DNA of 64,000 nt from an uncultured Acidobacteriia bacterium (GTDB taxonomy: Bacteria > Acidobacteriota > Terriglobia > Bryobacterales > Bryobacteraceae), in assembly GCA_903851195.1 (NCBI GenBank), contig CAINNJ010000025.1, positions 372,001 through 436,000 on the forward strand. The letters are read 5' to 3'. Both the position numbers and the translations under genes were made by a program. The notes under the pieces were generated by a model, which saw only the letters and a program-made list of their open reading frames with translations, did no database searches and was not told the origin of the DNA. Below are positions 1 to 64,000 of this stretch, in pieces (the first letter of the stretch is position 1; each line of letters opens with the position of its first letter).

Positions 1-1127
1 GGGACATCCGGGATGGCGGTGCGCACCGCGAAGGCGATCAGCGCGCCGCAGAGAATGCCGATGATCCCTCCGATGCAGGAGAGCGTAATGGCTTCCATGA
101 GGAACTGCACGCGAATATCCGATTTGCGCGCGCCCATGGCTTTGCGAATCCCGATTTCGCTGGTGCGTTCGGTGACCGAGATCAGCATGATGTTCATCAC
201 GCCGATGCCGCCCACCAGCAGACCGATGGAAGAAATGATCCCGGTGAGCAGCACCAGCGCTCCGGTCAGTTGGTTCCAGAGAGCACTGAGAAAATCGGGG
301 CTGGAGATTTCGAAATCGTCTTCGCCCATATGGGGGACGTGGCGTTTGCGGCGGAGAGCTTCCTCCACCTGATCGTGCACGGCGTCCATCGGCACGTCTT
401 CGCGCGCGGCCACGGCGATGAAACGCTCCTTAATTTCAGGGAAGCTCTTGCGGAAATTGCTCATGGGAATGCAGGCGAACTGGTCGACGCCAAAGTTGGA
501 GAAGAGGCCCTGGTCGGGCTCGAAAAGTCCGATGACTTCGTAGAGTCGTCCGTTGAGACGGACCTGCTTGCCAATCGGATCGGCGTGAGGGAAAAGCGAG
601 TCGGCGATAGACCGGCCAATGACGATGACGTTACGGGCGTGCTCTTCGTCGTACTGCGAAATAAAGCGGCCCTGTGCGATCGCGAAGAGCGGCAGCGCGC
701 GGGCATAGTTGGGCTGGGTGCCGCGAAGGAAGAAGCGCTGGACGCGGTTATCGCCGTAACGAATCTCATCCACCTGCTCGCCGAAATTGATGCGCTGGCC
801 GAAGATGGTGGCATAAGAGACGCCAGGGCAGCTGTCCTCAATGAACTTCTCGTCGCCGTCCTCCAGGTATTTGCGCAGACGCACCTTCGCGGGCAGGCGG
901 CCGGCGCCCTGCCCCGCGGGGATGCGGGTGACGAAGAGAGAATTCGAGCCGAGGCGGGCGACGCGTTCCTTGATGATGCCGTTCAGGCCGTCGATGATGG
1001 AGGCCACGGCGATGACCGACGTGACGCCGATGACGATGCCGAGAATGGTAAGCGCCGATCGGGCTTTGCGGTCGCGCAGAGTGTCGAGCGCGACCAGAAC
1101 GTTTTCGACGAATTCGTCACGGCGCAT
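1..1127 (-). CDS. ABC transporter permease, MacB/FtsX family (partial, cut by window start)
   Basis: Inner-membrane permease of a MacB-like efflux or lipoprotein-type ABC system. Reading the minus strand from the ATG at 1127 gives 375 codons without a stop up to base 1, so the C-terminus lies outside. Visible parts: an N-terminal membrane segment with the phrase SALTILGIVIGVTSVIAVAS, a periplasmic MacB_PCD-like domain, then the FtsX-type membrane block with ISVTERTSEIGIRKAMGARK, a hallmark of this family. It starts 4 bases after the stop of the upstream permease gene, so both are surely co-transcribed. A substrate cannot be given. The family call is safe; the exact role is not. Confidence 0.93.
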   Translation of the reverse strand, partial: MRRDEFVENVLVALDTLRDRKARSALTILGIVIGVTSVIAVASIIDGLNGIIKERVARLGSNSLFVTRIPAGQGAGRLPAKVRLRKYLEDGDEKFIEDSCPGVSYATIFGQRINFGEQVDEIRYGDNRVQRFFLRGTQPNYARALPLFAIAQGRFISQYDEEHARNVIVIGRSIADSLFPHADPIGKQVRLNGRLYEVIGLFEPDQGLFSNFGVDQFACIPMSNFRKSFPEIKERFIAVAAREDVPMDAVHDQVEEALRRKRHVPHMGEDDFEISSPDFLSALWNQLTGALVLLTGIISSIGLLVGGIGVMNIMLISVTERTSEIGIRKAMGARKSDIRVQFLMEAITLSCIGGIIGILCGALIAFAVRTAIPDV

Positions 1128-1131
1128 GGCG

Positions 1132-2358
1132 TCAGGCGTCCTTTCGGAGGGCGGTTACGGGGTCGAGCCGGGCGGCTTTGCGGGCCGGGTAGATGCCGAA
1201 GAAAAGGCCGATGACGGAGCTGATCACGACGCCAAGGACGGCGACCCAGAGTTTCACGGATGCGGGAAAGGACGTAAAAGACCGGAGCGCGGTGGCGCAG
1301 CCAAATCCAATCGAGATGCCGACAACTCCGCCGATGAGGCACTGAATCAGGCTTTCGGTGAGGAACTGGCCGAGGATATCGCGTTGTGTCGCGCCGAGGG
1401 CCCGGCGGACGCCGATCTCGCGGGTGCGTTCGGTGACGCTGACGAGCATCACATTCATGATGACGATGCCACCGACGACGGCCGAGATGGAGCTGACCAG
1501 GACGAAGACGGCGAAGAAGCTGCCGCTGATGCTCTGCCAGAGGGCGATGTAGCTTTGGGCGGTGCCGACGAAGAAGCTTTCGTCCTGTCCGGCGCGGTCG
1601 TGACGGCGGGTGCGCATCAGGCCGGTCACTTCGTCCTGCGCGGCATTGAAAGCTTTCTCTCCGCCGGACGCTTTAATCTCCAGAGTGAGGGAAGAGCGGG
1701 TGCCCCGGATTTTCAGGTAAGTGGTGAGAGGGATGATGGCGAAATTATCCTGATCCTGACCGAGCACAGCGCCGAGTTTCTCAAACGTCCCGATAACAGT
1801 GAATTCCTGGCTGCCGGTGCGGATGTTGCGGCCCACGGGGTTGACGCCCGGAAAGAGCTGATCCACCACGGAACTACCGATGAGGCAGACGTAGGCGGCA
1901 TGGAAGTCTTCGCTTTCGGTGAAGTAGCGGCCCTGGTCGACGGTGCGCGTGTCGATCTCGACCATGTTGGGCGTATAGCCGATGATGCTGGTGTCATCCA
2001 CCTGTTTGTTGCCGTACTGGATCGAGAGAGACCCACTGGCGGACGCGCCGACGAGTTCGCAGGACTTGCAGCCTTCGCGGACGGCGGCAAGGTCTTCGGG
2101 GCCGATGTTTTTATTCTTCAGAGCTTTGACGACGACGGTGAAATCGACGACGGCGAAGGGCGTTTTGGCGACACGGAAGACGTTGGTGCCGAGGTTCGCG
2201 ATCTTCGTTTCGACATACGTGTTTGCGCCCTGCACGATGGTCATCACCGTAATCAGGGTGGCGACGCCCATGGTCAGGCCGAGGATGGTGAGGGAGGCGC
2301 GCAGCTTATGGGCACGGATCGCGTCGAGAGCGAGGCTGAGGTTGTCCCGGAGATCCAT
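1132..2358 (-). CDS. ABC transporter permease, MacB/FtsX family
   Basis: 408-residue permease of the MacB/FtsX superfamily. Residues about 20-45 form the first membrane segment (LTILGLTMGVATLITVMT), residues about 45-270 a periplasmic MacB_PCD-like domain, and the last 130 residues three membrane segments with the motif VTERTREIGVRRALGATQ. The end, DPVTALRKDA, matches the usual C-terminus of such permeases (P.EALR). It is upstream of, and nearly abuts, the second permease. No ATPase gene is seen in the window; it may lie beyond base 1. Paired divergent permease paralogues fit a heteromeric ABC exporter, but this is inference. Confidence 0.93.
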   Translation of the reverse strand: MDLRDNLSLALDAIRAHKLRASLTILGLTMGVATLITVMTIVQGANTYVETKIANLGTNVFRVAKTPFAVVDFTVVVKALKNKNIGPEDLAAVREGCKSCELVGASASGSLSIQYGNKQVDDTSIIGYTPNMVEIDTRTVDQGRYFTESEDFHAAYVCLIGSSVVDQLFPGVNPVGRNIRTGSQEFTVIGTFEKLGAVLGQDQDNFAIIPLTTYLKIRGTRSSLTLEIKASGGEKAFNAAQDEVTGLMRTRRHDRAGQDESFFVGTAQSYIALWQSISGSFFAVFVLVSSISAVVGGIVIMNVMLVSVTERTREIGVRRALGATQRDILGQFLTESLIQCLIGGVVGISIGFGCATALRSFTSFPASVKLWVAVLGVVISSVIGLFFGIYPARKAARLDPVTALRKDA

Positions 2359-2439
2359 GTCGACCGATACAACAGTGTAACGATTCGGACGGTGCGGATG
2401 TTTCAGCGGGGTCGATCCGGGCGGAAACGGGGAGCCCGG

Positions 2440-2634
2440 TTACCAGCCGTTTACGTCGTCTTCGAATATCTGCCCGAATTCGTCCGGGATGGGCACAATT
2501 TCGGGAGCTTCGGAACGCGTGCGCGCGGAGAAGGCGAGAACGAGCCGGTTCCACAGAGCCCGAAGGTCGGGACCGGAAGCGCTCGCGAGTACCCGCAGCG
2601 GAAGGGTCGCCATTTCTGTAGCTAAGATTAACAT
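2440..2634 (-). CDS. small hypothetical protein
   Basis: Possible 64-residue protein just upstream of the permease pair on the same strand (81-base gap). The ATG at 2634 is chosen because the frame upstream of it looks non-coding; a second ATG is at 2613. The product is mildly hydrophobic at its start, has a basic middle (LRALWNRLVLAFSARTR) and an acidic end (PDEFGQIFEDD). No domain is recognised and no good ribosome binding site is visible. It may be a real leader gene of the ABC operon or chance. Confidence 0.3.
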   Translation of the reverse strand: MLILATEMATLPLRVLASASGPDLRALWNRLVLAFSARTRSEAPEIVPIPDEFGQIFEDDVNGW

Positions 2635-2775
2635 CTCGTCTGTTAACGAAAGCAAACTCTTTGTACAGCCTGGACGATCTTTGCTTTTGATCCTCCAGAC
2701 GGGTGATTTTTGCTGAATTTGAACGTTAGCAGTATTACACTTCTGTTTTGGTTTTAATCCATCCGGGAGACTTCT

Positions 2776-3708
2776 GTGGAGAAAGTACGGTGCTTTTGCG
2801 GCAGCCACTCCGATCGCCTGATCGAGGCGGGCGGAGCGGTGATGGAGGGCGATTACCGGCGCGCGTCATCCGTGGTAACGGCGCTGCACGTGGATCAAAC
2901 GGTGTCGGGGACACTCCGCGAGATGGCGGAGCTGTTCGGGCTGATGAGCGTAAAAGTGGAGGCGCGGGAACTGTGCCTTGAACGCGCGCTGGACGACGTG
3001 CGCCGGCGGAACGATCAACTGGAGCGGGAGATGCAGCTTCGGATGGAGTTCACGCGTTTGTTCACGGGATCGGTCATTCTGCTTTGCCTGTATGCCGCGA
3101 CGGTTTCATTCCTCGAAACCGTGATGCACCTGCCGATGCGAGCGCGCGACATCTCGACCCAACTATTGAACTGTTTTTTGTACAGCGTGCTGGGCGGCAT
3201 GATTCTGTTTTTTGTAAGGCGGCACCGCTACCCGCTCAGTACCTTCGGACTGACGACGAGGAACTGGCGGAGATCGTTATTGGAGGGGCTGCTGTGCGCC
3301 CTCGCGTTTTTGCCCGCGCTGGTGGTGGTGAAGGCATCGCTGGTGCGCTACAACCCGGCGTGGGCGGGACAGCCGCTCATCGAGTGGACGAACTGGGGCC
3401 CCTGGCAGATGATCTTCGTGTATATGGCCGTGGCGTTCCTGCAGGAACTGGCCGGGCGCGGTTTCACGCAATCCTGCCTGGAGCGGCTGCTGAAGGGGGA
3501 AAGGCCAGTGGGCACGGCGATTTTGCTGGCTTCCGCGCAGTTCGGCGTCATGCATCTGCACTACTCGTTTCAGGTGGGCCTGATCGCGTTTCTGGGCTCG
3601 GTGGTGTTCGGCGCGTTATATGCGCGGCACCGGACGGTTATCGGCGTAACGGTCTGCCATTTCGTGCTGGGGCAGATGATCTTCGGGCCGCTGCAACTGG
3701 CCCGGTAA
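2776..3708 (+). CDS. CPBP-family intramembrane protease-like protein with cytosolic coiled-coil N-terminus
   Basis: 310 residues starting at a GTG preceded by GGGAGA at 2765-2770. Residues 1-95 are soluble and end in a charged probable coiled coil (LERALDDVRRRNDQLEREMQ). Residues 96-310 hold about seven membrane segments. The CPBP (CAAX protease/bacteriocin-processing) motifs are partly present: QELAGR where the family has EExxxR (first Glu is Gln), and FGVMH as FxxxH; the third motif His is in CHFVLG. The family cleaves prenylated proteins or processes peptides inside the membrane; whether this one is active is unclear given the changed first Glu. It converges on the PQQ dehydrogenase gene with 24 bases between the stops. 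Confidence 0.8.
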   Translation: MEKVRCFCGSHSDRLIEAGGAVMEGDYRRASSVVTALHVDQTVSGTLREMAELFGLMSVKVEARELCLERALDDVRRRNDQLEREMQLRMEFTRLFTGSVILLCLYAATVSFLETVMHLPMRARDISTQLLNCFLYSVLGGMILFFVRRHRYPLSTFGLTTRNWRRSLLEGLLCALAFLPALVVVKASLVRYNPAWAGQPLIEWTNWGPWQMIFVYMAVAFLQELAGRGFTQSCLERLLKGERPVGTAILLASAQFGVMHLHYSFQVGLIAFLGSVVFGALYARHRTVIGVTVCHFVLGQMIFGPLQLAR

Positions 3709-3732
3709 AGCGCGCGTTATTTTGCCTCCGCG

Positions 3733-5328
3733 TTACTTTTCGAGGGTGATCACCGGCACCGGCACGGACTGCGCCGGTTCAAATAAGCCGAAGGAAAACA
3801 CGTTGGTGCCGGCGGCGATGGACACATATTCCTTGCCATCCACCGCGTAAATAATCGGCGAGGCGGTGATGACGTCGCCCACGTTGTAATGCCAGAGGTG
3901 GCGGCCGGTCTTCGCTTCGAGCGCGATCAGGTGGCCGTCGTCGTCGCCGGAAAAGAGAACGCCGGTGGCGGTGGTGACGACACCGGTCCACATGCGGGAC
4001 GTGTTGCCGACCGGGTACTGCCAGACGCGCTTGCCGTTCTTCGGGTCGATGGCGCGGAGGATGACGGGGCCGCCGGGTTCGGTGGCCGCGCCGCCCGCGA
4101 AATTCTTCATCGGAACAGGTTTCTGGTTCGAAAGTGTGAACATGCCGCACTCTTCCTGCGTGAGGATGTAGAGCAGGCCGGTGCCAGGGTTGAAGCTCTG
4201 GCCCATCCAGTTAGTGCCGCCTTTGACGCTGGGGCAGACCCAGTTGCCTTCGGCCGTGGGATCTTTGCCGGGGACGATGACGGGCTTGCCGCTGTCGTCG
4301 ATGCCGGAGGCCCAGGTCAGATTGTCGATGAGCTGCGTGGCCTTGAGGAACTTGCCGGTCTGGCGGTCGAGGATGTAGAAGAAGCCGTTGCGGTTGGCGT
4401 GCACGACGACTTTGCGCGTGGCGCCTTCCCAGGGGATTTCGAGGAGCACGGGCCAGCTTTGGGCATCCCAATCATGCAGGTCGTGCGGGGTGAACTGGAA
4501 GTACCATTTCAGCTTGCCGGTTTCGAGGTCGAGCGCGATGACGGAGCAGGAGTAGAGATCGTTGCCTTCGCGCGGCTTGCCGGCGTAGTCGGGCCACGGA
4601 TTGCCGGTGGTCCAGAAGAGGGTGTTGGAGTCGGGGTCGAAGGTGCCGGAAAGCCAGGTGGCCGCGCCGCCCCATTCGTGCAGGTCGCTCCATGTTTCCG
4701 AACCGGGTTCGCCTCTGGCGGGGACGGTCCAGGTGCGCCAGACTTCGGCGCCGGTTTTGGGATCGAGGGCGGCGATGAAGCCGCGCATGCCGGTGTCGCC
4801 GCCGGCGCTGCCGACGAGCACTTTGTCCTTGACGACAAGCGGCGCGGAGGTGGAGATGGTGCCGGTGGAGGCGTCGGCGAAGTGGTGGCTGAAGAGCAGC
4901 GCGCCGGTCTGGCGGTCGAGCGAGACCAGGTAGTTGTCGGTGGTGGTGAAGTAGACGGAATCGCCGTAGATGGCCGCGCCGCGATTGACGCCGCGGCGTT
5001 TGGCCTGGCCATCGTCATAGCGCCAGATCAGGCGGCCGGTGCGGGCGTCGAGAGCGTGGACGGAGTTCGAGTTCGTCACGTACATGACGCCGGCGTAGAC
5101 GATGGGCGAGGTGCGCAGGCCGTTGGCGTCCGGGAAATGGTAAGTCCACTTGGGGACGACGTTGGCGGCGTTCTGCAGGGTGATCTGTTTCAGGGGACTG
5201 TAACGCCAGCCCTGGAAGTTGCCGGCGTAGGTGAGCCAGTTGTCGCCGGCGCCTTTGACGATGTCCTCATAGCGTACTTGCGCGGCCGCGGTGGTGAGGG
5301 TGAGCAGGGTGAGGAGGATCGTCTTCAT
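3733..5328 (-). CDS. secreted PQQ-dependent dehydrogenase (quinoprotein alcohol dehydrogenase type)
   Basis: 531-residue periplasmic beta-propeller enzyme expected to oxidise an alcohol or sugar using pyrroloquinoline quinone and pass electrons to a cytochrome. The ATG at 5328 is chosen because it gives a signal peptide (MKTILLTLLTLTTAAAQ) and a 4-base overlap with the cytochrome gene before it; the frame remains open further upstream but there it is the shadow of that gene. PQQ-propeller repeats occur throughout (VHALDARTGRLIWRY, LDLETGKLKWYFQ), and FTPHDLHDWDAQ corresponds to the conserved TPHDxWDxD motif of methanol/ethanol-type quinoproteins. It is shorter than classic 600-residue family members. 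The substrate is unknown. Confidence 0.92.
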   Translation of the reverse strand: MKTILLTLLTLTTAAAQVRYEDIVKGAGDNWLTYAGNFQGWRYSPLKQITLQNAANVVPKWTYHFPDANGLRTSPIVYAGVMYVTNSNSVHALDARTGRLIWRYDDGQAKRRGVNRGAAIYGDSVYFTTTDNYLVSLDRQTGALLFSHHFADASTGTISTSAPLVVKDKVLVGSAGGDTGMRGFIAALDPKTGAEVWRTWTVPARGEPGSETWSDLHEWGGAATWLSGTFDPDSNTLFWTTGNPWPDYAGKPREGNDLYSCSVIALDLETGKLKWYFQFTPHDLHDWDAQSWPVLLEIPWEGATRKVVVHANRNGFFYILDRQTGKFLKATQLIDNLTWASGIDDSGKPVIVPGKDPTAEGNWVCPSVKGGTNWMGQSFNPGTGLLYILTQEECGMFTLSNQKPVPMKNFAGGAATEPGGPVILRAIDPKNGKRVWQYPVGNTSRMWTGVVTTATGVLFSGDDDGHLIALEAKTGRHLWHYNVGDVITASPIIYAVDGKEYVSIAAGTNVFSFGLFEPAQSVPVPVITLEK

Positions 5329-6158
5329 TTGGAATCTTCTTTCGCGTTGTCGGACGCCGGGCGGATGGACTGTTTGGCGAGATAGGCGAGCAGGTCGCGC
5401 AGTTCCGTGGCGGTGAGGCGGGTATCGTAGTCCTCCGGCATGAGCGAGTGGTTGAGGACGGCCAGGGCTTTCACGTCCGCCATCTGGATGAGATGGAGTT
5501 CGCCTTTGGTGTCGACGACCTGCAGGGAGTAGTTGCTGCGATTGCGTGCGATGCCTTTGACGATCTTGCCGTTCTTGAGCGTTACCGTGACGCCTTCCTT
5601 GCCGTAAAGGGCGAAGTTGCGGGAGGGGTCGTTTTTCGCGGGGACGATGGCCTGGCGGATGTAGGCGAGGGGGCGGCTGCCACCGATGTTGCTGAGGTCG
5701 GGACCCATGCGGCTGCCTTTGCCGAGGATGGCGTGGCATCCGCCGCAGCCGGCCTTTTCGCCCCAGTAGAGGCTCTCGCCGGCGACGGGATCGCCGGGCA
5801 CGCGGCTGTCCGAAGCGGGTCCGGTGAGGGCGCGGATGTAGGCGGTGAGCTTCCAGGTGTCGTCATCGGAGAGGCTGGTGGGCGGCATGTCGGTGCCGGG
5901 GACGCCGTTGCGGATGGCGGCGAAGAGTTCGTCGTCTTTGAGTTGGTGGGACTGCAGTTGACGCACGAGGTTGGGGCCGCGTCCGCCGACGCCGTCCGGG
6001 CCGTGGCAGCCGCCGCAGGACTGGTTGTAGAGTTTCGCGCCTGCGGCGATGGCGACGGGATCTTTGATGGCGGGGTTGGGTTTGGGGGTGGCGGACTGGT
6101 CGTGCTGGGCGCGCAGGAGGACGGGCAGGGTGAGCAGCAGCGCGGCTGAAATTCGCAT
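5325..6158 (-). CDS. diheme c-type cytochrome, partner of the PQQ dehydrogenase
   Basis: 277-residue exported cytochrome with a signal peptide (MRISAALLLTLPVLLRAQ) and two CGGCH haem sites, one near residue 50 (NQSCGGCHGPDG) and one near residue 138 (GCGGCHAILG). Conserved Met ligands are plausible in TDMPPTS and in SLMPEDY near the C-terminus. The region after the second haem (GKEGVTVTLKNGKIVKGIARN) resembles the C-terminal haem-binding module common in Acidobacteria and Planctomycetes. The stop overlaps the start of the dehydrogenase gene by 4 bases, so the two are translated together and probably form one electron-transfer unit. Confidence 0.92.
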   Translation of the reverse strand: MRISAALLLTLPVLLRAQHDQSATPKPNPAIKDPVAIAAGAKLYNQSCGGCHGPDGVGGRGPNLVRQLQSHQLKDDELFAAIRNGVPGTDMPPTSLSDDDTWKLTAYIRALTGPASDSRVPGDPVAGESLYWGEKAGCGGCHAILGKGSRMGPDLSNIGGSRPLAYIRQAIVPAKNDPSRNFALYGKEGVTVTLKNGKIVKGIARNRSNYSLQVVDTKGELHLIQMADVKALAVLNHSLMPEDYDTRLTATELRDLLAYLAKQSIRPASDNAKEDSK

Positions 6159-6375
6159 GAATCAGATTCTATGTCATAGGTGGAAATGCAAACGAACAGG
6201 CCGATCGGCGAGAAGCGGGCTGGTTCACTTTATTAAAATCTGCAGAAGCGCCGGGCTCATGTCGAGGCCGGTCCATGGCCTTGGGCGGGCGGATTCGCAG
6301 GTTCGGCTGTACTATTCGCAGCCCCCGATCAGTGACCCACTGTTTCCATTTACAGATCCATTCAATGCCCGCGCA

Positions 6376-6430
6376 ATGCGTGCCGACACATTATCCACAT
6401 GCGTGCCATTTTTTATTGACAATGCGTGCC
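6376..6430 (+). repeat. three direct 9-bp iterons at 23-bp period (operator-like)
   Basis: ATGCGTGCC occurs exactly at 6376-6384, 6399-6407 and 6422-6430, start-to-start distance 23 bases each time (about two helical turns). Copies one and three are preceded by the same CA. A weaker half (ATGCCC) lies at 6365. The third copy is inside the spacer of the predicted promoter of the P63C gene, so a protein bound here would block transcription. Confidence 0.8.
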
Positions 6431-6443
6431 TGGTTCGGATAAG
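6416..6443 (+). promoter_or_regulatory. sigma70-type promoter of the P63C gene
   Basis: TTGACA at 6416-6421 (perfect -35), 16-base spacer, GATAAG at 6438-6443 (4 of 6 match to -10). The start codon follows only 8 bases after the -10 box, so the transcript would begin at or within a few bases of the ATG. No ribosome binding site is present, fitting a leaderless mRNA. Confidence 0.65.
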
Positions 6444-6451
6444 CTCGCATT

Positions 6452-7525
6452 ATGAAATCTGAATCAACGGAGTTGACACCAGCCGCAAAAGGCGGGATCG
6501 CCAGAGCCGAAAAGCTCTCTAAACGCGAACTGTCGGAAAGTGGCAAGAAAGCAGCGGCGGCGCGGTGGGGCGCGGATCTGCCACAGGCATCGCATGACGG
6601 CCCCCTTCAAATCGGGGATTCGATCTTCGTAGCCGCAGTTTTGCAGAATGGTAAGCGCCTGCTGGCGCAGGGTACCTTCCTTAAGGCAATTGGACGATCC
6701 CGGACACCGAAGGCTGGTACAGGCGGGTTAAGTACAGGCGACGGGCTCCCGTTCTTCTTGCAAGCTGAAATACTTAAGCCATTCATCTCAGAAGAGCTAA
6801 GATCGTCGACTACTCCAATATTTTTTCGCCTCAGAAGCGGACAAAGGGCCGTTGGATACGACGCCATGCTTCTGCCCATGGTGTGTCAGGTTTACCTCAA
6901 GCTCCGCAATGATCTTAACGACAAAATCCGCAATGGTGACAGCGCAACCAGAAAAACTGCGGAAGGAGCAATGAAGCAATACGAACACATCATCACTGCC
7001 TGCGACATCCTGATCCAAGGCTTAGCGATGCGCGGAATTATTGCTTTGGTAGACGACGCCACGGGCTACCGCGCCAACCAAGCCAAAGAGGACATGCTGC
7101 GTGTCATTGCCCAGTACATTGCCCCGGATCTCCGGCGTTGGACGCAGAAGTTCCCACCTGAATTTTTCGAAGAAATCTATAGGCTGTACAGCTGGGACTA
7201 TAAACCCGGGAGTATCAAACACCCTCAGTACGTAGGTAAACTGATTAATAAGTACATCTACGAACCGTTACCGCCGGGTGTGCTGGAGGCGATGAGAAAC
7301 TCGGTACCCAAGAACGAGCATGGGGCGCGCACCGCGAAGCTATGGCAGACCCTGAGCGTAGGAACCGGCATCCCCCATCTGGACAGGCAAATCGCCGACA
7401 TCTACATGATGATGAGACTGTCCGCTGATAAGGACGAGTTGGCGCGGAACTTCGACAGGCTTTACGGAGAACAGCTTCAATTGCGCCTTCACATACTCAA
7501 AGAACTTCCGGAACTCTCCGCGTGA
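6452..7525 (+). CDS. P63C domain-containing protein (accessory, function unknown)
   Basis: 357 residues. The N-terminus has the pattern KGGIARAEKLSKRELSESGK followed by KAAAARWG, often seen in proteins of phage-like or mobile origin. Residues about 225-330 match the P63C domain (RRWTQKFPPEFFEEIYRLY, YEPLPPGVLEAMRNSVPKN), a family of unknown function found in plasmids, phages and genomic islands. The gene and its upstream region are clearly less GC-rich than the neighbours, which suggests acquisition. It stands alone between a cytochrome gene on the other strand and a convergent small gene. The promoter and repeats in front of it suggest tight control. Confidence 0.8.
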   Translation: MKSESTELTPAAKGGIARAEKLSKRELSESGKKAAAARWGADLPQASHDGPLQIGDSIFVAAVLQNGKRLLAQGTFLKAIGRSRTPKAGTGGLSTGDGLPFFLQAEILKPFISEELRSSTTPIFFRLRSGQRAVGYDAMLLPMVCQVYLKLRNDLNDKIRNGDSATRKTAEGAMKQYEHIITACDILIQGLAMRGIIALVDDATGYRANQAKEDMLRVIAQYIAPDLRRWTQKFPPEFFEEIYRLYSWDYKPGSIKHPQYVGKLINKYIYEPLPPGVLEAMRNSVPKNEHGARTAKLWQTLSVGTGIPHLDRQIADIYMMMRLSADKDELARNFDRLYGEQLQLRLHILKELPELSA

Positions 7526-7607
7526 TTCCGCTGCGAAGCGTCCTCTCAATACCGGCACTTTGTACTCCAATACAGATGCCCCACGCGGCGGGGTCAGCGC
7601 GGGGGGA

Positions 7608-7628
7608 CTGGCAGCAATTTGCTGTCAG
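7608..7628. terminator. hairpin between convergent genes
   Basis: CTGGCAGCA (7608-7616), 3-base loop, TGCTGTCAG (7620-7628): nine pairs with one G-T. It covers the stop codon of the small minus-strand gene and follows the P63C gene by 80 bases. There is no T-run after it on either strand, so termination is only probable. Confidence 0.4.
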
Positions 7629-7846
7629 TTCACCGGCGCGCCGGGGCGGAGATTAAACGGCAGCATCGCGCCTTTTTGGGAGATTTCGAATTCGATCTGC
7701 TCCACCACCGCCTGGTGCTCGGCGATCAGGGAGTCGAGCTCCTTTTTCTGCTCTTCGGTGAGATAGCGGGTCTTGCAGAAAGCGATGGCGCGCTCGGCTC
7801 TTTCCTTCGCCTTGCGGGTGACTTCGATGGCTTCTTCGATGGTCAT
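7625..7846 (-). CDS. small hypothetical protein, helical
   Basis: 73 residues, highly charged and helical (MTIEEAIEVTRKAKERAERA, YLTEEQKKELDSLIAEHQAV), with no recognised domain. It follows the acyl-CoA dehydrogenase gene by 18 bases on the same strand, so it is probably the last gene of that transcription unit. A start at 7846 has only a weak ribosome binding site. A possible link to the upstream metabolic genes is by position only. Confidence 0.55.
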   Translation of the reverse strand: MTIEEAIEVTRKAKERAERAIAFCKTRYLTEEQKKELDSLIAEHQAVVEQIEFEISQKGAMLPFNLRPGAPVN

Positions 7847-7864
7847 TATTCTGATCTTAACTCT

Positions 7865-9064
7865 TCAATAGTTCTTCAGTTCCAGTTTCGCGATGGCCTC
7901 CAGATGGACTTCGTCGGGGCCGTCGGCGAGGCGCAGGGTTCGGGAGTTCGCCCAGGCGCCGGCTAATTCAAAGTCATCCGAAACGCCCGCGCCGCCGTGG
8001 GCCTGAATCGCGCGGTCGAGGACGCGCAGCGCTACGTTCGGAGCCACCACTTTAATCATGGCGATTTCCGCGCGCGCGCCTTTATTGCCGACCGTGTCCA
8101 TCATCCACGCGGCTTTGAGAACCAGCAGGCGGGCCTGTTCGATTTCGATTCGGGAGGTCGCGATATCGGCGCGGATGGTGCCCTGTTCGGCCAGCGTTTT
8201 CCCGAAAGCCACGCGGGATTTCACGCGGCGGCACATATCAGCGACAGCCCGTTCGGCCACTCCGATGAGGCGCATGCAGTGGTGAATGCGGCCGGGTCCG
8301 AGGCGTCCCTGGGCGATCTCGAAGCCGCGGCCTTCGCCCAGCAGCAGATTGCCGGCGGGCACGCGGACGTTCTCGAAAAGCACCTCGCCGTGGCCGTGCG
8401 GGGCCTGTTCATAGCCGAAGACGGGAAGCATGCGGACGATCTTCACGCCGGGCGCGTCCATCGGCACCACGATCATGGACTGCTGTTTGTGCTTGGGCGC
8501 GGTGGGGTCCGTCTTGCCCATGAAGATGGCGACTTTGCAGCGCGGGTCGCCGGCGCCGGAGGTCCACCACTTGCGGCCGTTGATGACGTATTCGTCGCCA
8601 TCGCGGACGATGCTGGATTCGATGTTGGTGGCGTCGGAAGAAGCCACGGCGGGCTCCGTCATGGCGAAGCAGGAGCGGATTTCACCGGCGAGCAGAGGCT
8701 CCAGCCACTGCTTGCGGAGTTCCGGGGAGGCGTAGCGCTCGAAGACTTCCATGTTGCCGGTGTCGGGCGCGGAGCAGTTAAAGACTTCGGGGCCGATGGG
8801 CGAGGCGCCCATGATTTCGCAGAGGGGCGCGTATTCCAGGTTCGTGAGTCCGGCGCCGTGTTCGCTGGCGGGCAGGAAGAGATTCCAGAGTCCGGCGGCG
8901 CGGGCGAGGGGCTTGAGCTCTTCGATAATCGGCACGGGCTGCCAGCGGTTCGGGCCGCGGGTGTGCTCGTGGAATTTGTGCTCGTTGGGGAAGACGTGCT
9001 CCTGCATGAAGGCGCTGACGCGCGCGCGGAGGTCGTTCACTTTAGCGGAGTATTCGAAGTGCAT
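7865..9064 (-). CDS. acyl-CoA dehydrogenase, ACAD10/ACAD11-like
   Basis: 399-residue flavoprotein. The ATG at 9064 is used: it lies 5 bases after the stop of the aldolase gene, and the open frame before it is a shadow. Family motifs: [17 protein letters not shown] for substrate/FAD binding, [21 protein letters not shown], and near the C-terminus [11 protein letters not shown], the signature of the ACAD10/11 group in which Asp replaces the usual catalytic Glu. In animals ACAD10/11 have an aminoglycoside-phosphotransferase-like kinase fused to the dehydrogenase and act on 4-hydroxyacyl-CoA through a phosphorylated intermediate. Here the kinase is a separate gene three positions upstream, which supports the same reaction (inference). 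Confidence 0.93.
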
Positions 9065-9069
9065 GAATT

Positions 9070-9846
9070 TTAGTCGAGGAGGTCGGGTTCGAGGCGCGTG
9101 ATCCACTGCCAGAGGGGCTGGAACTGGAAGCAGCCGGCGGCGGGGGTGCCAAGCTGGCTGCGCGTCAGCAGCGCGTCTTCGTGGCGGATGGGGACCGGCG
9201 TGCCCGCGGCCTGGGCGAGCAGCTGGGACTGGCAACTGCGGTCCATGGCGATGAACCACCAGACGGCTTCGTCGACGGTCTGGCCGACGGTGAGCAGGCC
9301 GTGGTTGCGCAGGATGGCGGCTTTGCGGGGTCCGAGCGCGGCGGCGATGCGGTCGCCCTCGCTGGTGTCGTAGACGATGCCGGTGAAGTCGTCGAAGAGG
9401 CCGTGGTCTTCGTAAAAGGCGCAGGCGTCCTGTGTGAGGGGGTCGAGGAGTTTGCCAAGGCACGACCAGGACTTGCCGTACATGGAGTGGGAGTGGGCGG
9501 CGGCGACGACATCCGGACGCGCTTCATGCACGCGCGAGTGGATGGCGAAGGCGGCGCGGTTGACGGGGTGTTTGCCTTCCACGACCTCGCCGCGGGAGTT
9601 GACGAGGATCAGGTCGGAGGCGCGGACGTGGGCGAAGTGAACGCCGAAGGGGTTGACCCAGAAGTGGTCGGGTTGTTCGGGGTCGCGGGCGGTGATGTGG
9701 CCGGCGACGCCTTCGTCGTAACCGAAGCGGGCGAAGAGGCGGAAGCCGGCGGCCATGCGCTGTTTGCGGTGGAGGCGTTCGTCGGCGAGGGTGGCCGGTT
9801 TGGCCGGTGCGGGGATGTTGAGAGTGATTGCTGCCGCTTGTGCCAT
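9070..9846 (-). CDS. class II aldolase/adducin family protein
   Basis: 258 residues of the class II aldolase fold. The metal-binding histidines are visible in [13 protein letters not shown] (HSH), with a further His in [23 protein letters not shown] is also typical. These enzymes make or break C-C bonds in hydroxy-acid or sugar-phosphate substrates; adducin-like members may lack activity, but the metal ligands are intact here. It lies between the histidine phosphatase and the acyl-CoA dehydrogenase genes with gaps of 21 and 5 bases, so it is part of the same operon. Its substrate is unknown. Confidence 0.9.
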
Positions 9847-9867
9847 GACTGCACTTTATAACAAAGC

Positions 9868-10602
9868 TTAGCGGTATGTGCAGAGGGCCGGGTCCAGATG
9901 CGGGACGCCGTTGAACGCGTGCAGGCGGAGTTGATCCGCGCGGAGGCGCATGACGGAGATGGAAGCGTTCAGGAGCACACCGGCAAGGCGCATGGCGCGG
10001 TAATCCTCCACGTCCATGCTGAGCGCGGCCCAGATGCCGATGGGCGTGGCGGAGGTGAAGATGGCGATGTTGTGGTCGTCGGTGGGATCTGCAGTGGCGG
10101 CGAGGGCGGTGCGGCGGGCGGCGATGCGGTCATGGAAAGCGAGCCAGGTTTCGCCGTCGTAGCGGGGGTGGCCTTTGATCCACGCCTGCACGATTTTGAG
10201 GTCGCTGGGGGTCCAGCGGCGATGGACCGCGGCGTCGTGCTGTTCGCCGGCGGCAAGCAGGTCGGCGCGCATGGTTTCGAACTCGTGGCGAAAGGCGGCG
10301 TCTTCCTCGCACAGGATGGGCGCGAGCTGGCTGTAGACGTGGTCGAGATCGAACTCATTCCAGCCGGGGTCGACAGTGAGTTCGGGAACGGCCACGCCCG
10401 CGTCGGAATAGGCGGAGAGCACCTCGTCGGCGGTCTGCCGTTGCCGGGTCAGCGCGCCGGAGTACGCGGCGTCGAAACGAATGCCGGAGCGAACGAAGTA
10501 CTCGCCGGCGAGGCGGGCCTGGCGGCGTCCGAGATCGGAGAGCGTGTCATAGCAGTTGCGCGTGCCGGCCTGGCCGTGGCGGATCAGATATATCTTGCTC
10601 AT
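9868..10602 (-). CDS. histidine phosphatase (phosphoglycerate mutase) family protein
   Basis: 244 residues. The phosphate-accepting motif LIRHGQ is at residues 6-11 (His9), with the conserved Arg in SGALTRQRQTA and an acidic residue in WNEFDLD. The second catalytic His, usually in a V-x-H-G-G loop, is not present: the equivalent stretch reads IFTSATPIG. This is either a subfamily feature or loss of activity. The gene start overlaps the stop of the APH-type kinase gene by 4 bases, so a phosphatase and a kinase are made together. A role in removing phosphate from the kinase product or in quality control is inference. Confidence 0.88.
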   Translation of the reverse strand: MSKIYLIRHGQAGTRNCYDTLSDLGRRQARLAGEYFVRSGIRFDAAYSGALTRQRQTADEVLSAYSDAGVAVPELTVDPGWNEFDLDHVYSQLAPILCEEDAAFRHEFETMRADLLAAGEQHDAAVHRRWTPSDLKIVQAWIKGHPRYDGETWLAFHDRIAARRTALAATADPTDDHNIAIFTSATPIGIWAALSMDVEDYRAMRLAGVLLNASISVMRLRADQLRLHAFNGVPHLDPALCTYR

Positions 10603-11660
10603 GAGTTGCGGTTCACCAGTTCATCGGCGAGTTGGACAAGGGTGCGGACGCGGCGGTCGAAGGCGCGGAAGCGTTCGTCGTGCGTCTGGCCGCGATGGAA
10701 ACGCACGTAGATCTGCTGCAGAATCACGGCGAGTTTGAAGATGCCGAGCACTTCGTGATAGCCGAGTTGCGAGACGTCGCGGCCGGTGCGGAGCGCATAG
10801 CGGTGGACGAATTCATCGCGCGTGTACCAGCCGGGCGACATGGTGATGACGGGCGTGGCGGGGTGCGGATCGTTTTGCGAGGCGATACAGGCCCAGGTCC
10901 AGTAACAGAGGGTAAGGCCGAGGTCGGCGAGGGGGTCGCCGAGGGTGGTCATCTCCCAGTCGAGCACGGCTTCCACGCGGTTCGCGGAGGGCGCGAGCAT
11001 CACGTTGTCGAGCTTGAAATCGTTGTGGACGAGCGTGGGCGCGGGCGAGGCGGGGATGTGGTTTTGAAGCCAGTGGATCACGCGGTTCATGGCGGGGAGT
11101 TCTTCGGTTTTGGCGTGCTGCCAGCGCTCGGACCAGCCGCGCACCTGGCGTTCGACGAAACCGGCGGGCTTGCCGAGCGCGGCGATTTTCGGGGCGGCGA
11201 CGTCCACTTCGTGCAGGCGCACCAGGCAGTCGATGAAGGCTTCACTGACCAGGCGCGGGTAGTCGGGGACGGCGTTCCATTCGGGCGGTGGCGCGTCGCG
11301 AAGAACGATGCCGTGGCGGCGTTCCATGAGGAAAAACGTCGCGCCGACGACGGCGGGATCTTCGCAGAGCAGGACGACGCGAGGGGCTTCCGGGAAGTGG
11401 GGATTCACCGCGTCCAGCACGCGAAACTCGCGGGCCATGTCGTGCGCTTTGGGGGGCACGGGGCCGAGGGGCGGGCGGCGGAGGACGTACTCGGTTGCGC
11501 CCGCGCGGATCAGATAGACGAGGTTCGAGTGGCCGTTCGGGAATTGGGCGATTTCGATGTTGCCGGCGAGATCGGGCAGCCGGGCTTGCAGCCAGGCCGC
11601 GAGATTGCCGGTGTCGAGTTCTTCACCGGCGCGGACCGGCGTGATGTCGGTCGTCATCAT
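10599..11660 (-). CDS. APH-type phosphotransferase (ACAD10/11 kinase-domain homologue)
   Basis: 353 residues with the start taken at ATG 11660 (a second ATG follows at once; an in-frame GTG at 11705 is less likely). N-lobe: FPNGHSNLVYLI and YVLRRPPLGPVPPKAHDM. Catalytic loop LVHNDFKLDNVML (HxDxxxxN type) and LDWEMTTLGDPLADLG with the metal-binding Asp. RRPPLGP and the GDPLADLG pattern are characteristic of the kinase domain found in ACAD10/11 and in the LvaA kinase of levulinate breakdown. The likely reaction is ATP-dependent phosphorylation of the hydroxyl of a hydroxyacyl-CoA. It heads the group kinase, phosphatase, aldolase, dehydrogenase. Confidence 0.9.
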   Translation of the reverse strand: MMTTDITPVRAGEELDTGNLAAWLQARLPDLAGNIEIAQFPNGHSNLVYLIRAGATEYVLRRPPLGPVPPKAHDMAREFRVLDAVNPHFPEAPRVVLLCEDPAVVGATFFLMERRHGIVLRDAPPPEWNAVPDYPRLVSEAFIDCLVRLHEVDVAAPKIAALGKPAGFVERQVRGWSERWQHAKTEELPAMNRVIHWLQNHIPASPAPTLVHNDFKLDNVMLAPSANRVEAVLDWEMTTLGDPLADLGLTLCYWTWACIASQNDPHPATPVITMSPGWYTRDEFVHRYALRTGRDVSQLGYHEVLGIFKLAVILQQIYVRFHRGQTHDERFRAFDRRVRTLVQLADELVNRNS

Positions 11661-11787
11661 TTCGCGGCGCGGAGGGTGACGCCAGGTTCGGAGGCTTCTG
11701 GGCACAGGTGGCGCATGTTTAATGATGGTATCGCGGGGGGAGATGAGGGGATTCGGACGGGGGAGATCAGGATTGGGATAAATCAGA

Positions 11788-12179
11788 TCAGTCCATCCGG
11801 CCGAGAATCTCTTCTCTTAGTTCGATGCGCCTGGCATCATTCAACGCAAGGACGGCAACGGTAGTTCGGCCTGATGCGGTTAACCCTGAACATAAGCGCC
11901 ACGATAAACAAACTGATCCGCCCACCGGTCTGGGCGGGGGTGGAACAGGCTCTCCACCTTGCCTGTCATCGGGTCGATTCCGCTTTGGTTTGGGCCTTTG
12001 TGCAGATTGCAGCGATGGCAGGCGAACGCAGGATTTTCGATATTATCGCCACCGCCATGCTGACGGGCGACAATGTGTTCGATGTGATGCGGCACTGCGC
12101 TGTGGTCCTGGTGAAGCAGTCAGCACTCGCAACGACTTCCGGCCCTCTCCCGAACAAAAGACCGGGTTCCGGAATCCAC
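11788..12179 (-). pseudogene. HNH endonuclease, broken by a TGA codon and a frameshift
   Basis: Reading from GTG 12179 gives RERAGSRCEC, then TGA at 12122-12120, then LLHQDHSAVPHHIEHIVARQ and ACHRCNLHKGPN, a clear HNH nuclease (HxH, GG, N, CxxC). The TGA stands where the family has the second Cys of its first CxxC. The frame then ends at 11880, but a one-base shift continues it as TASGRTTVAVLALNDARR and ends at TGA 11788, the expected family C-terminus. Two independent lesions show a dead gene. A 71-residue fragment from GTG 12095 could still be translated. It follows the preceding small gene by 2 bases. Confidence 0.85.
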
Positions 12180-12181
12180 CG

Positions 12182-12448
12182 TTAATTAGCAAGCCGGGCC
12201 AGCTGCCGCTGCGCTTTTAGCCGAAGGATGGAGATGAAGTCGGCGGCATTGATCAGAGCTTCGTATTCGGATCGCTCGTCAGCGGTTAGCCGCCCCTCAT
12301 TCGCGCTTTCACCAAGCACCTCGATCCGCGCTAACACCTGAGGATCGATTCGGAAGGCCACCAGACGCCGCGCCGATTCCGCGTCCAGACACTGACTCAG
12401 GGGTTCCAGAACACTATCGAGTCCGGCAGCCACGCTCATCACTCTCAC
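12182..12448 (-). CDS. small conserved protein paired with HNH endonuclease
   Basis: 88 residues, acidic and helical, with TADERSEYEALINAADFISI near the C-terminus. Proteins of this kind are often encoded directly before an HNH nuclease gene, and here the stop is 2 bases before the start of the broken nuclease. The start could be ATG 12448 or 12439. The function is unknown; it may control or bind the nuclease. The pair sits inside an otherwise metabolic run of genes on the same strand. Confidence 0.65.
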   Translation of the reverse strand: MRVMSVAAGLDSVLEPLSQCLDAESARRLVAFRIDPQVLARIEVLGESANEGRLTADERSEYEALINAADFISILRLKAQRQLARLAN

Positions 12449-12517
12449 GCTATCACGGGAAGAGACGACGCGCTCATGCTCCTCGTTTCCCGGTCCACGC
12501 GGTCGGAGTCAGGCAGT

Positions 12518-12973
12518 TCAACGATAGTAGCGGACAATCCACTCCGCCACGCAGCAGGGCTTTTCAGAGCCTTCGAGCTCGATGGTTACAGCGAAAGTGA
12601 GGTCGGCGCCGCTGGAGCCTTCTCCGGAAAACGGTTTGACGTTCTGCAGCGTGAAGCGGCCGCGGATGCGGGAATCCACACGCACGGGCGCGGGGAAGCG
12701 CACGCGGTTCAGGCCGTAGTTGACGCGCATGGTCACGCCTTCCACGGGCAGCACATTGCGGGAAAGATGACTCAGCAGAGACAGCGTGAGGAAGCCGTGC
12801 GCGACGGTGGTCCGGTAGGGCGAATCGTGTTCGGAACGCTCGCGGTCGAGGTGGATCCACTGGCGATCTTCGGTCGCGTCGGCGAACAGATCGATGCGGC
12901 GCTGGTCGACCGTCAACCAGTCCGAGACGGCTACTTCTTTACCGGTAAGTTCGTGTAAGTTGTCGATGGTCAT
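12518..12973 (-). CDS. MaoC-family (R)-hydratase
   Basis: 151-residue hot-dog-fold protein. The hydratase motif is present in LFADATEDRQWIHLD (catalytic Asp and His), followed by TTVAHGFLTLSLL, both typical of (R)-specific enoyl-CoA hydratases of the MaoC group (single-domain length about 150). The start overlaps the stop of the acyl-CoA ligase gene by 4 bases, so ligase and hydratase are coupled. It would hydrate trans-2-enoyl-CoA produced by activation and dehydrogenation of an acid substrate. Confidence 0.92.
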   Translation of the reverse strand: MTIDNLHELTGKEVAVSDWLTVDQRRIDLFADATEDRQWIHLDRERSEHDSPYRTTVAHGFLTLSLLSHLSRNVLPVEGVTMRVNYGLNRVRFPAPVRVDSRIRGRFTLQNVKPFSGEGSSGADLTFAVTIELEGSEKPCCVAEWIVRYYR

Positions 12974-14475
12974 CGGAGCGGCTTTCCCCAGTCTATGTTC
13001 TGGCGCAGAGCTTTCTTCAGGATTTTGCCGCCCGGGTTGCGCGGCAGGAAATCGGTGGCGGAGCGGATGACCATGTATTGTGGCACTTTGAAATCGGCGA
13101 GGTGTTCGCGGGCGAAACGGACGATGCCGGCGGGCTCGGGCGTGCGGCCTGGTTTGGGCACGACGATGGCGCCGACTTTCTCGCCCATCATTTCATCGGG
13201 CACGCCCATGACGGCCACTTCGAAGATATCGGGGTGGGCCGTGAGCGCGCTTTCCACTTCGACGCAGTAGACGTTTTCGCCGCCGCGGTTCACCATGTCC
13301 TTCTTGCGGTCGCAGATCTGGAGGAAGCCTTCCGCGTCGAGCCGGGCGAGGTCGCCGGTGCGGAGCCAGCCGTCCGCGAACGTCTCCGCTGTGGCCTCGG
13401 GCTTGTTCCAGTAGCCGGGGACTACGTTCGGGCCGCGGATAAGAAGCTCACCGACATCGCCGCTGACATCGGTCAGACGCAGGTCGACCACAGGCGCGGC
13501 GAGACCGACGGCGTCGGGTCGCGTGACGGAGTATCCGGCGGGCAGGAAAGTGGCGATCGAGGAGACTTCCGTGAGGCCGTAGCTGTTGGAGACGGCAGCG
13601 TTGGGGAAGGCTTCGATGAGCGCGGCGATGAGGTCGGGCGCGGCGGCGGCGCCACCGTAGGCCAGGCGGCGGACGCGGGACATATCGAACTCGCGGAAGT
13701 TGGGCTGGTGGATGGCAAGCCAGTAGATGGCGGGGACGGTGATGATGACCTCGATGCGCTCGGTCGCGATGGCGCGGAGGAAGGTCTGCACGTGGAACTG
13801 CGGCAGGATCACGGTGGCGCCGCCGCCTTCGCAGGTAGGCAGCAGCTGCGTGTTGCAGCCGGTGACGTGGAAGAGCGGGGCGGAGACCAGGTTGCGGACC
13901 GGGCCGGCGGGGCCGATGCCGACGCGGCGGGCGGTTTCCATGTTGGAGAGAAAGTTCTCCTGCGTGGTCATGGCGCCTTTGGGGAAGCCGGTGGTGCCGG
14001 AGGTGTAGAAGATGGCGGAGAGGTCGGCGAAGGTCAGGTCTTCGATGGCGTACGCCGGGCCGTCGGGAAGCGGCGCGCCGGGGAGGAAGACGAAGGCGCT
14101 GCCGGAATCCGTGAGGACGTAGTCGATCTCCGACTCGCTGAGGCGGGTGTTGACGGGGACGGCTGCGGCTCCGGCGAGTTGCGCGCCGAAGAAGGCGACG
14201 CACCAGTCGATACCGTTGGGCAGGCGGATGGCCACGCGGTCGCCGCGGCGGATGCCCAGGGCGCGAAGACCGCCGGCGACGCGAGCAGCGCGGTCCCAGA
14301 GTTCGCGATAGGCGATTCGCGGGCCTTCAAACTCGACCAGGGCTTCGGCGTCCGGGACGCGATCCACCGTGCGCCGGAGCATTTCGACGAGGTTGGGCGC
14401 GAGAGTCTGGTAGCGGGCAACGCCCAGAGAATCACGGTCGATGCCGGACTGGTCGAACGGTTTGAGAAGGGGCAT
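12970..14475 (-). CDS. AMP-binding acyl-CoA synthetase (ligase)
   Basis: 501 residues, usual length for the ANL superfamily. P-loop-like motif FYTSGTTGFPKGAMTT near residue 155, SNSYGLTEVSS (A5), GWLRTGDLARLDAEGFL and DRKKDMVNRGGENVYCVEVE (A7/A8 hinge), and the C-terminal catalytic Lys in NPGGKILKKALR. It activates a carboxylic acid with ATP and CoA. The acid is not readable from sequence; similarity is to medium-chain or aromatic/hydroxy-acid ligases. It abuts the upstream metallo-hydrolase gene and overlaps the MaoC gene, so it opens the metabolic part of the run. Confidence 0.93.
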   Translation of the reverse strand: MPLLKPFDQSGIDRDSLGVARYQTLAPNLVEMLRRTVDRVPDAEALVEFEGPRIAYRELWDRAARVAGGLRALGIRRGDRVAIRLPNGIDWCVAFFGAQLAGAAAVPVNTRLSESEIDYVLTDSGSAFVFLPGAPLPDGPAYAIEDLTFADLSAIFYTSGTTGFPKGAMTTQENFLSNMETARRVGIGPAGPVRNLVSAPLFHVTGCNTQLLPTCEGGGATVILPQFHVQTFLRAIATERIEVIITVPAIYWLAIHQPNFREFDMSRVRRLAYGGAAAAPDLIAALIEAFPNAAVSNSYGLTEVSSIATFLPAGYSVTRPDAVGLAAPVVDLRLTDVSGDVGELLIRGPNVVPGYWNKPEATAETFADGWLRTGDLARLDAEGFLQICDRKKDMVNRGGENVYCVEVESALTAHPDIFEVAVMGVPDEMMGEKVGAIVVPKPGRTPEPAGIVRFAREHLADFKVPQYMVIRSATDFLPRNPGGKILKKALRQNIDWGKPLR

Positions 14476-15480
14476 TTAGCGGGATTGGTAGGTCTCACTG
14501 AACTGATTCCGGCTGTTGGTGAGCGTGAAAGAGCCGTCTTTCGCGACCGTGGCTTTGACCCAGTGGCCCTGATCTTCACTGCCCGGATTGGCGATCTTCT
14601 GTTCGGCGGTGTTGTGGGCCTTGTCGCTGTCTACCGCTTCGTGGAGTTGCCACACGCCTTCGACGCCGGGGAGCTTGGAGATGAGTTCGTAGGCGGAGGG
14701 CTGCAGGCCTTTTTTCGGGGCGTTGTTGACGACCACGACGACAGGCTTCAGAGCGTTGTACAGGGCTGGCGCGCCGGAGGCGTCGTTGAAGAAGCCGTGG
14801 TGGGTGGCCTGGAGGAGAGTCACGGCGCCGACTTTGTTCACCGGGCAGGCGAGCATCATTTCGCGGTCCCAGGTGAGGTCGCCGATATCGAAGAATTTGA
14901 ATTTTCCGTACGTGAGCAGCAGGCCGGCGCTCTGGCCGTTTTCCGATTTATCGATGTCTTTTTGTATTGCGCCGTCGCAGAAAGGGTTGGGACCGCCGCC
15001 ATTGATCGGTTTGGAGAGGACCTTGCCGGCCGAGGAAACGACGTCGAGTTTTACTTCACGGAGCTGGATCACCTGGCCGGGCTTAACCGGCGAGCGGTTA
15101 CCGGCGGCGACGCTCTTGTACGCGATCCAGGGTTTGCCCCCGCTGCCTTCCGGCTCGACGGAGTCGCCGTGATCGTAGTATTTCGTGATGGGGATCAGTT
15201 TGGAAAGCGCGGGCGCGCCGCCGACGTGATCGCCGTGATAGTGAGTGGTGAAGAGAGCGTCGATTTTGCGCAGGCCGGCCTGTCTCGTGGCGACGTCGAA
15301 GATGCGGGCAGCATCGCGCTCGCCGGGGTTGCCGGTGTCGATCAGGAAACTTTCGCCGGTCGGGGTGACGATCAGAGTCGCGGCGCCGCCTTCCACGTCC
15401 ACCCACCAGATGTCGAGTTTCCCGGTCTGGGCGGCGAGAACGGAGGGGAAAACGATACTGAGTAGAATTGCCTTGAGCAT
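14476..15480 (-). CDS. secreted metallo-beta-lactamase-fold hydrolase
   Basis: 334 residues with a signal peptide (MLKAILLSIVFPSVLAAQ). The zinc site THYHGDHVGG (HxHxDH) is at about residue 80, with a further site in LQATHHGFFNDASG; the fold resembles the ComEC/Rec2 C-terminal domain type but without membrane part. An extracytoplasmic hydrolase; the substrate is unknown. The stop is directly next to the start of the ligase gene. It may supply the operon with substrate by cleaving an ester or similar bond outside the cytoplasm (inference). Confidence 0.85.
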   Translation of the reverse strand: MLKAILLSIVFPSVLAAQTGKLDIWWVDVEGGAATLIVTPTGESFLIDTGNPGERDAARIFDVATRQAGLRKIDALFTTHYHGDHVGGAPALSKLIPITKYYDHGDSVEPEGSGGKPWIAYKSVAAGNRSPVKPGQVIQLREVKLDVVSSAGKVLSKPINGGGPNPFCDGAIQKDIDKSENGQSAGLLLTYGKFKFFDIGDLTWDREMMLACPVNKVGAVTLLQATHHGFFNDASGAPALYNALKPVVVVVNNAPKKGLQPSAYELISKLPGVEGVWQLHEAVDSDKAHNTAEQKIANPGSEDQGHWVKATVAKDGSFTLTNSRNQFSETYQSR

Positions 15481-15510
15481 AACGGACTGAGTTTATAACA
15501 GGAGGCGGGC

Positions 15511-16059
15511 ATGGGTCAGGCCAGGGCGGTGGCTTTGCTGCGGGGCGTGAACGTGGGCGGGAAGAATAAGCTCCCGATGAAGGATTTGTGCGCATTCTTC
15601 GTGGATGCCGGATGCACGGAGGTGAAGAATTACATCCAGAGCGGGAATGTGATTTTCCGGGCAGACGCGAAGGTATTGAAGAGCCTGCCGGGGACGATTG
15701 AGGCGCGAATTTCGGAACGGTTCGGGTTTTCCTCGCCGGTAATTCTGCGAACGCACGAGGAAATCGCGAAAATAGTGCGGGAAAATCCCTATGTCGCGCG
15801 CGGGGACGACGAGAAACAACTGCACGTGGTGTTTCTGCGGGATGTTCCGGCAAGGGATCTTGTGGATGCGCTCGATCCGCAGCGTTCGCCGCCGGATGAG
15901 TTCACGGTGCGGGGCGGCGAGATCTATCTGTCCCTGGTGAACGGGGCGGCGAAGACGAAGCTGACCAATGCCTGGATGGATTCGAAACTGAAGACCATCA
16001 GCACGGGCCGTAACTGGCGAACCGTGCTGACGCTCTATTCGCTTAGCGGTCCTGAATAA
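15511..16059 (+). CDS. DUF1697 domain-containing protein
   Basis: 182 residues covering a complete DUF1697 protein: AVALLRGVNVGGKNKLPMKD at the N-terminus, NYIQSGNVIF, and TGRNWRTVLTLYSL at the C-terminus are the family signatures. A perfect AGGAGG ribosome site at 15500-15505 fixes the start. The family is cytosolic and uncharacterised. It is transcribed divergently from the metallo-hydrolase gene and ends inside the 3' end of the convergent DUF4920 gene (17-base overlap). Confidence 0.92.
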   Translation: MGQARAVALLRGVNVGGKNKLPMKDLCAFFVDAGCTEVKNYIQSGNVIFRADAKVLKSLPGTIEARISERFGFSSPVILRTHEEIAKIVRENPYVARGDDEKQLHVVFLRDVPARDLVDALDPQRSPPDEFTVRGGEIYLSLVNGAAKTKLTNAWMDSKLKTISTGRNWRTVLTLYSLSGPE

Positions 16060-16495
16060 CCGCGCCGGAACCGGCGATCTGATAAACCGTTTTGCCGGAT
16101 TTAATTTTCGCGGGGTTGAATTTTTTGTGGGATTCTTCCGCCTCATGCCTGGCTTCTTCGATCAATTGCTCGCGGGACATCTCGTGTTTTTCGAGCGTTC
16201 CTTCGGCGATGGCCGTCTTGCCGATGGAATCCTTCGGGAACACGATCACGCCGTCCTCGACTTTGATACGGAGCAGGTGGCCGGAGTTATCGGTAAGGTT
16301 CATCCAGCAGCCGGCCATTTCGCAGACCTCGGTGATTTTGCCGGTGACCTGGACGGTCTTGCCGACATAGGGCGCGGGTTGCTCCATCAGCGTGGCGAGC
16401 GTCATGGAATCTTTCACGGTGAGGGGCTGGCCGAGTTTCTGGTCGGCGGCGAAGGCGACGGAGACGAAGAGTGCGACTGTCCACAGGTGCTTCAT
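16043..16495 (-). CDS. exported DUF4920 domain protein
   Basis: 150 residues with a signal peptide (MKHLWTVALFVSVAFAA). The body forms an OB-like small domain (YVGKTVQVTGKITEVCEMAG, then CWMNLTD), with two conserved Cys that may bind metal or form a disulfide, matching DUF4920. A helical charged stretch follows (MSREQLIEEARHEAEESHK). Probably periplasmic; function unknown. It overlaps the convergent DUF1697 gene by 17 bases and is divergent from the ROK regulator gene, from which it is 23 bases away. Confidence 0.85.
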   Translation of the reverse strand: MKHLWTVALFVSVAFAADQKLGQPLTVKDSMTLATLMEQPAPYVGKTVQVTGKITEVCEMAGCWMNLTDNSGHLLRIKVEDGVIVFPKDSIGKTAIAEGTLEKHEMSREQLIEEARHEAEESHKKFNPAKIKSGKTVYQIAGSGAVIQDR

Positions 16496-16518
16496 GCGTT
16501 TATTATGACTGAAAGTCC

Positions 16519-17655
16519 ATGCAGACTGCGTCCACTGATGTTGTACGGCGGATCAACCGCCGCGTTGTACTGAATCTGATTCGAACGCGGCAGACCCTGT
16601 CGCGGGCGGAACTGGCGAGGCTGTCGGGCATGCAGCGCAGCACGATCTCCCTGATTGTGGAAGAACTGATCGGGGACGAATGGGTGCTGGAAGGCCCGCG
16701 AGGGCGGCTGCCGAGAGGCCGGCGTCCGACGTTTCTGCGGCTCAACGAAGAGCGGGTGATTATCGGCGTGGATATCCGGCCGACGCTGACGACAGTGGCG
16801 CTGGCCGATGTGAACGGGCGTTTCCTCAGCCAGGAAGCGCTGGCAACGCCGGGGCAGGCGGAAGCGGCGATCGACGCGGTGATTGCGCGCATTCGGAACC
16901 TGCAGGCGCGATGCGCGGGGAAGAAGATCGAAGGGGTGGGAATCAGTCTGCCGGGACGGGTGGATCCTGTCAGCCGGCGGTTCGTGTTTGCGCCGAATCT
17001 GGGCTGGCGGGATGTGGATCTTGAAGGTCCCATCAGCGCGGCGACGGGGCTTGACGTGGAACTCGATAACGCGGCGAATGGCTGCGCGCTGGCGGAGGAG
17101 TGGTTTGGGCAACATGCCCCGGAGCGGCATCTGGTGGTGGTGACCGTGAGTGAGGGGATCGGTGCCGGAATTCTGCTGGACGGGAAACTGGCACGCGGGC
17201 TGAACGGGATGGCGGGGGAGATCGGGCATGTCCCGGTGGATCCGGCAGGGCCGTTGTGCGGGTGCGGATGCCGGGGATGCTGGGAGGTTTATGCGTCGAA
17301 CCAGGCCGCACTCCGGTATTACGGGTCGGCAGATCTGACTTTCGCGGAGTTGCTGCAGCGCGCGGATCAGGGGGATTCACGGGCGGTTGAAGCGCTGGAG
17401 AAGATGGCGCATCATCTGGGGCACGGGATGCGGCTCATCGTGGCGGCGCTGGCGCCGGACCGGATTGTGGTGATCGGGGATCTGACACGGTCGTGGGAGC
17501 GGTTCGGGCCCATTATCGAGAATGAGGTGCGGGCGCAGGTGCCGCGGGGCGGGACGGCTCCCCTGGTAACGCCGGCGCATGAAGACGGGATGGCGCGGTT
17601 GCGGGGGACGGTGGTGCTGGTTTTACAGAAGCATTTCGGGCGGGCTTTGGGTTGA
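16519..17655 (+). CDS. ROK-family transcriptional regulator
   Basis: 378 residues, full length for NagC/XylR-type ROK repressors. Residues about 10-60 are a winged helix-turn-helix (LSRAELARLSGMQRSTISLI), residues about 75-370 a sugar-kinase-like ROK domain with GVDIRPTLTTVALAD, SEGIGAGILLDG and the zinc motif CGCGCRGCWEVYAS. It lies upstream of the CE15 esterase and DUF2891 genes on the same strand (30-base gap), so it probably controls them in response to a sugar released from plant polymer (inference). Confidence 0.93.
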   Translation: MQTASTDVVRRINRRVVLNLIRTRQTLSRAELARLSGMQRSTISLIVEELIGDEWVLEGPRGRLPRGRRPTFLRLNEERVIIGVDIRPTLTTVALADVNGRFLSQEALATPGQAEAAIDAVIARIRNLQARCAGKKIEGVGISLPGRVDPVSRRFVFAPNLGWRDVDLEGPISAATGLDVELDNAANGCALAEEWFGQHAPERHLVVVTVSEGIGAGILLDGKLARGLNGMAGEIGHVPVDPAGPLCGCGCRGCWEVYASNQAALRYYGSADLTFAELLQRADQGDSRAVEALEKMAHHLGHGMRLIVAALAPDRIVVIGDLTRSWERFGPIIENEVRAQVPRGGTAPLVTPAHEDGMARLRGTVVLVLQKHFGRALG

Positions 17656-17685
17656 TTCCTGCGTTCATGTGAAATAATCGCGGCC

Positions 17686-18990
17686 ATGAAGAGCGGTCGT
17701 GATTGGGTTCTGAGTGGATGGGTCCTGATTCCCGTGCTGGCGGTGCGCGCGGCGGCGCAGATTGCCGATTATCCGGCGGATACGGTGGCGGGGATTCCGG
17801 TGAATTACACGGAGTCGCTGGCCGGAACTTATACACTGCCGGATGCGCTGGTTCTTCTAAACGGCAAACCCGTCAAAGACACGAAAATCTGGACGGAGAA
17901 GCGGCGTCCGGAGATTGTCCGGCTGTTCGAAGAAAACCAGTATGGGCGCATGCCTGGGCGTCCTTCGGACATGAGTTTCGATGTCTATGACAAGGGCACG
18001 CCGGCTTATGACGGAAGGGCCATCCGGCGCCAGGTCACGATTTATTTTTCGAAAGACAAAGCGGGTCCGAAGATGGATCTGCTGCTGTATTTACCGGCGG
18101 ATGCCAAAGGCCCCGTGCCGGTGCTGCTGAATGCGGGTTTTTCCGCCAATTCGAACGCGGTGGACGATCCGGGCGTGAAGGTGGGCGAGATCTGGGGCCG
18201 GGATCAGAAGCGGGTTCCGGCGACGCAGGGACGAGGGTTCGGCAAGCTGAACGTGCCGGCGTTCGTGAAAGAGGGGTTTGGTGTCGCGACGGTTTATTAC
18301 GGCGATATCGATCCGGATTTCCTGGGCGGCGTGACGCTCGGCGTGCGGAAGTTGTATCTGAAGCCGGGGCAGGAAAAACCGGCAGCCGACGAGTGGGGCG
18401 CGGTCAGCGCGTGGGCATGGGGCCTGAGCCGCGCGCTGGATTACCTGGTGTCCGATAAAGGCGTTGATGCGAAGCGCGTGGCGTTGACCGGTGTGTCCCG
18501 TCTCGGCAAGACGGTGATGTGGGCCGGCGCGCATGACGAGCGGTTCGCGATGGTGATTGCGAGTTGTTCCGGCGAAGGCGGGGCGGCTCTGAGCCGGCGG
18601 AATTACGGCGAGACCATCGCGCACCTGGTTGCCTCGGGGCGGTATCCATATCAGTTTGCGGAGAATTATGGGAAGTATGCGGCGCATCCGGAAACATCGC
18701 CGGTGGACGCGAATTTGTTGGTTGCGCTGATTGCGCCCCGGCCGCTGCTGCTACAGACAGGAAACACCGATAAGTGGTCGGATCCGAAGGGTGAGTTTCT
18801 GGCGGCGAAGGCGGCGGAGCCGGTTTATCGATTGTTCGGGAAACAGGGGCTGGGCGTGGACGAGGTGCCCCCGGCCGGACAGGCGGTGCTGCATGACATG
18901 GGGTATCTCATGCATGCGGGCGGTCACGGGATGGTGCCTTCCGACTGGGATGTCTATCTGCAGTTCATGAAGATGCATTTCGTGAAATAG
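17686..18990 (+). CDS. glucuronoyl (4-O-methyl-glucuronoyl methyl) esterase, CE15 family
   Basis: 434 residues with an N-terminal signal peptide ending near AAAQ. The catalytic Ser is in GVSRLGK, the hallmark of CE15; the acid residue is in SCSGEGGAALSRR, and the His in MHAGGHGMVPSDWD. CE15 enzymes cut the ester between lignin alcohols and glucuronic acid side chains of xylan. The length fits bacterial members. It follows the ROK regulator and is directly followed (2 bases) by the DUF2891 gene, suggesting plant cell-wall breakdown as the role of this small operon. Confidence 0.9.
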   Translation: MKSGRDWVLSGWVLIPVLAVRAAAQIADYPADTVAGIPVNYTESLAGTYTLPDALVLLNGKPVKDTKIWTEKRRPEIVRLFEENQYGRMPGRPSDMSFDVYDKGTPAYDGRAIRRQVTIYFSKDKAGPKMDLLLYLPADAKGPVPVLLNAGFSANSNAVDDPGVKVGEIWGRDQKRVPATQGRGFGKLNVPAFVKEGFGVATVYYGDIDPDFLGGVTLGVRKLYLKPGQEKPAADEWGAVSAWAWGLSRALDYLVSDKGVDAKRVALTGVSRLGKTVMWAGAHDERFAMVIASCSGEGGAALSRRNYGETIAHLVASGRYPYQFAENYGKYAAHPETSPVDANLLVALIAPRPLLLQTGNTDKWSDPKGEFLAAKAAEPVYRLFGKQGLGVDEVPPAGQAVLHDMGYLMHAGGHGMVPSDWDVYLQFMKMHFVK

Positions 18991-18992
18991 CC

Positions 18993-20045
18993 ATGCGGCT
19001 GTTCTGGATGGTTTGTTTTTTGAGCGGTGGTCTGATGGCGGATTCCGATTTCGACGCGGCACAGGCGGGGCGCTTCGCGCGTCTGGCGCTCGATTGCGTT
19101 CATAAGGAGTACCCGAACAAGATCGCGCATTCGCTGAATTCGGATGCGGATGTGAAGCCTCCTCGTGAGCTGACGCCTGCCTTTTATGGCTGTTATGACT
19201 GGCATTCGTCGGTGCACGGGCACTGGCTGCTGGTTCGGCTGGCGCGGCTGTTTCCCGCGGAGCCGTTCGCGTCCGAAGCGCGCCGGGCCGTGGGCCAGAG
19301 CCTGACGGCGGCGCACATCGCGGCAGAGGTGAATTATCTGCAGGCAGAGGGGCGTACGTCCTTCGAGCGCCCGTACGGGCTGGCCTGGCTGCTTCTGCTC
19401 GCGGCGGAGTTGCGGGAATGGGATGATCCGCAGGCGCGGGAGTGGGCGATGACGCTGCGTCCGCTGGAAGATGCGGCCGTGGCGCGCGTTTCGGCGTGGC
19501 TGCCAAAGCTGGAGCACCCGATCCGGACGGGCGAACACAACAATACGGCATTCGGACTGGGGCTGATGCTGGATTACTCGCGGGCGGCTGGCAAAGCGGA
19601 ATTCGGGAGCTTGCTGGAGAGCCGGGCGCGGGATTACTACCTGAAGGACCGGAACTGCCCGCTGGCTTACGAGCCTTCCGGAGAGGATTTCCTCTCACCG
19701 TGTCTGGCGGAGGCGGATGTGGTCCGGCGGTTGTTGCCGGCGGCGGAGTTCGGGAAGTGGTTCGGTGAGTTTCTGCCGGCGCTGGAACTGGAACCGACGC
19801 GGGTCACGGATGTGACCGATGGAAAGCTATACCACCTGGCGGGGCTGAATCTGAGCCGGGCCTGGATGCTGGGAGGTATTGTTTCGGGAATGCCGGCGGC
19901 GAGTCCGCGGCGGGCCGGATTGGCGGAACTGGCCGACCGGCTGCGCGCGGTAGGTCTGGAGGGTATTCGCGGGGAGCATTATGAGGGCGGACACTGGTTG
20001 TGGAGTTTCGCCGTCTACCTCGTGACCGGAAGAGGTTTGCGGTGA
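18993..20045 (+). CDS. DUF2891 domain protein, probably exported
   Basis: 350 residues with a short hydrophobic N-terminus that can serve as signal peptide. The DUF2891 pattern is clear: YGCYDWHSSVHGHWLLVRL, RPYGLAWLLLLAAEL, GEHNNTAFGLGLMLDY, PSGEDFLSPCLAEADV. The repeated WHSSVH/HNNT motifs and all-helical outline suggest an (alpha/alpha)6 barrel like glycoside hydrolases, but no activity is proven for the family. It starts 2 bases after the CE15 gene, so it is translationally linked and may act on the same plant material. Confidence 0.88.
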   Translation: MRLFWMVCFLSGGLMADSDFDAAQAGRFARLALDCVHKEYPNKIAHSLNSDADVKPPRELTPAFYGCYDWHSSVHGHWLLVRLARLFPAEPFASEARRAVGQSLTAAHIAAEVNYLQAEGRTSFERPYGLAWLLLLAAELREWDDPQAREWAMTLRPLEDAAVARVSAWLPKLEHPIRTGEHNNTAFGLGLMLDYSRAAGKAEFGSLLESRARDYYLKDRNCPLAYEPSGEDFLSPCLAEADVVRRLLPAAEFGKWFGEFLPALELEPTRVTDVTDGKLYHLAGLNLSRAWMLGGIVSGMPAASPRRAGLAELADRLRAVGLEGIRGEHYEGGHWLWSFAVYLVTGRGLR

Positions 20046-20094
20046 CGGCGAATGCCGAAAATCGGGATTTGTGGTGCCCTTTTGGGGCACCGTG

Positions 20095-20463
20095 TTACGA
20101 GCTTTCCAAAGAAGAACCCTGTCCCGCAGCCTTGGCTCGCGTCTTCGCCGGCGTCTGAGCGAGCGACAACTGTAACTCTGCCATGGATGCCCGGAGTTCC
20201 GATCGGAACCACTCTTTCATGTCATTTGCCACTTTTTCCGGCTTTTCCTCGACACGCAGAAGCTGCGTCGACAGGTCGTTTCGAAGTTGGGACATGTTCG
20301 CGTTCATGTCAGTTTTGATCGAGTTGATCTGAGAGGAGAGATCCACCTTGACTTCCTCTGCACGTGCTTTGCCACTGCGATGATTCAGAACCTGGCCGAG
20401 ACCGACGACGGCCAGTGTTGCCAATGGGGAAACGACCATGGCAACCAAGGTTGCGATATCCAT
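20095..20463 (-). CDS. hypothetical membrane-anchored coiled-coil protein
   Basis: 122 residues from ATG 20463. One N-terminal membrane segment (LVAMVVSPLATLAVVGLGQV) is followed by a long charged helix with regular heptads (LSSQINSIKTDMNANMSQLR and on), so a small anchored coiled coil. No domain is known. It could start slightly earlier. It runs in the same direction as the next small gene (38-base gap). Confidence 0.6.
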   Translation of the reverse strand: MDIATLVAMVVSPLATLAVVGLGQVLNHRSGKARAEEVKVDLSSQINSIKTDMNANMSQLRNDLSTQLLRVEEKPEKVANDMKEWFRSELRASMAELQLSLAQTPAKTRAKAAGQGSSLESS

Positions 20464-20500
20464 ACCTACATCGAAAGCGTAACATTGATTCCGATTTGAG

Positions 20501-20770
20501 CTAAGCCGCCTGTTCCGGAATGAAGTGTGTGAAAGCATTCATAAGTTCGGCGAGAGCATAGTCCCGTTCCCCGCGTTCGCAGGCCTGCAGCGCGTTATCG
20601 ACGAATTCGGCCAGCCGACGGTGCCGCCCGCTGCGCTGGAAACGGAGCAGACGGGTGTGCAAAGCGAGAAGATTTGCCATCGCGCCATCCGTGTTTCCGG
20701 CGTGGAGTTCATGGGCGCTGTCAATGAGCGCGGTCAGATTGCTTTCGAACGTAGGAAACGGTATCAGCAT
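20501..20770 (-). CDS. small hypothetical helical protein
   Basis: 89 residues, acidic and fully helical in outline (ALIDSAHELHAGNTDGAMAN, RLAEFVDNALQACERGERDY, ALAELMNAFTHF). It resembles a tetratricopeptide-like pair of helices but no family is recognised. It precedes the coiled-coil gene on the same strand. Codon use is like that of the neighbours, which supports a real gene. Confidence 0.55.
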   Translation of the reverse strand: MLIPFPTFESNLTALIDSAHELHAGNTDGAMANLLALHTRLLRFQRSGRHRRLAEFVDNALQACERGERDYALAELMNAFTHFIPEQAA

Positions 20771-20820
20771 TGGCGGGTAGCCCTCTTCAAAACACTTATC
20801 GGCTGAGCGGCGGGAAAGTT

Positions 20821-21681
20821 TTAGCGCATTTCGCGGAGCCAGACGACAAGAGCTTGTAGTTGATCCACATGGTCCGGCGCGGTATTACCAGCAAAGCCGA
20901 GAACGCGAAGGCGTCCCTTTTGAGTCTCGCTGAGTTGTTGGGTGCCCATTGGACCCTGGCGCAGACGCGGTTGCGCCTTCAGTCCGAGATGATCGAGCAG
21001 CCAATCGGCCGTCTCGGTGGTGCTGGCGAAGGTGCCCGGGAAGATTTCCGAGTGGGTGATCAGCATCGTTTTGCGGCCCGCGACAGCGTCTTTGGCGAAT
21101 TTCAGGAAGATCTCCAGATGGTCGGGTTCAAGCTTCGATTCGAGCGGTCCGGGTTTGCCGCCCGCATAGCCCGTGTGGAGTCCGTCGATCAGCAGAACCT
21201 GCTCAACGCGCGCATAATACTCCGGGACGGCGAGGATCTCCCGGATCGCACCGTGCCCGGCGCTCCACGCGCTGAGCGTGACGGAATCGAAGGTGAGACC
21301 GGATTTTTCCGCCGCTTCCCGGAGCATGTCGCCGAACAGCGCCGGGCTCTGGAACTGTTTCGCGTAAACACCGGAACCGGAACCGGTCTGGACGGAAATC
21401 ACGGCCATCTTCAGCGTCGCCGCGGCGAGTTCGGGCACAAGGGGTCCGCCGTGGAAGTGAACCAGGAGCCGCGCGTGCTTCCGGCGAGCAAGGGCATCGG
21501 GGATGAAAAGCGTTCCGGCGGTCAGCTTTTCATGGCGTCCGGAGATTCCACCAGGCGGTTCCGCAAGACGCGGGTGGGGCCGCGAGTGTTCGACCATGGG
21601 AGACGGGTTTTGGGGCGACGGGTTTTGTGCCTGCTGGGCGAGCAGGCCGGTGGCAAGGGCGGAAAGGAAGAAAAGGCGCAT
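20821..21681 (-). CDS. secreted alpha/beta-hydrolase-like protein
   Basis: 286 residues; ATG 21681 gives a signal peptide (MRLFFLSALATGLLAQ), whereas the frame upstream is not coding. An oxyanion-type HFHGG is at about residue 75, the nucleophile is likely the Ser in SAWSAGHGA (variant of GxSxG), an Asp follows in LLIDGLHTGY and a His in APDHVDQL near the C-terminus. So the triad is probably complete. Substrate unknown. It is divergent from the M28 peptidase gene; only 31 bases separate the two starts, so their promoters overlap. Confidence 0.75.
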   Translation of the reverse strand: MRLFFLSALATGLLAQQAQNPSPQNPSPMVEHSRPHPRLAEPPGGISGRHEKLTAGTLFIPDALARRKHARLLVHFHGGPLVPELAAATLKMAVISVQTGSGSGVYAKQFQSPALFGDMLREAAEKSGLTFDSVTLSAWSAGHGAIREILAVPEYYARVEQVLLIDGLHTGYAGGKPGPLESKLEPDHLEIFLKFAKDAVAGRKTMLITHSEIFPGTFASTTETADWLLDHLGLKAQPRLRQGPMGTQQLSETQKGRLRVLGFAGNTAPDHVDQLQALVVWLREMR

Positions 21682-21712
21682 GTGGGGTGTGCTAGCCTGA
21701 TTGCCAATTCTA

Positions 21713-23335
21713 ATGTCTGTACGCAAATTTTTCGGATTTTTGGCATTTTGGGCCGCGTGGGTGGCGTCCGGCCAGCAGGCGGGTTTCGACACCATCCGGG
21801 AAGACACCCTGCGGGCGAATCTCACCTTTCTGGCCTCCGACGGGATGCAGGGGCGGCTTTCGATGCAACCCGGCGACGAGGCGGCCATTCATTGGGTTGC
21901 CTCCGAGTTCGCCAAGGCGGGTCTGAAGCCAGCCGCGGGCGGGAGTTTTTTGCAGCCCGTGGAACTGATCGAGTACCGCGCGGACCGGGCGCGCAGTTTC
22001 GTGTCCCTGAAGCGCGGCGGCCTTGAGAAGCAGTGGAAGTTTCCGGAGGCGTCCGGCGCGTTTCCGTCCGACGTGGACGTGACAGCGGAAGTGGTCTTCG
22101 CGGGCTTCGGCATCACCGCGCCGGAACTGCATTACGACGATTACCAAGGAATCGACCCGCGCGGGAAGATCGTGCTCCTCTTCGATCATGAGCCGCAGGA
22201 AGCGAACGCGGCGTCGGTCTTCAACGGCACGGGCAACACACGCTATGCGACCACGCGGGTGAAAGTGCTGAACGCGCAGGCGCACGGAGCGGCGGGCGTG
22301 CTGATTGTGGCGGAACCGAACCGGAACCACCTCTCAAATCAGGAGAGAGTCGCGCGCATCGGCGGAGCGGGACGGCGAACCGTGCCTCTGCCCCTGCAGG
22401 CTCTGGCGGAAGACGCGCTGCACACGCCCTCGGCGGTGATTTCCGACGCCGCGGCGAAGGAACTGCTGGCAGGCTTCTCTCCGGCGGAACTGCAGGCGGC
22501 CATCGACCGCGACTTAAAACCGCAGTCCCGGGCGCTGCCTGGCGCCGTGGTGACGATGCACTTCCGGAATGCCTCGGAAACGACCGGACGGAGTTACAAC
22601 GTAGCGGGCCTGCTGGAGGGGAGCGATCCGCAACTCGGCGCCGAAACCATCCTGATGAGCGCGCACCACGATCACGACGGCGTGAGCGGCGCGGAGGTCT
22701 GGCACGGGGCGGACGACAACGGGTCCGGCACGGTGGGCGTGGTGGCTCTGGCGCATGCCTTTGCGGCCGCCGCCAAAGCCGGGCAGAGGCCGAAGCGGTC
22801 CCTGCTGTTCGTGGTGTTCGCGTCGGAAGAGCGCGGGTTGCTGGGCGCGTACTTCATGGCCGCGCACCCGCTGCGTCCGCTCGCGACGACGCGGGCCATG
22901 CTGAATTTCGACATGATCGGCCGGAATGAGGAGGAAAGCGACCAGACGAAGGGGCTGATCGAAATCCCGGCGGATACGACGAACCGGCTGAATCTGATCG
23001 GGTCGCTCTACAGCCCGGATTACCGTCGGGTGGTCGAGGCGAAAAACAAACAGATCGGGCTGGTGCTGGACGACCGGTTCGACCGGGAGGCCGCGCTGAA
23101 CGTCTTTTTCCGCAGCGACCAGTTTCCTTTCGTGCTGCACAACGTCCCGGCGCTGTGGTGGTTCACCGGCTTTCATCCCGATTATCACCACACCACCGAC
23201 ACCGCCGACCGGATCAACTACGTGAAGATGGCGAAGATCCTGCGGCTCGCGTATCTGACCGCCGCGGAGTTCGCCGGCGACACGGCCCCGCCGAAATTCG
23301 TGGAGAATCCGGCGGGAAAGCAGCGGGTTAACTAA
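21713..23335 (+). CDS. secreted M28-family metallopeptidase with PA domain
   Basis: 540 residues, signal peptide at the N-terminus (FFGFLAFWAAWVASGQ). Residues about 100-240 form a PA-type insert, followed by the catalytic M28 domain with two-zinc ligands in MSAHHDHDGV, WHGADDNGSGTVG, FASEERGLLGAY, NFDMIGRNEE and PDYHHTTDTADR. It should cleave N-terminal residues or dipeptides from peptides in the periplasm or outside. An in-frame TTG at 21701 is an alternative start, but the ATG fits better. The context gives no further hint. Confidence 0.93.
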   Translation: MSVRKFFGFLAFWAAWVASGQQAGFDTIREDTLRANLTFLASDGMQGRLSMQPGDEAAIHWVASEFAKAGLKPAAGGSFLQPVELIEYRADRARSFVSLKRGGLEKQWKFPEASGAFPSDVDVTAEVVFAGFGITAPELHYDDYQGIDPRGKIVLLFDHEPQEANAASVFNGTGNTRYATTRVKVLNAQAHGAAGVLIVAEPNRNHLSNQERVARIGGAGRRTVPLPLQALAEDALHTPSAVISDAAAKELLAGFSPAELQAAIDRDLKPQSRALPGAVVTMHFRNASETTGRSYNVAGLLEGSDPQLGAETILMSAHHDHDGVSGAEVWHGADDNGSGTVGVVALAHAFAAAAKAGQRPKRSLLFVVFASEERGLLGAYFMAAHPLRPLATTRAMLNFDMIGRNEEESDQTKGLIEIPADTTNRLNLIGSLYSPDYRRVVEAKNKQIGLVLDDRFDREAALNVFFRSDQFPFVLHNVPALWWFTGFHPDYHHTTDTADRINYVKMAKILRLAYLTAAEFAGDTAPPKFVENPAGKQRVN

Positions 23336-23365
23336 CTGCAATACGGAATCGGCACTTATGAAAAC

Positions 23366-23397
23366 GTAATGAAAGTTGTACTGAAACGTCTCATTAC
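23366..23397 (+). promoter_or_regulatory. operator-like dyad before the FkbH gene
   Basis: Perfect 7-bp inverted repeat GTAATGA (23366-23372) and TCATTAC (23391-23397). Overlapping its right arm is TGAAACGTCTCA (23382-23393), which matches 11 of 12 bases of the palindrome TGAAACGTTTCA also seen (with changes) before the rhamnose genes. It ends 20 bases before the start codon. Binding of a LacI-like dimer is inferred. Confidence 0.5.
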
Positions 23398-23417
23398 ACT
23401 GTATTAAACTTTGCTAT

Positions 23418-25529
23418 ATGCAGTTAAAATCAGACTCCCCTGCAGAAGTCCTGCGAATTCGCCGCACGGTGTTGGGAGAGGCTCTGGTTGCTTCAATTGC
23501 GGACTGGGAGAAATACCCGTCCGCTGGCCGGGCGGACGCGGAATCGCTGGCCGAGTTCGTCCGGCTTGAGCTCCTGATTTTCGTCGATTATCTGGCAATC
23601 TTCTTTGAAAAAGGGGATGCCAGCTATCGCGATCTTTACATCGGCGAAAAGCTGAAACAGTGTTACGAACCGGGCAACTCCGCCGAAGCCTACCTGGCGC
23701 GGAAGAAGCAGGTCACCGAATCCGACCGGGCCATCTTCGTGCGGGAACTGCAGCCGCATCTGACCGCGGAACAGATGGCGCGGCTGACGGCAACGCTGGA
23801 CGATATTCATCGCATTGTCACCGACCCGGGGCGAAAGCGCGCGAAAGTGCTGTTCGTGGGCGACTGCCTGCATCTGGATGTGGTTTCGTTTCTCGCCGGG
23901 CCGCTGCTCTTTCACGGCATCACCCTCGAACCCACCTACGCCACCAGCAAGAATCCGGTGGAACTGCACCGGTTCCTGCGCGATCTGGACGGGCGGACGT
24001 TCGACATCGTCTTCTTCAGCCCGTTCACCTACTCCTTCCATATCGAGTACTCCGAACTGCAGCTGATCCGCACCGCGGCGGCCAGCGCGGCCCGTCTGCG
24101 CGCGATTGCGGAAGCCGCGGAGCAGGACGCGCTGAAGACCATGCGCCTGCTGGGGGATCTGTTCGAGGCGCCGATTCTGGTGCACAATTCCGCCAATATC
24201 CGCCGGCATAACGGGACTCTGAAGGAACGCGCAAAAAACCTGGGCACGCTGCGGCCGCGGAGTGTGGCCCGCAAACTGGTCAACGCGTGGCTGCCGGGCC
24301 AGCTGGAGCAGCTGAATTCGCAGTCCTTCCGGCACTTCTTTCTCCTGGATGAGGCCGCCCTGCTCTCCAGTCATTCCGAAGAGGCTCTGGGAAGTCTGTT
24401 CTACGACTCCGAACTGCAGCACCCGGCGGAATTCGGGCGCGTGGCGGCCGGCATCTACCTCGATGCCATCGTGACGCAGATTCAGCTCTCGAAGAAGAAA
24501 GTGATCGTGTGCGATCTGGACAACACGCTCTGGAGCGGCGTCATTGGCGAGGGCGCGGTCACGCACTACATCGACAAGCAGAAGACGCTGAAGGCGCTGC
24601 GGCACAAGGGCGTCCTGCTGGCGATTGCGTCCAAGAACAATCCGGCGAATGTGAAGTGGACCGGCGCGGCGCTGAATGAGGACGACTTCGTCAGTTCGCA
24701 GATCAACTGGGAGCCGAAAGTCGGGAACATCCGGCGGATCGCGAGCGAGCTCAACCTCAAGCTGAAAGATTTCCTGTTTATCGACGATCGTGCCGATGAG
24801 CGCGCCATGGTCGGGGAGATGCTGCCGGAAGTGGAGACGCTGGATGCCGAGAGTCCCGATGTGTGGCGCCGGCTGGCGCTGCTGGCGGACATGCTGCCGG
24901 AGCAGGACGAACTCGACCGGACCCTGGCCTACAAGCAGCGGGAAGAGCGGCAAAAGTTCCTCGAAGATCCGGCCGCTGCCGCCGCGGAGCAGCTGGATAT
25001 GTTCCGGAAGCTGAAGCTGCAGGTGACCATCCGGTCAGCCGGGGCGAAGGAACTGAAGCGCGTGGCGGAACTGGTGAACCGGACGAATCAGTTCAACATG
25101 TGCGGCTCCCGCACCACTCTCAAAGAGGTGACGCAGTGGCACGAGAGCCCGGACCATGCGGTTTTGGTGGTGGAGGCGGGAGACAAGTTCGGGACCATGG
25201 GCGTGGTGTCGGTCGCGGTGACGTCCCGCCTGCCGGACCGGGTGGAAATTCTCATCTTCGTGCTGAGTTGCCGCGTGTTCGGGTACGGCGTGGAAAAAGC
25301 GCTGCTGAATTATGTGCGGCGCGCCGCGGGACATACCAACGGGGGCACCGGCAAGCCGGTGGTCGGCCTGTATCAGGAAACCGCGTACAACGAGCCTTGC
25401 CGCCGGGCTTATCCGGACAATGGTTTTGAGTGGGAAGAAGACCGTTGGGTTTTCCGCGCCGGGCCGGAACCGGAAGATCCGGACTGGCTCACTGTACACG
25501 CGGATGCTTTACCGGCGCTGGCCCGCTGA
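23418..25529 (+). CDS. FkbH-like HAD-IIIC protein (three-domain)
   Basis: 703 residues. Residues about 1-350 hold an FkbH-type N-terminal region with an SGNH-like part (VLFVGDCLHLDVVSFLAGPL). Residues about 360-500 are the HAD domain: VIVCDLDNTLWSGVIGEG with both catalytic Asp, ASKNNP, and FLFIDDRADERA. Residues about 545-690 look like a GNAT fold. FkbH enzymes load glyceryl units from 1,3-bisphosphoglycerate onto acyl carrier proteins in polyketide and lipid pathways. No carrier protein or synthase is nearby, so the acceptor is unknown. It overlaps the convergent GDSL hydrolase gene by 21 bases. Confidence 0.88.
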   Translation: MQLKSDSPAEVLRIRRTVLGEALVASIADWEKYPSAGRADAESLAEFVRLELLIFVDYLAIFFEKGDASYRDLYIGEKLKQCYEPGNSAEAYLARKKQVTESDRAIFVRELQPHLTAEQMARLTATLDDIHRIVTDPGRKRAKVLFVGDCLHLDVVSFLAGPLLFHGITLEPTYATSKNPVELHRFLRDLDGRTFDIVFFSPFTYSFHIEYSELQLIRTAAASAARLRAIAEAAEQDALKTMRLLGDLFEAPILVHNSANIRRHNGTLKERAKNLGTLRPRSVARKLVNAWLPGQLEQLNSQSFRHFFLLDEAALLSSHSEEALGSLFYDSELQHPAEFGRVAAGIYLDAIVTQIQLSKKKVIVCDLDNTLWSGVIGEGAVTHYIDKQKTLKALRHKGVLLAIASKNNPANVKWTGAALNEDDFVSSQINWEPKVGNIRRIASELNLKLKDFLFIDDRADERAMVGEMLPEVETLDAESPDVWRRLALLADMLPEQDELDRTLAYKQREERQKFLEDPAAAAAEQLDMFRKLKLQVTIRSAGAKELKRVAELVNRTNQFNMCGSRTTLKEVTQWHESPDHAVLVVEAGDKFGTMGVVSVAVTSRLPDRVEILIFVLSCRVFGYGVEKALLNYVRRAAGHTNGGTGKPVVGLYQETAYNEPCRRAYPDNGFEWEEDRWVFRAGPEPEDPDWLTVHADALPALAR

Positions 25530-26273
25530 GGCGAGCAGCGGTCTGAGGCAGGCCGCCACGTGCCGGCCCAGAAAGGCGTCCCCCGCCTTCGAGAAGTGGA
25601 TGTCGTCGGGAATCTGGATTTCAGCAAGGCAGGGTTTCACGAGCGAGTTGAGATCGTTGACGTAGATCGACTGGCTGGCCATCACTTCGGCGGCTATGCG
25701 GTTATAGAGGTCGACATCGGCGGCGCGCTGTTCGAAGGCCGTTCCGCGGAGCGGGTCGACACAGTGCAGATCGCGCGGCACGGGGGTGGTGCTGGCCCAG
25801 ACCAGAGTGGCTCCGGTGCCGCGCAGAATCTCCGCTATTCCAAGGAGATTGGCACGGTATTCTTCCGGCGGAACCACCGGAAGTCCGCCTTTCAGCGAAA
25901 TATCGTGCAGGCCGAAATTGAAATGGATCACGTCCCAGTTGCCGGGGCGAATCCACTCCCCGATTCGCTGCAGCCCGTTGCGGCTGTGGGCGCAGTTTTC
26001 CGCCGGGCGATGCACGTTGGCCACACCTTTCAGGGTTCCGCGCGCGGCAAGTGTGTAGCCGACGGAAATGGAATCGCCGATCAGCAGGACGCGCGGCAGA
26101 CCGGCGGTGTCCGCAACAGGGACGTAGGCCGGGTGCGCCAGCAGTTCGGCGCCGGCGGGAGCGGTGACGATGGGCCAGATGGAGCGGAGCTGAACAAGTC
26201 CGGGAGGCAGGGAAAGCGCGGTATGAACGCAGTACTTCAGCTTCAGGACGGCGCGGCTGAAAATCTGCGGCAA
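25509..26273 (-). CDS. SGNH/GDSL hydrolase
   Basis: 254 residues. Block I VLLIGDSISVGYT carries the nucleophilic Ser, HFNFGLHDI corresponds to block III, and IPDDIHFSKAG to block V with Asp and His. So an esterase or acetylhydrolase of the SGNH superfamily. The start is uncertain: TTG at 26273 or an internal GTG (26249). The N-terminal 40 residues include a weak hydrophobic stretch. Its 3' end overlaps the FkbH gene; a FkbH protein and an SGNH esterase side by side might act on the same acyl or glyceryl group (inference). Confidence 0.85.
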   Translation of the reverse strand: MPQIFSRAVLKLKYCVHTALSLPPGLVQLRSIWPIVTAPAGAELLAHPAYVPVADTAGLPRVLLIGDSISVGYTLAARGTLKGVANVHRPAENCAHSRNGLQRIGEWIRPGNWDVIHFNFGLHDISLKGGLPVVPPEEYRANLLGIAEILRGTGATLVWASTTPVPRDLHCVDPLRGTAFEQRAADVDLYNRIAAEVMASQSIYVNDLNSLVKPCLAEIQIPDDIHFSKAGDAFLGRHVAACLRPLLASAGQRR

Positions 26274-26305
26274 TTTTCATATTAACGCAGAGTTTCGGGA
26301 ATAAT

Positions 26306-26337
26306 GGCCGGAACGCGCGGGGTGACGCGTTCCGGCC
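26306..26337 (-). terminator. intrinsic terminator-like hairpin
   Basis: Perfect 12-bp stem GGCCGGAACGCG (26306-26317) and CGCGTTCCGGCC (26326-26337) with an 8-base loop, 15 bases after the stop of the duplicated secreted protein gene. On the minus strand it is followed by ATTATT, a short T-rich stretch. Confidence 0.7.
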
Positions 26338-26352
26338 GCGGGTTGGCTGTAG

Positions 26353-27756
26353 TTAAGTGCGGCGGGCTCTGCCGGAAATGGTGGCGCCGTTGTCGGTTCC
26401 CACCAGCACGATTTCGCTGCCGCCGTTGAAGAACCAGAAATCGAGCGTCATGGGCACTCCGGAAAGATTCAGCCGGAGCGAGCCACCGGAACAATCCGGC
26501 AGGATCTGGAATTTGCCGCTGTCCGGCGACTGCCGGCTCAACTGCCCCCCGACGCTGGTGTCGTCGACGATCTGCAGCGCGCCAGCCGGAAGGCCCAGAT
26601 TACTGGTGCCGCTGCTGGCCGTGAGAATGCCGATGGAGCCGAAGGGCAGGGCGCCTTCCACGCCGGTCAGAGTGAAGGTCCACTTGCCACTGAAGCTGTC
26701 GAGCGGATTGGCGGGGCAGGTGTTGGCTGGACCGAGCCAGGCGTGCCCTTCGATGGTCGCGCCGCCGGTAATACTGAGCAGCGAGAGCTCCTTGCCGCCG
26801 TTGACGAAATAGAAATCAAACGACATCGGGTTGGCGGAAAGGTCGAAATGCAGGGTGCCTCCGGAGCAATCCGGGAAGATCTCGAAGGTGCCTGTGTCGG
26901 TCTCCTGCCGCGTGACCTGCCGGTTGCGGCTGGCCGAATTGGAGATCACCAGAGCGCCCACGACGGAGTTGTTGATCTTACTCGTGCCGGCCGTCGCCGT
27001 GAAGACGCCTGCGGAGGCAAACGGCTGCGTGGGCGTGATGAAGCCGTTGGTTACGAACGTCCACGATCCGAAGAGCGTTTCCAGCTGGTTCGCCGGGCAG
27101 GTGCTCGGGGCGCTCACGGACGAGAACGTGGCGGAGTAGGAATCCTGAAAACCCTGCGCGGAAGTGACCTGCGCGATGATTCCGGTGATGGTGCCCGGAA
27201 TCAGGTTCTGGGTAGTGAAGAGGGCTCCGGTGGGACTGGTACCGGTGGAAGACGCTCCCAAATAGGCGTTCCCGTTCAGACCCAGGGTAATCGACACCCG
27301 GTTCGAGGTGACCTGGGTCAGGGTGATCGGTGAACCCGGCAGCGTGCAACTGCTGCCCGGTACGTTACTGGTGCACGCCGACGTGGTGCCGAAGCCGGGG
27401 TCCGTGCTGACCAGATCGAAATGAATCACGCCGGCGGAGGTGTTGAAGGTTGTGAAATCGACAATCGGCGCCGGCAGATTGCCGACCACCGGCGCTCCCG
27501 CCAGATTCTTTATGGTGCCGCCGGTCAGTCCGGTGTAAGAACCGGAATTGGGCGCGCCCGCGGCGAAGACGTTCGGCGTCGTGCAGGGAATGTTGGAGAA
27601 AAAGATCCCGCTGGAATTGACGAGGATACAGCCGTTGATATTGGCGACCGCCCCGCCCGCCGGAATCACGAGGGGCGCGCCGCGAGCGAGCGCGGCGGCC
27701 GCGAGCAGGCCCGTGGCCAGACTGAGCGGCCGGAATTTCAGAGCTTTCGTTTGCAT
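26353..27756 (-). CDS. secreted protein with duplicated beta-rich C-terminal domain
   Basis: 467 residues with a signal peptide ending near ALARGA. The N-terminal half (about 30-215) is rich in Gly, Thr and Ser with paired Cys (CTSNVPGSSCTLPG) like surface beta-structures. The C-terminal half consists of two repeats of about 120 residues (about 220-345 and 350-467), each starting with CPANxL and a GxWTF phrase, with a central FPDCSGGTLHFDLSANPMSF or LPDCSGGSLRLNLSGVPMTL, and ending with GATIxGxA. No family name can be given. Probably an outer-surface or secreted protein peculiar to this lineage. A strong hairpin ends its transcript. Confidence 0.8.
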   Translation of the reverse strand: MQTKALKFRPLSLATGLLAAAALARGAPLVIPAGGAVANINGCILVNSSGIFFSNIPCTTPNVFAAGAPNSGSYTGLTGGTIKNLAGAPVVGNLPAPIVDFTTFNTSAGVIHFDLVSTDPGFGTTSACTSNVPGSSCTLPGSPITLTQVTSNRVSITLGLNGNAYLGASSTGTSPTGALFTTQNLIPGTITGIIAQVTSAQGFQDSYSATFSSVSAPSTCPANQLETLFGSWTFVTNGFITPTQPFASAGVFTATAGTSKINNSVVGALVISNSASRNRQVTRQETDTGTFEIFPDCSGGTLHFDLSANPMSFDFYFVNGGKELSLLSITGGATIEGHAWLGPANTCPANPLDSFSGKWTFTLTGVEGALPFGSIGILTASSGTSNLGLPAGALQIVDDTSVGGQLSRQSPDSGKFQILPDCSGGSLRLNLSGVPMTLDFWFFNGGSEIVLVGTDNGATISGRARRT

Positions 27757-28078
27757 ATTTTCCTTCCTCCCGGGAAGATTGCGTTCAAAACGGCGGCCCG
27801 TCGACTCCTCTCAATGAGGTATATCACTCAGAACAAAGGAGTAATATTGGCCGCTCGCGCTCAAGTGTAACGGCAATTCGACAATTGTGATCCGGTTGTT
27901 TTCCGGCGTTTCCGGGCCAATTGTAAGGGGGAATACGGGATCCAGGCGGAATGCGCGAAGACATGCGAGCAGTAGCCTCATGACTTCAGGAAAAGGCTGT
28001 GCGCGGGTGCGCCGGATCCTGAGATTTTCCCAACGAAATGCTGCGCAGCGCTCAGCCACCCCTGCCCGTTACACTCAA
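27757..28078. other. intergenic region of divergent genes, no gene supported
   Basis: Holds the divergent promoter region of the secreted protein and the M20 peptidase. A perfect palindrome ACAATTGT lies at 27881-27888, with related CAATT motifs nearby. Open frames exist on both strands but have no ribosome site or domain, so none is called. The peptidase might begin upstream of the GTG chosen here. Confidence 0.5.
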
Positions 28079-29323
28079 GTGGTGGCGGCCAATCTTCTTC
28101 CCGCGGCCGCGGCTGTCGGCGATCTGGCCGAGCGCCCCGGCATCCGCGAGGCGCTTCAATGGTTTACGCGTGAAAAGCAGTGGGTGAACGAAATTCATCT
28201 GCAGCTTTGCCGCGTCCCCGCGCCTACTTTCCTCGAACAACAGCGCGCCGAGTGGATGGCTTCGAATTTTCGGGCCTTGGGCTGGCACACGGGCATCGAC
28301 CGAGCCGGGAATGTGCTGGCGTCGCTCGACGCGGATCCCGAGGGAACGCTGGTGGTCGCGACCGCGCATCTGGATACCGTGCTGGCCCCGCGTACCAAAG
28401 ACGATATTTCGGTGGACCGCGACGGCGATTTCCGGGGACCGGGCGTATCGGACAATGGCGCGGGTCTGGCGGCGCTCCTCGCGCTGGCGAAAGCCATCAA
28501 ATCCACGCCGCAAATCCCCCCGATCTGGCGGCGTTTGCTGCTGGTCGCCAACGTCGGCGAGGAAGGCGAGGGCAACCTGCGCGGCATGCGCCACCTCTGT
28601 AGCCAGGCCGAACTGGTAAAGCGCATTCAGGGTTTCCTGATTCTGGACGGCGCCGCGATCGACCACATCACCTGTCAGGCGCTGGGCAGCCGCCGGTTCG
28701 AGGTGACCATGTCGGGATCCGGCGGGCACAGCTGGAGCGATTTCGGAATCGGCAACCCGGTGCACGCGCTGAGCCGCGCGATGGCGTCGTTCATCGATCA
28801 CCGGCCGGTGGATCCGCGTTCCACCCCGAAAGTCGCGGTCAACGTGGGAATTATCGAAGGCGGCACGAGCGTCAACGCCATTCCGGCCAACGCGCGGGCC
28901 AAGGTGGATATCCGCTCGGAGAGTAACGAGAAGATGGACGACCTGGTGACCCTGCTGCAGAATGCGGTGAGCCGGGCCGAGGATATCGAGAACAACCGCG
29001 CCGTGGCCGCGCGGATCAGCGCCCGGGTGAAGGAGATCGGCAGCCGCCCCGCGGCGCGGTTGCCCGCGGACGCGGCGATTCTGAGCGCCATCCGCGCGGT
29101 GGATGCGCATCTGGGCATCCGCGCCCGGCTGGACTGCGCGTCGACCGATGCCAATATTCCTTTGTCTTTAGGGATTCCGGCGATCTCGATCGGGGCGGGC
29201 GGACAGGGCGGAGGCGCGCATACCGCGGCCGAGTGGTACCGGCCGGACGGGCGCGATTTCGGACTCAAACGAATCTTCCTGACGGCGGCCCTGCTGCTGC
29301 GCGACAGCGCTCCGGCCGAATGA
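28079..29323 (+). CDS. M20-family metallopeptidase (tripeptidase/carboxypeptidase type)
   Basis: 414 residues if started at GTG 28079; the frame is open further upstream to 27887, but homologues usually begin close to the phrase EALQWFTREKQWVNEIHLQL. Metal-binding residues: ATAHLDTVLAP, GVSDNGAGLAAL, VANVGEEGEGN, and the C-terminal His in GGGAHTAAEW; the dimerisation lid starts at TMSGSGGHSWSDFG. It removes residues from short peptides in the cytosol. Its stop overlaps the start of a DMT-family transporter gene (ATGA), so peptide hydrolysis and export or import may be linked. Confidence 0.9.
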   Translation: MVAANLLPAAAAVGDLAERPGIREALQWFTREKQWVNEIHLQLCRVPAPTFLEQQRAEWMASNFRALGWHTGIDRAGNVLASLDADPEGTLVVATAHLDTVLAPRTKDDISVDRDGDFRGPGVSDNGAGLAALLALAKAIKSTPQIPPIWRRLLLVANVGEEGEGNLRGMRHLCSQAELVKRIQGFLILDGAAIDHITCQALGSRRFEVTMSGSGGHSWSDFGIGNPVHALSRAMASFIDHRPVDPRSTPKVAVNVGIIEGGTSVNAIPANARAKVDIRSESNEKMDDLVTLLQNAVSRAEDIENNRAVAARISARVKEIGSRPAARLPADAAILSAIRAVDAHLGIRARLDCASTDANIPLSLGIPAISIGAGGQGGGAHTAAEWYRPDGRDFGLKRIFLTAALLLRDSAPAE

Positions 29324-30237
29324 CGGCCCGCGGCGGCAGCCGGCTGCAATCGAAGGCCGGCGCGGAACTGGCCCTGATCCTGGTCACGGTGATCTGGGGT
29401 TCGACGTTCGTGCTGGTGAAATCGGCACTGGCGAACATCTCCACCTATCTCTTTCTGGCGCTGCGGTTCACCGTGGCGGCGATTGCGCTGTTCGCCATCT
29501 ACCGGAAGTCCGTGCGGCGGAAAGGAGCGGTGGCCGGTCTGGCGGCCGGAACGCTGCTGTTTGTCGCGTACCTGTTCCAGACGCTGGCGCTCGACCTCTC
29601 CACGCCGTCGAAAACCGCGTTTCTGACGGGTCTTTCAATACCGATGGTACCTTTGCTGAGTTCGCTCGTCTATCAGAACAGACCGCGCCTCTTCGAAGTT
29701 GCCGGGGTTCTGGTCGCCTCCTTCGGTATGGCTCTCATGACGTTGCCTCCGGGCAGATTTCAGGTAAGCCGGGGCGATTTCCTCGGTTTTCTTTGCGCGG
29801 TGGTATTCGCGCTTCATATTGTTGTGGTCAGCCATTACACGCCGGTTGCCGGCTTCCGGACATTAGCGGTGATGCAGGTGGCGGCGGCGGCGCTGCTGGG
29901 CATGGGCTCGGCTTTGGTCGCGGAGCCGGTACGTTTTCAGGCTACGGCGGGAGTGGTATCCGCCGTGCTGATCACCGGTCTGTTGGCGACTGCGCTGGCG
30001 TTTACGACCATGACCTGGGCACAGCGATACACCACCCCGACGCGGTCCGCCCTGATCTTCTCGCTGGAACCGGTGGTCGCGTGGGTGACTTCGTGGCTGC
30101 TGACGGGAGAGACCATGTCGATGCGGGGCCGTGTGGGCGCGGGCCTGATTCTGGCGGGCGTGCTGCTGGTGGAATTGCGGCCGGCGCCGGGATCTGGTAG
30201 AAATGAAACGAATTCGGTTGGTTCAGCATCACAATAG
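29320..30237 (+). CDS. DMT-superfamily (EamA) transporter
   Basis: 305 residues with about ten membrane segments in two EamA repeats (ILVTVIWGSTFVLVKSALAN begins the first; GDFLGFLCAVVFALHIVVVS begins the second). ATG 29320 overlaps the stop of the M20 gene by 4 bases, which fixes the start; codons in front of it belong to the peptidase frame. EamA proteins export amino acids or metabolites. Co-translation with a peptidase suggests export of amino acids released from peptides (inference). Confidence 0.9.
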   Translation: MTARGGSRLQSKAGAELALILVTVIWGSTFVLVKSALANISTYLFLALRFTVAAIALFAIYRKSVRRKGAVAGLAAGTLLFVAYLFQTLALDLSTPSKTAFLTGLSIPMVPLLSSLVYQNRPRLFEVAGVLVASFGMALMTLPPGRFQVSRGDFLGFLCAVVFALHIVVVSHYTPVAGFRTLAVMQVAAAALLGMGSALVAEPVRFQATAGVVSAVLITGLLATALAFTTMTWAQRYTTPTRSALIFSLEPVVAWVTSWLLTGETMSMRGRVGAGLILAGVLLVELRPAPGSGRNETNSVGSASQ

Positions 30238-30303
30238 CCGGGGCGGCGGCGCCTCAGTATATCTTTGATAACTGCGTTATTTTACAGGAGTTAGTCAACA
30301 ACC

Positions 30304-31953
30304 ATGAGTATCTACGATAAAGTGCGGACGCAGAAGATTCTGTCGTTTTCGCTGATTCTGTTCACGCTCGCGATCGGCGTCCTGATCGGGACTGTCGTTC
30401 AGACGGGAGCGAAAGCGGCCCGGGGCCAGGCCGTGGCCCCGGACGCGACGCCGCTCACCATTCCCAGCCCCGTGATGATGCAGAACGAATTCACCAAGAT
30501 CGCGAAGAAGCTGGAACCCTCGGTTGTAAATATTTCCACCGAGTACATTCCGAAAAAAGAAACGACGCAGAACCGCCAGGCGCCGAATTTCCGCCGCCGG
30601 CAGATGCCCGCGCCCCAGGACGACGATCAGGACGACCCGGGCGACCAGGGCGGCATGCAGCAGTTCTTCCAGCGCTTTTTCGGCCCGGGCGGCGGCGGCG
30701 GTAATTTCCAGTTCGGCGAACCGCAGGATGCCCCCAGCGCGGCGCTCGGCTCCGGCGTGGTCGTCGATAAGAACGGCTACATTCTGACCAACAATCACGT
30801 GGTGGAAAAAGCCACCCGCATTAAAGTGAAGTTCACCAACGATCCGACGGAATATCCGGCCGACGTGGTGGGCACCGATAAAGACACGGATCTTGCGGTA
30901 ATTCACGTTCACAAGAACAACCTGGTGGCGGCGAAAATCGGAAATTCCGATGCCCTTCAGGTGGGCGACTGGTCGATCGCGATCGGCAGTCCGTTCGGCT
31001 TTCAGGCAACGGTGACGGCCGGTATCGTCAGCGCTCTTTCCCGCGACGTTCCCGGCGCGGAAGCGACCAGCTTCCAGCATTTCATCCAGACCGATGCGGC
31101 CATTAATCCGGGCAACAGCGGCGGTCCGCTGCTGAATATCAACGGCGAAGTGGTCGGCATCAATACGATGATCGCGAGCCGCAGCGGCGGGTATCAGGGC
31201 ATCGGTTTCGCGATGCCGATCAACTCGGCCGTAAAGGTCTACAACGACATCATTAAAGAGGGCCACGTTACCCGCGGTTCCATCGGAATTCACTTCAGCG
31301 CGCGGCCCGACATCTCCGACATTCTGAAGGTCTACGGCGCGAAGCACGGGATTTTCGTCGAAAAGGTGGAAGCCGACGGTCCGGCGGATAAGGCCGGTAT
31401 CAAGGCCGAAGACATTGTGACCGACGTGAACGGCAAGCCGATTAACAAGGGTCAGGATCTGATCGATATCGTCGCGGATGCGCCTGTCGGGACGTCGGTG
31501 GCGGTGGCGATTATCCGCGATAAAAAGCCGATGACACTGAACGTTACCGTCGGCGACCGGACGAAGATCTTCGCCGAGCTTTACGGCGGCAAGAAGAACG
31601 AGGACAAAGCCGAAACCGCTCCGGACGGCATGCAGATGAAGTTCGGGATGACGGTGCAGCCGCTCTCTTCGGCGAATCGTCAGCGGATGAACTACAAGGG
31701 CGAGGGCAGCGTGATGATCGCCTCGGTGGAACAGGGCTCGTTCGCGGAAGATATCGGTCTGGCGAAGGGCGATATCGTGGTGCAGCTTAACCGGCAGGCC
31801 GTCACGGCTCCGGAAGACATCAAGAAGATCCAGGGTTCCCTGAAACCTGGCGATTCGGTGGTGTTCCGGGTGATGCGGCAGGCGATGAGCGCTCGCGGCA
31901 CGGGCGACTGGCAGCCGTTGTTCCTTTCGGGTAAAGTTCCGGACGGCAACTAG
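30304..31953 (+). CDS. degP: Do-family periplasmic serine protease/chaperone (DegP/HtrA)
   Basis: 549 residues. Residues about 12-32 form an N-terminal membrane or signal segment. The trypsin-like domain has His165 (TNNHVVEKA), Asp196 (DTDLAVI) and Ser272 (NPGNSGGPLL), so the triad is complete. A Gly/Asp/Gln-rich loop (residues 88-145) precedes it. Two PDZ domains follow (about 320-410 with DGPADKAGIKAEDIV and about 440-540). It degrades or refolds envelope proteins. AGGAG at 30286-30290 is the ribosome site, 13 bases upstream, rather far. A good hairpin follows the gene. Confidence 0.95.
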   Translation: MSIYDKVRTQKILSFSLILFTLAIGVLIGTVVQTGAKAARGQAVAPDATPLTIPSPVMMQNEFTKIAKKLEPSVVNISTEYIPKKETTQNRQAPNFRRRQMPAPQDDDQDDPGDQGGMQQFFQRFFGPGGGGGNFQFGEPQDAPSAALGSGVVVDKNGYILTNNHVVEKATRIKVKFTNDPTEYPADVVGTDKDTDLAVIHVHKNNLVAAKIGNSDALQVGDWSIAIGSPFGFQATVTAGIVSALSRDVPGAEATSFQHFIQTDAAINPGNSGGPLLNINGEVVGINTMIASRSGGYQGIGFAMPINSAVKVYNDIIKEGHVTRGSIGIHFSARPDISDILKVYGAKHGIFVEKVEADGPADKAGIKAEDIVTDVNGKPINKGQDLIDIVADAPVGTSVAVAIIRDKKPMTLNVTVGDRTKIFAELYGGKKNEDKAETAPDGMQMKFGMTVQPLSSANRQRMNYKGEGSVMIASVEQGSFAEDIGLAKGDIVVQLNRQAVTAPEDIKKIQGSLKPGDSVVFRVMRQAMSARGTGDWQPLFLSGKVPDGN

Positions 31954-31990
31954 ACTGTAACTGAGCAGACAGAAACGCGTACAATAACAA

Positions 31991-32024
31991 GGGGCCGGTG
32001 GTTCTGCAAAGACCCTCCGGCCCC
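31991..32024 (+). terminator. terminator after degP
   Basis: Perfect 8-bp stem GGGGCCGG (31991-31998) and CCGGCCCC (32017-32024), with an inner GGTT/GACC pairing in the loop, followed by CATTTT at 32028. It lies 37 bases after the degP stop and just before the start of the next gene. Confidence 0.65.
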
Positions 32025-32038
32025 GCTCATTTTGGCGA

Positions 32039-32602
32039 ATGAAATTTCTTCACTGGATTCTCTTTCTCGGGGTATTTTCCGCGTCGTTTGCCGCCGTCCC
32101 CGCGGCGAAGAAAAAAGCCGCTCCCAAAGCGGTCGGGAAGAAGTCCACTTCTTCGAAAAGCGGCGCTTCAAAAACCGGCGCCACAAAAAGCGGTTCGGCG
32201 TCTGCCTCCTCCAGACCTGGCGTAAAGGGCAGGACACCAGTCGCCCGCCGGGTCGGCGCGCGGAACCGGGGTCCGGCGCGTCCCGTGTCATCCGGCTTCC
32301 GAAGCCGGCAGACCGTCCCGACACCGGAACGATACAAGGAAATTCAGGAAGCGCTGGCTACCAAAGGCTATTTGAAGTCGGACCCGAACGGCGTCTGGGA
32401 TGCGCAGTCCGCCGAAGCTCTGAAACAGTTCCAGACGGACCACAATCTTTCGCCCACGGGCAAGCTGAGCGCCGCGTCTTTGATCGGTCTGGGGCTGGGA
32501 CCGAAGGCTGCGGGGGCTGTGACGGTACCCGGCGCGGCGGACCCTTCGATCACGCTGCCCGAACCGCCTCGCGTCGAACCCGTTCCAAATCCACAGCCGT
32601 AG
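32039..32602 (+). CDS. exported peptidoglycan-binding domain protein
   Basis: 187 residues. A signal peptide (MKFLHWILFLGVFSASFA) is followed by a very basic, Lys/Ser/Ala-rich linker (residues 20-90), then one PG_binding_1 domain (ERYKEIQEALATKGYLKSDP, NGVWDAQSAEALKQFQTDHN), and a Pro-rich tail. It should bind cell-wall glycan in the periplasm; the basic linker may contact the wall or nucleic acids. It is located between degP and the alanine dehydrogenase gene, separated from degP by a terminator. Confidence 0.88.
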   Translation: MKFLHWILFLGVFSASFAAVPAAKKKAAPKAVGKKSTSSKSGASKTGATKSGSASASSRPGVKGRTPVARRVGARNRGPARPVSSGFRSRQTVPTPERYKEIQEALATKGYLKSDPNGVWDAQSAEALKQFQTDHNLSPTGKLSAASLIGLGLGPKAAGAVTVPGAADPSITLPEPPRVEPVPNPQP

Positions 32603-32635
32603 CCCCTTTCCCGCGTGAAGTGGGAACATAGGGAC

Positions 32636-33757
32636 ATGATCATCGGCGTTCCCAAAGAAATTAAGGATCACGAGACGCGGGTCGGGCTGGTTCCCAGCGC
32701 CGTGGCGGCCCTGCATGAGGCCGGGCATACGGTGCTTGTCGAGACACAGGCCGGGGAGGCCAGCACTCTTCATGACCAGGAGTACGCACACGCGGGCGCG
32801 ACGATTGTCGCCTCCGCGGCGCAGGTCTGGGGCGATGCTCACCTGATCGTCAAGGTCAAAGAACCCCAGCCCGCCGAATACCAGTATTTCCGGCCGGGGC
32901 TCACCCTGTTCACCTATCTGCATCTGGCTCCGCTGCCGGAACTCACCGAAAATCTGGTGAAGTACGGGGTGAGCGGGGTGGCCTACGAGACGATTGTGGA
33001 ACGCGATGGTTCCCTGCCCCTGCTCACGCCGATGAGCGAGGTGGCGGGCCGCATGTCGGTGCAGGTGGGCGCGCAGTATCTGGAGCGTCCGAACGGCGGA
33101 CGCGGAATCCTGCTCGGCGGCGTGCCGGGCGTGGCGCCGGCGAACGTGGCGATCATCGGCGGCGGCGTGGTGGGCACCAACGCGGCGAAGATCGCGCATG
33201 GCATGGGAGCGCACGTCACCATCATCGATAAGAATCTGAACCGGCTGCGCGAACTCGACGACATCTTCAACGGCATGGTGGTGACGCTGGCGTCGAACAC
33301 GTACACCATTGCCGAGACGCTGCGGCACGCCGATCTGGTGATCGGCGGCGTGCTGATCCCGGGGGCGGCGGCGCCCAAGCTCGTGCGGCGGGATATGATT
33401 TCGAAGATGAAGCGCGGTTCCGTGGTGGTGGACGTGGCGATCGATCAGGGCGGCTGTTTCGAGACGTCGCACGCAACAACGCACACGGATCCGATTTACT
33501 TCGTGGACAATGTGCTTCACTACTGCGTGTCCAACATGCCGGCGGCGGTGCCCCACACGTCCACCTTCGCGCTGACCAACGCCACCTTCCCGTACCTGCA
33601 GGCTCTGGCCAACAAGGGTCTGGAGAGAGCCTGCGCCGAACATCCGGGGCTGGCGGCGGGAGTCAACACCTACGCCGGAGAGGTCACCTATCAGGCCGTT
33701 GCGGAATCGCAGGGCCGGCCGTGGAAGCCGCTGAGCGCGCTGATCGGAGCGAAATAG
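32636..33757 (+). CDS. ald: alanine dehydrogenase
   Basis: 373 residues, full length. It interconverts L-alanine and pyruvate plus ammonia with NAD. The N-terminal [18 protein letters not shown] is diagnostic; ATG 32636 is chosen for this reason. Catalytic Lys75 (VKVKEPQP) and His96 (FTYLHLAPL) are in place, the NAD fold begins at [20 protein letters not shown], and [13 protein letters not shown] follows. The gene is followed after 4 bases by an acyl-CoA dehydrogenase gene, so both are likely in one transcript for amino-acid catabolism. Confidence 0.96.
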
Positions 33758-33761
33758 ACGG

Positions 33762-34901
33762 ATGCCTCTGACGCATTTGAGCGAAGACGAACAGTTGTTC
33801 CGCGACACCGTCCGGCGGTTCGCGAAAGAGCAGATCGCGCCCCTGGTGCGCGGGATGGATGAGGCGGCGTGCCTCGACAAGGCGCTGCTGCGCCAGTTGT
33901 TCGAACTGGGGCTGATGGGGATCGAGATCCCGGAGGAGTACGGTGGCCAGGGCGGAAACTTCTTCCAGTGCGTGCTGGCGATTGAGGAGTTGTCGGCGGT
34001 GGATCCGGCGGTGGGCGTGGTGGCGGATGTGCAGAACACGATCGTCAACAACGCCATCATCCGGTGGGGCACGGATGCCCAGAAGAGCCGCTATCTGACG
34101 CGGCTGGCCGCGGACACCGTGGGCGCCTATGCGCTCTCGGAAGCGGGTTCGGGGTCGGATGCGTTCGCGCTTTCGACCACCGCGCGCGACGCGGGCGACC
34201 ACTTCGAGCTGAACGGCCGCAAACTCTGGATCAGCAACGCCATGGAGGCCGGGCTGTTCGTGCTGTTCGCGAATGCCAATCCGGCGGCCGGGTACAAGGG
34301 CATCACGGCATTTCTGGTGGAACGCGGGTTTGGCGGGTTTCAGGTGGGAAAGAAGGAAGACAAGCTCGGCATTCGGGCGTCGTCAACCTGCGAATTGATT
34401 CTGGATAGCTGCCGGGTGCCGAAAGAGAATGTGCTCGGCGAGGTGGGCAAGGGCTACAAGATCGCCATCGAGACGCTGAACGAAGGGCGGATCGCGATCG
34501 GGTCGCAGATGGTGGGGCTGGCGCAGGGCGCGCTGGACCATGCCGTGAAATACGCGAAGCAGCGGAAGCAGTTCGGGCAGCCCATTTCGATGTTCCAGGC
34601 CGTGCAGTTCGATCTGGCGCGGATGGCGACCGAGCTGGAAGCGGCCCGGCTGCTGGTCTACAACTCGGCACGGCTGCGGGATGCCGGACTGCCCTTCGTG
34701 AAAGAGGCGGCGATGGCGAAGTACTTCGCGTCGGAAGCGGCGGAGAAGATCGCATCGAAATCGATCGAGATCCACGGCGGCGTGGGCGTGACGAAGGATT
34801 ACCCGGTGGAGAAGCTGTGGCGGGATTCGAAGATCGGCCGGATCTACGAAGGCACCAGTAACATTCAGCTAATGACCATCGCTAAGAAACTGTTGGGTTA
34901 A
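33762..34901 (+). CDS. acyl-CoA dehydrogenase (short/branched-chain type)
   Basis: 379 residues, usual length. Motifs: AYALSEAGSGSDAFAL, LNGRKLWISNAMEAG, and the C-terminal catalytic Glu in RIYEGTSNIQ (about residue 363), as in short- and short/branched-chain enzymes. FAD-linked oxidation of acyl-CoA in beta-oxidation or branched amino-acid breakdown. It lies 4 bases after ald, which fits a role in amino-acid degradation. Confidence 0.94.
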   Translation: MPLTHLSEDEQLFRDTVRRFAKEQIAPLVRGMDEAACLDKALLRQLFELGLMGIEIPEEYGGQGGNFFQCVLAIEELSAVDPAVGVVADVQNTIVNNAIIRWGTDAQKSRYLTRLAADTVGAYALSEAGSGSDAFALSTTARDAGDHFELNGRKLWISNAMEAGLFVLFANANPAAGYKGITAFLVERGFGGFQVGKKEDKLGIRASSTCELILDSCRVPKENVLGEVGKGYKIAIETLNEGRIAIGSQMVGLAQGALDHAVKYAKQRKQFGQPISMFQAVQFDLARMATELEAARLLVYNSARLRDAGLPFVKEAAMAKYFASEAAEKIASKSIEIHGGVGVTKDYPVEKLWRDSKIGRIYEGTSNIQLMTIAKKLLG

Positions 34902-34928
34902 GTGAGACGTCCTTTTCAGGAGAACGAC

Positions 34929-35702
34929 ATGCGCGCATTCCTCTTGTTTTCGGTGATAGCAGGCACGTTCGCGGGCGCGGTGCCCTCGTTTGCGGCGGAT
35001 CCGAGTCCGGATGAGATTATCCGGCAGTTCGCGGCGAAAGAGGCCGAGTTCCGGAAAGCCCGGGAGAATTACACCTACCGGCAGTCGGTAAAGATGGAAG
35101 AACTGGATCCGGATGGCCGGGTGGGCGGCAAGTGGGAGATCACGTCGGACATCATTTTCGGACCGAATAAGCAGCGCGTGGAGAAAGTGGTTTACGCGCC
35201 CATGATCACGCTGCGCAATATCGGCCTGACGCCGCAGGACGAGCAGGATCTGCGCGCGGTGCAGCCGTTCGTGCTGACGACCGATGAGGTGTCCAAGTAC
35301 GATATCCAGTACGCCGGGAAAGAGAACGCGGACGAGATCCCCTGCTATACGTTCAACGTGAAGCCGAAGAAGATGGTGAAGGGCGAGCGCTATTTCGAGG
35401 GGAAGATCTGGGTGGACGACCGCGATATGCAAATCGTGAAAACGTTCGGCAAAGGCGTGGGGCTGGTAGACGCGAAGACGAATCAGTTCCCGCGATTCGA
35501 GACGTACCGGCAGCAGATCGACGGGAAATACTGGTTTCCGGTCTATACGCACGCCGACGACACGCTGAATTTCCAGAGCATGTCGCAGCGCATCCGCATG
35601 GTGGTGAAGTATCAGAATTACAAGCGGTTCGGTGCCGAAACCACGGTCACGTTCGGCGACGAAGTGCCGGAGACGAAGACTCCCGACACGAAGAAGAAAT
35701 AG
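34929..35702 (+). CDS. periplasmic LolA/MucB-like lipoprotein-sorting fold protein
   Basis: 257 residues. The ATG at 34929 follows AGGAGA (34918-34923) and starts a signal peptide (FLLFSVIAGTFAGAVPSFAA). The mature part has the pattern of the LolA-like outer membrane lipoprotein-sorting fold, with YFEGKIWVDDRDMQIVKTFG as the best match. Homologues in Acidobacteria are usually annotated this way; a true LolA function is not shown. It follows the acyl-CoA dehydrogenase gene by 27 bases. Confidence 0.75.
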   Translation: MRAFLLFSVIAGTFAGAVPSFAADPSPDEIIRQFAAKEAEFRKARENYTYRQSVKMEELDPDGRVGGKWEITSDIIFGPNKQRVEKVVYAPMITLRNIGLTPQDEQDLRAVQPFVLTTDEVSKYDIQYAGKENADEIPCYTFNVKPKKMVKGERYFEGKIWVDDRDMQIVKTFGKGVGLVDAKTNQFPRFETYRQQIDGKYWFPVYTHADDTLNFQSMSQRIRMVVKYQNYKRFGAETTVTFGDEVPETKTPDTKKK

Positions 35703-35725
35703 TTGGCGCGTTACAATCGGGGTTC

Positions 35726-35959
35726 ATGCCAGCAACCAAAATTACGGTAAATAACGACGGATCGGTACGGATCGAGGGCGATTTCGAGATCTGCGATCCC
35801 ACGGGTCAGGCATTCGGCCTGGGAGGACGCACGGTGATCGGACTTTGCCGCTGCGGACAGAGCCAGAACAAGCCTTTTTGCGACGGCGCCCATGCGCGGA
35901 CGGGTTTTCAGGATAAGGTTGTCGCGCGCGATCTGCCGGCGCCGAAACCCAAGGTTTAA
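35726..35959 (+). CDS. CDGSH iron-sulfur domain protein
   Basis: 77 residues with one CDGSH motif, CRCGQSQNKPFCDGAH, that ligates a 2Fe-2S cluster by three Cys and one His. Single-CDGSH bacterial proteins are small cytosolic redox proteins. The N-terminal half forms the beta-structure (ITVNNDGSVRIEGDFEI). The stop codon is inside the first unit of a 16-bp tandem repeat. Confidence 0.93.
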   Translation: MPATKITVNNDGSVRIEGDFEICDPTGQAFGLGGRTVIGLCRCGQSQNKPFCDGAHARTGFQDKVVARDLPAPKPKV

Positions 35960-35994
35960 CGCGACCAGGGTTTAACGCGACCAGGGTTTAACGC
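35953..35994 (+). repeat. 16-bp tandem repeat over a stop codon
   Basis: Unit GGTTTAACGCGACCAG, two exact copies (35953-35968, 35969-35984) plus ten bases of a third. The first copy contains the last Val codon and TAA of the CDGSH gene, so the gene end has been copied by slippage. Confidence 0.9.
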
Positions 35995-36004
35995 AGCCGT
36001 ACTT

Positions 36005-36742
36005 TTACCGGGCGGAATCCGGTTTTGTTGAAATGGCGCCGTTTTTGAGCGCCCATTCGAGGAATCCGGCGGGAGGGTTTTGTACTCCGTAGAAATTGGT
36101 TTTTTCGACGGAGTGCAGACCTCTCCACTGGATGCCGTTCAGGTCGGCGGTGCTGAGATCGGCGCCCGCGAGATCCGCTCCCGTCAGATCGGCCCCGGTC
36201 AGATCGGTATCGGAGAGATCGGCGTTGCGGAAGTTTGTCTTGCGAAGATTCGCGTTACGAAAATTCGCCGAGGCCAGGTTCGCATATTCGAGGCTGCTTT
36301 CCGAGAAATCGCTGCGGCGCAGATCCGCGGCCGAGAGGTTGGCTCGCAGCAGTTCCGCTTTCGGCAACTGCACTCCCATCAGAAAGGCGTCGCTGACATC
36401 GAGGCCGACCAGCGGCACCTGATCGGCATTCAGTTCCTGCAGGGCTTCGATGCGGCCGCCGCTGCCCCCTTTGCCCTGCGCGGTGTTGATCACCTGCCAC
36501 GCCTGGTAGTGCCGTTGTTTCACGCGGTTGCCGGAATCGGCAAAGTAGAAGACCACGGCAACCAGCACCGAGAGGCTGCCCATATATTCCAGAACCTCGA
36601 GGAAAGCCCAGCGCCCGAGATACCAGGCGGTCCATTGCCAGACCCACTCGACGGCGTGGAACGGGTACGTCCACGCCGGGTGGTGGAGGCGGCGGTGTTC
36701 CGCCCAGGAATGCGGGCGCGCGCGAACTTCCCTCGAGTACAT
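36005..36742 (-). CDS. membrane-anchored pentapeptide-repeat protein
   Basis: 245 residues. Residues about 30-75 are hydrophobic (AFLEVLEYMGSLSVLVAVVF) and hold one or two membrane segments. Residues about 105-205 are pentapeptide repeats of the A(D/N)Lxx type (DLTGADLTGADLAGADLSTA), forming a right-handed beta-helix, then a C-terminal extension. Function of such anchored repeats is unknown. The start overlaps the stop of the Mrp gene (TAATG), so both proteins are made from one message. Confidence 0.88.
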   Translation of the reverse strand: MYSREVRARPHSWAEHRRLHHPAWTYPFHAVEWVWQWTAWYLGRWAFLEVLEYMGSLSVLVAVVFYFADSGNRVKQRHYQAWQVINTAQGKGGSGGRIEALQELNADQVPLVGLDVSDAFLMGVQLPKAELLRANLSAADLRRSDFSESSLEYANLASANFRNANLRKTNFRNADLSDTDLTGADLTGADLAGADLSTADLNGIQWRGLHSVEKTNFYGVQNPPAGFLEWALKNGAISTKPDSAR

Positions 36743-37572
36743 TAGTCGGCGATAGTCATGGTGGGTCCGGTCACGGCAGCGGCTTCGCGGGCGTTCATGA
36801 GCACCAGGGTGGCCAGCTCATAGAACACCTTCGCGCGCGGGTCTTCCGGTCCGTACGTGGTGACCGGGTGGCCGGTATCGCCACCGATGCGCACCTGGGG
36901 ATCGAGGGGCAGGGCTCCGAGGAACTTCACGCCCATTTCCGTAGCCGTGCGGCGTCCGCCGCCGGTGCTGAAAACGTCGATGCGTTCGTCGCAGTGCGGG
37001 CACTGCAGATAGCTCATGTTTTCCACGATGCCGAGCAGCGGCACCCGCACCTGTTCGAACATGTGGACAGCCTTGCGCGCGTCTTCCAGCGAAACGTCCG
37101 ACGGCGTGGTGACAATCACGGCGCCGGTGATGGGCGCGGACTGCACCAGGGAAAGCTGCACGTCGCCGGTGCCGGGCGGCAGGTCGATGATGAGGTAGTC
37201 GAGCTCGCCCCAGTCGACGCCGCGCAGGAATTGCTGGATGACGCTGTGGAGCATGGGGCCGCGCCAGACCAGGGGCTTGTCACCGGGGTTCAGAAAACCC
37301 ATCGACATCAGTTTGACGCCGTACTGTTCGAGCGGCTGAATGCGCTCGCCGATAGCGGACGGCGTGGTATTCGTGCCCATCATCAGAGGCACGTTGGGGC
37401 CGTAAACGTCGGCATCCATCAGGCCGACCTTGTGACCGAGTTTTGCCAGCGCGATAGCGAGATTGACGGAGACGGTGGTTTTGCCGACGCCCCCTTTGCC
37501 GCTGCCGACGGCGATGAGATTTTTCACGCCGGCAATCGGCAGCTTCGGCTGCATCTGTTGTCCAGGACTCAT
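36742..37572 (-). CDS. mrp: Mrp/NBP35-type P-loop ATPase, Fe-S carrier
   Basis: 276 residues. Deviant Walker A GSGKGGVGKTTVSVNLAIA near residue 23, MDADVYGPNVPLMMG, LIIDLPPGTGD and the Cys pair in YLQCPHCDERID that holds a bridging 4Fe-4S cluster between two subunits. The N-terminal DUF59 domain of longer Mrp proteins is missing. It assembles or transfers Fe-S clusters in the cytosol. It is overlapped at its end by the pentapeptide-repeat gene. Confidence 0.93.
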   Translation of the reverse strand: MSPGQQMQPKLPIAGVKNLIAVGSGKGGVGKTTVSVNLAIALAKLGHKVGLMDADVYGPNVPLMMGTNTTPSAIGERIQPLEQYGVKLMSMGFLNPGDKPLVWRGPMLHSVIQQFLRGVDWGELDYLIIDLPPGTGDVQLSLVQSAPITGAVIVTTPSDVSLEDARKAVHMFEQVRVPLLGIVENMSYLQCPHCDERIDVFSTGGGRRTATEMGVKFLGALPLDPQVRIGGDTGHPVTTYGPEDPRAKVFYELATLVLMNAREAAAVTGPTMTIAD

Positions 37573-37620
37573 GTGTGTGTGCTTCTATCTTATCGGTAAG
37601 GAGGAGACAGGCCGTGCCGG

Positions 37621-38388
37621 TCAGAGCATTAACTGGCCGCCGTTGACCTCAATGGTTTCACCGATGACATACGCGGCGGCGTCCGACGCGAGGAAGGCGA
37701 TAACTTTCGCGCACTCGAGCGAGGTGCCCGTGCGGCCGAGCGGGATGCCGGCCACGAAGTTCTTGATCATTTCCGGCGTGGAGAAGACTTCGTGGAAGGG
37801 CGTGTCGATGACGCCGGGCGAGACGGCATTGACGCGCACCCCGGCGGAGGCCAGTTCCTTGGCGAGGCCTTTAGTGAGAGTGATGAGCGCGCCTTTGGCC
37901 GTGGCATAGGCGAGGGCTCCGGGGCCGCCGCCGTTGCGTCCCGCGATGGAAACGATGTTAACGATGGCGCCGGATTTGCGTTCGACCATGCCCGGCGCGA
38001 CCATTTGCGAGCACAGCAGGGCGCTGGTGAGATTGAGGTTCATGATGTCGTTCCAGCGGTCTTCGGTGATCTGCGCGAGTCTCTGGCGTTCCACGAGCGA
38101 ACCCGCGTTGTTGATCAGGATGTCGATGGGGCCGAGTTCCGTGGTGGTCTGGTCGACGAGCGAGCGGAGGTCGGCGGTTTTGCGGACATCGCCTTTGATA
38201 GCGACGATGCGGGCGCCGGTGGACGCGATCTGGTCGCGGACGGCGTGAGCGCCTTTTTCGTTGTTGTGGTAGCCGATGGCGACGCGCGCGCCGAGGTCGG
38301 CGAAGATGGCGGCGGTGGCGGCTCCGATTCCGGACGAGGCTCCGGTGATCAGAGCGGTTTTGCCGGTGAGATCGAGGTAGTTGGTCAT
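37621..38388 (-). CDS. short-chain dehydrogenase/reductase (FabG-like)
   Basis: 255 residues, classical SDR length. Cofactor site TGASSGIGAATAAIF, NNAG at about residue 92, catalytic Ser in VNIVSIAGRNG and Tyr/Lys in YATAKGALI, ending with VNGGQLML. The Arg/Lys pattern after the first strand (GYHNNEKGA) is mixed, so NAD or NADP cannot be told. 3-oxoacyl reductase or sugar dehydrogenase are both possible. It is the first gene of the Mrp/pentapeptide direction but 48 bases away. Confidence 0.9.
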   Translation of the reverse strand: MTNYLDLTGKTALITGASSGIGAATAAIFADLGARVAIGYHNNEKGAHAVRDQIASTGARIVAIKGDVRKTADLRSLVDQTTTELGPIDILINNAGSLVERQRLAQITEDRWNDIMNLNLTSALLCSQMVAPGMVERKSGAIVNIVSIAGRNGGGPGALAYATAKGALITLTKGLAKELASAGVRVNAVSPGVIDTPFHEVFSTPEMIKNFVAGIPLGRTGTSLECAKVIAFLASDAAAYVIGETIEVNGGQLML

Positions 38389-38435
38389 GGTCAGTGGAAG
38401 GGTCAGGTTATCAAATGTCGGAGTAGACTCAGAAT

Positions 38436-38648
38436 ATGGATAGAGTCGAAGAGCTCGAAACTGCCATCGATGGATTGCCGCCGGAAGATTTCAGACGGTT
38501 GGCGGAATGGTTCCGGGAGCGGGATCAGGCGAACTGGGACCAGGAACTGGATGCCGATTTTGTTGCGGGAAAGCTCGATTTTCTGATGCAGGAAGCAGAC
38601 GCGGAACTCGAGTCGGGCCTTGTCCGCGACTGGCCTTCGTCGAAGTGA
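38436..38648 (+). CDS. putative antitoxin of a RelE/ParE-type pair
   Basis: 70 residues, acidic and helical (VEELETAIDGLPPEDFRRLA, EWFRERDQANWDQELDADFV). This pattern, a short acidic protein directly before a RelE-like toxin, fits addiction-module antitoxins. Its stop overlaps the GTG start of the toxin by 3 bases. DNA-binding residues are not obvious. Confidence 0.75.
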   Translation: MDRVEELETAIDGLPPEDFRRLAEWFRERDQANWDQELDADFVAGKLDFLMQEADAELESGLVRDWPSSK

Positions 38649-38914
38649 AGTCTGTTGTAACGCGCCGGTTCTGGCGCCTATTGCATGCTCTTCCGGAAGA
38701 TATCCGGAATCTGGCAACGAAAAATTATCAACTGTGGCGTGAGAACCCTTCGCATCCGTCGCTGCATTTCAGGCGACTGCAGGGTAGTCCCGATCTGTAC
38801 ACCGTTCGTGTTGGCGATCATTACAGAGATCTCGGCAGATTGCGGTCCGGAACCATCGTATGGATCTGGATCGGGACGCACTCCGAGTACAACCAGATGC
38901 TTAGTTGCCTTTAG
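38645..38914 (+). CDS. RelE/ParE-family toxin
   Basis: 89 residues from GTG 38645. Fold pattern of the RelE/ParE superfamily: FWRLLHALPEDIRNLATKNY, LHFRRLQGSPDLYTVRVGDH, YRDLGRLRSGTIVWIWIGTH and a C-terminal EYNQML. An mRNA-cleaving or gyrase-poisoning activity cannot be decided. The overlap with the upstream acidic gene supports a two-gene toxin-antitoxin unit, and it stands between unrelated operons on the other strand. Confidence 0.85.
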   Translation: MKSVVTRRFWRLLHALPEDIRNLATKNYQLWRENPSHPSLHFRRLQGSPDLYTVRVGDHYRDLGRLRSGTIVWIWIGTHSEYNQMLSCL

Positions 38915-38939
38915 GCGAGCGCGAGTTTGGTTTACAAAC

Positions 38940-40523
38940 TTACCGCCGCCGGCTGCCGAAACTGCGCGGCGCCATTCTCGGCGCAGGTCTCGGCGAAGAC
39001 GAACCGCCATTCCCGAAACGCCGCCCTGCGGGAGGTTCCGACGAAGCGCCGCCGCTTCCGAAACGCCTGCCCTGGGGCTGCTCCTCCGGCGGGCGGCCAA
39101 AGCGCTTGCCCTGGCTGCTGTCTCCTGTCGACGGACTGTAGCGCGGCGTGGCCGGGGCTGCGGCCGGCGCGGACGGATTCGCCGCGTAGCTCGAACTCCT
39201 GACCCCCCCGGACTGCACATACCGGCTGTTGCCATAGCGCTGCTGCGTGAACGTCCCGTGGCTGCCGAACTTCGGCGGCGCGGCGGGAGTCTCCTGGCCA
39301 TAGTAGGAACGTCCGGCGCGCTGGGCCGTGTAGTAATTGTGGTATTCGTTGATGACGATCGGCTGGTAGCCGCCCCGGCCCCACAGTAACTCCCGCATGA
39401 TGAGGTACTGCGGGAAAAAGGTCCAGAAAGCACTGGGACCGCTGCCGCTCCAATACCCGTACTGGTTCCGGCCCACCTCCGGCGAAGCAATGTACGCATA
39501 TCCCGCGGGCTGCGCGATATTCCGCGCTTCGGAATCGTAAAGGCCGGCGTCTTTATGCGAAATCGCCATGCCGAGATCCTTCTCGACAGCACGGTACGCA
39601 ACAGGCGATACATCCACCCACTTCACATCGCTGGACGTCTCCGGCGTTGCCGTCTCCGCGGCCTTCGCCAGGCCATTCGCGAAATGCGTGCGAACGGTCT
39701 TCAGCTTCTCGCGATAGGTCGCATCGCGACCCTCGTTCGTGACTTCCAGATCTTCCAGGATCTTGTCCCAGGAGTCGTAAAGCTGTCCGCTGAGCGCTTT
39801 CAGATTATCGGCGTTGCGCGCCAGATCGGTCGAGGCGTCGGCCAGCACACTGTCGGCCTGAATGAGCGTGGCGATCTGGGATCCGGTCGCCTTCCCGGCG
39901 GCGGCGGCTTCCCGGGCGGCGGCGCTGGCTTGCCACTGCTGCTCGGCGCGGTCGGGCGCGGAACGAATGGCGTTCAGGCGGCTGTCGAGGTCCGCTTTCT
40001 TGGCAGGCCAGTCCTGCTCGGCCTTCTCCACGATCTTCGCGACGGGAGTCACATCGATGGTGCGGATCTGATCGTGCTCCTGCTGCATTTTCGAAAGGTA
40101 ATGCGGCAGATTGCGCTGGAAATCCAACCAGCGACTGGCCTCGCCATCCACGGCGGCGGCTTCATCGAGCGCGCCCTGGCGCAGGCGGCGCTCATCGCTC
40201 AGCAGCCCTTCAGCCTTCAGCACCTCCTGCCGGTCGCCGGAGCGGATCTTTTCGAGATCTTTCCGCGTCTGCTCGGCCCGGTCCAGCTTCGATTTCGCGG
40301 CGCCCAGCCGGGCGGGCCACTCCGAGACGACCGGCGTGCCGTTGAACAGATCGGCCTTCTGCGCCAGATCGTCTTTGATGGTCGCTTCGGTGCGCTTCAG
40401 CTGCGTCTTCGCCTGGTCGAGCTTCTCGCCTTCCTGAGCAATTTCCTGACGCAGCGAACGCGGCAGTCCTGCGCAACCCGTCAGCAACAGGGCGCCGGCA
40501 ATCAGTAGTCTTTGCAGTTTCAT
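38940..40523 (-). CDS. large lipoprotein with coiled coil and repetitive C-terminus
   Basis: 527 residues. Lipobox LLLTGCAG at residues 12-19 marks a lipoprotein. Residues about 20-290 are mostly helical and coiled (LDQAKTQLKRTEATIKDDLA and similar), residues 290-390 a Tyr/Gly-rich globular part, and residues 400-527 a low-complexity tail with repeated (G/R)RFG, PP and SS motifs. It is the last gene of the YjfI-PspA-DUF4178 unit and starts next to the stop of the DUF4178 gene, so it probably links the PspA complex to the outer membrane or wall (inference). Confidence 0.85.
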   Translation of the reverse strand: MKLQRLLIAGALLLTGCAGLPRSLRQEIAQEGEKLDQAKTQLKRTEATIKDDLAQKADLFNGTPVVSEWPARLGAAKSKLDRAEQTRKDLEKIRSGDRQEVLKAEGLLSDERRLRQGALDEAAAVDGEASRWLDFQRNLPHYLSKMQQEHDQIRTIDVTPVAKIVEKAEQDWPAKKADLDSRLNAIRSAPDRAEQQWQASAAAREAAAAGKATGSQIATLIQADSVLADASTDLARNADNLKALSGQLYDSWDKILEDLEVTNEGRDATYREKLKTVRTHFANGLAKAAETATPETSSDVKWVDVSPVAYRAVEKDLGMAISHKDAGLYDSEARNIAQPAGYAYIASPEVGRNQYGYWSGSGPSAFWTFFPQYLIMRELLWGRGGYQPIVINEYHNYYTAQRAGRSYYGQETPAAPPKFGSHGTFTQQRYGNSRYVQSGGVRSSSYAANPSAPAAAPATPRYSPSTGDSSQGKRFGRPPEEQPQGRRFGSGGASSEPPAGRRFGNGGSSSPRPAPRMAPRSFGSRRR

Positions 40524-41090
40524 TTAGGCCCCCCGGAAGAGGGTGATGTCGTTCGGTTCCACAAGCGTCCAGATGGAGCCCGAGAACGGCTCGCCCTCGA
40601 ACTTGCGGAAATTCATGAAGCGCTTGCCGTCCTGTTCCTGGAACTGCCAGCCGTAGAAGCCCTGGCCCGTGTCGTGACCGTCTTTGAAAACGCCCATTTC
40701 GCGGCTGAAGCGGTAGAGCCAGAACTTGCCTTCGAAATCGAGAAAGTCGGACTGGTTCTGGCGCGCGTCGATCTCGCCCATGTCGTCTTCGGTCAGGCCG
40801 AGCTGATCGAGCGTGAGACGGCGGCCATCGAAATTGCCATAGACTTCCACGTTGTCGCCGGTGTGGACTTCCAGGTAAACGCGGCGATCCCGCCACATAC
40901 CGCTGACCTCGAACCACTGGTTGCTGCCGGCTTCGTAGACGTCGCGGCGATCGACGGTAAAATCGATATCGCTGAAGTCCTCGGCGGCCCCTTCCACGGA
41001 CAGGGTGTCTTTGACGCGCGCGTCCTTGACCTTCAGATTGGCAAGGTCTTCCTGTGGCGCGGGACGCGCGGGTTTGCGATCGAAAAACAT
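40524..41090 (-). CDS. DUF4178-like protein of the PspA module
   Basis: 188 residues without signal peptide, rich in aromatic and acidic residues, with WFEVSGMWRDRRVYLEVHTG and FWLYRFSREMGVFKDGHDTG. The pattern and position between PspA and a lipoprotein gene fit DUF4178 (or YjfK-like) proteins seen in such clusters; the assignment is tentative. Function unknown. Confidence 0.65.
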   Translation of the reverse strand: MFFDRKPARPAPQEDLANLKVKDARVKDTLSVEGAAEDFSDIDFTVDRRDVYEAGSNQWFEVSGMWRDRRVYLEVHTGDNVEVYGNFDGRRLTLDQLGLTEDDMGEIDARQNQSDFLDFEGKFWLYRFSREMGVFKDGHDTGQGFYGWQFQEQDGKRFMNFRKFEGEPFSGSIWTLVEPNDITLFRGA

Positions 41091-41129
41091 AGCTACCTTG
41101 AGGTTAGACGATTGCGGGTCGGCTGTGCG

Positions 41130-41864
41130 TCAGCGGCCGGGCGCGGGCGGCAGTTCCTTCTGGAACTCCACGCGGGGCAGACGGCGCTCGTTCTTCAGGG
41201 CTTCCAGTTCGGCGTCCACGCTGTGGCTGCCCAGCTGCGCGAATTCCGCTTCGAGATTATCGTCCTTGCCGGCGCTGGCCAGTTCGCCGAACGCTTTCGC
41301 GGTGGCTTCCTGTTTGGCGACGGACTTCTCGAAGTTCGAAAGAGTGGCGAAGGCATTGTCGGCCTTCCCGACTCCGGCCAGGGCTTCGGAAACCTTCTGC
41401 TGGGCGGCCGCGGCGTTCTTGCGGGCAACGAGCGTGGTGGCGGTGCGCTCCCCGTCCTCGATCTTGTGCTTCAGTTCGGCGACCTGGGATTTCAGCGTCT
41501 CGCTCGCGGTGCGCGCCGATTCAATGGCGGCCTGCATGGAAGCGACCTGTTTATCGGACTCGGCCTTCTTGGCCAGTGCCTTTTTCGCCAGTTCCTCGTT
41601 GCCGGCGTCGAGCGCCTGACCGGCGCGCGCCTTCCACTCGGCGGACTGCTTCACGTACTTCTGGTATTCGGCATCGAGCTGGTTGTAGTTGCTCATCGCC
41701 ATGGCGGAGGCGCGCACCACATTGTTCAGCTCGGTCTTCATATCGGCCACGGTCTGTTTGACCGTCGTCTCAAAGTTCGCGTCCTCAAGGGCGCTCACGG
41801 CCTCATTGGCCTGACCGCGGGCGACGCGGCCGGTGCGGGTAAAGATATCGGAGAAAAAGCCCAT
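41130..41864 (-). CDS. pspA: PspA/IM30-family membrane-remodelling protein
   Basis: 244 residues, nearly all alpha-helical coiled coil, beginning with MGFFSDIFTRTGRVARGQAN and ending with ELEALKNERRLP, both as in PspA/IM30 proteins (ESCRT-III relatives that bind and protect stressed inner membranes). It lies 24 bases after the YjfI-like gene and 39 before the DUF4178 gene. The set resembles the yjfIJK group of enterobacteria. A phage-shock-like response to envelope damage is expected. Confidence 0.9.
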   Translation of the reverse strand: MGFFSDIFTRTGRVARGQANEAVSALEDANFETTVKQTVADMKTELNNVVRASAMAMSNYNQLDAEYQKYVKQSAEWKARAGQALDAGNEELAKKALAKKAESDKQVASMQAAIESARTASETLKSQVAELKHKIEDGERTATTLVARKNAAAAQQKVSEALAGVGKADNAFATLSNFEKSVAKQEATAKAFGELASAGKDDNLEAEFAQLGSHSVDAELEALKNERRLPRVEFQKELPPAPGR

Positions 41865-41888
41865 TTTTAATCCCTCTGCTCCTGAATA

Positions 41889-42296
41889 CTATTGAAGATC
41901 GGCTGCCAGCAGGTCGCGGGCGTGCAGGACATCCACCAGAAGAAAGCTGACGCAGGAGAGGATGTCGTCTTCGTCGTCGGGGCCCATCTCCTGCAGCTTG
42001 CAGAAGTTGTTGAGCGTGACCACGGTCTGGCCGTCGGACTCACTCAGCTGGAAGTGCGAGGTGGAGATTCCGTTGTGCACGTCGAGCATCTTCCGCATGA
42101 CGGCGGGCGTGATGCGATCCGACGGCACGGTGGCGCAGACCAGCGAGAAGAAGAGGATTTCGCCCTGCAGTTCGGCCTGCATGGAGAGGCCGCTGTCGAC
42201 TTCCTGAATGCGAAGGCCCGTGCCACTGGATTCGGCGACCGAGTAGCGTCTGGCGGCGAGCAGTTCGTGAATTTGCGCGAGTGCGTTTTGGCTCAT
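41889..42296 (-). CDS. YjfI (DUF2170)-like protein
   Basis: 135 residues, close to the length of YjfI, acidic, cytosolic, with IHELLAARRYSVAESSGTGL and a conserved C-terminal DDEDDILSCVSFLLVDVLHA. The similarity to YjfI/DUF2170 rests on length, composition and on its position as first gene before pspA; the fold could also be YbjN-like. It likely regulates or accompanies PspA. Confidence 0.65.
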   Translation of the reverse strand: MSQNALAQIHELLAARRYSVAESSGTGLRIQEVDSGLSMQAELQGEILFFSLVCATVPSDRITPAVMRKMLDVHNGISTSHFQLSESDGQTVVTLNNFCKLQEMGPDDEDDILSCVSFLLVDVLHARDLLAADLQ

Positions 42297-42385
42297 TTTG
42301 GGTGCTTCCTGCTGTGTTCCGAAAACAGATACGCAAACCGATGGCGGCTGGTTCGGAAACCATCGCCAGTATAGCGGGTCAGCCG

Positions 42386-42706
42386 TTACTCCAGGTGGAA
42401 GATCTCTTCGAGCCGCAACATCCCTTCATCGGGGCGGCGGCCGTCCAGTTGTTCGAAGAACGGCGCCATGCCGGCTTGCCAGCGGGCGTTGACTTCCTGT
42501 TCCGCCATGCGGGCGAGGGCACTTTGAAAGTCGGGCGTTTCGAGGTAGCCCACCAGCAGACCGTCGTCACGCAGGAAGAGGGAGTAATTGTGCCAGCCGG
42601 TTTCCGAGAGCGCCTGGCGCATGTCCGCCCAGACGGCTTTGTGGCGCTCTTTGTATTCCGCGAGCATTTCCGGGCGGACTTTGAGGAGGAAGCAGACGCG
42701 TTCCAT
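42386..42706 (-). CDS. rhaM: L-rhamnose mutarotase
   Basis: 106 residues, full length for RhaM. ATG 42706 is used. Signatures: EYKERHKAVWADMRQAL (His that binds the sugar), GWHNYSLFLRDDGLL, and the Trp-rich VNARWQAGM region. It converts the alpha and beta anomers of L-rhamnose in the cytosol so that the isomerase gets its substrate. It follows rhaI by 4 bases and closes the rhamnose run. Confidence 0.92.
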   Translation of the reverse strand: MERVCFLLKVRPEMLAEYKERHKAVWADMRQALSETGWHNYSLFLRDDGLLVGYLETPDFQSALARMAEQEVNARWQAGMAPFFEQLDGRRPDEGMLRLEEIFHLE

Positions 42707-42710
42707 ATCG

Positions 42711-43904
42711 TTATGCGTAAGAGGCAGCAGCCTGCGCGCGGCCGCCGCGTTCCTCCGCGATCCGGCGAAGGTAACCGGATTCGCGGAAGGCAGCCAGAGG
42801 ATCGACTGGAAGGCCTTTGGCCCGGCGCCACTCCTCGATCGCGGGACGGACATCGCTCTGAAACGCCGTCTGCAGGCATTCCTCGGCGTCGATCAGGCTG
42901 CAGGAGCGCTGGTGTCCGGCAAGGCGTTCGTGATCCACAATGGCGGCTTTGGCGAAGAGCATTTGCGCGCGCGTGATGGTCTGCAGCATCTCTTCGGTCT
43001 TGGGCTTCAGGTTGTGGCTCTGGTCCACCATGTAGGCGATGTCGGCGGGCCGGCCGGTCTCCCACTCGAAGCAGCAGATTTCGTGGAAGATGCGGAAGAC
43101 CTGGTAGGGGTCGATGGAGCCGAGCGTGAGGTCGTCGTCGGCAAAGCGGCGGTCGTTCAGGTGGAAGCCGCCGAGCATATTGTCGTCGAGCAGCCAGGCG
43201 ACGATCTGTTCGATGTTCTGCGCCTGGTAGTGGTGGCCGGTGTCGACGAGCACTTTCGCCTGCGGACCGGCGGCTTTGGCGAGTTGCAGGGCCATGCCCC
43301 AGTCGGCGATGTCGGTGTGATAGAAAGCGGGCTCGAAGGGCTTGTACTCGATGAGCAGCCGCTGATCGGGCGCGAGGGTGGCGTGGGCGGCGCGCAGGCC
43401 TTCCTCGAACCAGCGCTTATGCTGCCGCATGTTGGCGGTGCCCGGGTAGTTGGAACCGTCGGTGAACCAGGGCGTGATATCGCGGCTGCCGGCGGCTTTG
43501 GCCATTTCGATGGAGTCGAGAATGTGATCCAGAGCTTTGGCGCGGATGGCCGGGTCGGGATTCGCGAGCGAGCCGTATTTATATTCCTGATCCTGAAAGA
43601 CGTTGGGGCTCACGGAGCCGATGCGGACACCCAGGTCGAGGGCGCGCTGCGCGGCAGGGGCAGCGTCCTGCACGCCGCCGGGGAAATCCCAGAGCACGTG
43701 GACGGCGACGGAGGGGCAGCAACCGGTGAAGCGGTGCACCTGCGCGGCGTCGGCCAGTTTCTCGTCGATGGTGGCGGCGGCGGTGGGGTCGAGGAACTTG
43801 CCGAAGCGCGTGCCGGTATTGGCGAAGGCCCAGGAGGGGAGTTCGATCCGGAACGCGTCTAAGGTGCGGAAGATCGCTTCTTCCTGGCGTGGATGGAGAG
43901 ACAT
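42711..43904 (-). CDS. rhaI: L-rhamnose isomerase (RhaI type)
   Basis: 397 residues, related to the Pseudomonas-type L-rhamnose isomerase, not E. coli RhaA. Metal ligands fit LLIEYKPFEPAFYHTD (Glu), VLVDTGHHYQ (Asp), and GGFHLNDRRFADDDL (His and Asp). It converts L-rhamnose to L-rhamnulose. It is 111 bases after the first TonB receptor gene on the same strand and 4 bases before rhaM. Some homologues act broadly on other sugars. Confidence 0.93.
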   Translation of the reverse strand: MSLHPRQEEAIFRTLDAFRIELPSWAFANTGTRFGKFLDPTAAATIDEKLADAAQVHRFTGCCPSVAVHVLWDFPGGVQDAAPAAQRALDLGVRIGSVSPNVFQDQEYKYGSLANPDPAIRAKALDHILDSIEMAKAAGSRDITPWFTDGSNYPGTANMRQHKRWFEEGLRAAHATLAPDQRLLIEYKPFEPAFYHTDIADWGMALQLAKAAGPQAKVLVDTGHHYQAQNIEQIVAWLLDDNMLGGFHLNDRRFADDDLTLGSIDPYQVFRIFHEICCFEWETGRPADIAYMVDQSHNLKPKTEEMLQTITRAQMLFAKAAIVDHERLAGHQRSCSLIDAEECLQTAFQSDVRPAIEEWRRAKGLPVDPLAAFRESGYLRRIAEERGGRAQAAASYA

Positions 43905-44015
43905 AGATGGCTTTCTGACGGCTTTTAATGAACCGCTCGGGTTTGCAGCCGCCGGACACGCTGAACGGGTGGTTTCATGGACTCACCGCGCCGCGCCCGG
44001 CGGCTCCCGAGCTAA

Positions 44016-47000
44016 TTAGAAAGTAATACGGGCGCTCACCTGCAGTTTGCGCGGCTGATTCGATTGCGCCGTGACCGTGCCGAAGCTGGCCGAATCGATG
44101 TTGTTACCCGGCGCTCCGAAGTACACGGCATTGAGCAGGTTGAAGGCGTCGCCCTGCAGCGAGAAGCGCCATTGTTCGCGGATTTTGAACTCGCGGCGCA
44201 GGCTGAGGTCGAGATCGGAGGTGTGTTGGACGCGCAGGCCGAGGACTTCGGAACGCGCCACGTTACCGACCGTGAAGGCCGGAGGATCCACAAACGCCGC
44301 TTTGTTGAGATAGACGCTGGGCGTGGACCCGAGCACGCTGCCCTGGCCGTAATCGCCGTTGATGCGAACGTTGCCGCTGAAGCCCGGCGCGTAGTTCGGG
44401 AAACAGGTGCCCAGAATACCGCCTGCCGTGCAGCCATTGGCCACGATGGACAGCGGCGCGCCCGAACTGGCGGTGACGACACCGGCGATCTGCCAGTCGC
44501 TCACGATGGCGTTGAGGATCCGGTTCGATGCCGCGAAACGGTGCCCGGCGCCGACGGGCAACTGATAGACGAACGTCGCGTTGAAAACATGCGGGCGATT
44601 CACCGCGCCCGGCGCTTTTTCGAGCGCGTCGTTATCGGGGTTGCGCGGAGTTGCCAGATCGTCCAGCTGTTTGCTGAAGTTGTAGCCGATCATGGTGGTC
44701 AGGCCGTGCGAGAAGCGGCGGTTCAGCGAAACCTGAAGGGCATTGTAAGTGGAGTTGCCGAGATCGGCCCAGGGATTCGAGATGGCGCCGTATTGCGGGT
44801 AGGGGCGCAGCATCTGGCCGATGGTGCCCACGAAGTTCGAAAACGGCAGCGCGATACCCGGGATGATGGCGTTCGCGGACGCGATGTTAGCGGTGTTGGC
44901 GGTCGCGGTGAGCAGGGAACCCAGCGGCAGATACCGGGTCGGGATCTGGTTGGTGAACTGACCGGCGTTGCCCGCGCCCGGCAGGAAGTGGCCGGAACTG
45001 CCCGTATAGGCCAGAGACAGGGTGGTGCTGCCGGTAAGCGAACGCTGGATACTGAAGCTCCAGTTGTTGTAGTACGGGGGTTTGCCGCCAATTTCGGGGT
45101 CGCCATAGGTCATGGTCTGCGCGCCGGTCGGATTGGCGGTGATGAAGCCGGTGCCGAAGGTCGGATTGATGAACGGTGGCGCGGGAAAGGCGGGGTAACC
45201 GTTGTCCCAGTTGAAGGCCGGCTGGCCGGTCACGGTGCTGGCGAAGGAGCCGGTGGTGTTGAAGCCGGTCTGGCTCAGGCCCTGGCGTCCGTTGACGCGC
45301 CCGCCAACGCCGCCGGCGTGGCTGTAGGCGATGGAAAAGCTGCCGCGCACCACGGTTTTCGGATCCACCTGATAAGCGGCGCCGATGCGCGGGCCGAGGT
45401 TCAGGTAGTGCATTTTGACCGGCGTGCTGCAGTTGCAGGTGTTCGGGCCGCTGCCGGCGAACTGCAAAGCGCCCAGGTGACCGCCGGCCGCAGCATTGGC
45501 CAGTGTCGGGTCGAAGAACGACATGCGGTTGGCCACCTCTTTGAAGGGCCCCCAGGCGTCCCAGCGCAGGCCCAGATTGACGGTAAGGCGAGGGTTGATT
45601 TTGATATCGTCCTGCACGTAGGCGGCATAGGTCTTGTAACGGCCGCCGGTTTCGGCGACTGCGTTTTGCGTCACGCTGCTGCTGTCCACCGCGCCCAGCA
45701 GGTAGCTCGCGTAAGAGTTACCGGTGTTGCTGAGAATGCTGCCGGTGGGTGAGAAGCCGGCGGTCTCGTTGTTGCTGAAGGAGAAGGCGGCAAGGGTGCC
45801 GCTCAGCGGGTTGTTGAAGTTGTCCTGCAGGGACTGGAACTGGAAGCCAAAGGTCAGGGAGTGCTTGCCTTTGGTCCAGAGAATATTGTCCTGCAGCGTA
45901 AAGGTGTTGGCTGTTTCCACGTTGGCGTGCGCGTTGGTGCCCACCCAGCTGATCGGGGCGTTGGTGCCGGCGAAGTTGACGTCCGGCATGGCGGTGCTGG
46001 CAATACCCGGAGGCAGACCCGTCAAACCGGCTTTCTGCGGATAATTCCCGTCTGCCGTATCGTTCACCAGGGGGATGTAGATACGGCCCATGGAGTAACT
46101 GAACTGGTTGACGACAGTGGGGCTAAGCACATAGGAATCGTGGATCTGCGCGGTAGTGGGGTACTCTTTCACGAACCGGGCCTGGGTGTAGGGGAGCGGC
46201 AGGGAGTCGGTGCCGGGCGCAAGGCTGCCGGTGAAATTGGTGGTGTAGCGGCCCGTGCTGTAGAGAGCGAAGAAGCGGTTCTTGTCCGAGAGATTCACGT
46301 CCACTTTGCTGGTGAGGTTGTCGACGTTCACCTGGACCGGCAGCTGGGTCAGGTAATTGTTCTGAATGTTGCCGTTGGTGGCGTTCGGCAGATAAGACTG
46401 CAGGGAGAGAGCGGCTTTCGAAAGCCGGCTGGAGGGGATCGTGTTGTTCGGGAACGGCTGCCGGGTGGCGCTGGTGGTGCCGCTGTTGGCTGTCGTGGCG
46501 GGGTCGTAGATCAGCGCGGGCAAGGCGCTGAAGTTGCCCTGCCGGAAGTCCGCCGTGGGAATGGACTGCAGGGTGGGAATGGAGGCCGAAACGTAACGGT
46601 AGCCGTCATAGTTGGCGAAGAAGAAGACTTTGTTCCTGCGGATCGGTCCGCCGGCGCTGCCGCCGAACTCGTTCTGGTGCTCGATGGGGGTAGTGGGAGG
46701 GAAGAAGCCGCGCGCGTCGAGATCGGTGTTGCGCAGGTATTCGTAGACCGCGCCGTGGAACTGATTCCCGCCGGACTTCAGAACGAAGTTGCCGACGCCC
46801 TGGCCTTCATACATGGCCTTCGAGCCGTTGGTTTCCACCTGGAACTGCTCCACGGCCTCGACCGAGATGCCGAGCGCGAGGTTGCGCGTATCGCCCTCGG
46901 TGCCGGGGTTGGTCATCGGGAGACCTTCGATATAGATTTCGTTCTGGTAGGGCTGGCCGCCGTTAAACGAGCCGGTGGAGGGTCCGGCGACCTGCGTGCT

Positions 47001-47510
47001 GTAGGCGCCGACGCCGGCCACCAGACTGGTGAACTGGGTGGGATCGCGGGCCACGCCGTTCATGGCCAGGGGCAACGCGTCGTAAACCTTGTTGTCGATG
47101 GTGCTGCCGAGGGTGGCGTCATCGGTATGGAGTTGCGCGGGCGCGTCGTTGACGGTGACGGATTCGCTGGTGGCGCCGAGCTGGAGTTTGAGGGTGAGGC
47201 CGACGGTGGCAAGCGCGTCCACCACGACGTTTTCCTGCGTGAGCGTCTGGAACCCCTGGGCGGTGACGCTGACCCGGTAGCTGCCGGCGGTGAGCAACGG
47301 CAGGACGACGAGTCCAGCACCGGTGGTTTTGCGGACCGTGGTCACCCCGGTGGAGGCGTTGGTCGCGGTCACGGTGGCTTCGGAGATGGTGGCTCCCGAG
47401 GGGTCCGTGACGGTACCCTGGATGGAGCCGGTGCCACCGACCTGCGCGGCAGCGGGCACGCAGAGAACGACTGCGATCAGAGTGGAGAGAAAGTACGCGG
47501 CGTGGCGCAT
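44016..47510 (-). CDS. TonB-dependent receptor with carboxypeptidase-regulatory-like domain
   Basis: 1164 residues. ATG 47510 starts a signal peptide (AAYFLSTLIAVVLCVPAAAQ). Residues about 25-105 are a CarboxypepD_reg-like domain (GSIQGTVTDPSGATISEATV), residues about 110-230 a plug, and the rest a beta-barrel ending with VSARITF, whose final Phe is the outer-membrane assembly signal. Oar-like receptors of this sort are many in Acidobacteria and take up oligosaccharides or other large ligands with TonB energy. Its position next to rhaI suggests rhamnose-containing glycans (inference). No SusD-like partner is present. Confidence 0.92.
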   Translation of the reverse strand: MRHAAYFLSTLIAVVLCVPAAAQVGGTGSIQGTVTDPSGATISEATVTATNASTGVTTVRKTTGAGLVVLPLLTAGSYRVSVTAQGFQTLTQENVVVDALATVGLTLKLQLGATSESVTVNDAPAQLHTDDATLGSTIDNKVYDALPLAMNGVARDPTQFTSLVAGVGAYSTQVAGPSTGSFNGGQPYQNEIYIEGLPMTNPGTEGDTRNLALGISVEAVEQFQVETNGSKAMYEGQGVGNFVLKSGGNQFHGAVYEYLRNTDLDARGFFPPTTPIEHQNEFGGSAGGPIRRNKVFFFANYDGYRYVSASIPTLQSIPTADFRQGNFSALPALIYDPATTANSGTTSATRQPFPNNTIPSSRLSKAALSLQSYLPNATNGNIQNNYLTQLPVQVNVDNLTSKVDVNLSDKNRFFALYSTGRYTTNFTGSLAPGTDSLPLPYTQARFVKEYPTTAQIHDSYVLSPTVVNQFSYSMGRIYIPLVNDTADGNYPQKAGLTGLPPGIASTAMPDVNFAGTNAPISWVGTNAHANVETANTFTLQDNILWTKGKHSLTFGFQFQSLQDNFNNPLSGTLAAFSFSNNETAGFSPTGSILSNTGNSYASYLLGAVDSSSVTQNAVAETGGRYKTYAAYVQDDIKINPRLTVNLGLRWDAWGPFKEVANRMSFFDPTLANAAAGGHLGALQFAGSGPNTCNCSTPVKMHYLNLGPRIGAAYQVDPKTVVRGSFSIAYSHAGGVGGRVNGRQGLSQTGFNTTGSFASTVTGQPAFNWDNGYPAFPAPPFINPTFGTGFITANPTGAQTMTYGDPEIGGKPPYYNNWSFSIQRSLTGSTTLSLAYTGSSGHFLPGAGNAGQFTNQIPTRYLPLGSLLTATANTANIASANAIIPGIALPFSNFVGTIGQMLRPYPQYGAISNPWADLGNSTYNALQVSLNRRFSHGLTTMIGYNFSKQLDDLATPRNPDNDALEKAPGAVNRPHVFNATFVYQLPVGAGHRFAASNRILNAIVSDWQIAGVVTASSGAPLSIVANGCTAGGILGTCFPNYAPGFSGNVRINGDYGQGSVLGSTPSVYLNKAAFVDPPAFTVGNVARSEVLGLRVQHTSDLDLSLRREFKIREQWRFSLQGDAFNLLNAVYFGAPGNNIDSASFGTVTAQSNQPRKLQVSARITF

Positions 47511-47602
47511 GTTTTGTGAAACCCCTTGCTGTTGTTTGAGCTTGCCATATTGGCAGGTGAAATGCCAGGGGATGGCGCCCACTGGCGACCGTTACACGAA
47601 CG

Positions 47603-47638
47603 CGACAACGCCGCCCGCTTGCGCGGACGGCGTTGTCG
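47603..47638. terminator. strong hairpin between the two receptor genes
   Basis: Perfect 11-bp stem CGACAACGCCG (47603-47613) and CGGCGTTGTCG (47628-47638) with a 14-base loop. It follows the stop of the upstream receptor gene (47660) on the minus strand. No T-run follows on either side, so it may be a weak terminator, an mRNA 3'-end stabiliser, or both. Confidence 0.6.
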
Positions 47639-47659
47639 ATTCGTGCCTGAGGATCAAGG

Positions 47660-50600
47660 TTAGAAGCGGAAGCGCAGCGTTGCCGCCGCGTGCCGAGCCT
47701 GCACCTGTGCGCTCGTGATGGTGCCGAAGGAGGTGTTCGTGTAGTCCTTCAGAGCCGGGGTCGTGCACGCGCCGTTAACCGCATTGCAGTTGATCGCCAG
47801 CGACGTGTTCGGATTGCCCGGGTTGAAGTGGTTGAACACGTTGAAAGCATCGAACTTGAAGCTCAGCGTGCGGGGATGCGCTTCGGTGCCGATGTTGATG
47901 CTCTTCTCCAGGCTCATGTCGAAGTTGATTACGCCCGGTCCATAACCGATCGTCGGCGGCGCGTTACCGATACCGAGCGAGGTCAGAGAAGGCAGCGTGA
48001 TGGCGGCCGGATTGAAGTTGTACCACAGCTTCGGATCGGCCACGGCCAGCGAGGAGTTCGCGCCGGTCCAGACCGACGAAGGCGTGCTGTTGCTGTCGAG
48101 GAACAGGTTCCCGTTCAGCTGGCAGCGGAAGGGAATACCGGTGTTGTTGCTGCCGTTGGCGGCAACGCTGCCGGTCCAGTATCCGGGAGGGGCGCCGTTG
48201 GCCGAGCAGCTAAAGCCGTAGGGGGCGCCCGAGTAGAGAACCGCGACGCCGGCGTAATGCCAGTCGTTCAGCAGGTATTTCGCGACGATGTTCTTCGTGA
48301 ACTTCTCCACGCCCGGAATGTCGTAGCCCCAGTTGAGGTTGAGCGCACGCGGGCGGTTGCTGGTGACGTTTTTCAGCAGGTAATCGTTCACGTACTGGTT
48401 GCGGTTGTAGGTGAGAGTCTTGGACCAGGTGAAGTTACCGCCCAGCTGGAGGCGCTTGCTGAAGCGGCGGTTGATCGAGGTCTGCAGCGCATTGTAGTTG
48501 GCTTCGCCGTCCAGCGTGTAGCCCTGAATGGCGGCCCAGTCGACACCGTTGGCCAAAGCGCGGATCAGGTTGGTGGAGTAGAAGCCGGCCGTGCCACCAT
48601 TGCCGCTGGTGGGGTCGAGGTACTTCGCGACCGGACCGGGGCCGCCGTTGTTGGCCGTCGGAGACCAGATGGTGTAAGGCTTCACCGCGTTGAAGTCGAT
48701 GCGGCCCTGATTGAACTGGTTGTGCGCCACGTTGCCGATGTAGGAGACATCGAGGATGAAGCCCTTGCCGAGATCCTGCTGGATGCCGAAGCTCCAGTTG
48801 TAGGTGGCCGGGGGTTTCAGGTTCAGAGAACCGCCGGTGGTCGCCTGCGGAGTGTAGATGGCAGTCGAGCCGACCAGGCTGGTGATGGAGGTGTTGAGGA
48901 TCAGCGGCGCCACGAAGTTCGGAGGAGCGGCGATGGGGCCGACGCCCGCGCCGGTCGCGCCGATGGTATCGACCGTGAAGGAGCGGCCGTAGAAGATGCC
49001 GAAGCCGGTCCGGATCGCGGTTTTGCCGTTGCCGAAGACGTCATAGGCGAGACCGATGCGGGGCGCCACCACGACGTCCGGATTGCCGAACAGCATGGTG
49101 TTGGCCGTCTTGATCCCGGAGAAAGGCAGTGTCGTGTACGAAGCGGGATCGAAGGTTCCCTGCTGAGCGTAAGGATAGACTTTGCCGGTAATGGGGTTGA
49201 TGGAGGCCTTGTTGGCGGTCGGGCAGCTTACGCTGCCGCCCACCGGAACCGTGCAGGTGGGATACAGCAACTGGCCGCTCTTGCTGGCGCTATAGGAAGC
49301 GGTGTCGAAGCTGCCGAGGGTGGCGCCCTGCGAACGAAGAGTTCCGATGAACTGGAAGCGCACACCCGCGTCGATGGTCAGACGCTTATTGAACTTCCAG
49401 GTATCCTGCGCGAACCATTCCACCTGCGTGTAACGGGCATGGTTAATCTGCTTCTTGTTGTCTTCGCCGTAACCGTAGAGGTTGCCGGTGAGGGCGTTCG
49501 AGAAGGGGTTGCCGGTGTCGACCGGGTTGCCGAGGTCGGAGCCGAAGTAGTAAGTTCCCGCCGTGTTGTACACGGAGTAAACCGAGACGTTGCGGGCTTC
49601 CTTCTCGATGTAGATGCCGCCCTTGATGGTGTGGGCACCTTTGATCCAGGTGAGGTTGTCGTTCAGGTTCTGGCTTTCGTCGGTACCGTCGAACGGCCAG
49701 CGGCTGTCGAAGCCGAAGGTGGGCAGGTTGGGGATGCCGGTGGGCGCGGACTGCGCCGAGAAACCGGAAGGCAGGCCGAAGCTGACCTGCGGCAGGAGGT
49801 TCAGGTAGTTGGCGCCGAACAGGTTCGGAAGCTTCAGAGCATTGCCGCTCGCGTCCTTCAGAGGCAGCAGGCTGTTCTGGAACAGGGTCTGGTCGGTCGG
49901 CGAATTGCCCTGGTGGTTGCGGTTGATCCCCATGGTCAGTTCGTTGATCAGGTTCGGGCGGAACGTGTGGACATAGGTAAGAGCGGCGCCGGCCGAGGGG
50001 TTGTGGTAGCTGTGCGGGAACTGGCCCCAGCCATCGCCCTGCGCGCCGAGGATGGCGCCGTATCCCGTGTTTTCAAAGGCGTCCTGAATCAGGCGGACGA
50101 ACATGGTGTCGCGCGTGGTAGCGTTGTAGTCCACGCGGAGGATCTTGTCTTCGCGGGGCTGGTTGTTGGTGAACTGGAACTGGGAGTTATAGGCGCGCGC
50201 GCCGGTCGGATCCTGGAAATTCGGCAGCGGGAAACGGTTCAGAAAGGCGAGACCAATCGCGCTGATGCGGCTGACCGGAATCTTGTTGCCGGCGAAGCAA
50301 CCGGGGCCGCCGGCGGTGGTGCAGGCCGCGCCGGTCGCGGGATCGCGGATCAGAATCGGCGTGCCGTTCTGGTTGATCGACTGAGAAAAGTCGCCGGCTC
50401 TTTCGAGCGCGGACGGCATTGTGTAGCGGTTCGGGCCGGCCGTGCCGCTGTTATAGAGCTTGTCCCACGAGAAGAAGAAGAACAGACGGTTGCGGTCTTT
50501 GTTGAAGCGAACGCCGGGGATGAGCAGCGGGCCGCCGATGGTGCCGCCGGGATTCTGATAACGGTAACGGGGCTTTACGACGCCGGTCTTGTTGTTGAAG

Positions 50601-51406
50601 AACTCGTTGGCGTTGAACTCTTCGTGACGGAAGTCATAGTATGCGGTGCCGTGGAACTGACCGGTGCCGTTCTTGATGGTGATGTTCATCTGGCCGCCGT
50701 TGCGGGCGCCATACTCGGCGGTGTAGTTGGACGTGAGCAGCTTCACTTCGCCGATCGCGTCCGGGCTGGGCGACAGGGTGCTGTTCATCGAGTAGTTGCC
50801 GGAGTCTTCGCTGACGATACCGTCGAGTGTGACGACGACCTGACCCTGCTGGCCACCGTTGACGGTCGGCGTGTCGCCGCCCCATCCGCGGGAGTCGTGG
50901 TTGCTGAGATCCTGCACGCCGGGAAGAGTCTTCACGATCGCTTTGAAGTCGCGCCCGCGGATCGGCGTATCGGCGATCTGCTGGAGGTTGACGTTCTGGG
51001 AGCGGTCGGAACTGTCGGTGGCGACGTGGGCCGCTTCGGCCTGCACTTCGACGGAGGTGGTTACATCACCGACCGTGAGGCGGATGGTGTGCAGATCGAC
51101 GCGTTCCTGGGCGCTGATGGTGACGTTCTTCTGTTCGTACGTTTTGAAGCCGGGCTGCACGACCTTGAGGCTGTAGCCGCCGGGGATCATGGCGATAAAT
51201 TCGAACTCACCGGAGCCGCTGGTTTTGAATTCACGCACCTGTCGGGAAATATCGTTGGTGAGCTGGACGTTGGCGCCGACGACAACCGCGCCGGCGGAAT
51301 CTACGACGGTTCCGGACACGGAACCGGTTACGGATTGAGCGTTGGCTGCCGGCATCGAGGCCAGCAACAGAGACATGAGAGATAAAGCCAGTCTGGTCGA
51401 TTTCAT
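47660..51406 (-). CDS. TonB-dependent receptor with carboxypeptidase-regulatory-like domain
   Basis: 1248 residues. Signal peptide MKSTRLALSLMSLLLASMPA to ANAQ; residues about 27-110 CarboxypepD_reg-like (GSVSGTVVDSAGAVVVGANV); plug with DTPIRGRDFKAIVKTLPGV and GGQMNITIKNGTGQFHGTAY; long beta-barrel ending ATLRFRF with terminal Phe. An outer-membrane importer like the other receptor, but only moderately similar, so not a recent duplicate. A good promoter lies 118 bases upstream, with an operator-like element shared with the rhaEW promoter, which ties it to rhamnose control. Confidence 0.93.
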   Translation of the reverse strand: MKSTRLALSLMSLLLASMPAANAQSVTGSVSGTVVDSAGAVVVGANVQLTNDISRQVREFKTSGSGEFEFIAMIPGGYSLKVVQPGFKTYEQKNVTISAQERVDLHTIRLTVGDVTTSVEVQAEAAHVATDSSDRSQNVNLQQIADTPIRGRDFKAIVKTLPGVQDLSNHDSRGWGGDTPTVNGGQQGQVVVTLDGIVSEDSGNYSMNSTLSPSPDAIGEVKLLTSNYTAEYGARNGGQMNITIKNGTGQFHGTAYYDFRHEEFNANEFFNNKTGVVKPRYRYQNPGGTIGGPLLIPGVRFNKDRNRLFFFFSWDKLYNSGTAGPNRYTMPSALERAGDFSQSINQNGTPILIRDPATGAACTTAGGPGCFAGNKIPVSRISAIGLAFLNRFPLPNFQDPTGARAYNSQFQFTNNQPREDKILRVDYNATTRDTMFVRLIQDAFENTGYGAILGAQGDGWGQFPHSYHNPSAGAALTYVHTFRPNLINELTMGINRNHQGNSPTDQTLFQNSLLPLKDASGNALKLPNLFGANYLNLLPQVSFGLPSGFSAQSAPTGIPNLPTFGFDSRWPFDGTDESQNLNDNLTWIKGAHTIKGGIYIEKEARNVSVYSVYNTAGTYYFGSDLGNPVDTGNPFSNALTGNLYGYGEDNKKQINHARYTQVEWFAQDTWKFNKRLTIDAGVRFQFIGTLRSQGATLGSFDTASYSASKSGQLLYPTCTVPVGGSVSCPTANKASINPITGKVYPYAQQGTFDPASYTTLPFSGIKTANTMLFGNPDVVVAPRIGLAYDVFGNGKTAIRTGFGIFYGRSFTVDTIGATGAGVGPIAAPPNFVAPLILNTSITSLVGSTAIYTPQATTGGSLNLKPPATYNWSFGIQQDLGKGFILDVSYIGNVAHNQFNQGRIDFNAVKPYTIWSPTANNGGPGPVAKYLDPTSGNGGTAGFYSTNLIRALANGVDWAAIQGYTLDGEANYNALQTSINRRFSKRLQLGGNFTWSKTLTYNRNQYVNDYLLKNVTSNRPRALNLNWGYDIPGVEKFTKNIVAKYLLNDWHYAGVAVLYSGAPYGFSCSANGAPPGYWTGSVAANGSNNTGIPFRCQLNGNLFLDSNSTPSSVWTGANSSLAVADPKLWYNFNPAAITLPSLTSLGIGNAPPTIGYGPGVINFDMSLEKSINIGTEAHPRTLSFKFDAFNVFNHFNPGNPNTSLAINCNAVNGACTTPALKDYTNTSFGTITSAQVQARHAAATLRFRF

Positions 51407-51449
51407 GGACGGACCCCCTGAGATCCGATTTCTCTTTTACGTGGAAACC

Positions 51450-51470
51450 GCCCCGGAAACACGCCGGGGC
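51450..51470 (-). promoter_or_regulatory. hairpin in the 5' leader of the receptor mRNA
   Basis: GCCCCGG (51450-51456), 7-base loop, CCGGGGC (51464-51470). It lies in the predicted leader between the promoter and the start codon at 51406, and may modulate translation or stability. Confidence 0.4.
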
Positions 51471-51500
51471 CAAGGCCGACCCCTAACCGGGCCGCCAAAT

Positions 51501-51552
51501 TTTAACGTTTCAAGATGCGTTCATTTATATCACTTTTGTAAGACTGTGTGAA
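51501..51552 (-). promoter_or_regulatory. promoter and operator-like site of the second TonB receptor
   Basis: On the minus strand: -35 TTCACA (51552-51547), 17-base spacer, -10 TATAAA (51529-51524), each 5 of 6 to consensus. Eleven bases after the -10 comes TGAAACGTTAAA (51512-51501), 10 of 12 to TGAAACGTTTCA. Transcription would start near 51517, within or just before the element, a usual place for a repressor site. Confidence 0.6.
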
Positions 51553-51571
51553 TCCCTCGGATCACTTTTTT

Positions 51572-51820
51572 TTACCGGGGCTTTTTGGGGAAGGCTCTGA
51601 CGAGGTAGTCGACGATCTCGGAAACCTGCTTTTCGTTCGCCACGGCACCCTTGTCGACCATGTCGGAGACCAGGTCTTTCCAGCCGGCGCGGTCGTGGCC
51701 CATGCCGGTAACGGCTTCGGGTCCGTGGCACGTGCTGCAGACTTTGACGAAGGTGGCTTTGCCGGGGGCTTCGGGGAGTTGGTCGGCGGCAAGAAGGAAA
51801 AGCAGGAGAGCGAGTTTCAC
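51572..51820 (-). CDS. small monohaem c-type cytochrome
   Basis: 82 residues with a short hydrophobic export signal (MKLALLLFLLAADQ), one haem site VCSTCHGPEA and a possible Met ligand in AVTGMGHD. Periplasmic electron carrier. It begins 3 bases after the stop of lutC, so it is the last gene of the rha-lut operon. It could receive electrons from lactate oxidation or belong to a dehydrogenase elsewhere; the first is inference from position. Confidence 0.88.
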   Translation of the reverse strand: MKLALLLFLLAADQLPEAPGKATFVKVCSTCHGPEAVTGMGHDRAGWKDLVSDMVDKGAVANEKQVSEIVDYLVRAFPKKPR

Positions 51821-51823
51821 GGT

Positions 51824-52441
51824 TCAGGCTCCGAGGATCATGACGTCCAGCGTGCGCGGGCCATGGACGCCTTTGACGCGGATCATTTCGATATCGGCCG
51901 TGGCGGAGGGGCCGGAGATGGTGGTGATGGGGCGCGTCCGGTGCGGGGCGAGGGCGCGGATCCCTTCGGGGACCGAGTCTACGATCTGTTCGGCGCGGAC
52001 AAGACACAGATGATAGTCGGGGATGAGCGAGAGGGCGCGGCGGCCTTCGTGCGCGGCGTGGCTGAGGATGATGGTGCCGGTGAGGGCGATGGCGGCCGTG
52101 CAGGCCGTCAGTGCGCCTTCGGAGGCGTCGATGGTGTTGTAGTCGAGTCCGGTGTCCGGGAGGAAGCGGAAACCCGCGGGAAGCCACTCCGGCGGCAGGC
52201 CGGGGGGAATGATGAGGCTGGTCTTGCCGCGGTTCGTGAGGGCCCGGGCGATGGTGTCCGGGATGGACGCCGCGCGGTAGACGGTGGCGTTGTAGTCGCG
52301 CAGACGATCGGTGAAGAGTTCGATGCGGGCTTCGGTCGAGAGCGCGAGGGTTTGCCGGTACTCGCGTTGCGGGACGGGCGCTTCTTTGGTAGCGCCCAGG
52401 GCTTCGCGGATGTTGCGCAATATCTCTGTCTTTGCACTCAT
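51824..52441 (-). CDS. lutC: lactate utilisation protein C (LUD domain)
   Basis: 205 residues, the usual length of LutC/YkgG. LUD-domain features: TIDASEGALTACTAAIALTG, TIILSHAAHEGRRALSLIP, and ISGPSATADIEMIRVKGVHG near the C-terminus. Third subunit of the LutABC L-lactate oxidase. Start overlaps lutB stop by 4 bases. Confidence 0.94.
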   Translation of the reverse strand: MSAKTEILRNIREALGATKEAPVPQREYRQTLALSTEARIELFTDRLRDYNATVYRAASIPDTIARALTNRGKTSLIIPPGLPPEWLPAGFRFLPDTGLDYNTIDASEGALTACTAAIALTGTIILSHAAHEGRRALSLIPDYHLCLVRAEQIVDSVPEGIRALAPHRTRPITTISGPSATADIEMIRVKGVHGPRTLDVMILGA

Positions 52442-53826
52442 CGCTTATTCCACCATTCACGGAAGGTTTGCTTCGGGATCGAGGGGAGGTCGCGGGTGGT
52501 GGACCAGCCGGGGAGTCCGATGGCTTCGAGGGGCGTGTGTCCCAGTTGCACCAGTTTTTGCGCGCCGGCGAGGCGGCTGCCGTCGGACATGGCGAACGCG
52601 GCCATCTTCATGCCGAGACCTTCGCCCATGGGCGCGTCGCCGTTCCGGACGACTTTCCCGCGGAGGTGGATCAGGATCTCCGGGATATTGATCTTGACGG
52701 GGCAGACCTCGTAACAGGCGCCGCAGAGCGAGGAGGCGTAGGGCAGCGACTGCGAGTGCTCCATCGATTGCAGCTGCGGGGTGAGAATCGCGCCGATGGG
52801 GCCGCTGTAGATGGAGCCGTAGGCGTGGCCGCCGGTCTGGCGGTACACGGGGCAGGTGTTGAGACAGGCGGCGCAACGGATGCAGTGCAGAGTCTCGCGC
52901 GATTCGGGGTCGGCGAGGACTTTGGTGCGGCCGTTGTCGAGCAGGATGACGTGGAACTCCCGGGGGCCATCGCCGGGGGTAACGCCGGTCCAGATGGAGT
53001 TGTAGGGGTTCATGCGCTCGCCGGTGGCGGAGCGCGGGAGGAGCTGCAGGAAGACTTCGAGGTCGTTGAAGGACGGGATGATCTTTTCGATGCCGAGCAT
53101 CGTGATCATGACATCCGGCAGGGTGACGCACATGCGGCCGTTGCCTTCGGATTCGACGACGCAGACGGAGCCGGTTTCGGCCACGGCGAAGTTGGCGCCG
53201 CTGAAGCCGACTTTGACGCGGAGGAAGCGCTCGCGGAGGTAGGTGCGGGCGGCGGCGGCGAGGTCTTCCGGTTTGTCGCCGAGTTCGGTCAGGTTCATCT
53301 TCTCGAGGAAGAGCTGACGGATTTCGGACTTGTTCTTGTGCAGCGCGGGGACGACGATGTGCGAGGGTTTGTCGTGGCCGAGCTGGATGATGAGGTCGGC
53401 GAGATCCGTTTCCCAGGGCGTGATTCCGGCGGCTTCGAGGGCCACGTTGAGGCGGGTCTCATCGGAGGTCATGGTCTTGACCTTGATGATTTCCGTCTGT
53501 TTGTGGGACTGAATGATGCCGGTGATGATCTGGTTGGCCTCGTCGGCGTCGCGGGCCCAGTGGACCTGGCCGCCGGCCGCGGTGCAGGCGGCTTCAAACT
53601 GTTCGAGGTAGCCGGGAAGACTGGCGAGGACGCGGCGTTTGATCTGTTGGGCGGAGTCGCGGAGCTGTTCCCAATCGGGCATTTCGCCGACGACGAGGGC
53701 GCGTTTGTTGCGGATGGTTTCCGTCGCGCGGCGGACGTTGGCGCGGATTTGCGTGTTGCCGAGGAGGACGTGCGCGGCCTTTTTGAAGTCCGGGGCGGTG
53801 GCGGCTTCGCCGACGTGGACGCTCAT
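52438..53826 (-). CDS. lutB: lactate utilisation iron-sulfur protein B
   Basis: 462 residues. N-terminal LUD domain, then two ferredoxin-type 4Fe-4S motifs, CIRCAACLNTCPVYRQTGGH and SLCGACYEVCPVKINIPEI, and a C-terminal extension. It forms with LutA and LutC the complex that oxidises L-lactate to pyruvate. The start overlaps lutA by 4 bases. In this locus the lactate would come from rhamnose through lactaldehyde. Confidence 0.95.
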   Translation of the reverse strand: MSVHVGEAATAPDFKKAAHVLLGNTQIRANVRRATETIRNKRALVVGEMPDWEQLRDSAQQIKRRVLASLPGYLEQFEAACTAAGGQVHWARDADEANQIITGIIQSHKQTEIIKVKTMTSDETRLNVALEAAGITPWETDLADLIIQLGHDKPSHIVVPALHKNKSEIRQLFLEKMNLTELGDKPEDLAAAARTYLRERFLRVKVGFSGANFAVAETGSVCVVESEGNGRMCVTLPDVMITMLGIEKIIPSFNDLEVFLQLLPRSATGERMNPYNSIWTGVTPGDGPREFHVILLDNGRTKVLADPESRETLHCIRCAACLNTCPVYRQTGGHAYGSIYSGPIGAILTPQLQSMEHSQSLPYASSLCGACYEVCPVKINIPEILIHLRGKVVRNGDAPMGEGLGMKMAAFAMSDGSRLAGAQKLVQLGHTPLEAIGLPGWSTTRDLPSIPKQTFREWWNKR

Positions 53827-54536
53827 TGGGCTAATATCTCCGCGATGTGGAGGCAGCGGGCCGGGGCGTCCAGCCGGGTGAGGCCGCCGTTGATGTGCAT
53901 GAGGCAGGAGTTGTCGCCCGCGGTGCAGATTTCGGCGCCCGTCTGTGCAATGGCGTTCATCTTTTCATTCAGCATGGCGGTGGAGACTTCGGCGTTCTTG
54001 ATGGCGAAGGTGCCGCCGAAGCCGCAGCACTGATCGGCGTTCGGGAGTTCGATGAGAGTGAGGCCTTTGACGGCTTTGAGCAGGCGCTGCGGCTTGTCGC
54101 CGATGTGGAGCGAGCGCAGGGAGTGGCAGGAGGTGTGGACGGTGACGGCGTGGGGGTACGTGGCGCCGACATCGGTAACGCCGAGTTTGTCGATGAGGAG
54201 TTCGGTGAACTCGAAGACGCGCGGGAGGATGGCGGCGACTTCGGCTTCGAGGCCCGCTTCGGCCGCCATTTTCGGGTAGTGGTCGCGGATCATGGCGACG
54301 CAGGAGGCGGAGGGCACGCAGATCACTTCGGCGTCCCTGAAGACTTCGAGGAAGTGCTTCATGATGCCGATGGCTTCCGGGCGGTAGCCGGTGTTGTAGT
54401 GCATCTGGCCGCAGCAGGTCTGGGCCTGACGGAACTCGACGGTGTGGCCGAGGCGTTCGAGGACCGTGACGACGGCTTTACCGGTTTCGGGGAAGAGAGT
54501 GTCGTTGTAGCAGGCAACGAAGAGAGAGATCAGCAT
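53823..54536 (-). CDS. lutA: lactate utilisation protein A (CCG-domain Fe-S protein)
   Basis: 237 residues from ATG 54536. Two Cys-rich CCG domains: QTCCGQMHYNTGY and DQCCGFGGTFAI, as in heterodisulfide-reductase/GlpC-type subunits, plus FVACYNDTLFPETG at the N-terminus. First gene of lutABC. It starts inside the last codons of rhaB (7-base overlap), which couples rhamnose kinase and lactate oxidation. Confidence 0.94.
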   Translation of the reverse strand: MLISLFVACYNDTLFPETGKAVVTVLERLGHTVEFRQAQTCCGQMHYNTGYRPEAIGIMKHFLEVFRDAEVICVPSASCVAMIRDHYPKMAAEAGLEAEVAAILPRVFEFTELLIDKLGVTDVGATYPHAVTVHTSCHSLRSLHIGDKPQRLLKAVKGLTLIELPNADQCCGFGGTFAIKNAEVSTAMLNEKMNAIAQTGAEICTAGDNSCLMHINGGLTRLDAPARCLHIAEILAQ

Positions 54537-56020
54537 GTTAAGTACTGGCGGAAGCGGGCGTAGTGCGCGCTCCACAGGTCAGCCTCTTGAGGTTCGTAAC
54601 GGTCGGTGGGGAAGGAGCGGTCGATGGCGGCGCGGGCTTCGGCGAGCGACGCGACCGCGCCGGTGGCCAGCATCTGCATGGCGAGGTTGCCCAGGGCGGT
54701 GGCTTCGACGGGTCCGGCGATGACCGGGCGGCCGGTGGCATCGGCGGTGAACTGGTTCAGCAGACGGTTTTTCGCGCCGCCGCCGATGATGCGGATCTCT
54801 TCAAGGCGGTATCCGATGAGTTCTTCGAGCGAGTCGAGCACGCAGCGGTATTTGAAGGCCAGGCTTTCGAGGATGGCTTTCGTGTAGGCGCCGGGCGAAT
54901 CGGGCGCGGGCTGGTGGGTGCGGGCGCAGAACCGGTCGATTTCGGTGAGCATGTTGTCGGGGCTGTGGAAGGCCGGGCAGTCGGGGTCGACGAGGGAGGT
55001 GAAAGAGCGGGTTTCGGCGCGGGCGGCGGCGAGGAGTTCGTCGTACGAGTAGTCGTGGCCGGCGTCGGCCCAGCGGCGGCGGCAGGACTGGAGGAGCCAG
55101 AGTCCGCCGATGTTTTTGAGCAGGCGGGTGGTGCCGCAGACGCCGCCTTCGTTGGTGAAGTTCAGTTCGAGGGCGCGCTTGCCGATGATGGGCGCGGGGA
55201 CTTCGGTGCCGAGGAGCGACCAGGTGCCGGAGCTGAGGAAGGCTGCCCTGCCCTGCGTGGCGACGGCGGCGACGGCCGAACCGGTGTCATGGCAGGCGGG
55301 GGCGACTACGGGGGTTCCGGCGAGCGCCTGCGAGGCCGACGGGCGGAGGTGTCCGACGGTTGCGCCCGGTTCGAAGATGGGCGGCAGGAGGCGCGAGGGC
55401 AGGCCCAGGGCGTCGAAGATTTCGGTGGCCCAGGAGCGCGTGTTCGCATTCATGAACTGGGTGGTGGTGGCGTTGGTGTACTCGGCGCCGAGGTTGCCGG
55501 TCATCCAGTAGTTGAAGAGGTCGGGGATGGTGACGAGGGCGTTGGCGGCATCGAGGAGGCGCGGGGTGAGCCGGGAGGCGGCATAGAACTGGTAGAGCGT
55601 GTTGATCGGCATGAACTGGATGCCGGTCAGTTCATAGATGCGTTCGCGGCCGGCGATGCCGCAGACTTCTTCGACGCGGCCTTCGGTTCGACGGTCGCGA
55701 TAGTGATACGGATTTTCGAGAAGCAGACCCGTTTCACCGAGGAGAGCGTAGTCGACTCCCCAGGTGTCGAAACCGATGCTTTCTACGCGCGGCACGGGGG
55801 GGTGTTCGAGCGTTTTACGGATTTCCGACCAGAGACGGAGGACGTCCCAGCGAAGGGAACTTCCGTAGTTCATTACCGAGGCCTGCCCTCCCGGTTCGGT
55901 GACCGGGAGGTTGGGGAAACGGGAGACTTCCTTCAGTTCGATGAGGCCGTTCGCGAAGCGGCCGAGGATGGCTCGGCCGCTCTCGGCTCCGAGGTCGAAG
56001 GCGAGGTAATCGGCTGGCAT
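54530..56020 (-). CDS. rhaB: rhamnulokinase (FGGY family)
   Basis: 496 residues, full length. ATG 56020 begins MPADYLAFDLGAESGRAILG with the phosphate-1 loop; SIGFDTWGVDYALLG, CHDTGSAVAAV, LSSGTWSLLGTE and IIGGGAKNRLLNQFTADATG are family signatures. It phosphorylates L-rhamnulose to rhamnulose-1-phosphate with ATP. It is 5 bases after the cupin gene and overlaps lutA. Confidence 0.95.
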   Translation of the reverse strand: MPADYLAFDLGAESGRAILGRFANGLIELKEVSRFPNLPVTEPGGQASVMNYGSSLRWDVLRLWSEIRKTLEHPPVPRVESIGFDTWGVDYALLGETGLLLENPYHYRDRRTEGRVEEVCGIAGRERIYELTGIQFMPINTLYQFYAASRLTPRLLDAANALVTIPDLFNYWMTGNLGAEYTNATTTQFMNANTRSWATEIFDALGLPSRLLPPIFEPGATVGHLRPSASQALAGTPVVAPACHDTGSAVAAVATQGRAAFLSSGTWSLLGTEVPAPIIGKRALELNFTNEGGVCGTTRLLKNIGGLWLLQSCRRRWADAGHDYSYDELLAAARAETRSFTSLVDPDCPAFHSPDNMLTEIDRFCARTHQPAPDSPGAYTKAILESLAFKYRCVLDSLEELIGYRLEEIRIIGGGAKNRLLNQFTADATGRPVIAGPVEATALGNLAMQMLATGAVASLAEARAAIDRSFPTDRYEPQEADLWSAHYARFRQYLTC

Positions 56021-56025
56021 CGGCC

Positions 56026-57225
56026 TTAGGACAGCTTCTGCGTGGGCGCGTCGGGATTGCCGGGGCCGAAGTGTTTCAGCATGACCAGGTTCTCGGTAGC
56101 GCTCTTGTTCTGGATGACGACGCCCGTTTTCGCGGCGTCGGCGGAGACGAAGAATTCGTCCTGCGTCATCTGGCCGTAGCGGATGAGGCTGGGCGTTTCG
56201 GCGACGTGTTTGCCGATCATGCCCCAGCCGGAGGTGAGGATCATGCCGTAGGCGGCGGCGTCTTTGACGGTGACGGTCTGGCCGGGCAGGATGGTGAGCT
56301 CTTTGGCCGAGTAGTTGGGAGTGGAGTAGACCACCCAGCGATCGACGTGCGTGTCGTCTTCGAAGGCGACGTGCGGGTGGAAGAGGCGTTTGGCCGAGTA
56401 GTCGGGATCGACGTTCGCGTCCCAATCCATCATGTCGATGAGGTAGTCAAGGTCATGGTGGTGTTCGGCGGGAACGTCCTTGACGAGCAGTTCGTAGGGC
56501 ACGCCGCGGCCTTCGACAAGGGACTGGTACATGGCGAAGACGTCGGAGTTGACCTGGGGCTCATAGGTGACAAGCGAGCCGGGGGCGTGGAGGATGCCGG
56601 GATCGACCTGCCAGCCGGTGCCGGGCTTCAGCTTGTAGGCGCGCGAGAGATAGAGGATTTCGTTATCGCCCTCATTCCAGCGCTCAAGGCAGCGGCGGAT
56701 ATCGTCCTTCGTGGTGCCGGGGTTGAGGCCCATGAAGGTGTAGGGGAAATTGTTGTCCTTGAAGTTGTACTGGGGCGGGAAGTAGTACGCTTCCGGCTTG
56801 CCCTTCTGGCCCACGCGCGCGGCGAACTCATCGTTCTGGTGCAGGTGGTGGGGGATGGGACCGAGGTTATCGAAGAACTTGCAGAGCAGGTTCCAGCCGC
56901 CATACTTCTGCATGACGTCGGCGCCGAGGAAGAGGTCGCCGGAGGTTTCGATGGCCTCTTTGAGGAGCGCTTTTTTGCCGTTGAACTCGATGTAGCTGAG
57001 GCCTTCGTCTTCGGCGGTGAGCGGGCCGTTGGCGGCTTTGGTGGTGGAGGAGAACCAGCGTTCGTCGATGCCGCCGCGGTGGGCGCCGAGCGCGTAGAGA
57101 TCGCGCGGGTCGAGCTTGAGCCGGCCGCCGGGCATCAGGAAGGAGCGGGGGACCCAGCAGGGGGCGAGACGGACGACGCCGTCGCCCGCGGTGAGGGCGT
57201 CCGTGATGAGAGAGGTGTTCGACAT
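56026..57225 (-). CDS. cupin-like, sugar-isomerase-like protein of unknown function
   Basis: 399 residues. A metal-binding cupin pattern is visible in GPIPHHLHQNDEFAARVG (two His, Glu) and a late His in WQVDPGILHAPGSLVTYEP, as in class I mannose-6-phosphate isomerases. The rest does not fit any sugar enzyme known to me: DVPAEHHHDLDYLIDMMDWD, VAFEDDTHVDRWVVYSTPNY, and a C-terminal beta-domain (ELTILPGQTVTVKDAAAYGM). No signal peptide. It sits between rhaEW (23-base gap) and rhaB (5-base gap), so a role in rhamnose breakdown is very likely, but the step is unknown because the known steps all have genes. Confidence 0.75.
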   Translation of the reverse strand: MSNTSLITDALTAGDGVVRLAPCWVPRSFLMPGGRLKLDPRDLYALGAHRGGIDERWFSSTTKAANGPLTAEDEGLSYIEFNGKKALLKEAIETSGDLFLGADVMQKYGGWNLLCKFFDNLGPIPHHLHQNDEFAARVGQKGKPEAYYFPPQYNFKDNNFPYTFMGLNPGTTKDDIRRCLERWNEGDNEILYLSRAYKLKPGTGWQVDPGILHAPGSLVTYEPQVNSDVFAMYQSLVEGRGVPYELLVKDVPAEHHHDLDYLIDMMDWDANVDPDYSAKRLFHPHVAFEDDTHVDRWVVYSTPNYSAKELTILPGQTVTVKDAAAYGMILTSGWGMIGKHVAETPSLIRYGQMTQDEFFVSADAAKTGVVIQNKSATENLVMLKHFGPGNPDAPTQKLS

Positions 57226-57248
57226 TATTTACCTTAAAAACCCGGTAT

Positions 57249-59474
57249 TTACCTTAAAAAAGCTTCGTGAAGTCCGCCATCGACCGGGATGATGTGGCCG
57301 GTGGTTTTGGCGCTTTCGTCGCCGGCGAGCCAGACGATGGCGGCGGCGCAGTCCTTCGGAAGGATAGGCCGCTTCGTGAGAGTCCGCTGAGCGTAGAAGT
57401 TTGCCAGCTTATCACGGAGCTCTTCGGTGGTCTCGGATTCGCTGTGTTCGATCTTATATTTCGAGAGCGACTGGATGACGCGGTCGCGGGGGAACATGGT
57501 GGAGCCGGCGACGACGGTGGCGGGCGCGATGCCGTTCACGCGGACCAGCGAGCCGAAGCCGACGGCGAGTTCGCGGATGAGGTGGTTGAGCGCGGTTTTG
57601 CTGACGTCATACGCTTCGCTGCCGTGTTTGGAGACGACGGCGTTGGCGGAGCTGGTGAGCACCATGGTGGAGGGCAGTTTCTGGTCCTCAAAGATGGCTT
57701 TGGCTTCCTGCGCGAGGAGGAAGTTGCCGGTGACGTTGACGAGGAAGGTGGTGTTCCACTGGGCGTCGGTCAGTTTGCCGCCGGGGCCGGTGCCCACGGG
57801 GAAGATGGCGGCGGTGTTGATGACGCTGTCGATGCCGCCGAATTCCAGAACGGTGTGGCGGATGGCGGCGGCGAGGCTTTCCGACGAGCCGAGGTTGGCC
57901 GGCGCGTGCGAGACGGTCTCACTGGAAGTGAGCTTCGCGACTTCGGCGGCGACGTCTTTGGCGGCTTCCGCGTTGACGTCCGCGACGACGAGGTGCGCGC
58001 CGCGCTGGGCGAGCATGAGGGCGACTTCGCGGCCGATGCCGCTGCCGCCGCCGACAACGAGGACGATTTTGCGGCTGAACTCGGCTTCGGGGGGCATGCG
58101 CTGCAGCTTGGCTTCTTCGAGCGCCCAGTATTCGATTTTGAAGGCTTCGGGACGGGGCAGGGCCACGTAGTTGTGGGCGGTGGCGAAGTGCTGCGACTGC
58201 TCCGGATGGCGAGCCTGGGAGAGCGGGCTGGCGACCTCGCCATCTTCGAGAGCGGCCGCGCCGGACATGACGTGGATGGCGTTGATGAAGAACTCGGTGG
58301 TGATGCGGGCTTCCTTCTTATTCTTGCCGAAGCCGAAGATGCCGAGGCCGGGGATGACGACGACGGAGGGGTTGGAGTCGCGGAGCTTGGGGGAATCGGG
58401 GAGCGCCCAGTCGTTGTAATAGGCGGCGTATTCGGCGCGATAGGTGACGGCCTTTTCGGCGATGCGCTGTTTCAGGACGGGGAGGCCTTCGGAGGGCTTC
58501 CAGTCGATGAACAGGGGGCAGATGCGGGTGCGGAGGAAGTGGTCCGGGCAGGAGGTGCCGAGGCCGCAGAGTTCTTTGGCCCAGGCGGAGCCGGCGAAGA
58601 CGAGGGCGTCTTCGTGGTCGGCGTAGTGGGCGATCTGGCGGCGGTTGGAGGAGCAGATGCCGCGGAGGGCGGGCAGGATGGCGGCGGCGACGGACTGGCG
58701 GTCCTCAATGGGGGCCTGTTCGAGTCCGCCGAAGATGGCGCCTTTTTTGGACTGGCGGGCGTTGATGAAGCGGCCCATCTGGTCAATGGTTTCGATGGAG
58801 TTGACGTAGCATTCGCGCTGGGTGTTGCCCCAAGTGAAGAGGCCGTGGCTGCCGAGGATGAGGCCGTTGGCGTTCGGGTTTTCCTGGACGCCTTTTTCGA
58901 GCATGAGGGCGAGTTCGAAGCCGGGGCGCTGCCAGGGGATCCAGATGATGTTGGCGCCGAATTCCTTGTTATATTCGCGCATTTTGCGCTCGCCGTTGGC
59001 GCTGGCGGCGATGGCGATGGCCCAGTCGGGGTGGAGGTGATCGACGTGATCCCAGGGGAGGAAGGCGTGGAGGGCGGTGTCGATGGAGGCGGCGACTTTG
59101 TTGTGGCCGAAGGCGGAGAGGGGGTAGAAGGAGACCATCTCATCCTCAAAGGCTTCGCCGCGGTAGACGTCTTTGAGCTGGGTGAGGCGATCCATATAGA
59201 GGAGCGCGAAGCCGGATTCCTTAATGGAGCCGATGTCGCCGCCGGAGCCTTTGACGGCCATGATGCGGGTGTTGCGGCCGGTGAAGGGGTCGGGCATTTC
59301 GTACTTGGAGCTGGTGTTGCCGCCGCCGAAGTTGGTGATGCGGAGGTCGGCGCCGAGCAGGTTGGAACGGTAGCGGAGCAGGGCTAACGGGTTGCCGGAG
59401 AGCTTGGCGGCTTCGGCGTCGTTCCAGAGATCTTTGAGGAGTTCGGTTTTGGCAGTGGTGTACGGGGTGGACAT
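57249..59474 (-). CDS. rhaEW: bifunctional rhamnulose-1-phosphate aldolase / L-lactaldehyde dehydrogenase
   Basis: 741 residues, a known fusion (as in Bacillus RhaEW). Residues about 1-420 are a class II aldolase with metal ligands in WDHVDHLHPDWAIAIAASAN and GLILGSHGLFTWGNT; it splits rhamnulose-1-phosphate into DHAP and L-lactaldehyde. Residues about 465-741 are an SDR: VLVVGGGSGIGREVALMLAQ, SSANAVVSKHGSEAYDVSK with the Tyr/Lys pair, and IIPVDGGLHEAFLR at the end; it oxidises lactaldehyde to lactate. GGAG lies 12 bases before ATG 59474. First gene of the rha-lut operon, with a promoter and a LacI-like operator in front. Confidence 0.95.
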   Translation of the reverse strand: MSTPYTTAKTELLKDLWNDAEAAKLSGNPLALLRYRSNLLGADLRITNFGGGNTSSKYEMPDPFTGRNTRIMAVKGSGGDIGSIKESGFALLYMDRLTQLKDVYRGEAFEDEMVSFYPLSAFGHNKVAASIDTALHAFLPWDHVDHLHPDWAIAIAASANGERKMREYNKEFGANIIWIPWQRPGFELALMLEKGVQENPNANGLILGSHGLFTWGNTQRECYVNSIETIDQMGRFINARQSKKGAIFGGLEQAPIEDRQSVAAAILPALRGICSSNRRQIAHYADHEDALVFAGSAWAKELCGLGTSCPDHFLRTRICPLFIDWKPSEGLPVLKQRIAEKAVTYRAEYAAYYNDWALPDSPKLRDSNPSVVVIPGLGIFGFGKNKKEARITTEFFINAIHVMSGAAALEDGEVASPLSQARHPEQSQHFATAHNYVALPRPEAFKIEYWALEEAKLQRMPPEAEFSRKIVLVVGGGSGIGREVALMLAQRGAHLVVADVNAEAAKDVAAEVAKLTSSETVSHAPANLGSSESLAAAIRHTVLEFGGIDSVINTAAIFPVGTGPGGKLTDAQWNTTFLVNVTGNFLLAQEAKAIFEDQKLPSTMVLTSSANAVVSKHGSEAYDVSKTALNHLIRELAVGFGSLVRVNGIAPATVVAGSTMFPRDRVIQSLSKYKIEHSESETTEELRDKLANFYAQRTLTKRPILPKDCAAAIVWLAGDESAKTTGHIIPVDGGLHEAFLR

Positions 59475-59528
59475 ACGGGTTAATTCTCCAGTTTCGCAGA
59501 GTGGCCGGGATGAGTGCGGGATTGAGTT

Positions 59529-59583
59529 TGAAACGTATCAGGGGGTCGTGGGACAGCATATCGGGTGCGGGGGGTGGAGTCAA
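59529..59583 (-). promoter_or_regulatory. promoter and palindromic operator of the rha-lut operon
   Basis: Minus strand: -35 TTGACT (59583-59578), 17-base spacer, -10 TATGCT (59560-59555). The operator-like TGATACGTTTCA (59540-59529) comes 14 bases after the -10, 11 of 12 to the perfect palindrome TGAAACGTTTCA. The leader to ATG 59474 is about 74 bases. Confidence 0.6.
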
Positions 59584-60122
59584 GGATTGGGGGGTGGGTT
59601 GGGGGGTGCTGTGCCCGCGCCGATGGGGGGTGTGCGGAGCCATTGCGAAGCGGATGCGAAGCCGATGCGGACCCGGTCGAAGCCAATGTTGGGTGGGGTG
59701 AGTTCGTTTGTTTTGTTGGGGTTGGGTGGGGTTTAGTGGGTTTGGTTTTGAAATTGGCGGGAAGGGGGGATGGAATGGTGGTTTGGGATGGGGGTGGCGG
59801 GGTTTGGGGGGTGGCGGGGTTGGGGGGGTGGCGGTTTTCATATAGGCGATTTGAATTTACATGGGGTGGGGTGGGATTTGGGGGATCAGAGGTGGGGGAT
59901 TTGTGGGTAAGTTGTTGGATTGGGACGGGTTAGGAATATTTTTTGGAGTTGGGAACGGACATGAATCGCCATGCGAATTCTTGAAATTCCGGATTGATGG
60001 TGGAATTCCAATTTGCAAGTAACTTTCTTGCCGAACGTGCAAGATCGGGAATTCGCGGAGATGGAAATCGTTTGTTTGCGGAGACTTCGAAACGGACGGC
60101 GAATTGCAGCAGAGGCAAAGCT
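59561..60122. other. non-coding G-rich tract, no gene supported
   Basis: From about 59561 to 59935 the plus strand is very rich in G and poor in C, with many runs of 3-7 G. Classic quadruplex patterns (four G-runs with loops of 1-7) are at 59718-59740 and 59785-59811. Open frames here are low-complexity artefacts. From 59940 to 60122 the sequence is normal and AT-richer; it holds the palindrome TGGAATTCCA (60001-60010) and probably the promoter of the methyltransferase gene. Confidence 0.7.
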
Positions 60123-61238
60123 ATGACAAGGGATTTCCAGCCACGACTGCCGTTTCCCGCGGGTTTCGATTTGCAGCCCGATGTAGAATGCGAGATGGCG
60201 ATGAAGAGCAAGACGCTGGGGCTGAAGGAGACGTTTGCGCCCTTCGGTCTGGACGAGTTTTCGATACCGCTCACCTATTGGGCCGATGGTTCCGGCATTA
60301 TCGTCGGCGATTCGAGGCAAGTATTGGAACAGTTCCCGGACAAAACATTCCAGTGTTGTATCACCAGTCCGCCTTACTGGGGTCTGCGCGATTATGGCGT
60401 TACAGGCCAGATCGGCGCGGAGATGGACCTGAACGAGTACATCCAAAATATAACGGCGGTATTCCGTGAAGTGCGCCGGGTTCTTAAAGACGATGGGACG
60501 TTTTGGCTGAACGTCGGCGACGCTTACACGAGCGGTAATCGCACGTGGCGAGACACCGACAGGAAAAATCCGGCGCGCAGTATGACGTACCGGCCACCGA
60601 CGCCTGCGGGCTTGAAGCCGAAAGATCTGATCGGAATTCCGTGGAAACTGGCGTTTGCGCTACAGGCCGATGGTTGGTTCCTGAGGTCGGACATTATCTG
60701 GCACAAGCCGAATTGCCAGCCGGAATCAGTCAAGGACAGGCCAACGCGCTCTCACGAATATGTTTTCCTGCTAACGAAGAACGAAGATTACCTATACGAC
60801 AACGAGGCGGTGAGGGAGGCCGCTCAGGTCGTTTCGAAGGAGTCGGGAAGCAATAAGCGGAATCGGCGGACAGTTTGGAGTGTTAACACGGAGCCCTTCC
60901 CGGAGGCACACTTTGCCACGTTCCCGACCAGTTTGGTGGAGCCGATGGTGTTCGCCGGCAGCAGAGTGAACGATCTGGTACTCGACCCGTTTTTCGGGTC
61001 CGGCACGGTTGGCGCGGTTTGCCAGACTCACCGACGGTATTTTGCGGGAATCGAGTTAAAACCCGAATTTGCTGAGATCGCTCTTCGGCGACTTGGGTGG
61101 AAGCACGCCTCTAATGAAAATAACAACGCCGCTCCGAGTATTGTCTCCCGATCTCCAAATCTCACTGTACTCCCGGCTGCAGTCCCTCCGAAAACTGCAC
61201 TTTCGGGAAGGACTGAAGGCAACGGTAGACGCCGATGA
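60123..61238 (+). CDS. DNA methyltransferase of a type II system (probable N4-cytosine)
   Basis: 371 residues. ATG 60123 follows GAGG (60112-60115) at 7 bases; later ATGs at 60195 and 60201 are alternatives. Catalytic motif IV is TSPPYWGLRDYG, typical of N4-cytosine (and some N6-adenine) enzymes, followed by the target-recognition region and motif I DPFFGSGTVGAVCQ near the C-terminus (beta-class order). The gene overlaps the following XcyI-like endonuclease gene by 125 bases; the last 45 residues after LGWKHA look like an unconstrained tail. It protects the host from the linked nuclease. Base composition is lower in GC than the left neighbour. Confidence 0.9.
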   Translation: MTRDFQPRLPFPAGFDLQPDVECEMAMKSKTLGLKETFAPFGLDEFSIPLTYWADGSGIIVGDSRQVLEQFPDKTFQCCITSPPYWGLRDYGVTGQIGAEMDLNEYIQNITAVFREVRRVLKDDGTFWLNVGDAYTSGNRTWRDTDRKNPARSMTYRPPTPAGLKPKDLIGIPWKLAFALQADGWFLRSDIIWHKPNCQPESVKDRPTRSHEYVFLLTKNEDYLYDNEAVREAAQVVSKESGSNKRNRRTVWSVNTEPFPEAHFATFPTSLVEPMVFAGSRVNDLVLDPFFGSGTVGAVCQTHRRYFAGIELKPEFAEIALRRLGWKHASNENNNAAPSIVSRSPNLTVLPAAVPPKTALSGRTEGNGRRR

Positions 61239-62106
61239 TTTCGATCTCAGCGCGCTCGATTCGGAGCTCGCGAATAATGTCAACGCGACACATCTGAAGC
61301 GGCTCGCGGCGGAAGGACTGCGGGGCGAAATACTTTTCCCCGTGCCCTATTTATTGCGGCGGAACCCATTTCTGTTGGGCTATTACCGTCTCCTTTTCGG
61401 CTTCTCCCAAAAGGCATTTTACGAGCAGGGACCGTTTAAAGCATTCAAGACGCTAGAAGAGAACGGGCGCGTGCCACCGAGCCTCGAAGCGTCGATGCAG
61501 GCACTTTCTAAGAGCCTGATCAGCACGGCGACGATTCTGCTCGACGGAATCGATATGGTGCATGCCGAAATCGTTCACGATCTGCAACTGCTCACTTTGG
61601 GTCCGCAGTTGCGCGGAAGCAGAAATGTCGATGTCGGGCAGGCTGCCGTCGAGACCATGATGGATCTCCTGAAGGGACTGCTTGCGTCCTACTCGCCGGA
61701 GGTAAAACGGCGGAAGATCCGGTTTACCAACGACTCCGCGAACGAGATCCTGATTCACTTTGGCGGGGACCCGGATATCAGTTTCACGGCGCAACTGGAA
61801 TCGGAGACCCGTAAGCTGGCAGCCATCGAAATCAAGGGCGGAACGGACGTGTCCAATATCTGGAACCGTCTGGGAGAGGCGGAAAAGAGCCATCAAACGG
61901 CGAGGAAAAGCGGATTCAATGAGCTTTGGACGGTGACGAGCGTGGATCTTGGTTCTTCTCCGGAGACAGCCCGGACGGCGCGGCAGAAGTCACCATCGAG
62001 CACGGAATTCTTTTTTATTCCCCGGATTGTGGATGGGTCCACGCCGGAGGGAATTCGGTTCCGGCAGTTGTTAGGTTCGATTCTCGGCGCGCGGCTTCAG
62101 GGATAA
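61114..62106 (+). CDS. XcyI-family type II restriction endonuclease
   Basis: 330 residues from ATG 61114, near the 333 of XcyI. The PD-(D/E)xK core is visible as GGDPDISFTAQLES then KLAAIEIKGGTDV (Asp, Glu, Lys). Other parts fitting the family are FREGLKATVDADDFDLSALD and EFFFIPRIVDGSTPEGIRFR. XcyI and Cfr9I cut CCCGGG and are paired with N4-cytosine methyltransferases, the same type as the gene before it; the recognition site here is therefore inferred only. The start lies inside the methyltransferase gene, an unusually long overlap. Confidence 0.82.
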   Translation: MKITTPLRVLSPDLQISLYSRLQSLRKLHFREGLKATVDADDFDLSALDSELANNVNATHLKRLAAEGLRGEILFPVPYLLRRNPFLLGYYRLLFGFSQKAFYEQGPFKAFKTLEENGRVPPSLEASMQALSKSLISTATILLDGIDMVHAEIVHDLQLLTLGPQLRGSRNVDVGQAAVETMMDLLKGLLASYSPEVKRRKIRFTNDSANEILIHFGGDPDISFTAQLESETRKLAAIEIKGGTDVSNIWNRLGEAEKSHQTARKSGFNELWTVTSVDLGSSPETARTARQKSPSSTEFFFIPRIVDGSTPEGIRFRQLLGSILGARLQG

Positions 62107-62254
62107 GCCCCGGAGTAATCAGATGTTTGTTTGTCAGCGCAGTTCCGAATGAATCTGGAGTGTGGTCCTGGAGCAAACGGCGGAGAAGCTTCAGCGACAA
62201 CGGAGTCGGGCGAAGCCGATCACCAGATCGTCAGGGTTGGAGGAGGCCGGTAGC

Positions 62255-62542
62255 ATGAAGTTGACCGTTGAACTCGCCGCGGAACAGGAGATAGCGCTCC
62301 GGGCCAGAGCGGCGGCACGGGGGGTGTCGGTGGAAGAATACGCGGGGCAGTTACTGGCGCGCGATCTTGATCGTGGCGAGGAAGAGGACGCTTCCGGCCT
62401 GCCACGCGACTCGCGGCCGGTCTGTGAGGTCATTGCCGACATCATGAAGGATGTTCCCGCGGAAGACCTGGCCGCGCTTCCCAAAGACGGGGCCAGCCAG
62501 ATTGACCATTATGTTTACGGCCTTCCCAAGAGAGATGTGTGA
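62255..62542 (+). CDS. vapB: VapB-like antitoxin
   Basis: 95 residues. AGGAGG at 62241-62246 fixes ATG 62255. The N-terminus MKLTVELAAEQEIALRARAA and GVSVEEYAGQLLARDLDRG looks like a ribbon-helix-helix or related DNA-binding antitoxin, the C-terminal part (VCEVIADIMKDVPAEDLAAL) is the acidic toxin-binding region. Its stop overlaps the GTG start of the PIN-domain toxin. Confidence 0.85.
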   Translation: MKLTVELAAEQEIALRARAAARGVSVEEYAGQLLARDLDRGEEEDASGLPRDSRPVCEVIADIMKDVPAEDLAALPKDGASQIDHYVYGLPKRDV

Positions 62543-62952
62543 AGGCTGTTTTTGCCGACACGTTTTATTGGACTGCGCTTACCAACCCGGAAGACGCCGC
62601 CCACAGTCGGGCCGCTGAGTTCAGCCGTGCCTTGGGGGCCGTGCGGACGGTGACGACCTGCGACGTGCCCGATGAGTATCTGGCGTATTTCTCGGGCGCG
62701 CGGACAAGCATACGGGTTCGCGCAGGAGATACCGTTGCGGCCCTTCTTCGAAACTCCGGCGTCCTGGTTGTGCCGCAGAGCCAGCAGGCGTTTTTGGCCG
62801 GCCTTGACCTTTACCGTGCGCGACCGGACAAGGGGTACAGCCTGACCGACCGCATTTCCATGCAGGTGATGCGGGCGCACGGGCTGACGGAGATTTTGAC
62901 TAACGACCGGCATTTCGAGCAGGAAGGTTTTCGGGCGTTGTTCCGCGCCTGA
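62539..62952 (+). CDS. vapC: VapC-type PIN-domain ribonuclease toxin
   Basis: 137 residues from GTG 62539. PIN-domain acidic residues: AVFADTFYWTAL (Asp), CDVPDEYLAYF (Glu), GYSLTDRISMQVM (Asp), ILTNDRHFEQEGF (Asp). All four are in place, so probably an active RNase inhibiting translation and held by the VapB-like antitoxin encoded before it. GTGA overlap with the antitoxin gene. Confidence 0.92.
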   Translation: MKAVFADTFYWTALTNPEDAAHSRAAEFSRALGAVRTVTTCDVPDEYLAYFSGARTSIRVRAGDTVAALLRNSGVLVVPQSQQAFLAGLDLYRARPDKGYSLTDRISMQVMRAHGLTEILTNDRHFEQEGFRALFRA

Positions 62953-62995
62953 AAAGGCCGAAGGCATCCGGGCGGGGGAGCCACGGGGGGCAAAT

Positions 62996-63181
62996 TTGCT
63001 TCCATGGGCGATTGTCAGGATTCTCTATTTGTTCCACGGTACGGTGGCGGCGATTGTGGCTCACGGAATCGTAAAAGTGAGCGCCATTCCACCCAGGGAA
63101 ATCGACCGGGCCATTGAGCGCAGGAAGCGGTTTGAAGCGAATCCGGCGAAGCATTGCAAATCAGAGGAGAGTACGGCATGA
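62996..63181 (+). pseudogene. HigB/RelE-like toxin, N-terminally truncated
   Basis: The frame to the stop at 63181 gives AIVRILYLFHGTVAAIVAHG and KVSAIPPREIDRAIERRKRF, the C-terminal half of Gp49/HigB-type toxins. The first 50 or so residues of the family are missing: in their place lies the end of vapC. No good start exists (TTG 62996 at best). It overlaps the HigA start by ATGA. Probably a toxin that lost its N-terminus when the VapBC pair arrived. Confidence 0.7.
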
Positions 63182-63498
63182 CTAAAAAATCGGGAACTAC
63201 GACCGACGCGGTTGAGATCCTCCACCGCCGCTACTTTGAGGGAAAACCGGAGCGGTTGGAGATTCTGGAGGAAGCGCGGGCGGACGAGGATGTCGCGCGG
63301 AAGATTTTCGAACTGCGGACCAAGGTGGGTCTCAATCAGAGTCAGCTCGGCAAGCTGATTGGCACGACCGCGCCGGTGATCTGCCGCCTCGAAGACGCCG
63401 ACTATGAGGGCCACTCGCCGGCGATGCTGCGGAGAATCGCGGCATCGCTGAATCAGCGGATCGAGATTCGTTTCGTGCCGATTCGACGCACTGCATAG
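63178..63498 (+). CDS. higA: HigA-like XRE-family antitoxin
   Basis: 106 residues. ATG 63178 has GAGGAG shortly upstream. Residues about 40-95 are a helix-turn-helix (FELRTKVGLNQSQLGKLIGT, TAPVICRLEDADYEGHSPAM, LRRIAASLNQRIEIRF), typical for HigA antitoxins. With the toxin gene truncated, it is now an orphan antitoxin or DNA-binding regulator. Confidence 0.88.
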   Translation: MTKKSGTTTDAVEILHRRYFEGKPERLEILEEARADEDVARKIFELRTKVGLNQSQLGKLIGTTAPVICRLEDADYEGHSPAMLRRIAASLNQRIEIRFVPIRRTA

Positions 63499-63859
63499 GG
63501 GCTGCCAGACAGGTTTCCGACGTCAGGTTGTCAAGTGTCGGGGGTGACTTTGAGGCAGGGGCAAAGGGAACGGTAGTCGCAGTCCAAGTGCCTCGATTTT
63601 TAGCTATCTCAGAGAGCCAGCGTCGCCTTGTCAGAGGTGCGGTTCGCAGTCGACGTTCGCCCGATCTTTTCCCGCGGAACGACCGATGCGGTGCATTGGC
63701 GACTGAATGCGGGGACAGGTGAACGCGATGTCTTGACGAAAGACCGTCACATGCGCCTGGCGAATTCAGGCCAGGCTCGAAGCTGCGTCGGGAGATTTTC
63801 GGAATCGTAAGATCCAGGCGTGATTGAACCTGTTTTATTGTGATACAACGTAAATACAG
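63499..63859. other. stretch without a supported gene
   Basis: No convincing gene. Short open frames exist on both strands but have no start signals or domains. The area between two toxin-antitoxin units may hold decayed remnants. A TTGAAC box at 63824 could be part of the promoter of the BrnT gene. Confidence 0.5.
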
Positions 63860-64000
63860 GTGGCGATACGGTTCGAGTGGGACGAAAATAAGAACCGCGA
63901 GAACGTCGCGAAGCACGGTATCGAATTCGCGGATGTAGCGACCGTGTTCGACGATCCGCTTTCGCTCACGGTCCCCGATCGCGTCATCAATGGCGAAGCG
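63860..64000 (+). CDS. brnT: BrnT-family toxin (partial, cut by window end)
   Basis: From GTG 63860 the frame reads RFEWDENKNRENVAKHGIEF, then DVATVFDDPLS and DRVINGEA at the edge, the start of the BrnT (DUF497) RNase toxin, whose antitoxin BrnA is normally encoded next. 47 codons are visible. No stronger start is present upstream because TAA closes the frame at 63851. Confidence 0.9.
   Translation, partial: MAIRFEWDENKNRENVAKHGIEFADVATVFDDPLSLTVPDRVINGEA

Follow-up and report, generated by a model that had tools for sequence, protein, structure and literature searches.

A putative split ACAD10/11- and lva-like module for hydroxy acid breakdown in an uncultured Acidobacteriia bacterium

Introduction

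In 2024 and 2025, a route in which hydroxy acids are phosphorylated and the phosphate is then eliminated was assigned to the animal proteins ACAD10 and ACAD11 (PMC11342911, PMC12440821). The purified acyl-CoA dehydrogenase (ACAD) domains of ACAD10/11 expel phosphate without a phosphatase, substitutions of ACAD11 residues R626, H634 and R637 have a reported effect, and the Arg/His/Arg site of ACAD11 fits a 4-phosphate in a published model (PMC12440821). The HAD domain of ACAD10 is phosphatase-like and catalytically incomplete and restrains the kinase, and bacterial kinase and ACAD homologues have stood in for ACAD10 domains in vitro (PMC11342911). Among bacteria, the levulinate cluster of Pseudomonas citronellolis was described in 2019 as holding a histidine phosphatase gene; in the excerpted description of this lva-like cluster in strain LA18T, no lvaB was found (PMC6692424).

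Here we describe a locus that probably represents a split bacterial form of the ACAD10/11-lva module, in which kinase and ACAD steps, together with the rest of a five-gene core, would deliver hydroxy acids to beta-oxidation. It lies in the window, by which we mean the whole stretch of 64,000 nucleotides that was analysed.

Results

Organisation of the locus

The features of the locus are collected in Table 1. In a Pfam scan, the best match was well above cut-off for each of the seven genes from the MBL-fold metallo-hydrolase (MBL) through the ACAD. The first-pass annotation had described a colinear minus-strand run with overlaps or very short gaps, and all the genes it named are there, but the spacing is not tight throughout. 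Overlaps of 4 bp occur at two junctions only (ligase/MaoC and kinase/HP), the MBL and ligase genes abut, and spacers of 21 bp and 5 bp follow between HP and aldolase and between aldolase and ACAD, whereas 857 bp split MaoC from the kinase. The ACAD gene starts at ATG 9064, from which its residues are numbered, and it does carry the DGPDEVH signature reported earlier. The left end first given to the run, 7625, proved to be only the stop of a 73-aa ORF, which has no match above 45 bits in the loci of 20 relatives.

Table 1. Features of the locus, in window coordinates
Feature	Position	Strand	Remarks
MBL-fold metallo-hydrolase	14476..15480	-	Pfam Lactamase_B 3.5e-18; N terminus resembles a signal peptide (by eye); outside the core, lineage-specific
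AMP-forming acyl-CoA ligase, 501 aa	12970..14475	-	Pfam AMP-binding 7e-75; core gene
MaoC-type protein, 151 aa	12518..12973	-	Pfam MaoC_dehydratas 3e-20; core gene; predicted enoyl-CoA hydratase
MaoC-kinase insertion	11661..12517	-	88-aa ORF (12182-12448) and HNH endonuclease remnant (11880-12095)
APH-type kinase, 353 aa	10599..11660	-	Pfam APH; core gene; predicted hydroxyacyl-CoA kinase
Histidine-phosphatase-fold protein (HP), 244 aa	9868..10602	-	Pfam His_Phos_1; core gene
Class II aldolase/adducin-family protein, 258 aa	9070..9846	-	PRK06208 subfamily; lineage-specific insertion, not core
ACAD10/11-LvaC-type acyl-CoA dehydrogenase, 399 aa	7865..9064	-	DGPDEVH motif; core gene
73-aa ORF	7625..7846	-	Sub-threshold Pfam match only; unassigned; not core

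ACAD and kinase

In a comparison with solved ACADs, the protein encoded here is closer to ACAD11 (1.4e-143) than to the others, MCAD among them (2.8e-37). Alignment places R254, R259, H262, R265 and D381 at ACAD11 R626, R631, H634, R637 and D753, with identical spacing. The Arg/His/Arg set is found in 49 of 49 ACAD11-type sequences and the aspartate in 48, the remaining one having a gap at this position. Five other ACAD-like ORFs were matched in this genome; in the four that were compared, Glu aligns with D753, and counterparts of R626, H634 and R637 are absent. Judged by its sequence, the ACAD is of the ACAD10/11-LvaC kind, with the 4-phosphate-binding residues and the catalytic aspartate present.

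The closest solved kinases to the kinase here are PDB 9o56 (9e-103), which is named an ‘aminoglycoside phosphotransferase’, and 3dxp (8e-49), next to ACAD11 at 5e-48. Residues D214, N219 and R171 align with the catalytic D220 and N225 and the CoA-contacting R176 of ACAD11, and no counterpart position was assigned in this alignment to R86, another reported CoA contact of ACAD11. Identity to the ACAD11 kinase is 31%. In a tree built without LvaA, the kinase falls in clade A, sister to the ACAD11-kinase clade (supports 1.0 and 0.84), so that the two kinases sit in different clades, of 25 members here and 55 on the ACAD11 side.

Conservation of the core

Kinase, HP and ACAD are contiguous in all nine same-genus loci fetched. 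The order ligase-MaoC-kinase-HP-ACAD is found in five of the nine, and ligase and MaoC adjoin the others in only these numbers (5/9). Conservation of gene order among relatives had been proposed earlier as a check on the pathway, with the aldolase counted in; the trio of kinase, HP and ACAD bears this out, but the aldolase is absent from all 106 related loci examined. Across 61 genomes, kinase and ACAD were both present in 34, the kinase only in two, the ACAD only in one and neither in 24; Fisher tests on such genome counts ignored the kinship of the genomes. One genome (G040) has both genes even though they lie far apart.

A strict tie between HP and the kinase can be ruled out, given that the kinase is absent within 5 kb in 44 of 86 loci chosen for their HP. 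HP is also found in six of the 25 kinase-less genomes among the 61. Two kinase-less HP loci (L079 and L110) have neighbourhoods that look partly unrelated, and in another (L116) an SDR gene adjoins HP. Conversely, among eight plasmid ACAD contexts, hand-picked from 30 records listed and mostly from those outside the HP list, the annotation (with incomplete gene tables) lists a kinase within 6 kb in seven and HP in none. At least nine of the same 30 listed plasmid records, all of them from Deinococcus, contain an HP match. In Deinococcus radiodurans, the set consists of kinase WP_227141751, HP WP_010889452 and ACAD WP_010889455. HP is an optional component of such modules.

Aldolase, metallo-hydrolase and HNH remnant

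The first-pass annotation had regarded the aldolase and the secreted metallo-hydrolase as marks of a variant acting on another substrate, a proposal that wider comparison did not support. Like the aldolase, the metallo-hydrolase is found in none of the 106 related loci, which rules out both as core genes, and the search that gave this result for the aldolase does detect the aldolase of genome G032. That genome holds the sole close aldolase homologue among the 61 genomes (72%), and it lacks the kinase, HP and a close ACAD match. In the nearest relative (G009), all five core genes keep their order, with neither aldolase nor metallo-hydrolase among them. Thus, both genes look like insertions. Because they share the reading direction of the run, with spacers of 0-21 bp, they are probably co-transcribed with it in this strain.

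The stretch between MaoC and kinase includes a 71-aa piece matching HNH (PF01844, 1.2e-7 in Pfam), and this frameshifted endonuclease remnant apparently carries on in another frame at 11788-11925. In the loci of 20 relatives, tblastn gives the stretch no match scoring above 45 bits. We rejected the idea that it conceals an operon enzyme, because it consists of HNH remnant and 88-aa ORF, and that it is a repeated mobile element, because its own genome has a single copy. A tie to the cytochrome c/PQQ dehydrogenase pair that lies downstream was rejected too: among 20 loci, the pair is seen only in the nearest relative and therefore probably reflects common ancestry.

The histidine-phosphatase-like protein

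An AlphaFold2 model of HP (pLDDT 89.9) has a predicted histidine phosphatase fold, and 50 of 50 solved folds among the matches listed are histidine-phosphatase-superfamily proteins. The nucleophile motif R8-H9-G10 is present, and family members carry RHG in 98 of 104 cases and RHA in six; His9, Arg8 and Glu83 are found in all 104 and Arg53 in 103. However, Ser184 takes the place of the second catalytic histidine, which lies towards the C terminus, and all 120 members of the family that were read have serine at this position. Histidine is found there in both control HPs of the same genome that were aligned and in two solved CobC proteins. The Ser-type family spans two named phyla and this lineage, and its members sit beside kinases of both clades. 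Because loci without a nearby kinase carry the serine too, it marks an HP subfamily and not a partnership with the kinase. Searches of open-licence PMC papers for the substitution or for HP function led to the P. citronellolis paper (PMC6692424) and to nothing on the serine.

Discussion

In the pathway that we consider probable, the ligase would, as its family suggests, form a hydroxyacyl-CoA. The APH-type kinase, on the strength of homology and conserved catalytic residues, would then phosphorylate a hydroxyl of the chain, most likely at C4. The Asp-type ACAD would grip the phosphate through its Arg/His/Arg set while FAD and Asp381 expel it, giving a 2-enoyl-CoA with no net oxidation; the residues are those found here, and the chemistry is published for ACAD10/11. 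The predicted hydratase of the MaoC type would convert the enoyl-CoA to 3-hydroxyacyl-CoA. Least certain is the role of HP, which might limit or channel the phospho-intermediate as an altered or non-catalytic partner, more likely than as an ordinary phosphatase; we rate this role just short of an even chance. The aldolase, metallo-hydrolase and HNH remnant would be later insertions outside these steps. A hydroxy-acid pathway had already been proposed for this run of genes, and a separate kinase and ACAD of the ACAD10/11-LvaA/LvaC kind, with ligase and MaoC around them, speak for it, but not for a role of the aldolase and metallo-hydrolase.

Other readings of the enzymes deserve consideration. 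A conventional flavin-dependent dehydrogenation of plain acyl-CoA by the ACAD, with no connection to the kinase, is very improbable. The Pfam ACAD domains are complete, as this reading would have it, but the base is Asp and not Glu, the phosphate-binding set is present and kinase and ACAD occur together in 34 of the 37 genomes having either. Because the kinase clade lies apart from the ACAD11 kinase, at 31% identity, the hydroxyl position could differ, such that the kinase would target a 3-, 5- or ring hydroxyl, or an acyl-CoA that is branched or cyclic, and the ACAD would eliminate that phosphate. The placement in clade A, the ligase and MaoC neighbours unlike those of lva and the absence of an LvaD-type SDR reductase from the seven genes scanned with Pfam are consistent with this possibility. 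We nevertheless find it unlikely, given that the Arg/His/Arg set is identical to that of ACAD11, whose published model fits a 4-phosphate. More doubtful still is a functional contribution of the aldolase and metallo-hydrolase to the use of another substrate, for example by aldol cleavage or by lactone or ester opening before the ligase. Such a contribution would suit their orientation and close spacing, and NovR and TqaM are among the best solved relatives of the aldolase, but their absence from all related loci and from the nearest relative's core, and the lack of module genes in the one genome with a close aldolase homologue, argue for insertions.

For HP, the first-pass annotation had proposed an added histidine phosphatase that sets the locus apart from lva. 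It is a recurring partner of kinase and ACAD, already seen in the lva-like cluster of P. citronellolis (PMC6692424), yet an ordinary phosphatase step should not be taken for granted, because its family is without the second catalytic histidine. An altered phosphatase is one candidate role for HP; a non-catalytic partner of the kinase, comparable to LvaB or to the degenerate HAD domain of ACAD10, is another. The broader proposition, that the whole, widespread Ser-type family consists of regulatory or channelling pseudo-phosphatase partners of hydroxyacyl-CoA kinases, standing in for LvaB and corresponding, in a different fold, to the ACAD10 HAD domain, is rather doubtful, and slightly more so because a kinase lies within 5 kb in only 42 of the 86 HP-chosen loci. 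Alternatively, HP might be active despite the serine, either clearing dead-end or wrong-isomer phospho-acyl-CoA as a safety valve or joining in phosphate removal. This is a serious contender at somewhat less than even chances: the remaining catalytic residues are almost invariant, the predicted fold is that of a histidine phosphatase, phosphate removal was suggested for the P. citronellolis protein (PMC6692424) and a rat enzyme of the family reportedly kept activity within tenfold after loss of a catalytic histidine (PMC10728186), so such a loss need not abolish activity. Against it, the C-terminal histidine that is described as fully conserved in a published alignment (PMC3866925) is serine throughout this family, and the ACAD domains of ACAD10/11 shed phosphate unaided.

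Animals fuse kinase and ACAD into ACAD10/11 for the breakdown of hydroxylated fatty acids, and here the corresponding functions appear as separate bacterial genes, accompanied by a partner with the predicted shape of a phosphatase but without one of its catalytic residues. Because the bacterial modules encode kinase, ACAD and accessory protein separately, each component is open to study by itself. If HP does control the kinase, the roles of the ACAD10 HAD domain and of LvaB would become approachable in a harmless bacterium, and evolution would have turned two unrelated, degenerate phosphatase folds to the same task. Our findings also suggest that an acyl-CoA pathway is where some genes with the annotation ‘aminoglycoside phosphotransferase’ or ‘histidine phosphatase’ belong.

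Comparison with known systems

Like animal ACAD10/11, the locus encodes an APH-kind kinase and an ACAD with the catalytic Asp and the Arg/His/Arg phosphate site. Unlike the fused animal proteins, kinase and ACAD are separate genes, the kinase belongs to another clade, and ligase and MaoC genes sit in the operon. A phosphatase-like partner is shared with ACAD10, although it has a histidine-phosphatase fold here and a HAD fold there. Separate genes for kinase (LvaA), ACAD (LvaC) and ligase (LvaE) also characterize the levulinate lva system of P. putida as described in PMC6692424 and PMC12440821, whereas HP and MaoC distinguish the present locus from it. The lva-like cluster of P. citronellolis LA18T likewise unites kinase, histidine phosphatase and ACAD; the excerpted description makes no mention of a Ser substitution, and it lists an SDR (LvaD homologue), an LvaE2 ligase and a transporter (PMC6692424); the locus described here has MaoC.

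Organization of the gene cluster

The operon encodes seven proteins, assigned with Pfam and NCBIfam; in order, these are an MBL-fold hydrolase, a ligase of the AMP-forming type, a MaoC-type protein, an APH-type kinase, a His_Phos_1 protein (HP), a class II aldolase/adducin-type protein and an acyl-CoA dehydrogenase (ACAD). The genome, presumably that of an acidobacterium, measures 7.72 Mb (67 contigs, completeness 99.66%). The first-pass annotation described these genes as joined by 4-base overlaps or very short gaps, which the measured spacings bear out for most junctions, although not for all. As read from the sequence, the ligase/MaoC and kinase/HP pairs overlap by 4 bp, the MBL and ligase genes abut, and spacers of 21 bp and 5 bp separate HP from the aldolase and the aldolase from the ACAD, but MaoC and the kinase lie 857 bp apart. 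The HNH-domain piece in that stretch has an apparent continuation in another frame, and the 88-aa ORF that accompanies it has no Pfam match.

Coordinates of the operon and neighbouring features in the window
Feature	Coordinates	Strand	Remarks
Operon, MBL to ACAD	15480-7865	-	ACAD numbered from ATG 9064
HNH-domain piece, 71 aa		-	between MaoC and kinase; Pfam HNH, E 1.2e-7
HNH endonuclease remnant with 88-aa ORF upstream of it	11788-12448	-	one copy in the genome; flanked by two operon genes
Aldolase	9070-9846	-	
PQQ-dependent dehydrogenase and cytochrome c	3733-6158	-	homologues directly 3' of ACAD in L044; here parted from ACAD by the P63C-domain gene and a 73-aa ORF
P63C-domain gene	6452-7525	+	
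ROK-family regulator and glucuronyl-esterase-like protein	16519-18990	+	order kept in nearest relative

In the nearest relative (genome G009, locus L044), the order is DUF4920-DUF1697-ligase-MaoC-kinase-HP-ACAD-cytochrome c-PQQ dehydrogenase. Compared with this locus, the window has four additions, namely the MBL gene, the HNH stretch, the aldolase, and orf73 with the P63C-domain gene 3' of the ACAD. Because they are missing from other loci, we infer that they are gains in the window lineage and not losses elsewhere. The only close homologue of the aldolase among the 61 genomes searched, beyond the window's own, is a 72% match in G032, a genome in which our searches found neither a kinase nor an HP, nor any close match to the ACAD. 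The name ‘class II aldolase’ may itself be misleading, since NovR and TqaM are among the best-matching solved relatives.

Co-occurrence of kinase, HP and ACAD

Kinase matches were found in 37 of the 61 genomes, or 36 once a partial match in G019 (2e-4) is dropped, ACAD matches at E <= 1e-100 in 35, and HP matches in 40, of which a partial match in G035 (2.7e-4) was dropped. Kinase and ACAD occur together in 34 genomes, the kinase alone in two (G055, and G003, where the contig breaks off at the kinase), the ACAD alone in one (G037) and neither in 24. For kinase and HP, the corresponding numbers are 33, three, six and 19. Fisher tests give p = 1.3e-13 and 5.9e-8, respectively, values that ignore kinship among the genomes.

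A proposed neighbourhood of kinase, HP, aldolase and ACAD proved partly conserved. Among 20 loci fetched around kinases, kinase-HP-ACAD is contiguous at all nine from the window's genus, but the aldolase, like the MBL gene, is found at none of 106 loci (phmmer, E <= 1e-5; some on short contigs), comprising these 20 and a further 86 selected through HP, six on plasmids and 80 in genomes. Five of the nine show the full order ligase-MaoC-kinase-HP-ACAD, and in L050 the ligase and MaoC come further down. The other 11 kinase loci carry kinase-HP-ACAD (two), kinase-HP (six) or no HP (three).

Across 30 kinase loci (L009-L038, of which L009 is the window's own), HP lies inside the fetched flank at 18 of 21 loci with closer kinases, two of the three misses, L012 and L029, having shortened flanks, and at none of nine with distant kinases, most of whose genomes carry HP elsewhere. 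Viewed from HP, 59 of 103 loci have a kinase no more than 5 kb away, but 17 of these had been picked by kinase, and the fair count is therefore 42 of 86 loci chosen by HP (38/80 from the scan, 4/6 plasmid; some contigs are short). HP adjoins kinases of both clades of the kinase tree, in Deinococcus, alpha-, beta- and gammaproteobacteria and the window's lineage. In eight annotated plasmid ACAD-type contexts, hand-picked from 30 rows and mostly from records outside the HP list, HP was found within 6 kb in none and the kinase in seven, the plasmid gene tables being incomplete; at least nine of the 30 plasmid records, all Deinococcus, have an HP match. Thus, HP is not universal beside the kinase and ACAD.

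Kinase and ACAD residues

The best solved matches of the ACAD are 4hr3, a putative ACAD (4.6e-144), and ACAD11 (8v3u, 1.4e-143), with the next far weaker (1ukw, 7.7e-39; MCAD, 2.8e-37). PMC12440821 places R626, H634 and R637 of ACAD11 on the 4-phosphate in a model and reports that the ACAD step is lost when they are substituted; the catalytic Asp is D753, whereas R631 is common to ACADs. Window residues R254, R259, H262, R265 and D381 correspond to R626, R631, H634, R637 and D753 with identical spacing. Of 60 ACAD sequences from the 106 loci, 49 score above 400 with a window-family profile, and these carry R, R, H and R in 49/49 and D in 48/49 (one gap). The remaining 11 score at most 160 and do not share the set, with one showing D in the base column. 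Four of five other ACAD-like ORFs matched in the window's genome were compared; all four carry Glu as the base residue, without equivalents of R626, H634 and R637. A kinase lies within 6 kb of all 49 high-scoring ACADs, a count that carries no weight as evidence because loci were picked by kinase or HP.

The kinase best matches 9o56, labelled an aminoglycoside phosphotransferase (9e-103), followed by 3dxp (8e-49) and ACAD11 (5e-48). Its D214, N219 and R171 correspond to ACAD11 D220, N225 and R176, each present in 65 of 66 aligned sequences with a gap in the last; an equivalent of R86 could not be placed in the alignment. In a midpoint-rooted FastTree phylogeny (best domain per locus), a window clade (n=25, including 9o56 and D. 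radiodurans) separates from an ACAD11/3dxp clade (n=55; supports 1.0 and 0.84). Judged by alignment and tree, the kinase therefore resembles that of ACAD11 in its residues, yet is not its nearest relative.

An invariant serine in HP

In an alignment of 104 HPs (the window's and those from 103 of the 106 loci), the nucleophile R8-H9 and E83 are present in all and R53 in 103. Position 184 is Ser in 104/104; in two controls, other HPs of the window's genome aligned with this set, it is His, and a third, L078, has a His by eye. Ser is likewise found in 16 of 16 further HPs from relatives, for which the 3-6 kb fetched gave no kinase match, making 120/120 family members read. In a profile alignment (columns by eye), the Ser lines up with a His in two solved CobC proteins, and PMC3866925 describes the C-terminal His as fully conserved among the sequences it aligns. 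The scan behind the 80 loci (best 80 of 578) was free of selection for Ser in that its two patterns are N-terminal, although confirmation used similarity to one Ser-type HP. An AlphaFold2 model (42 sequences; mean pLDDT 89.9, pTM 0.87) has as its nearest solved folds, among 50 matches listed, only members of the histidine-phosphatase superfamily (13-19% identity), including RosC, phosphoserine phosphatases, phosphoglycerate mutases and PGAM5.

The protein might be an altered or non-catalytic partner of the kinase, comparable to LvaB, the kinase partner of the P. putida lva pathway, or a working phosphatase. Against the non-catalytic partner, HPs distant from any kinase carry the Ser as well, and loss of the catalytic His does not always abolish activity (PMC10728186).

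Some HPs depart from the common pattern. The nucleophile motif is RHA, not RHG, in L094, L104, L115, L116, L119 and L149; in L116, an SDR adjoins HP, followed by a PNPOx-like protein. G031 carries two HP-like genes (L179 and L053), of which one adjoins a kinase and the other an ACAD.

Comparison with known pathways

The ligase would convert an acid to a hydroxyacyl-CoA, the kinase would phosphorylate this to a phospho-acyl-CoA, the ACAD would yield a 2-enoyl-CoA, and MaoC would hydrate this to a 3-hydroxyacyl-CoA. Action of these four in series is most likely the working route: the kinase and ACAD steps are argued from residues identical with ACAD11 and from published experiments on ACAD10/11 and their homologues in bacteria (PMC12440821, PMC11342911), and the ligase and MaoC steps from family membership. 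The kinase-ACAD route is already known, and PMC6692424 places kinase, HP and ACAD in one cluster in P. citronellolis. For the invariant Ser, or a tested function of HP, we found no report in open-licence PMC papers. The locus thus represents a known pathway in variant form, one of whose components has been overlooked.
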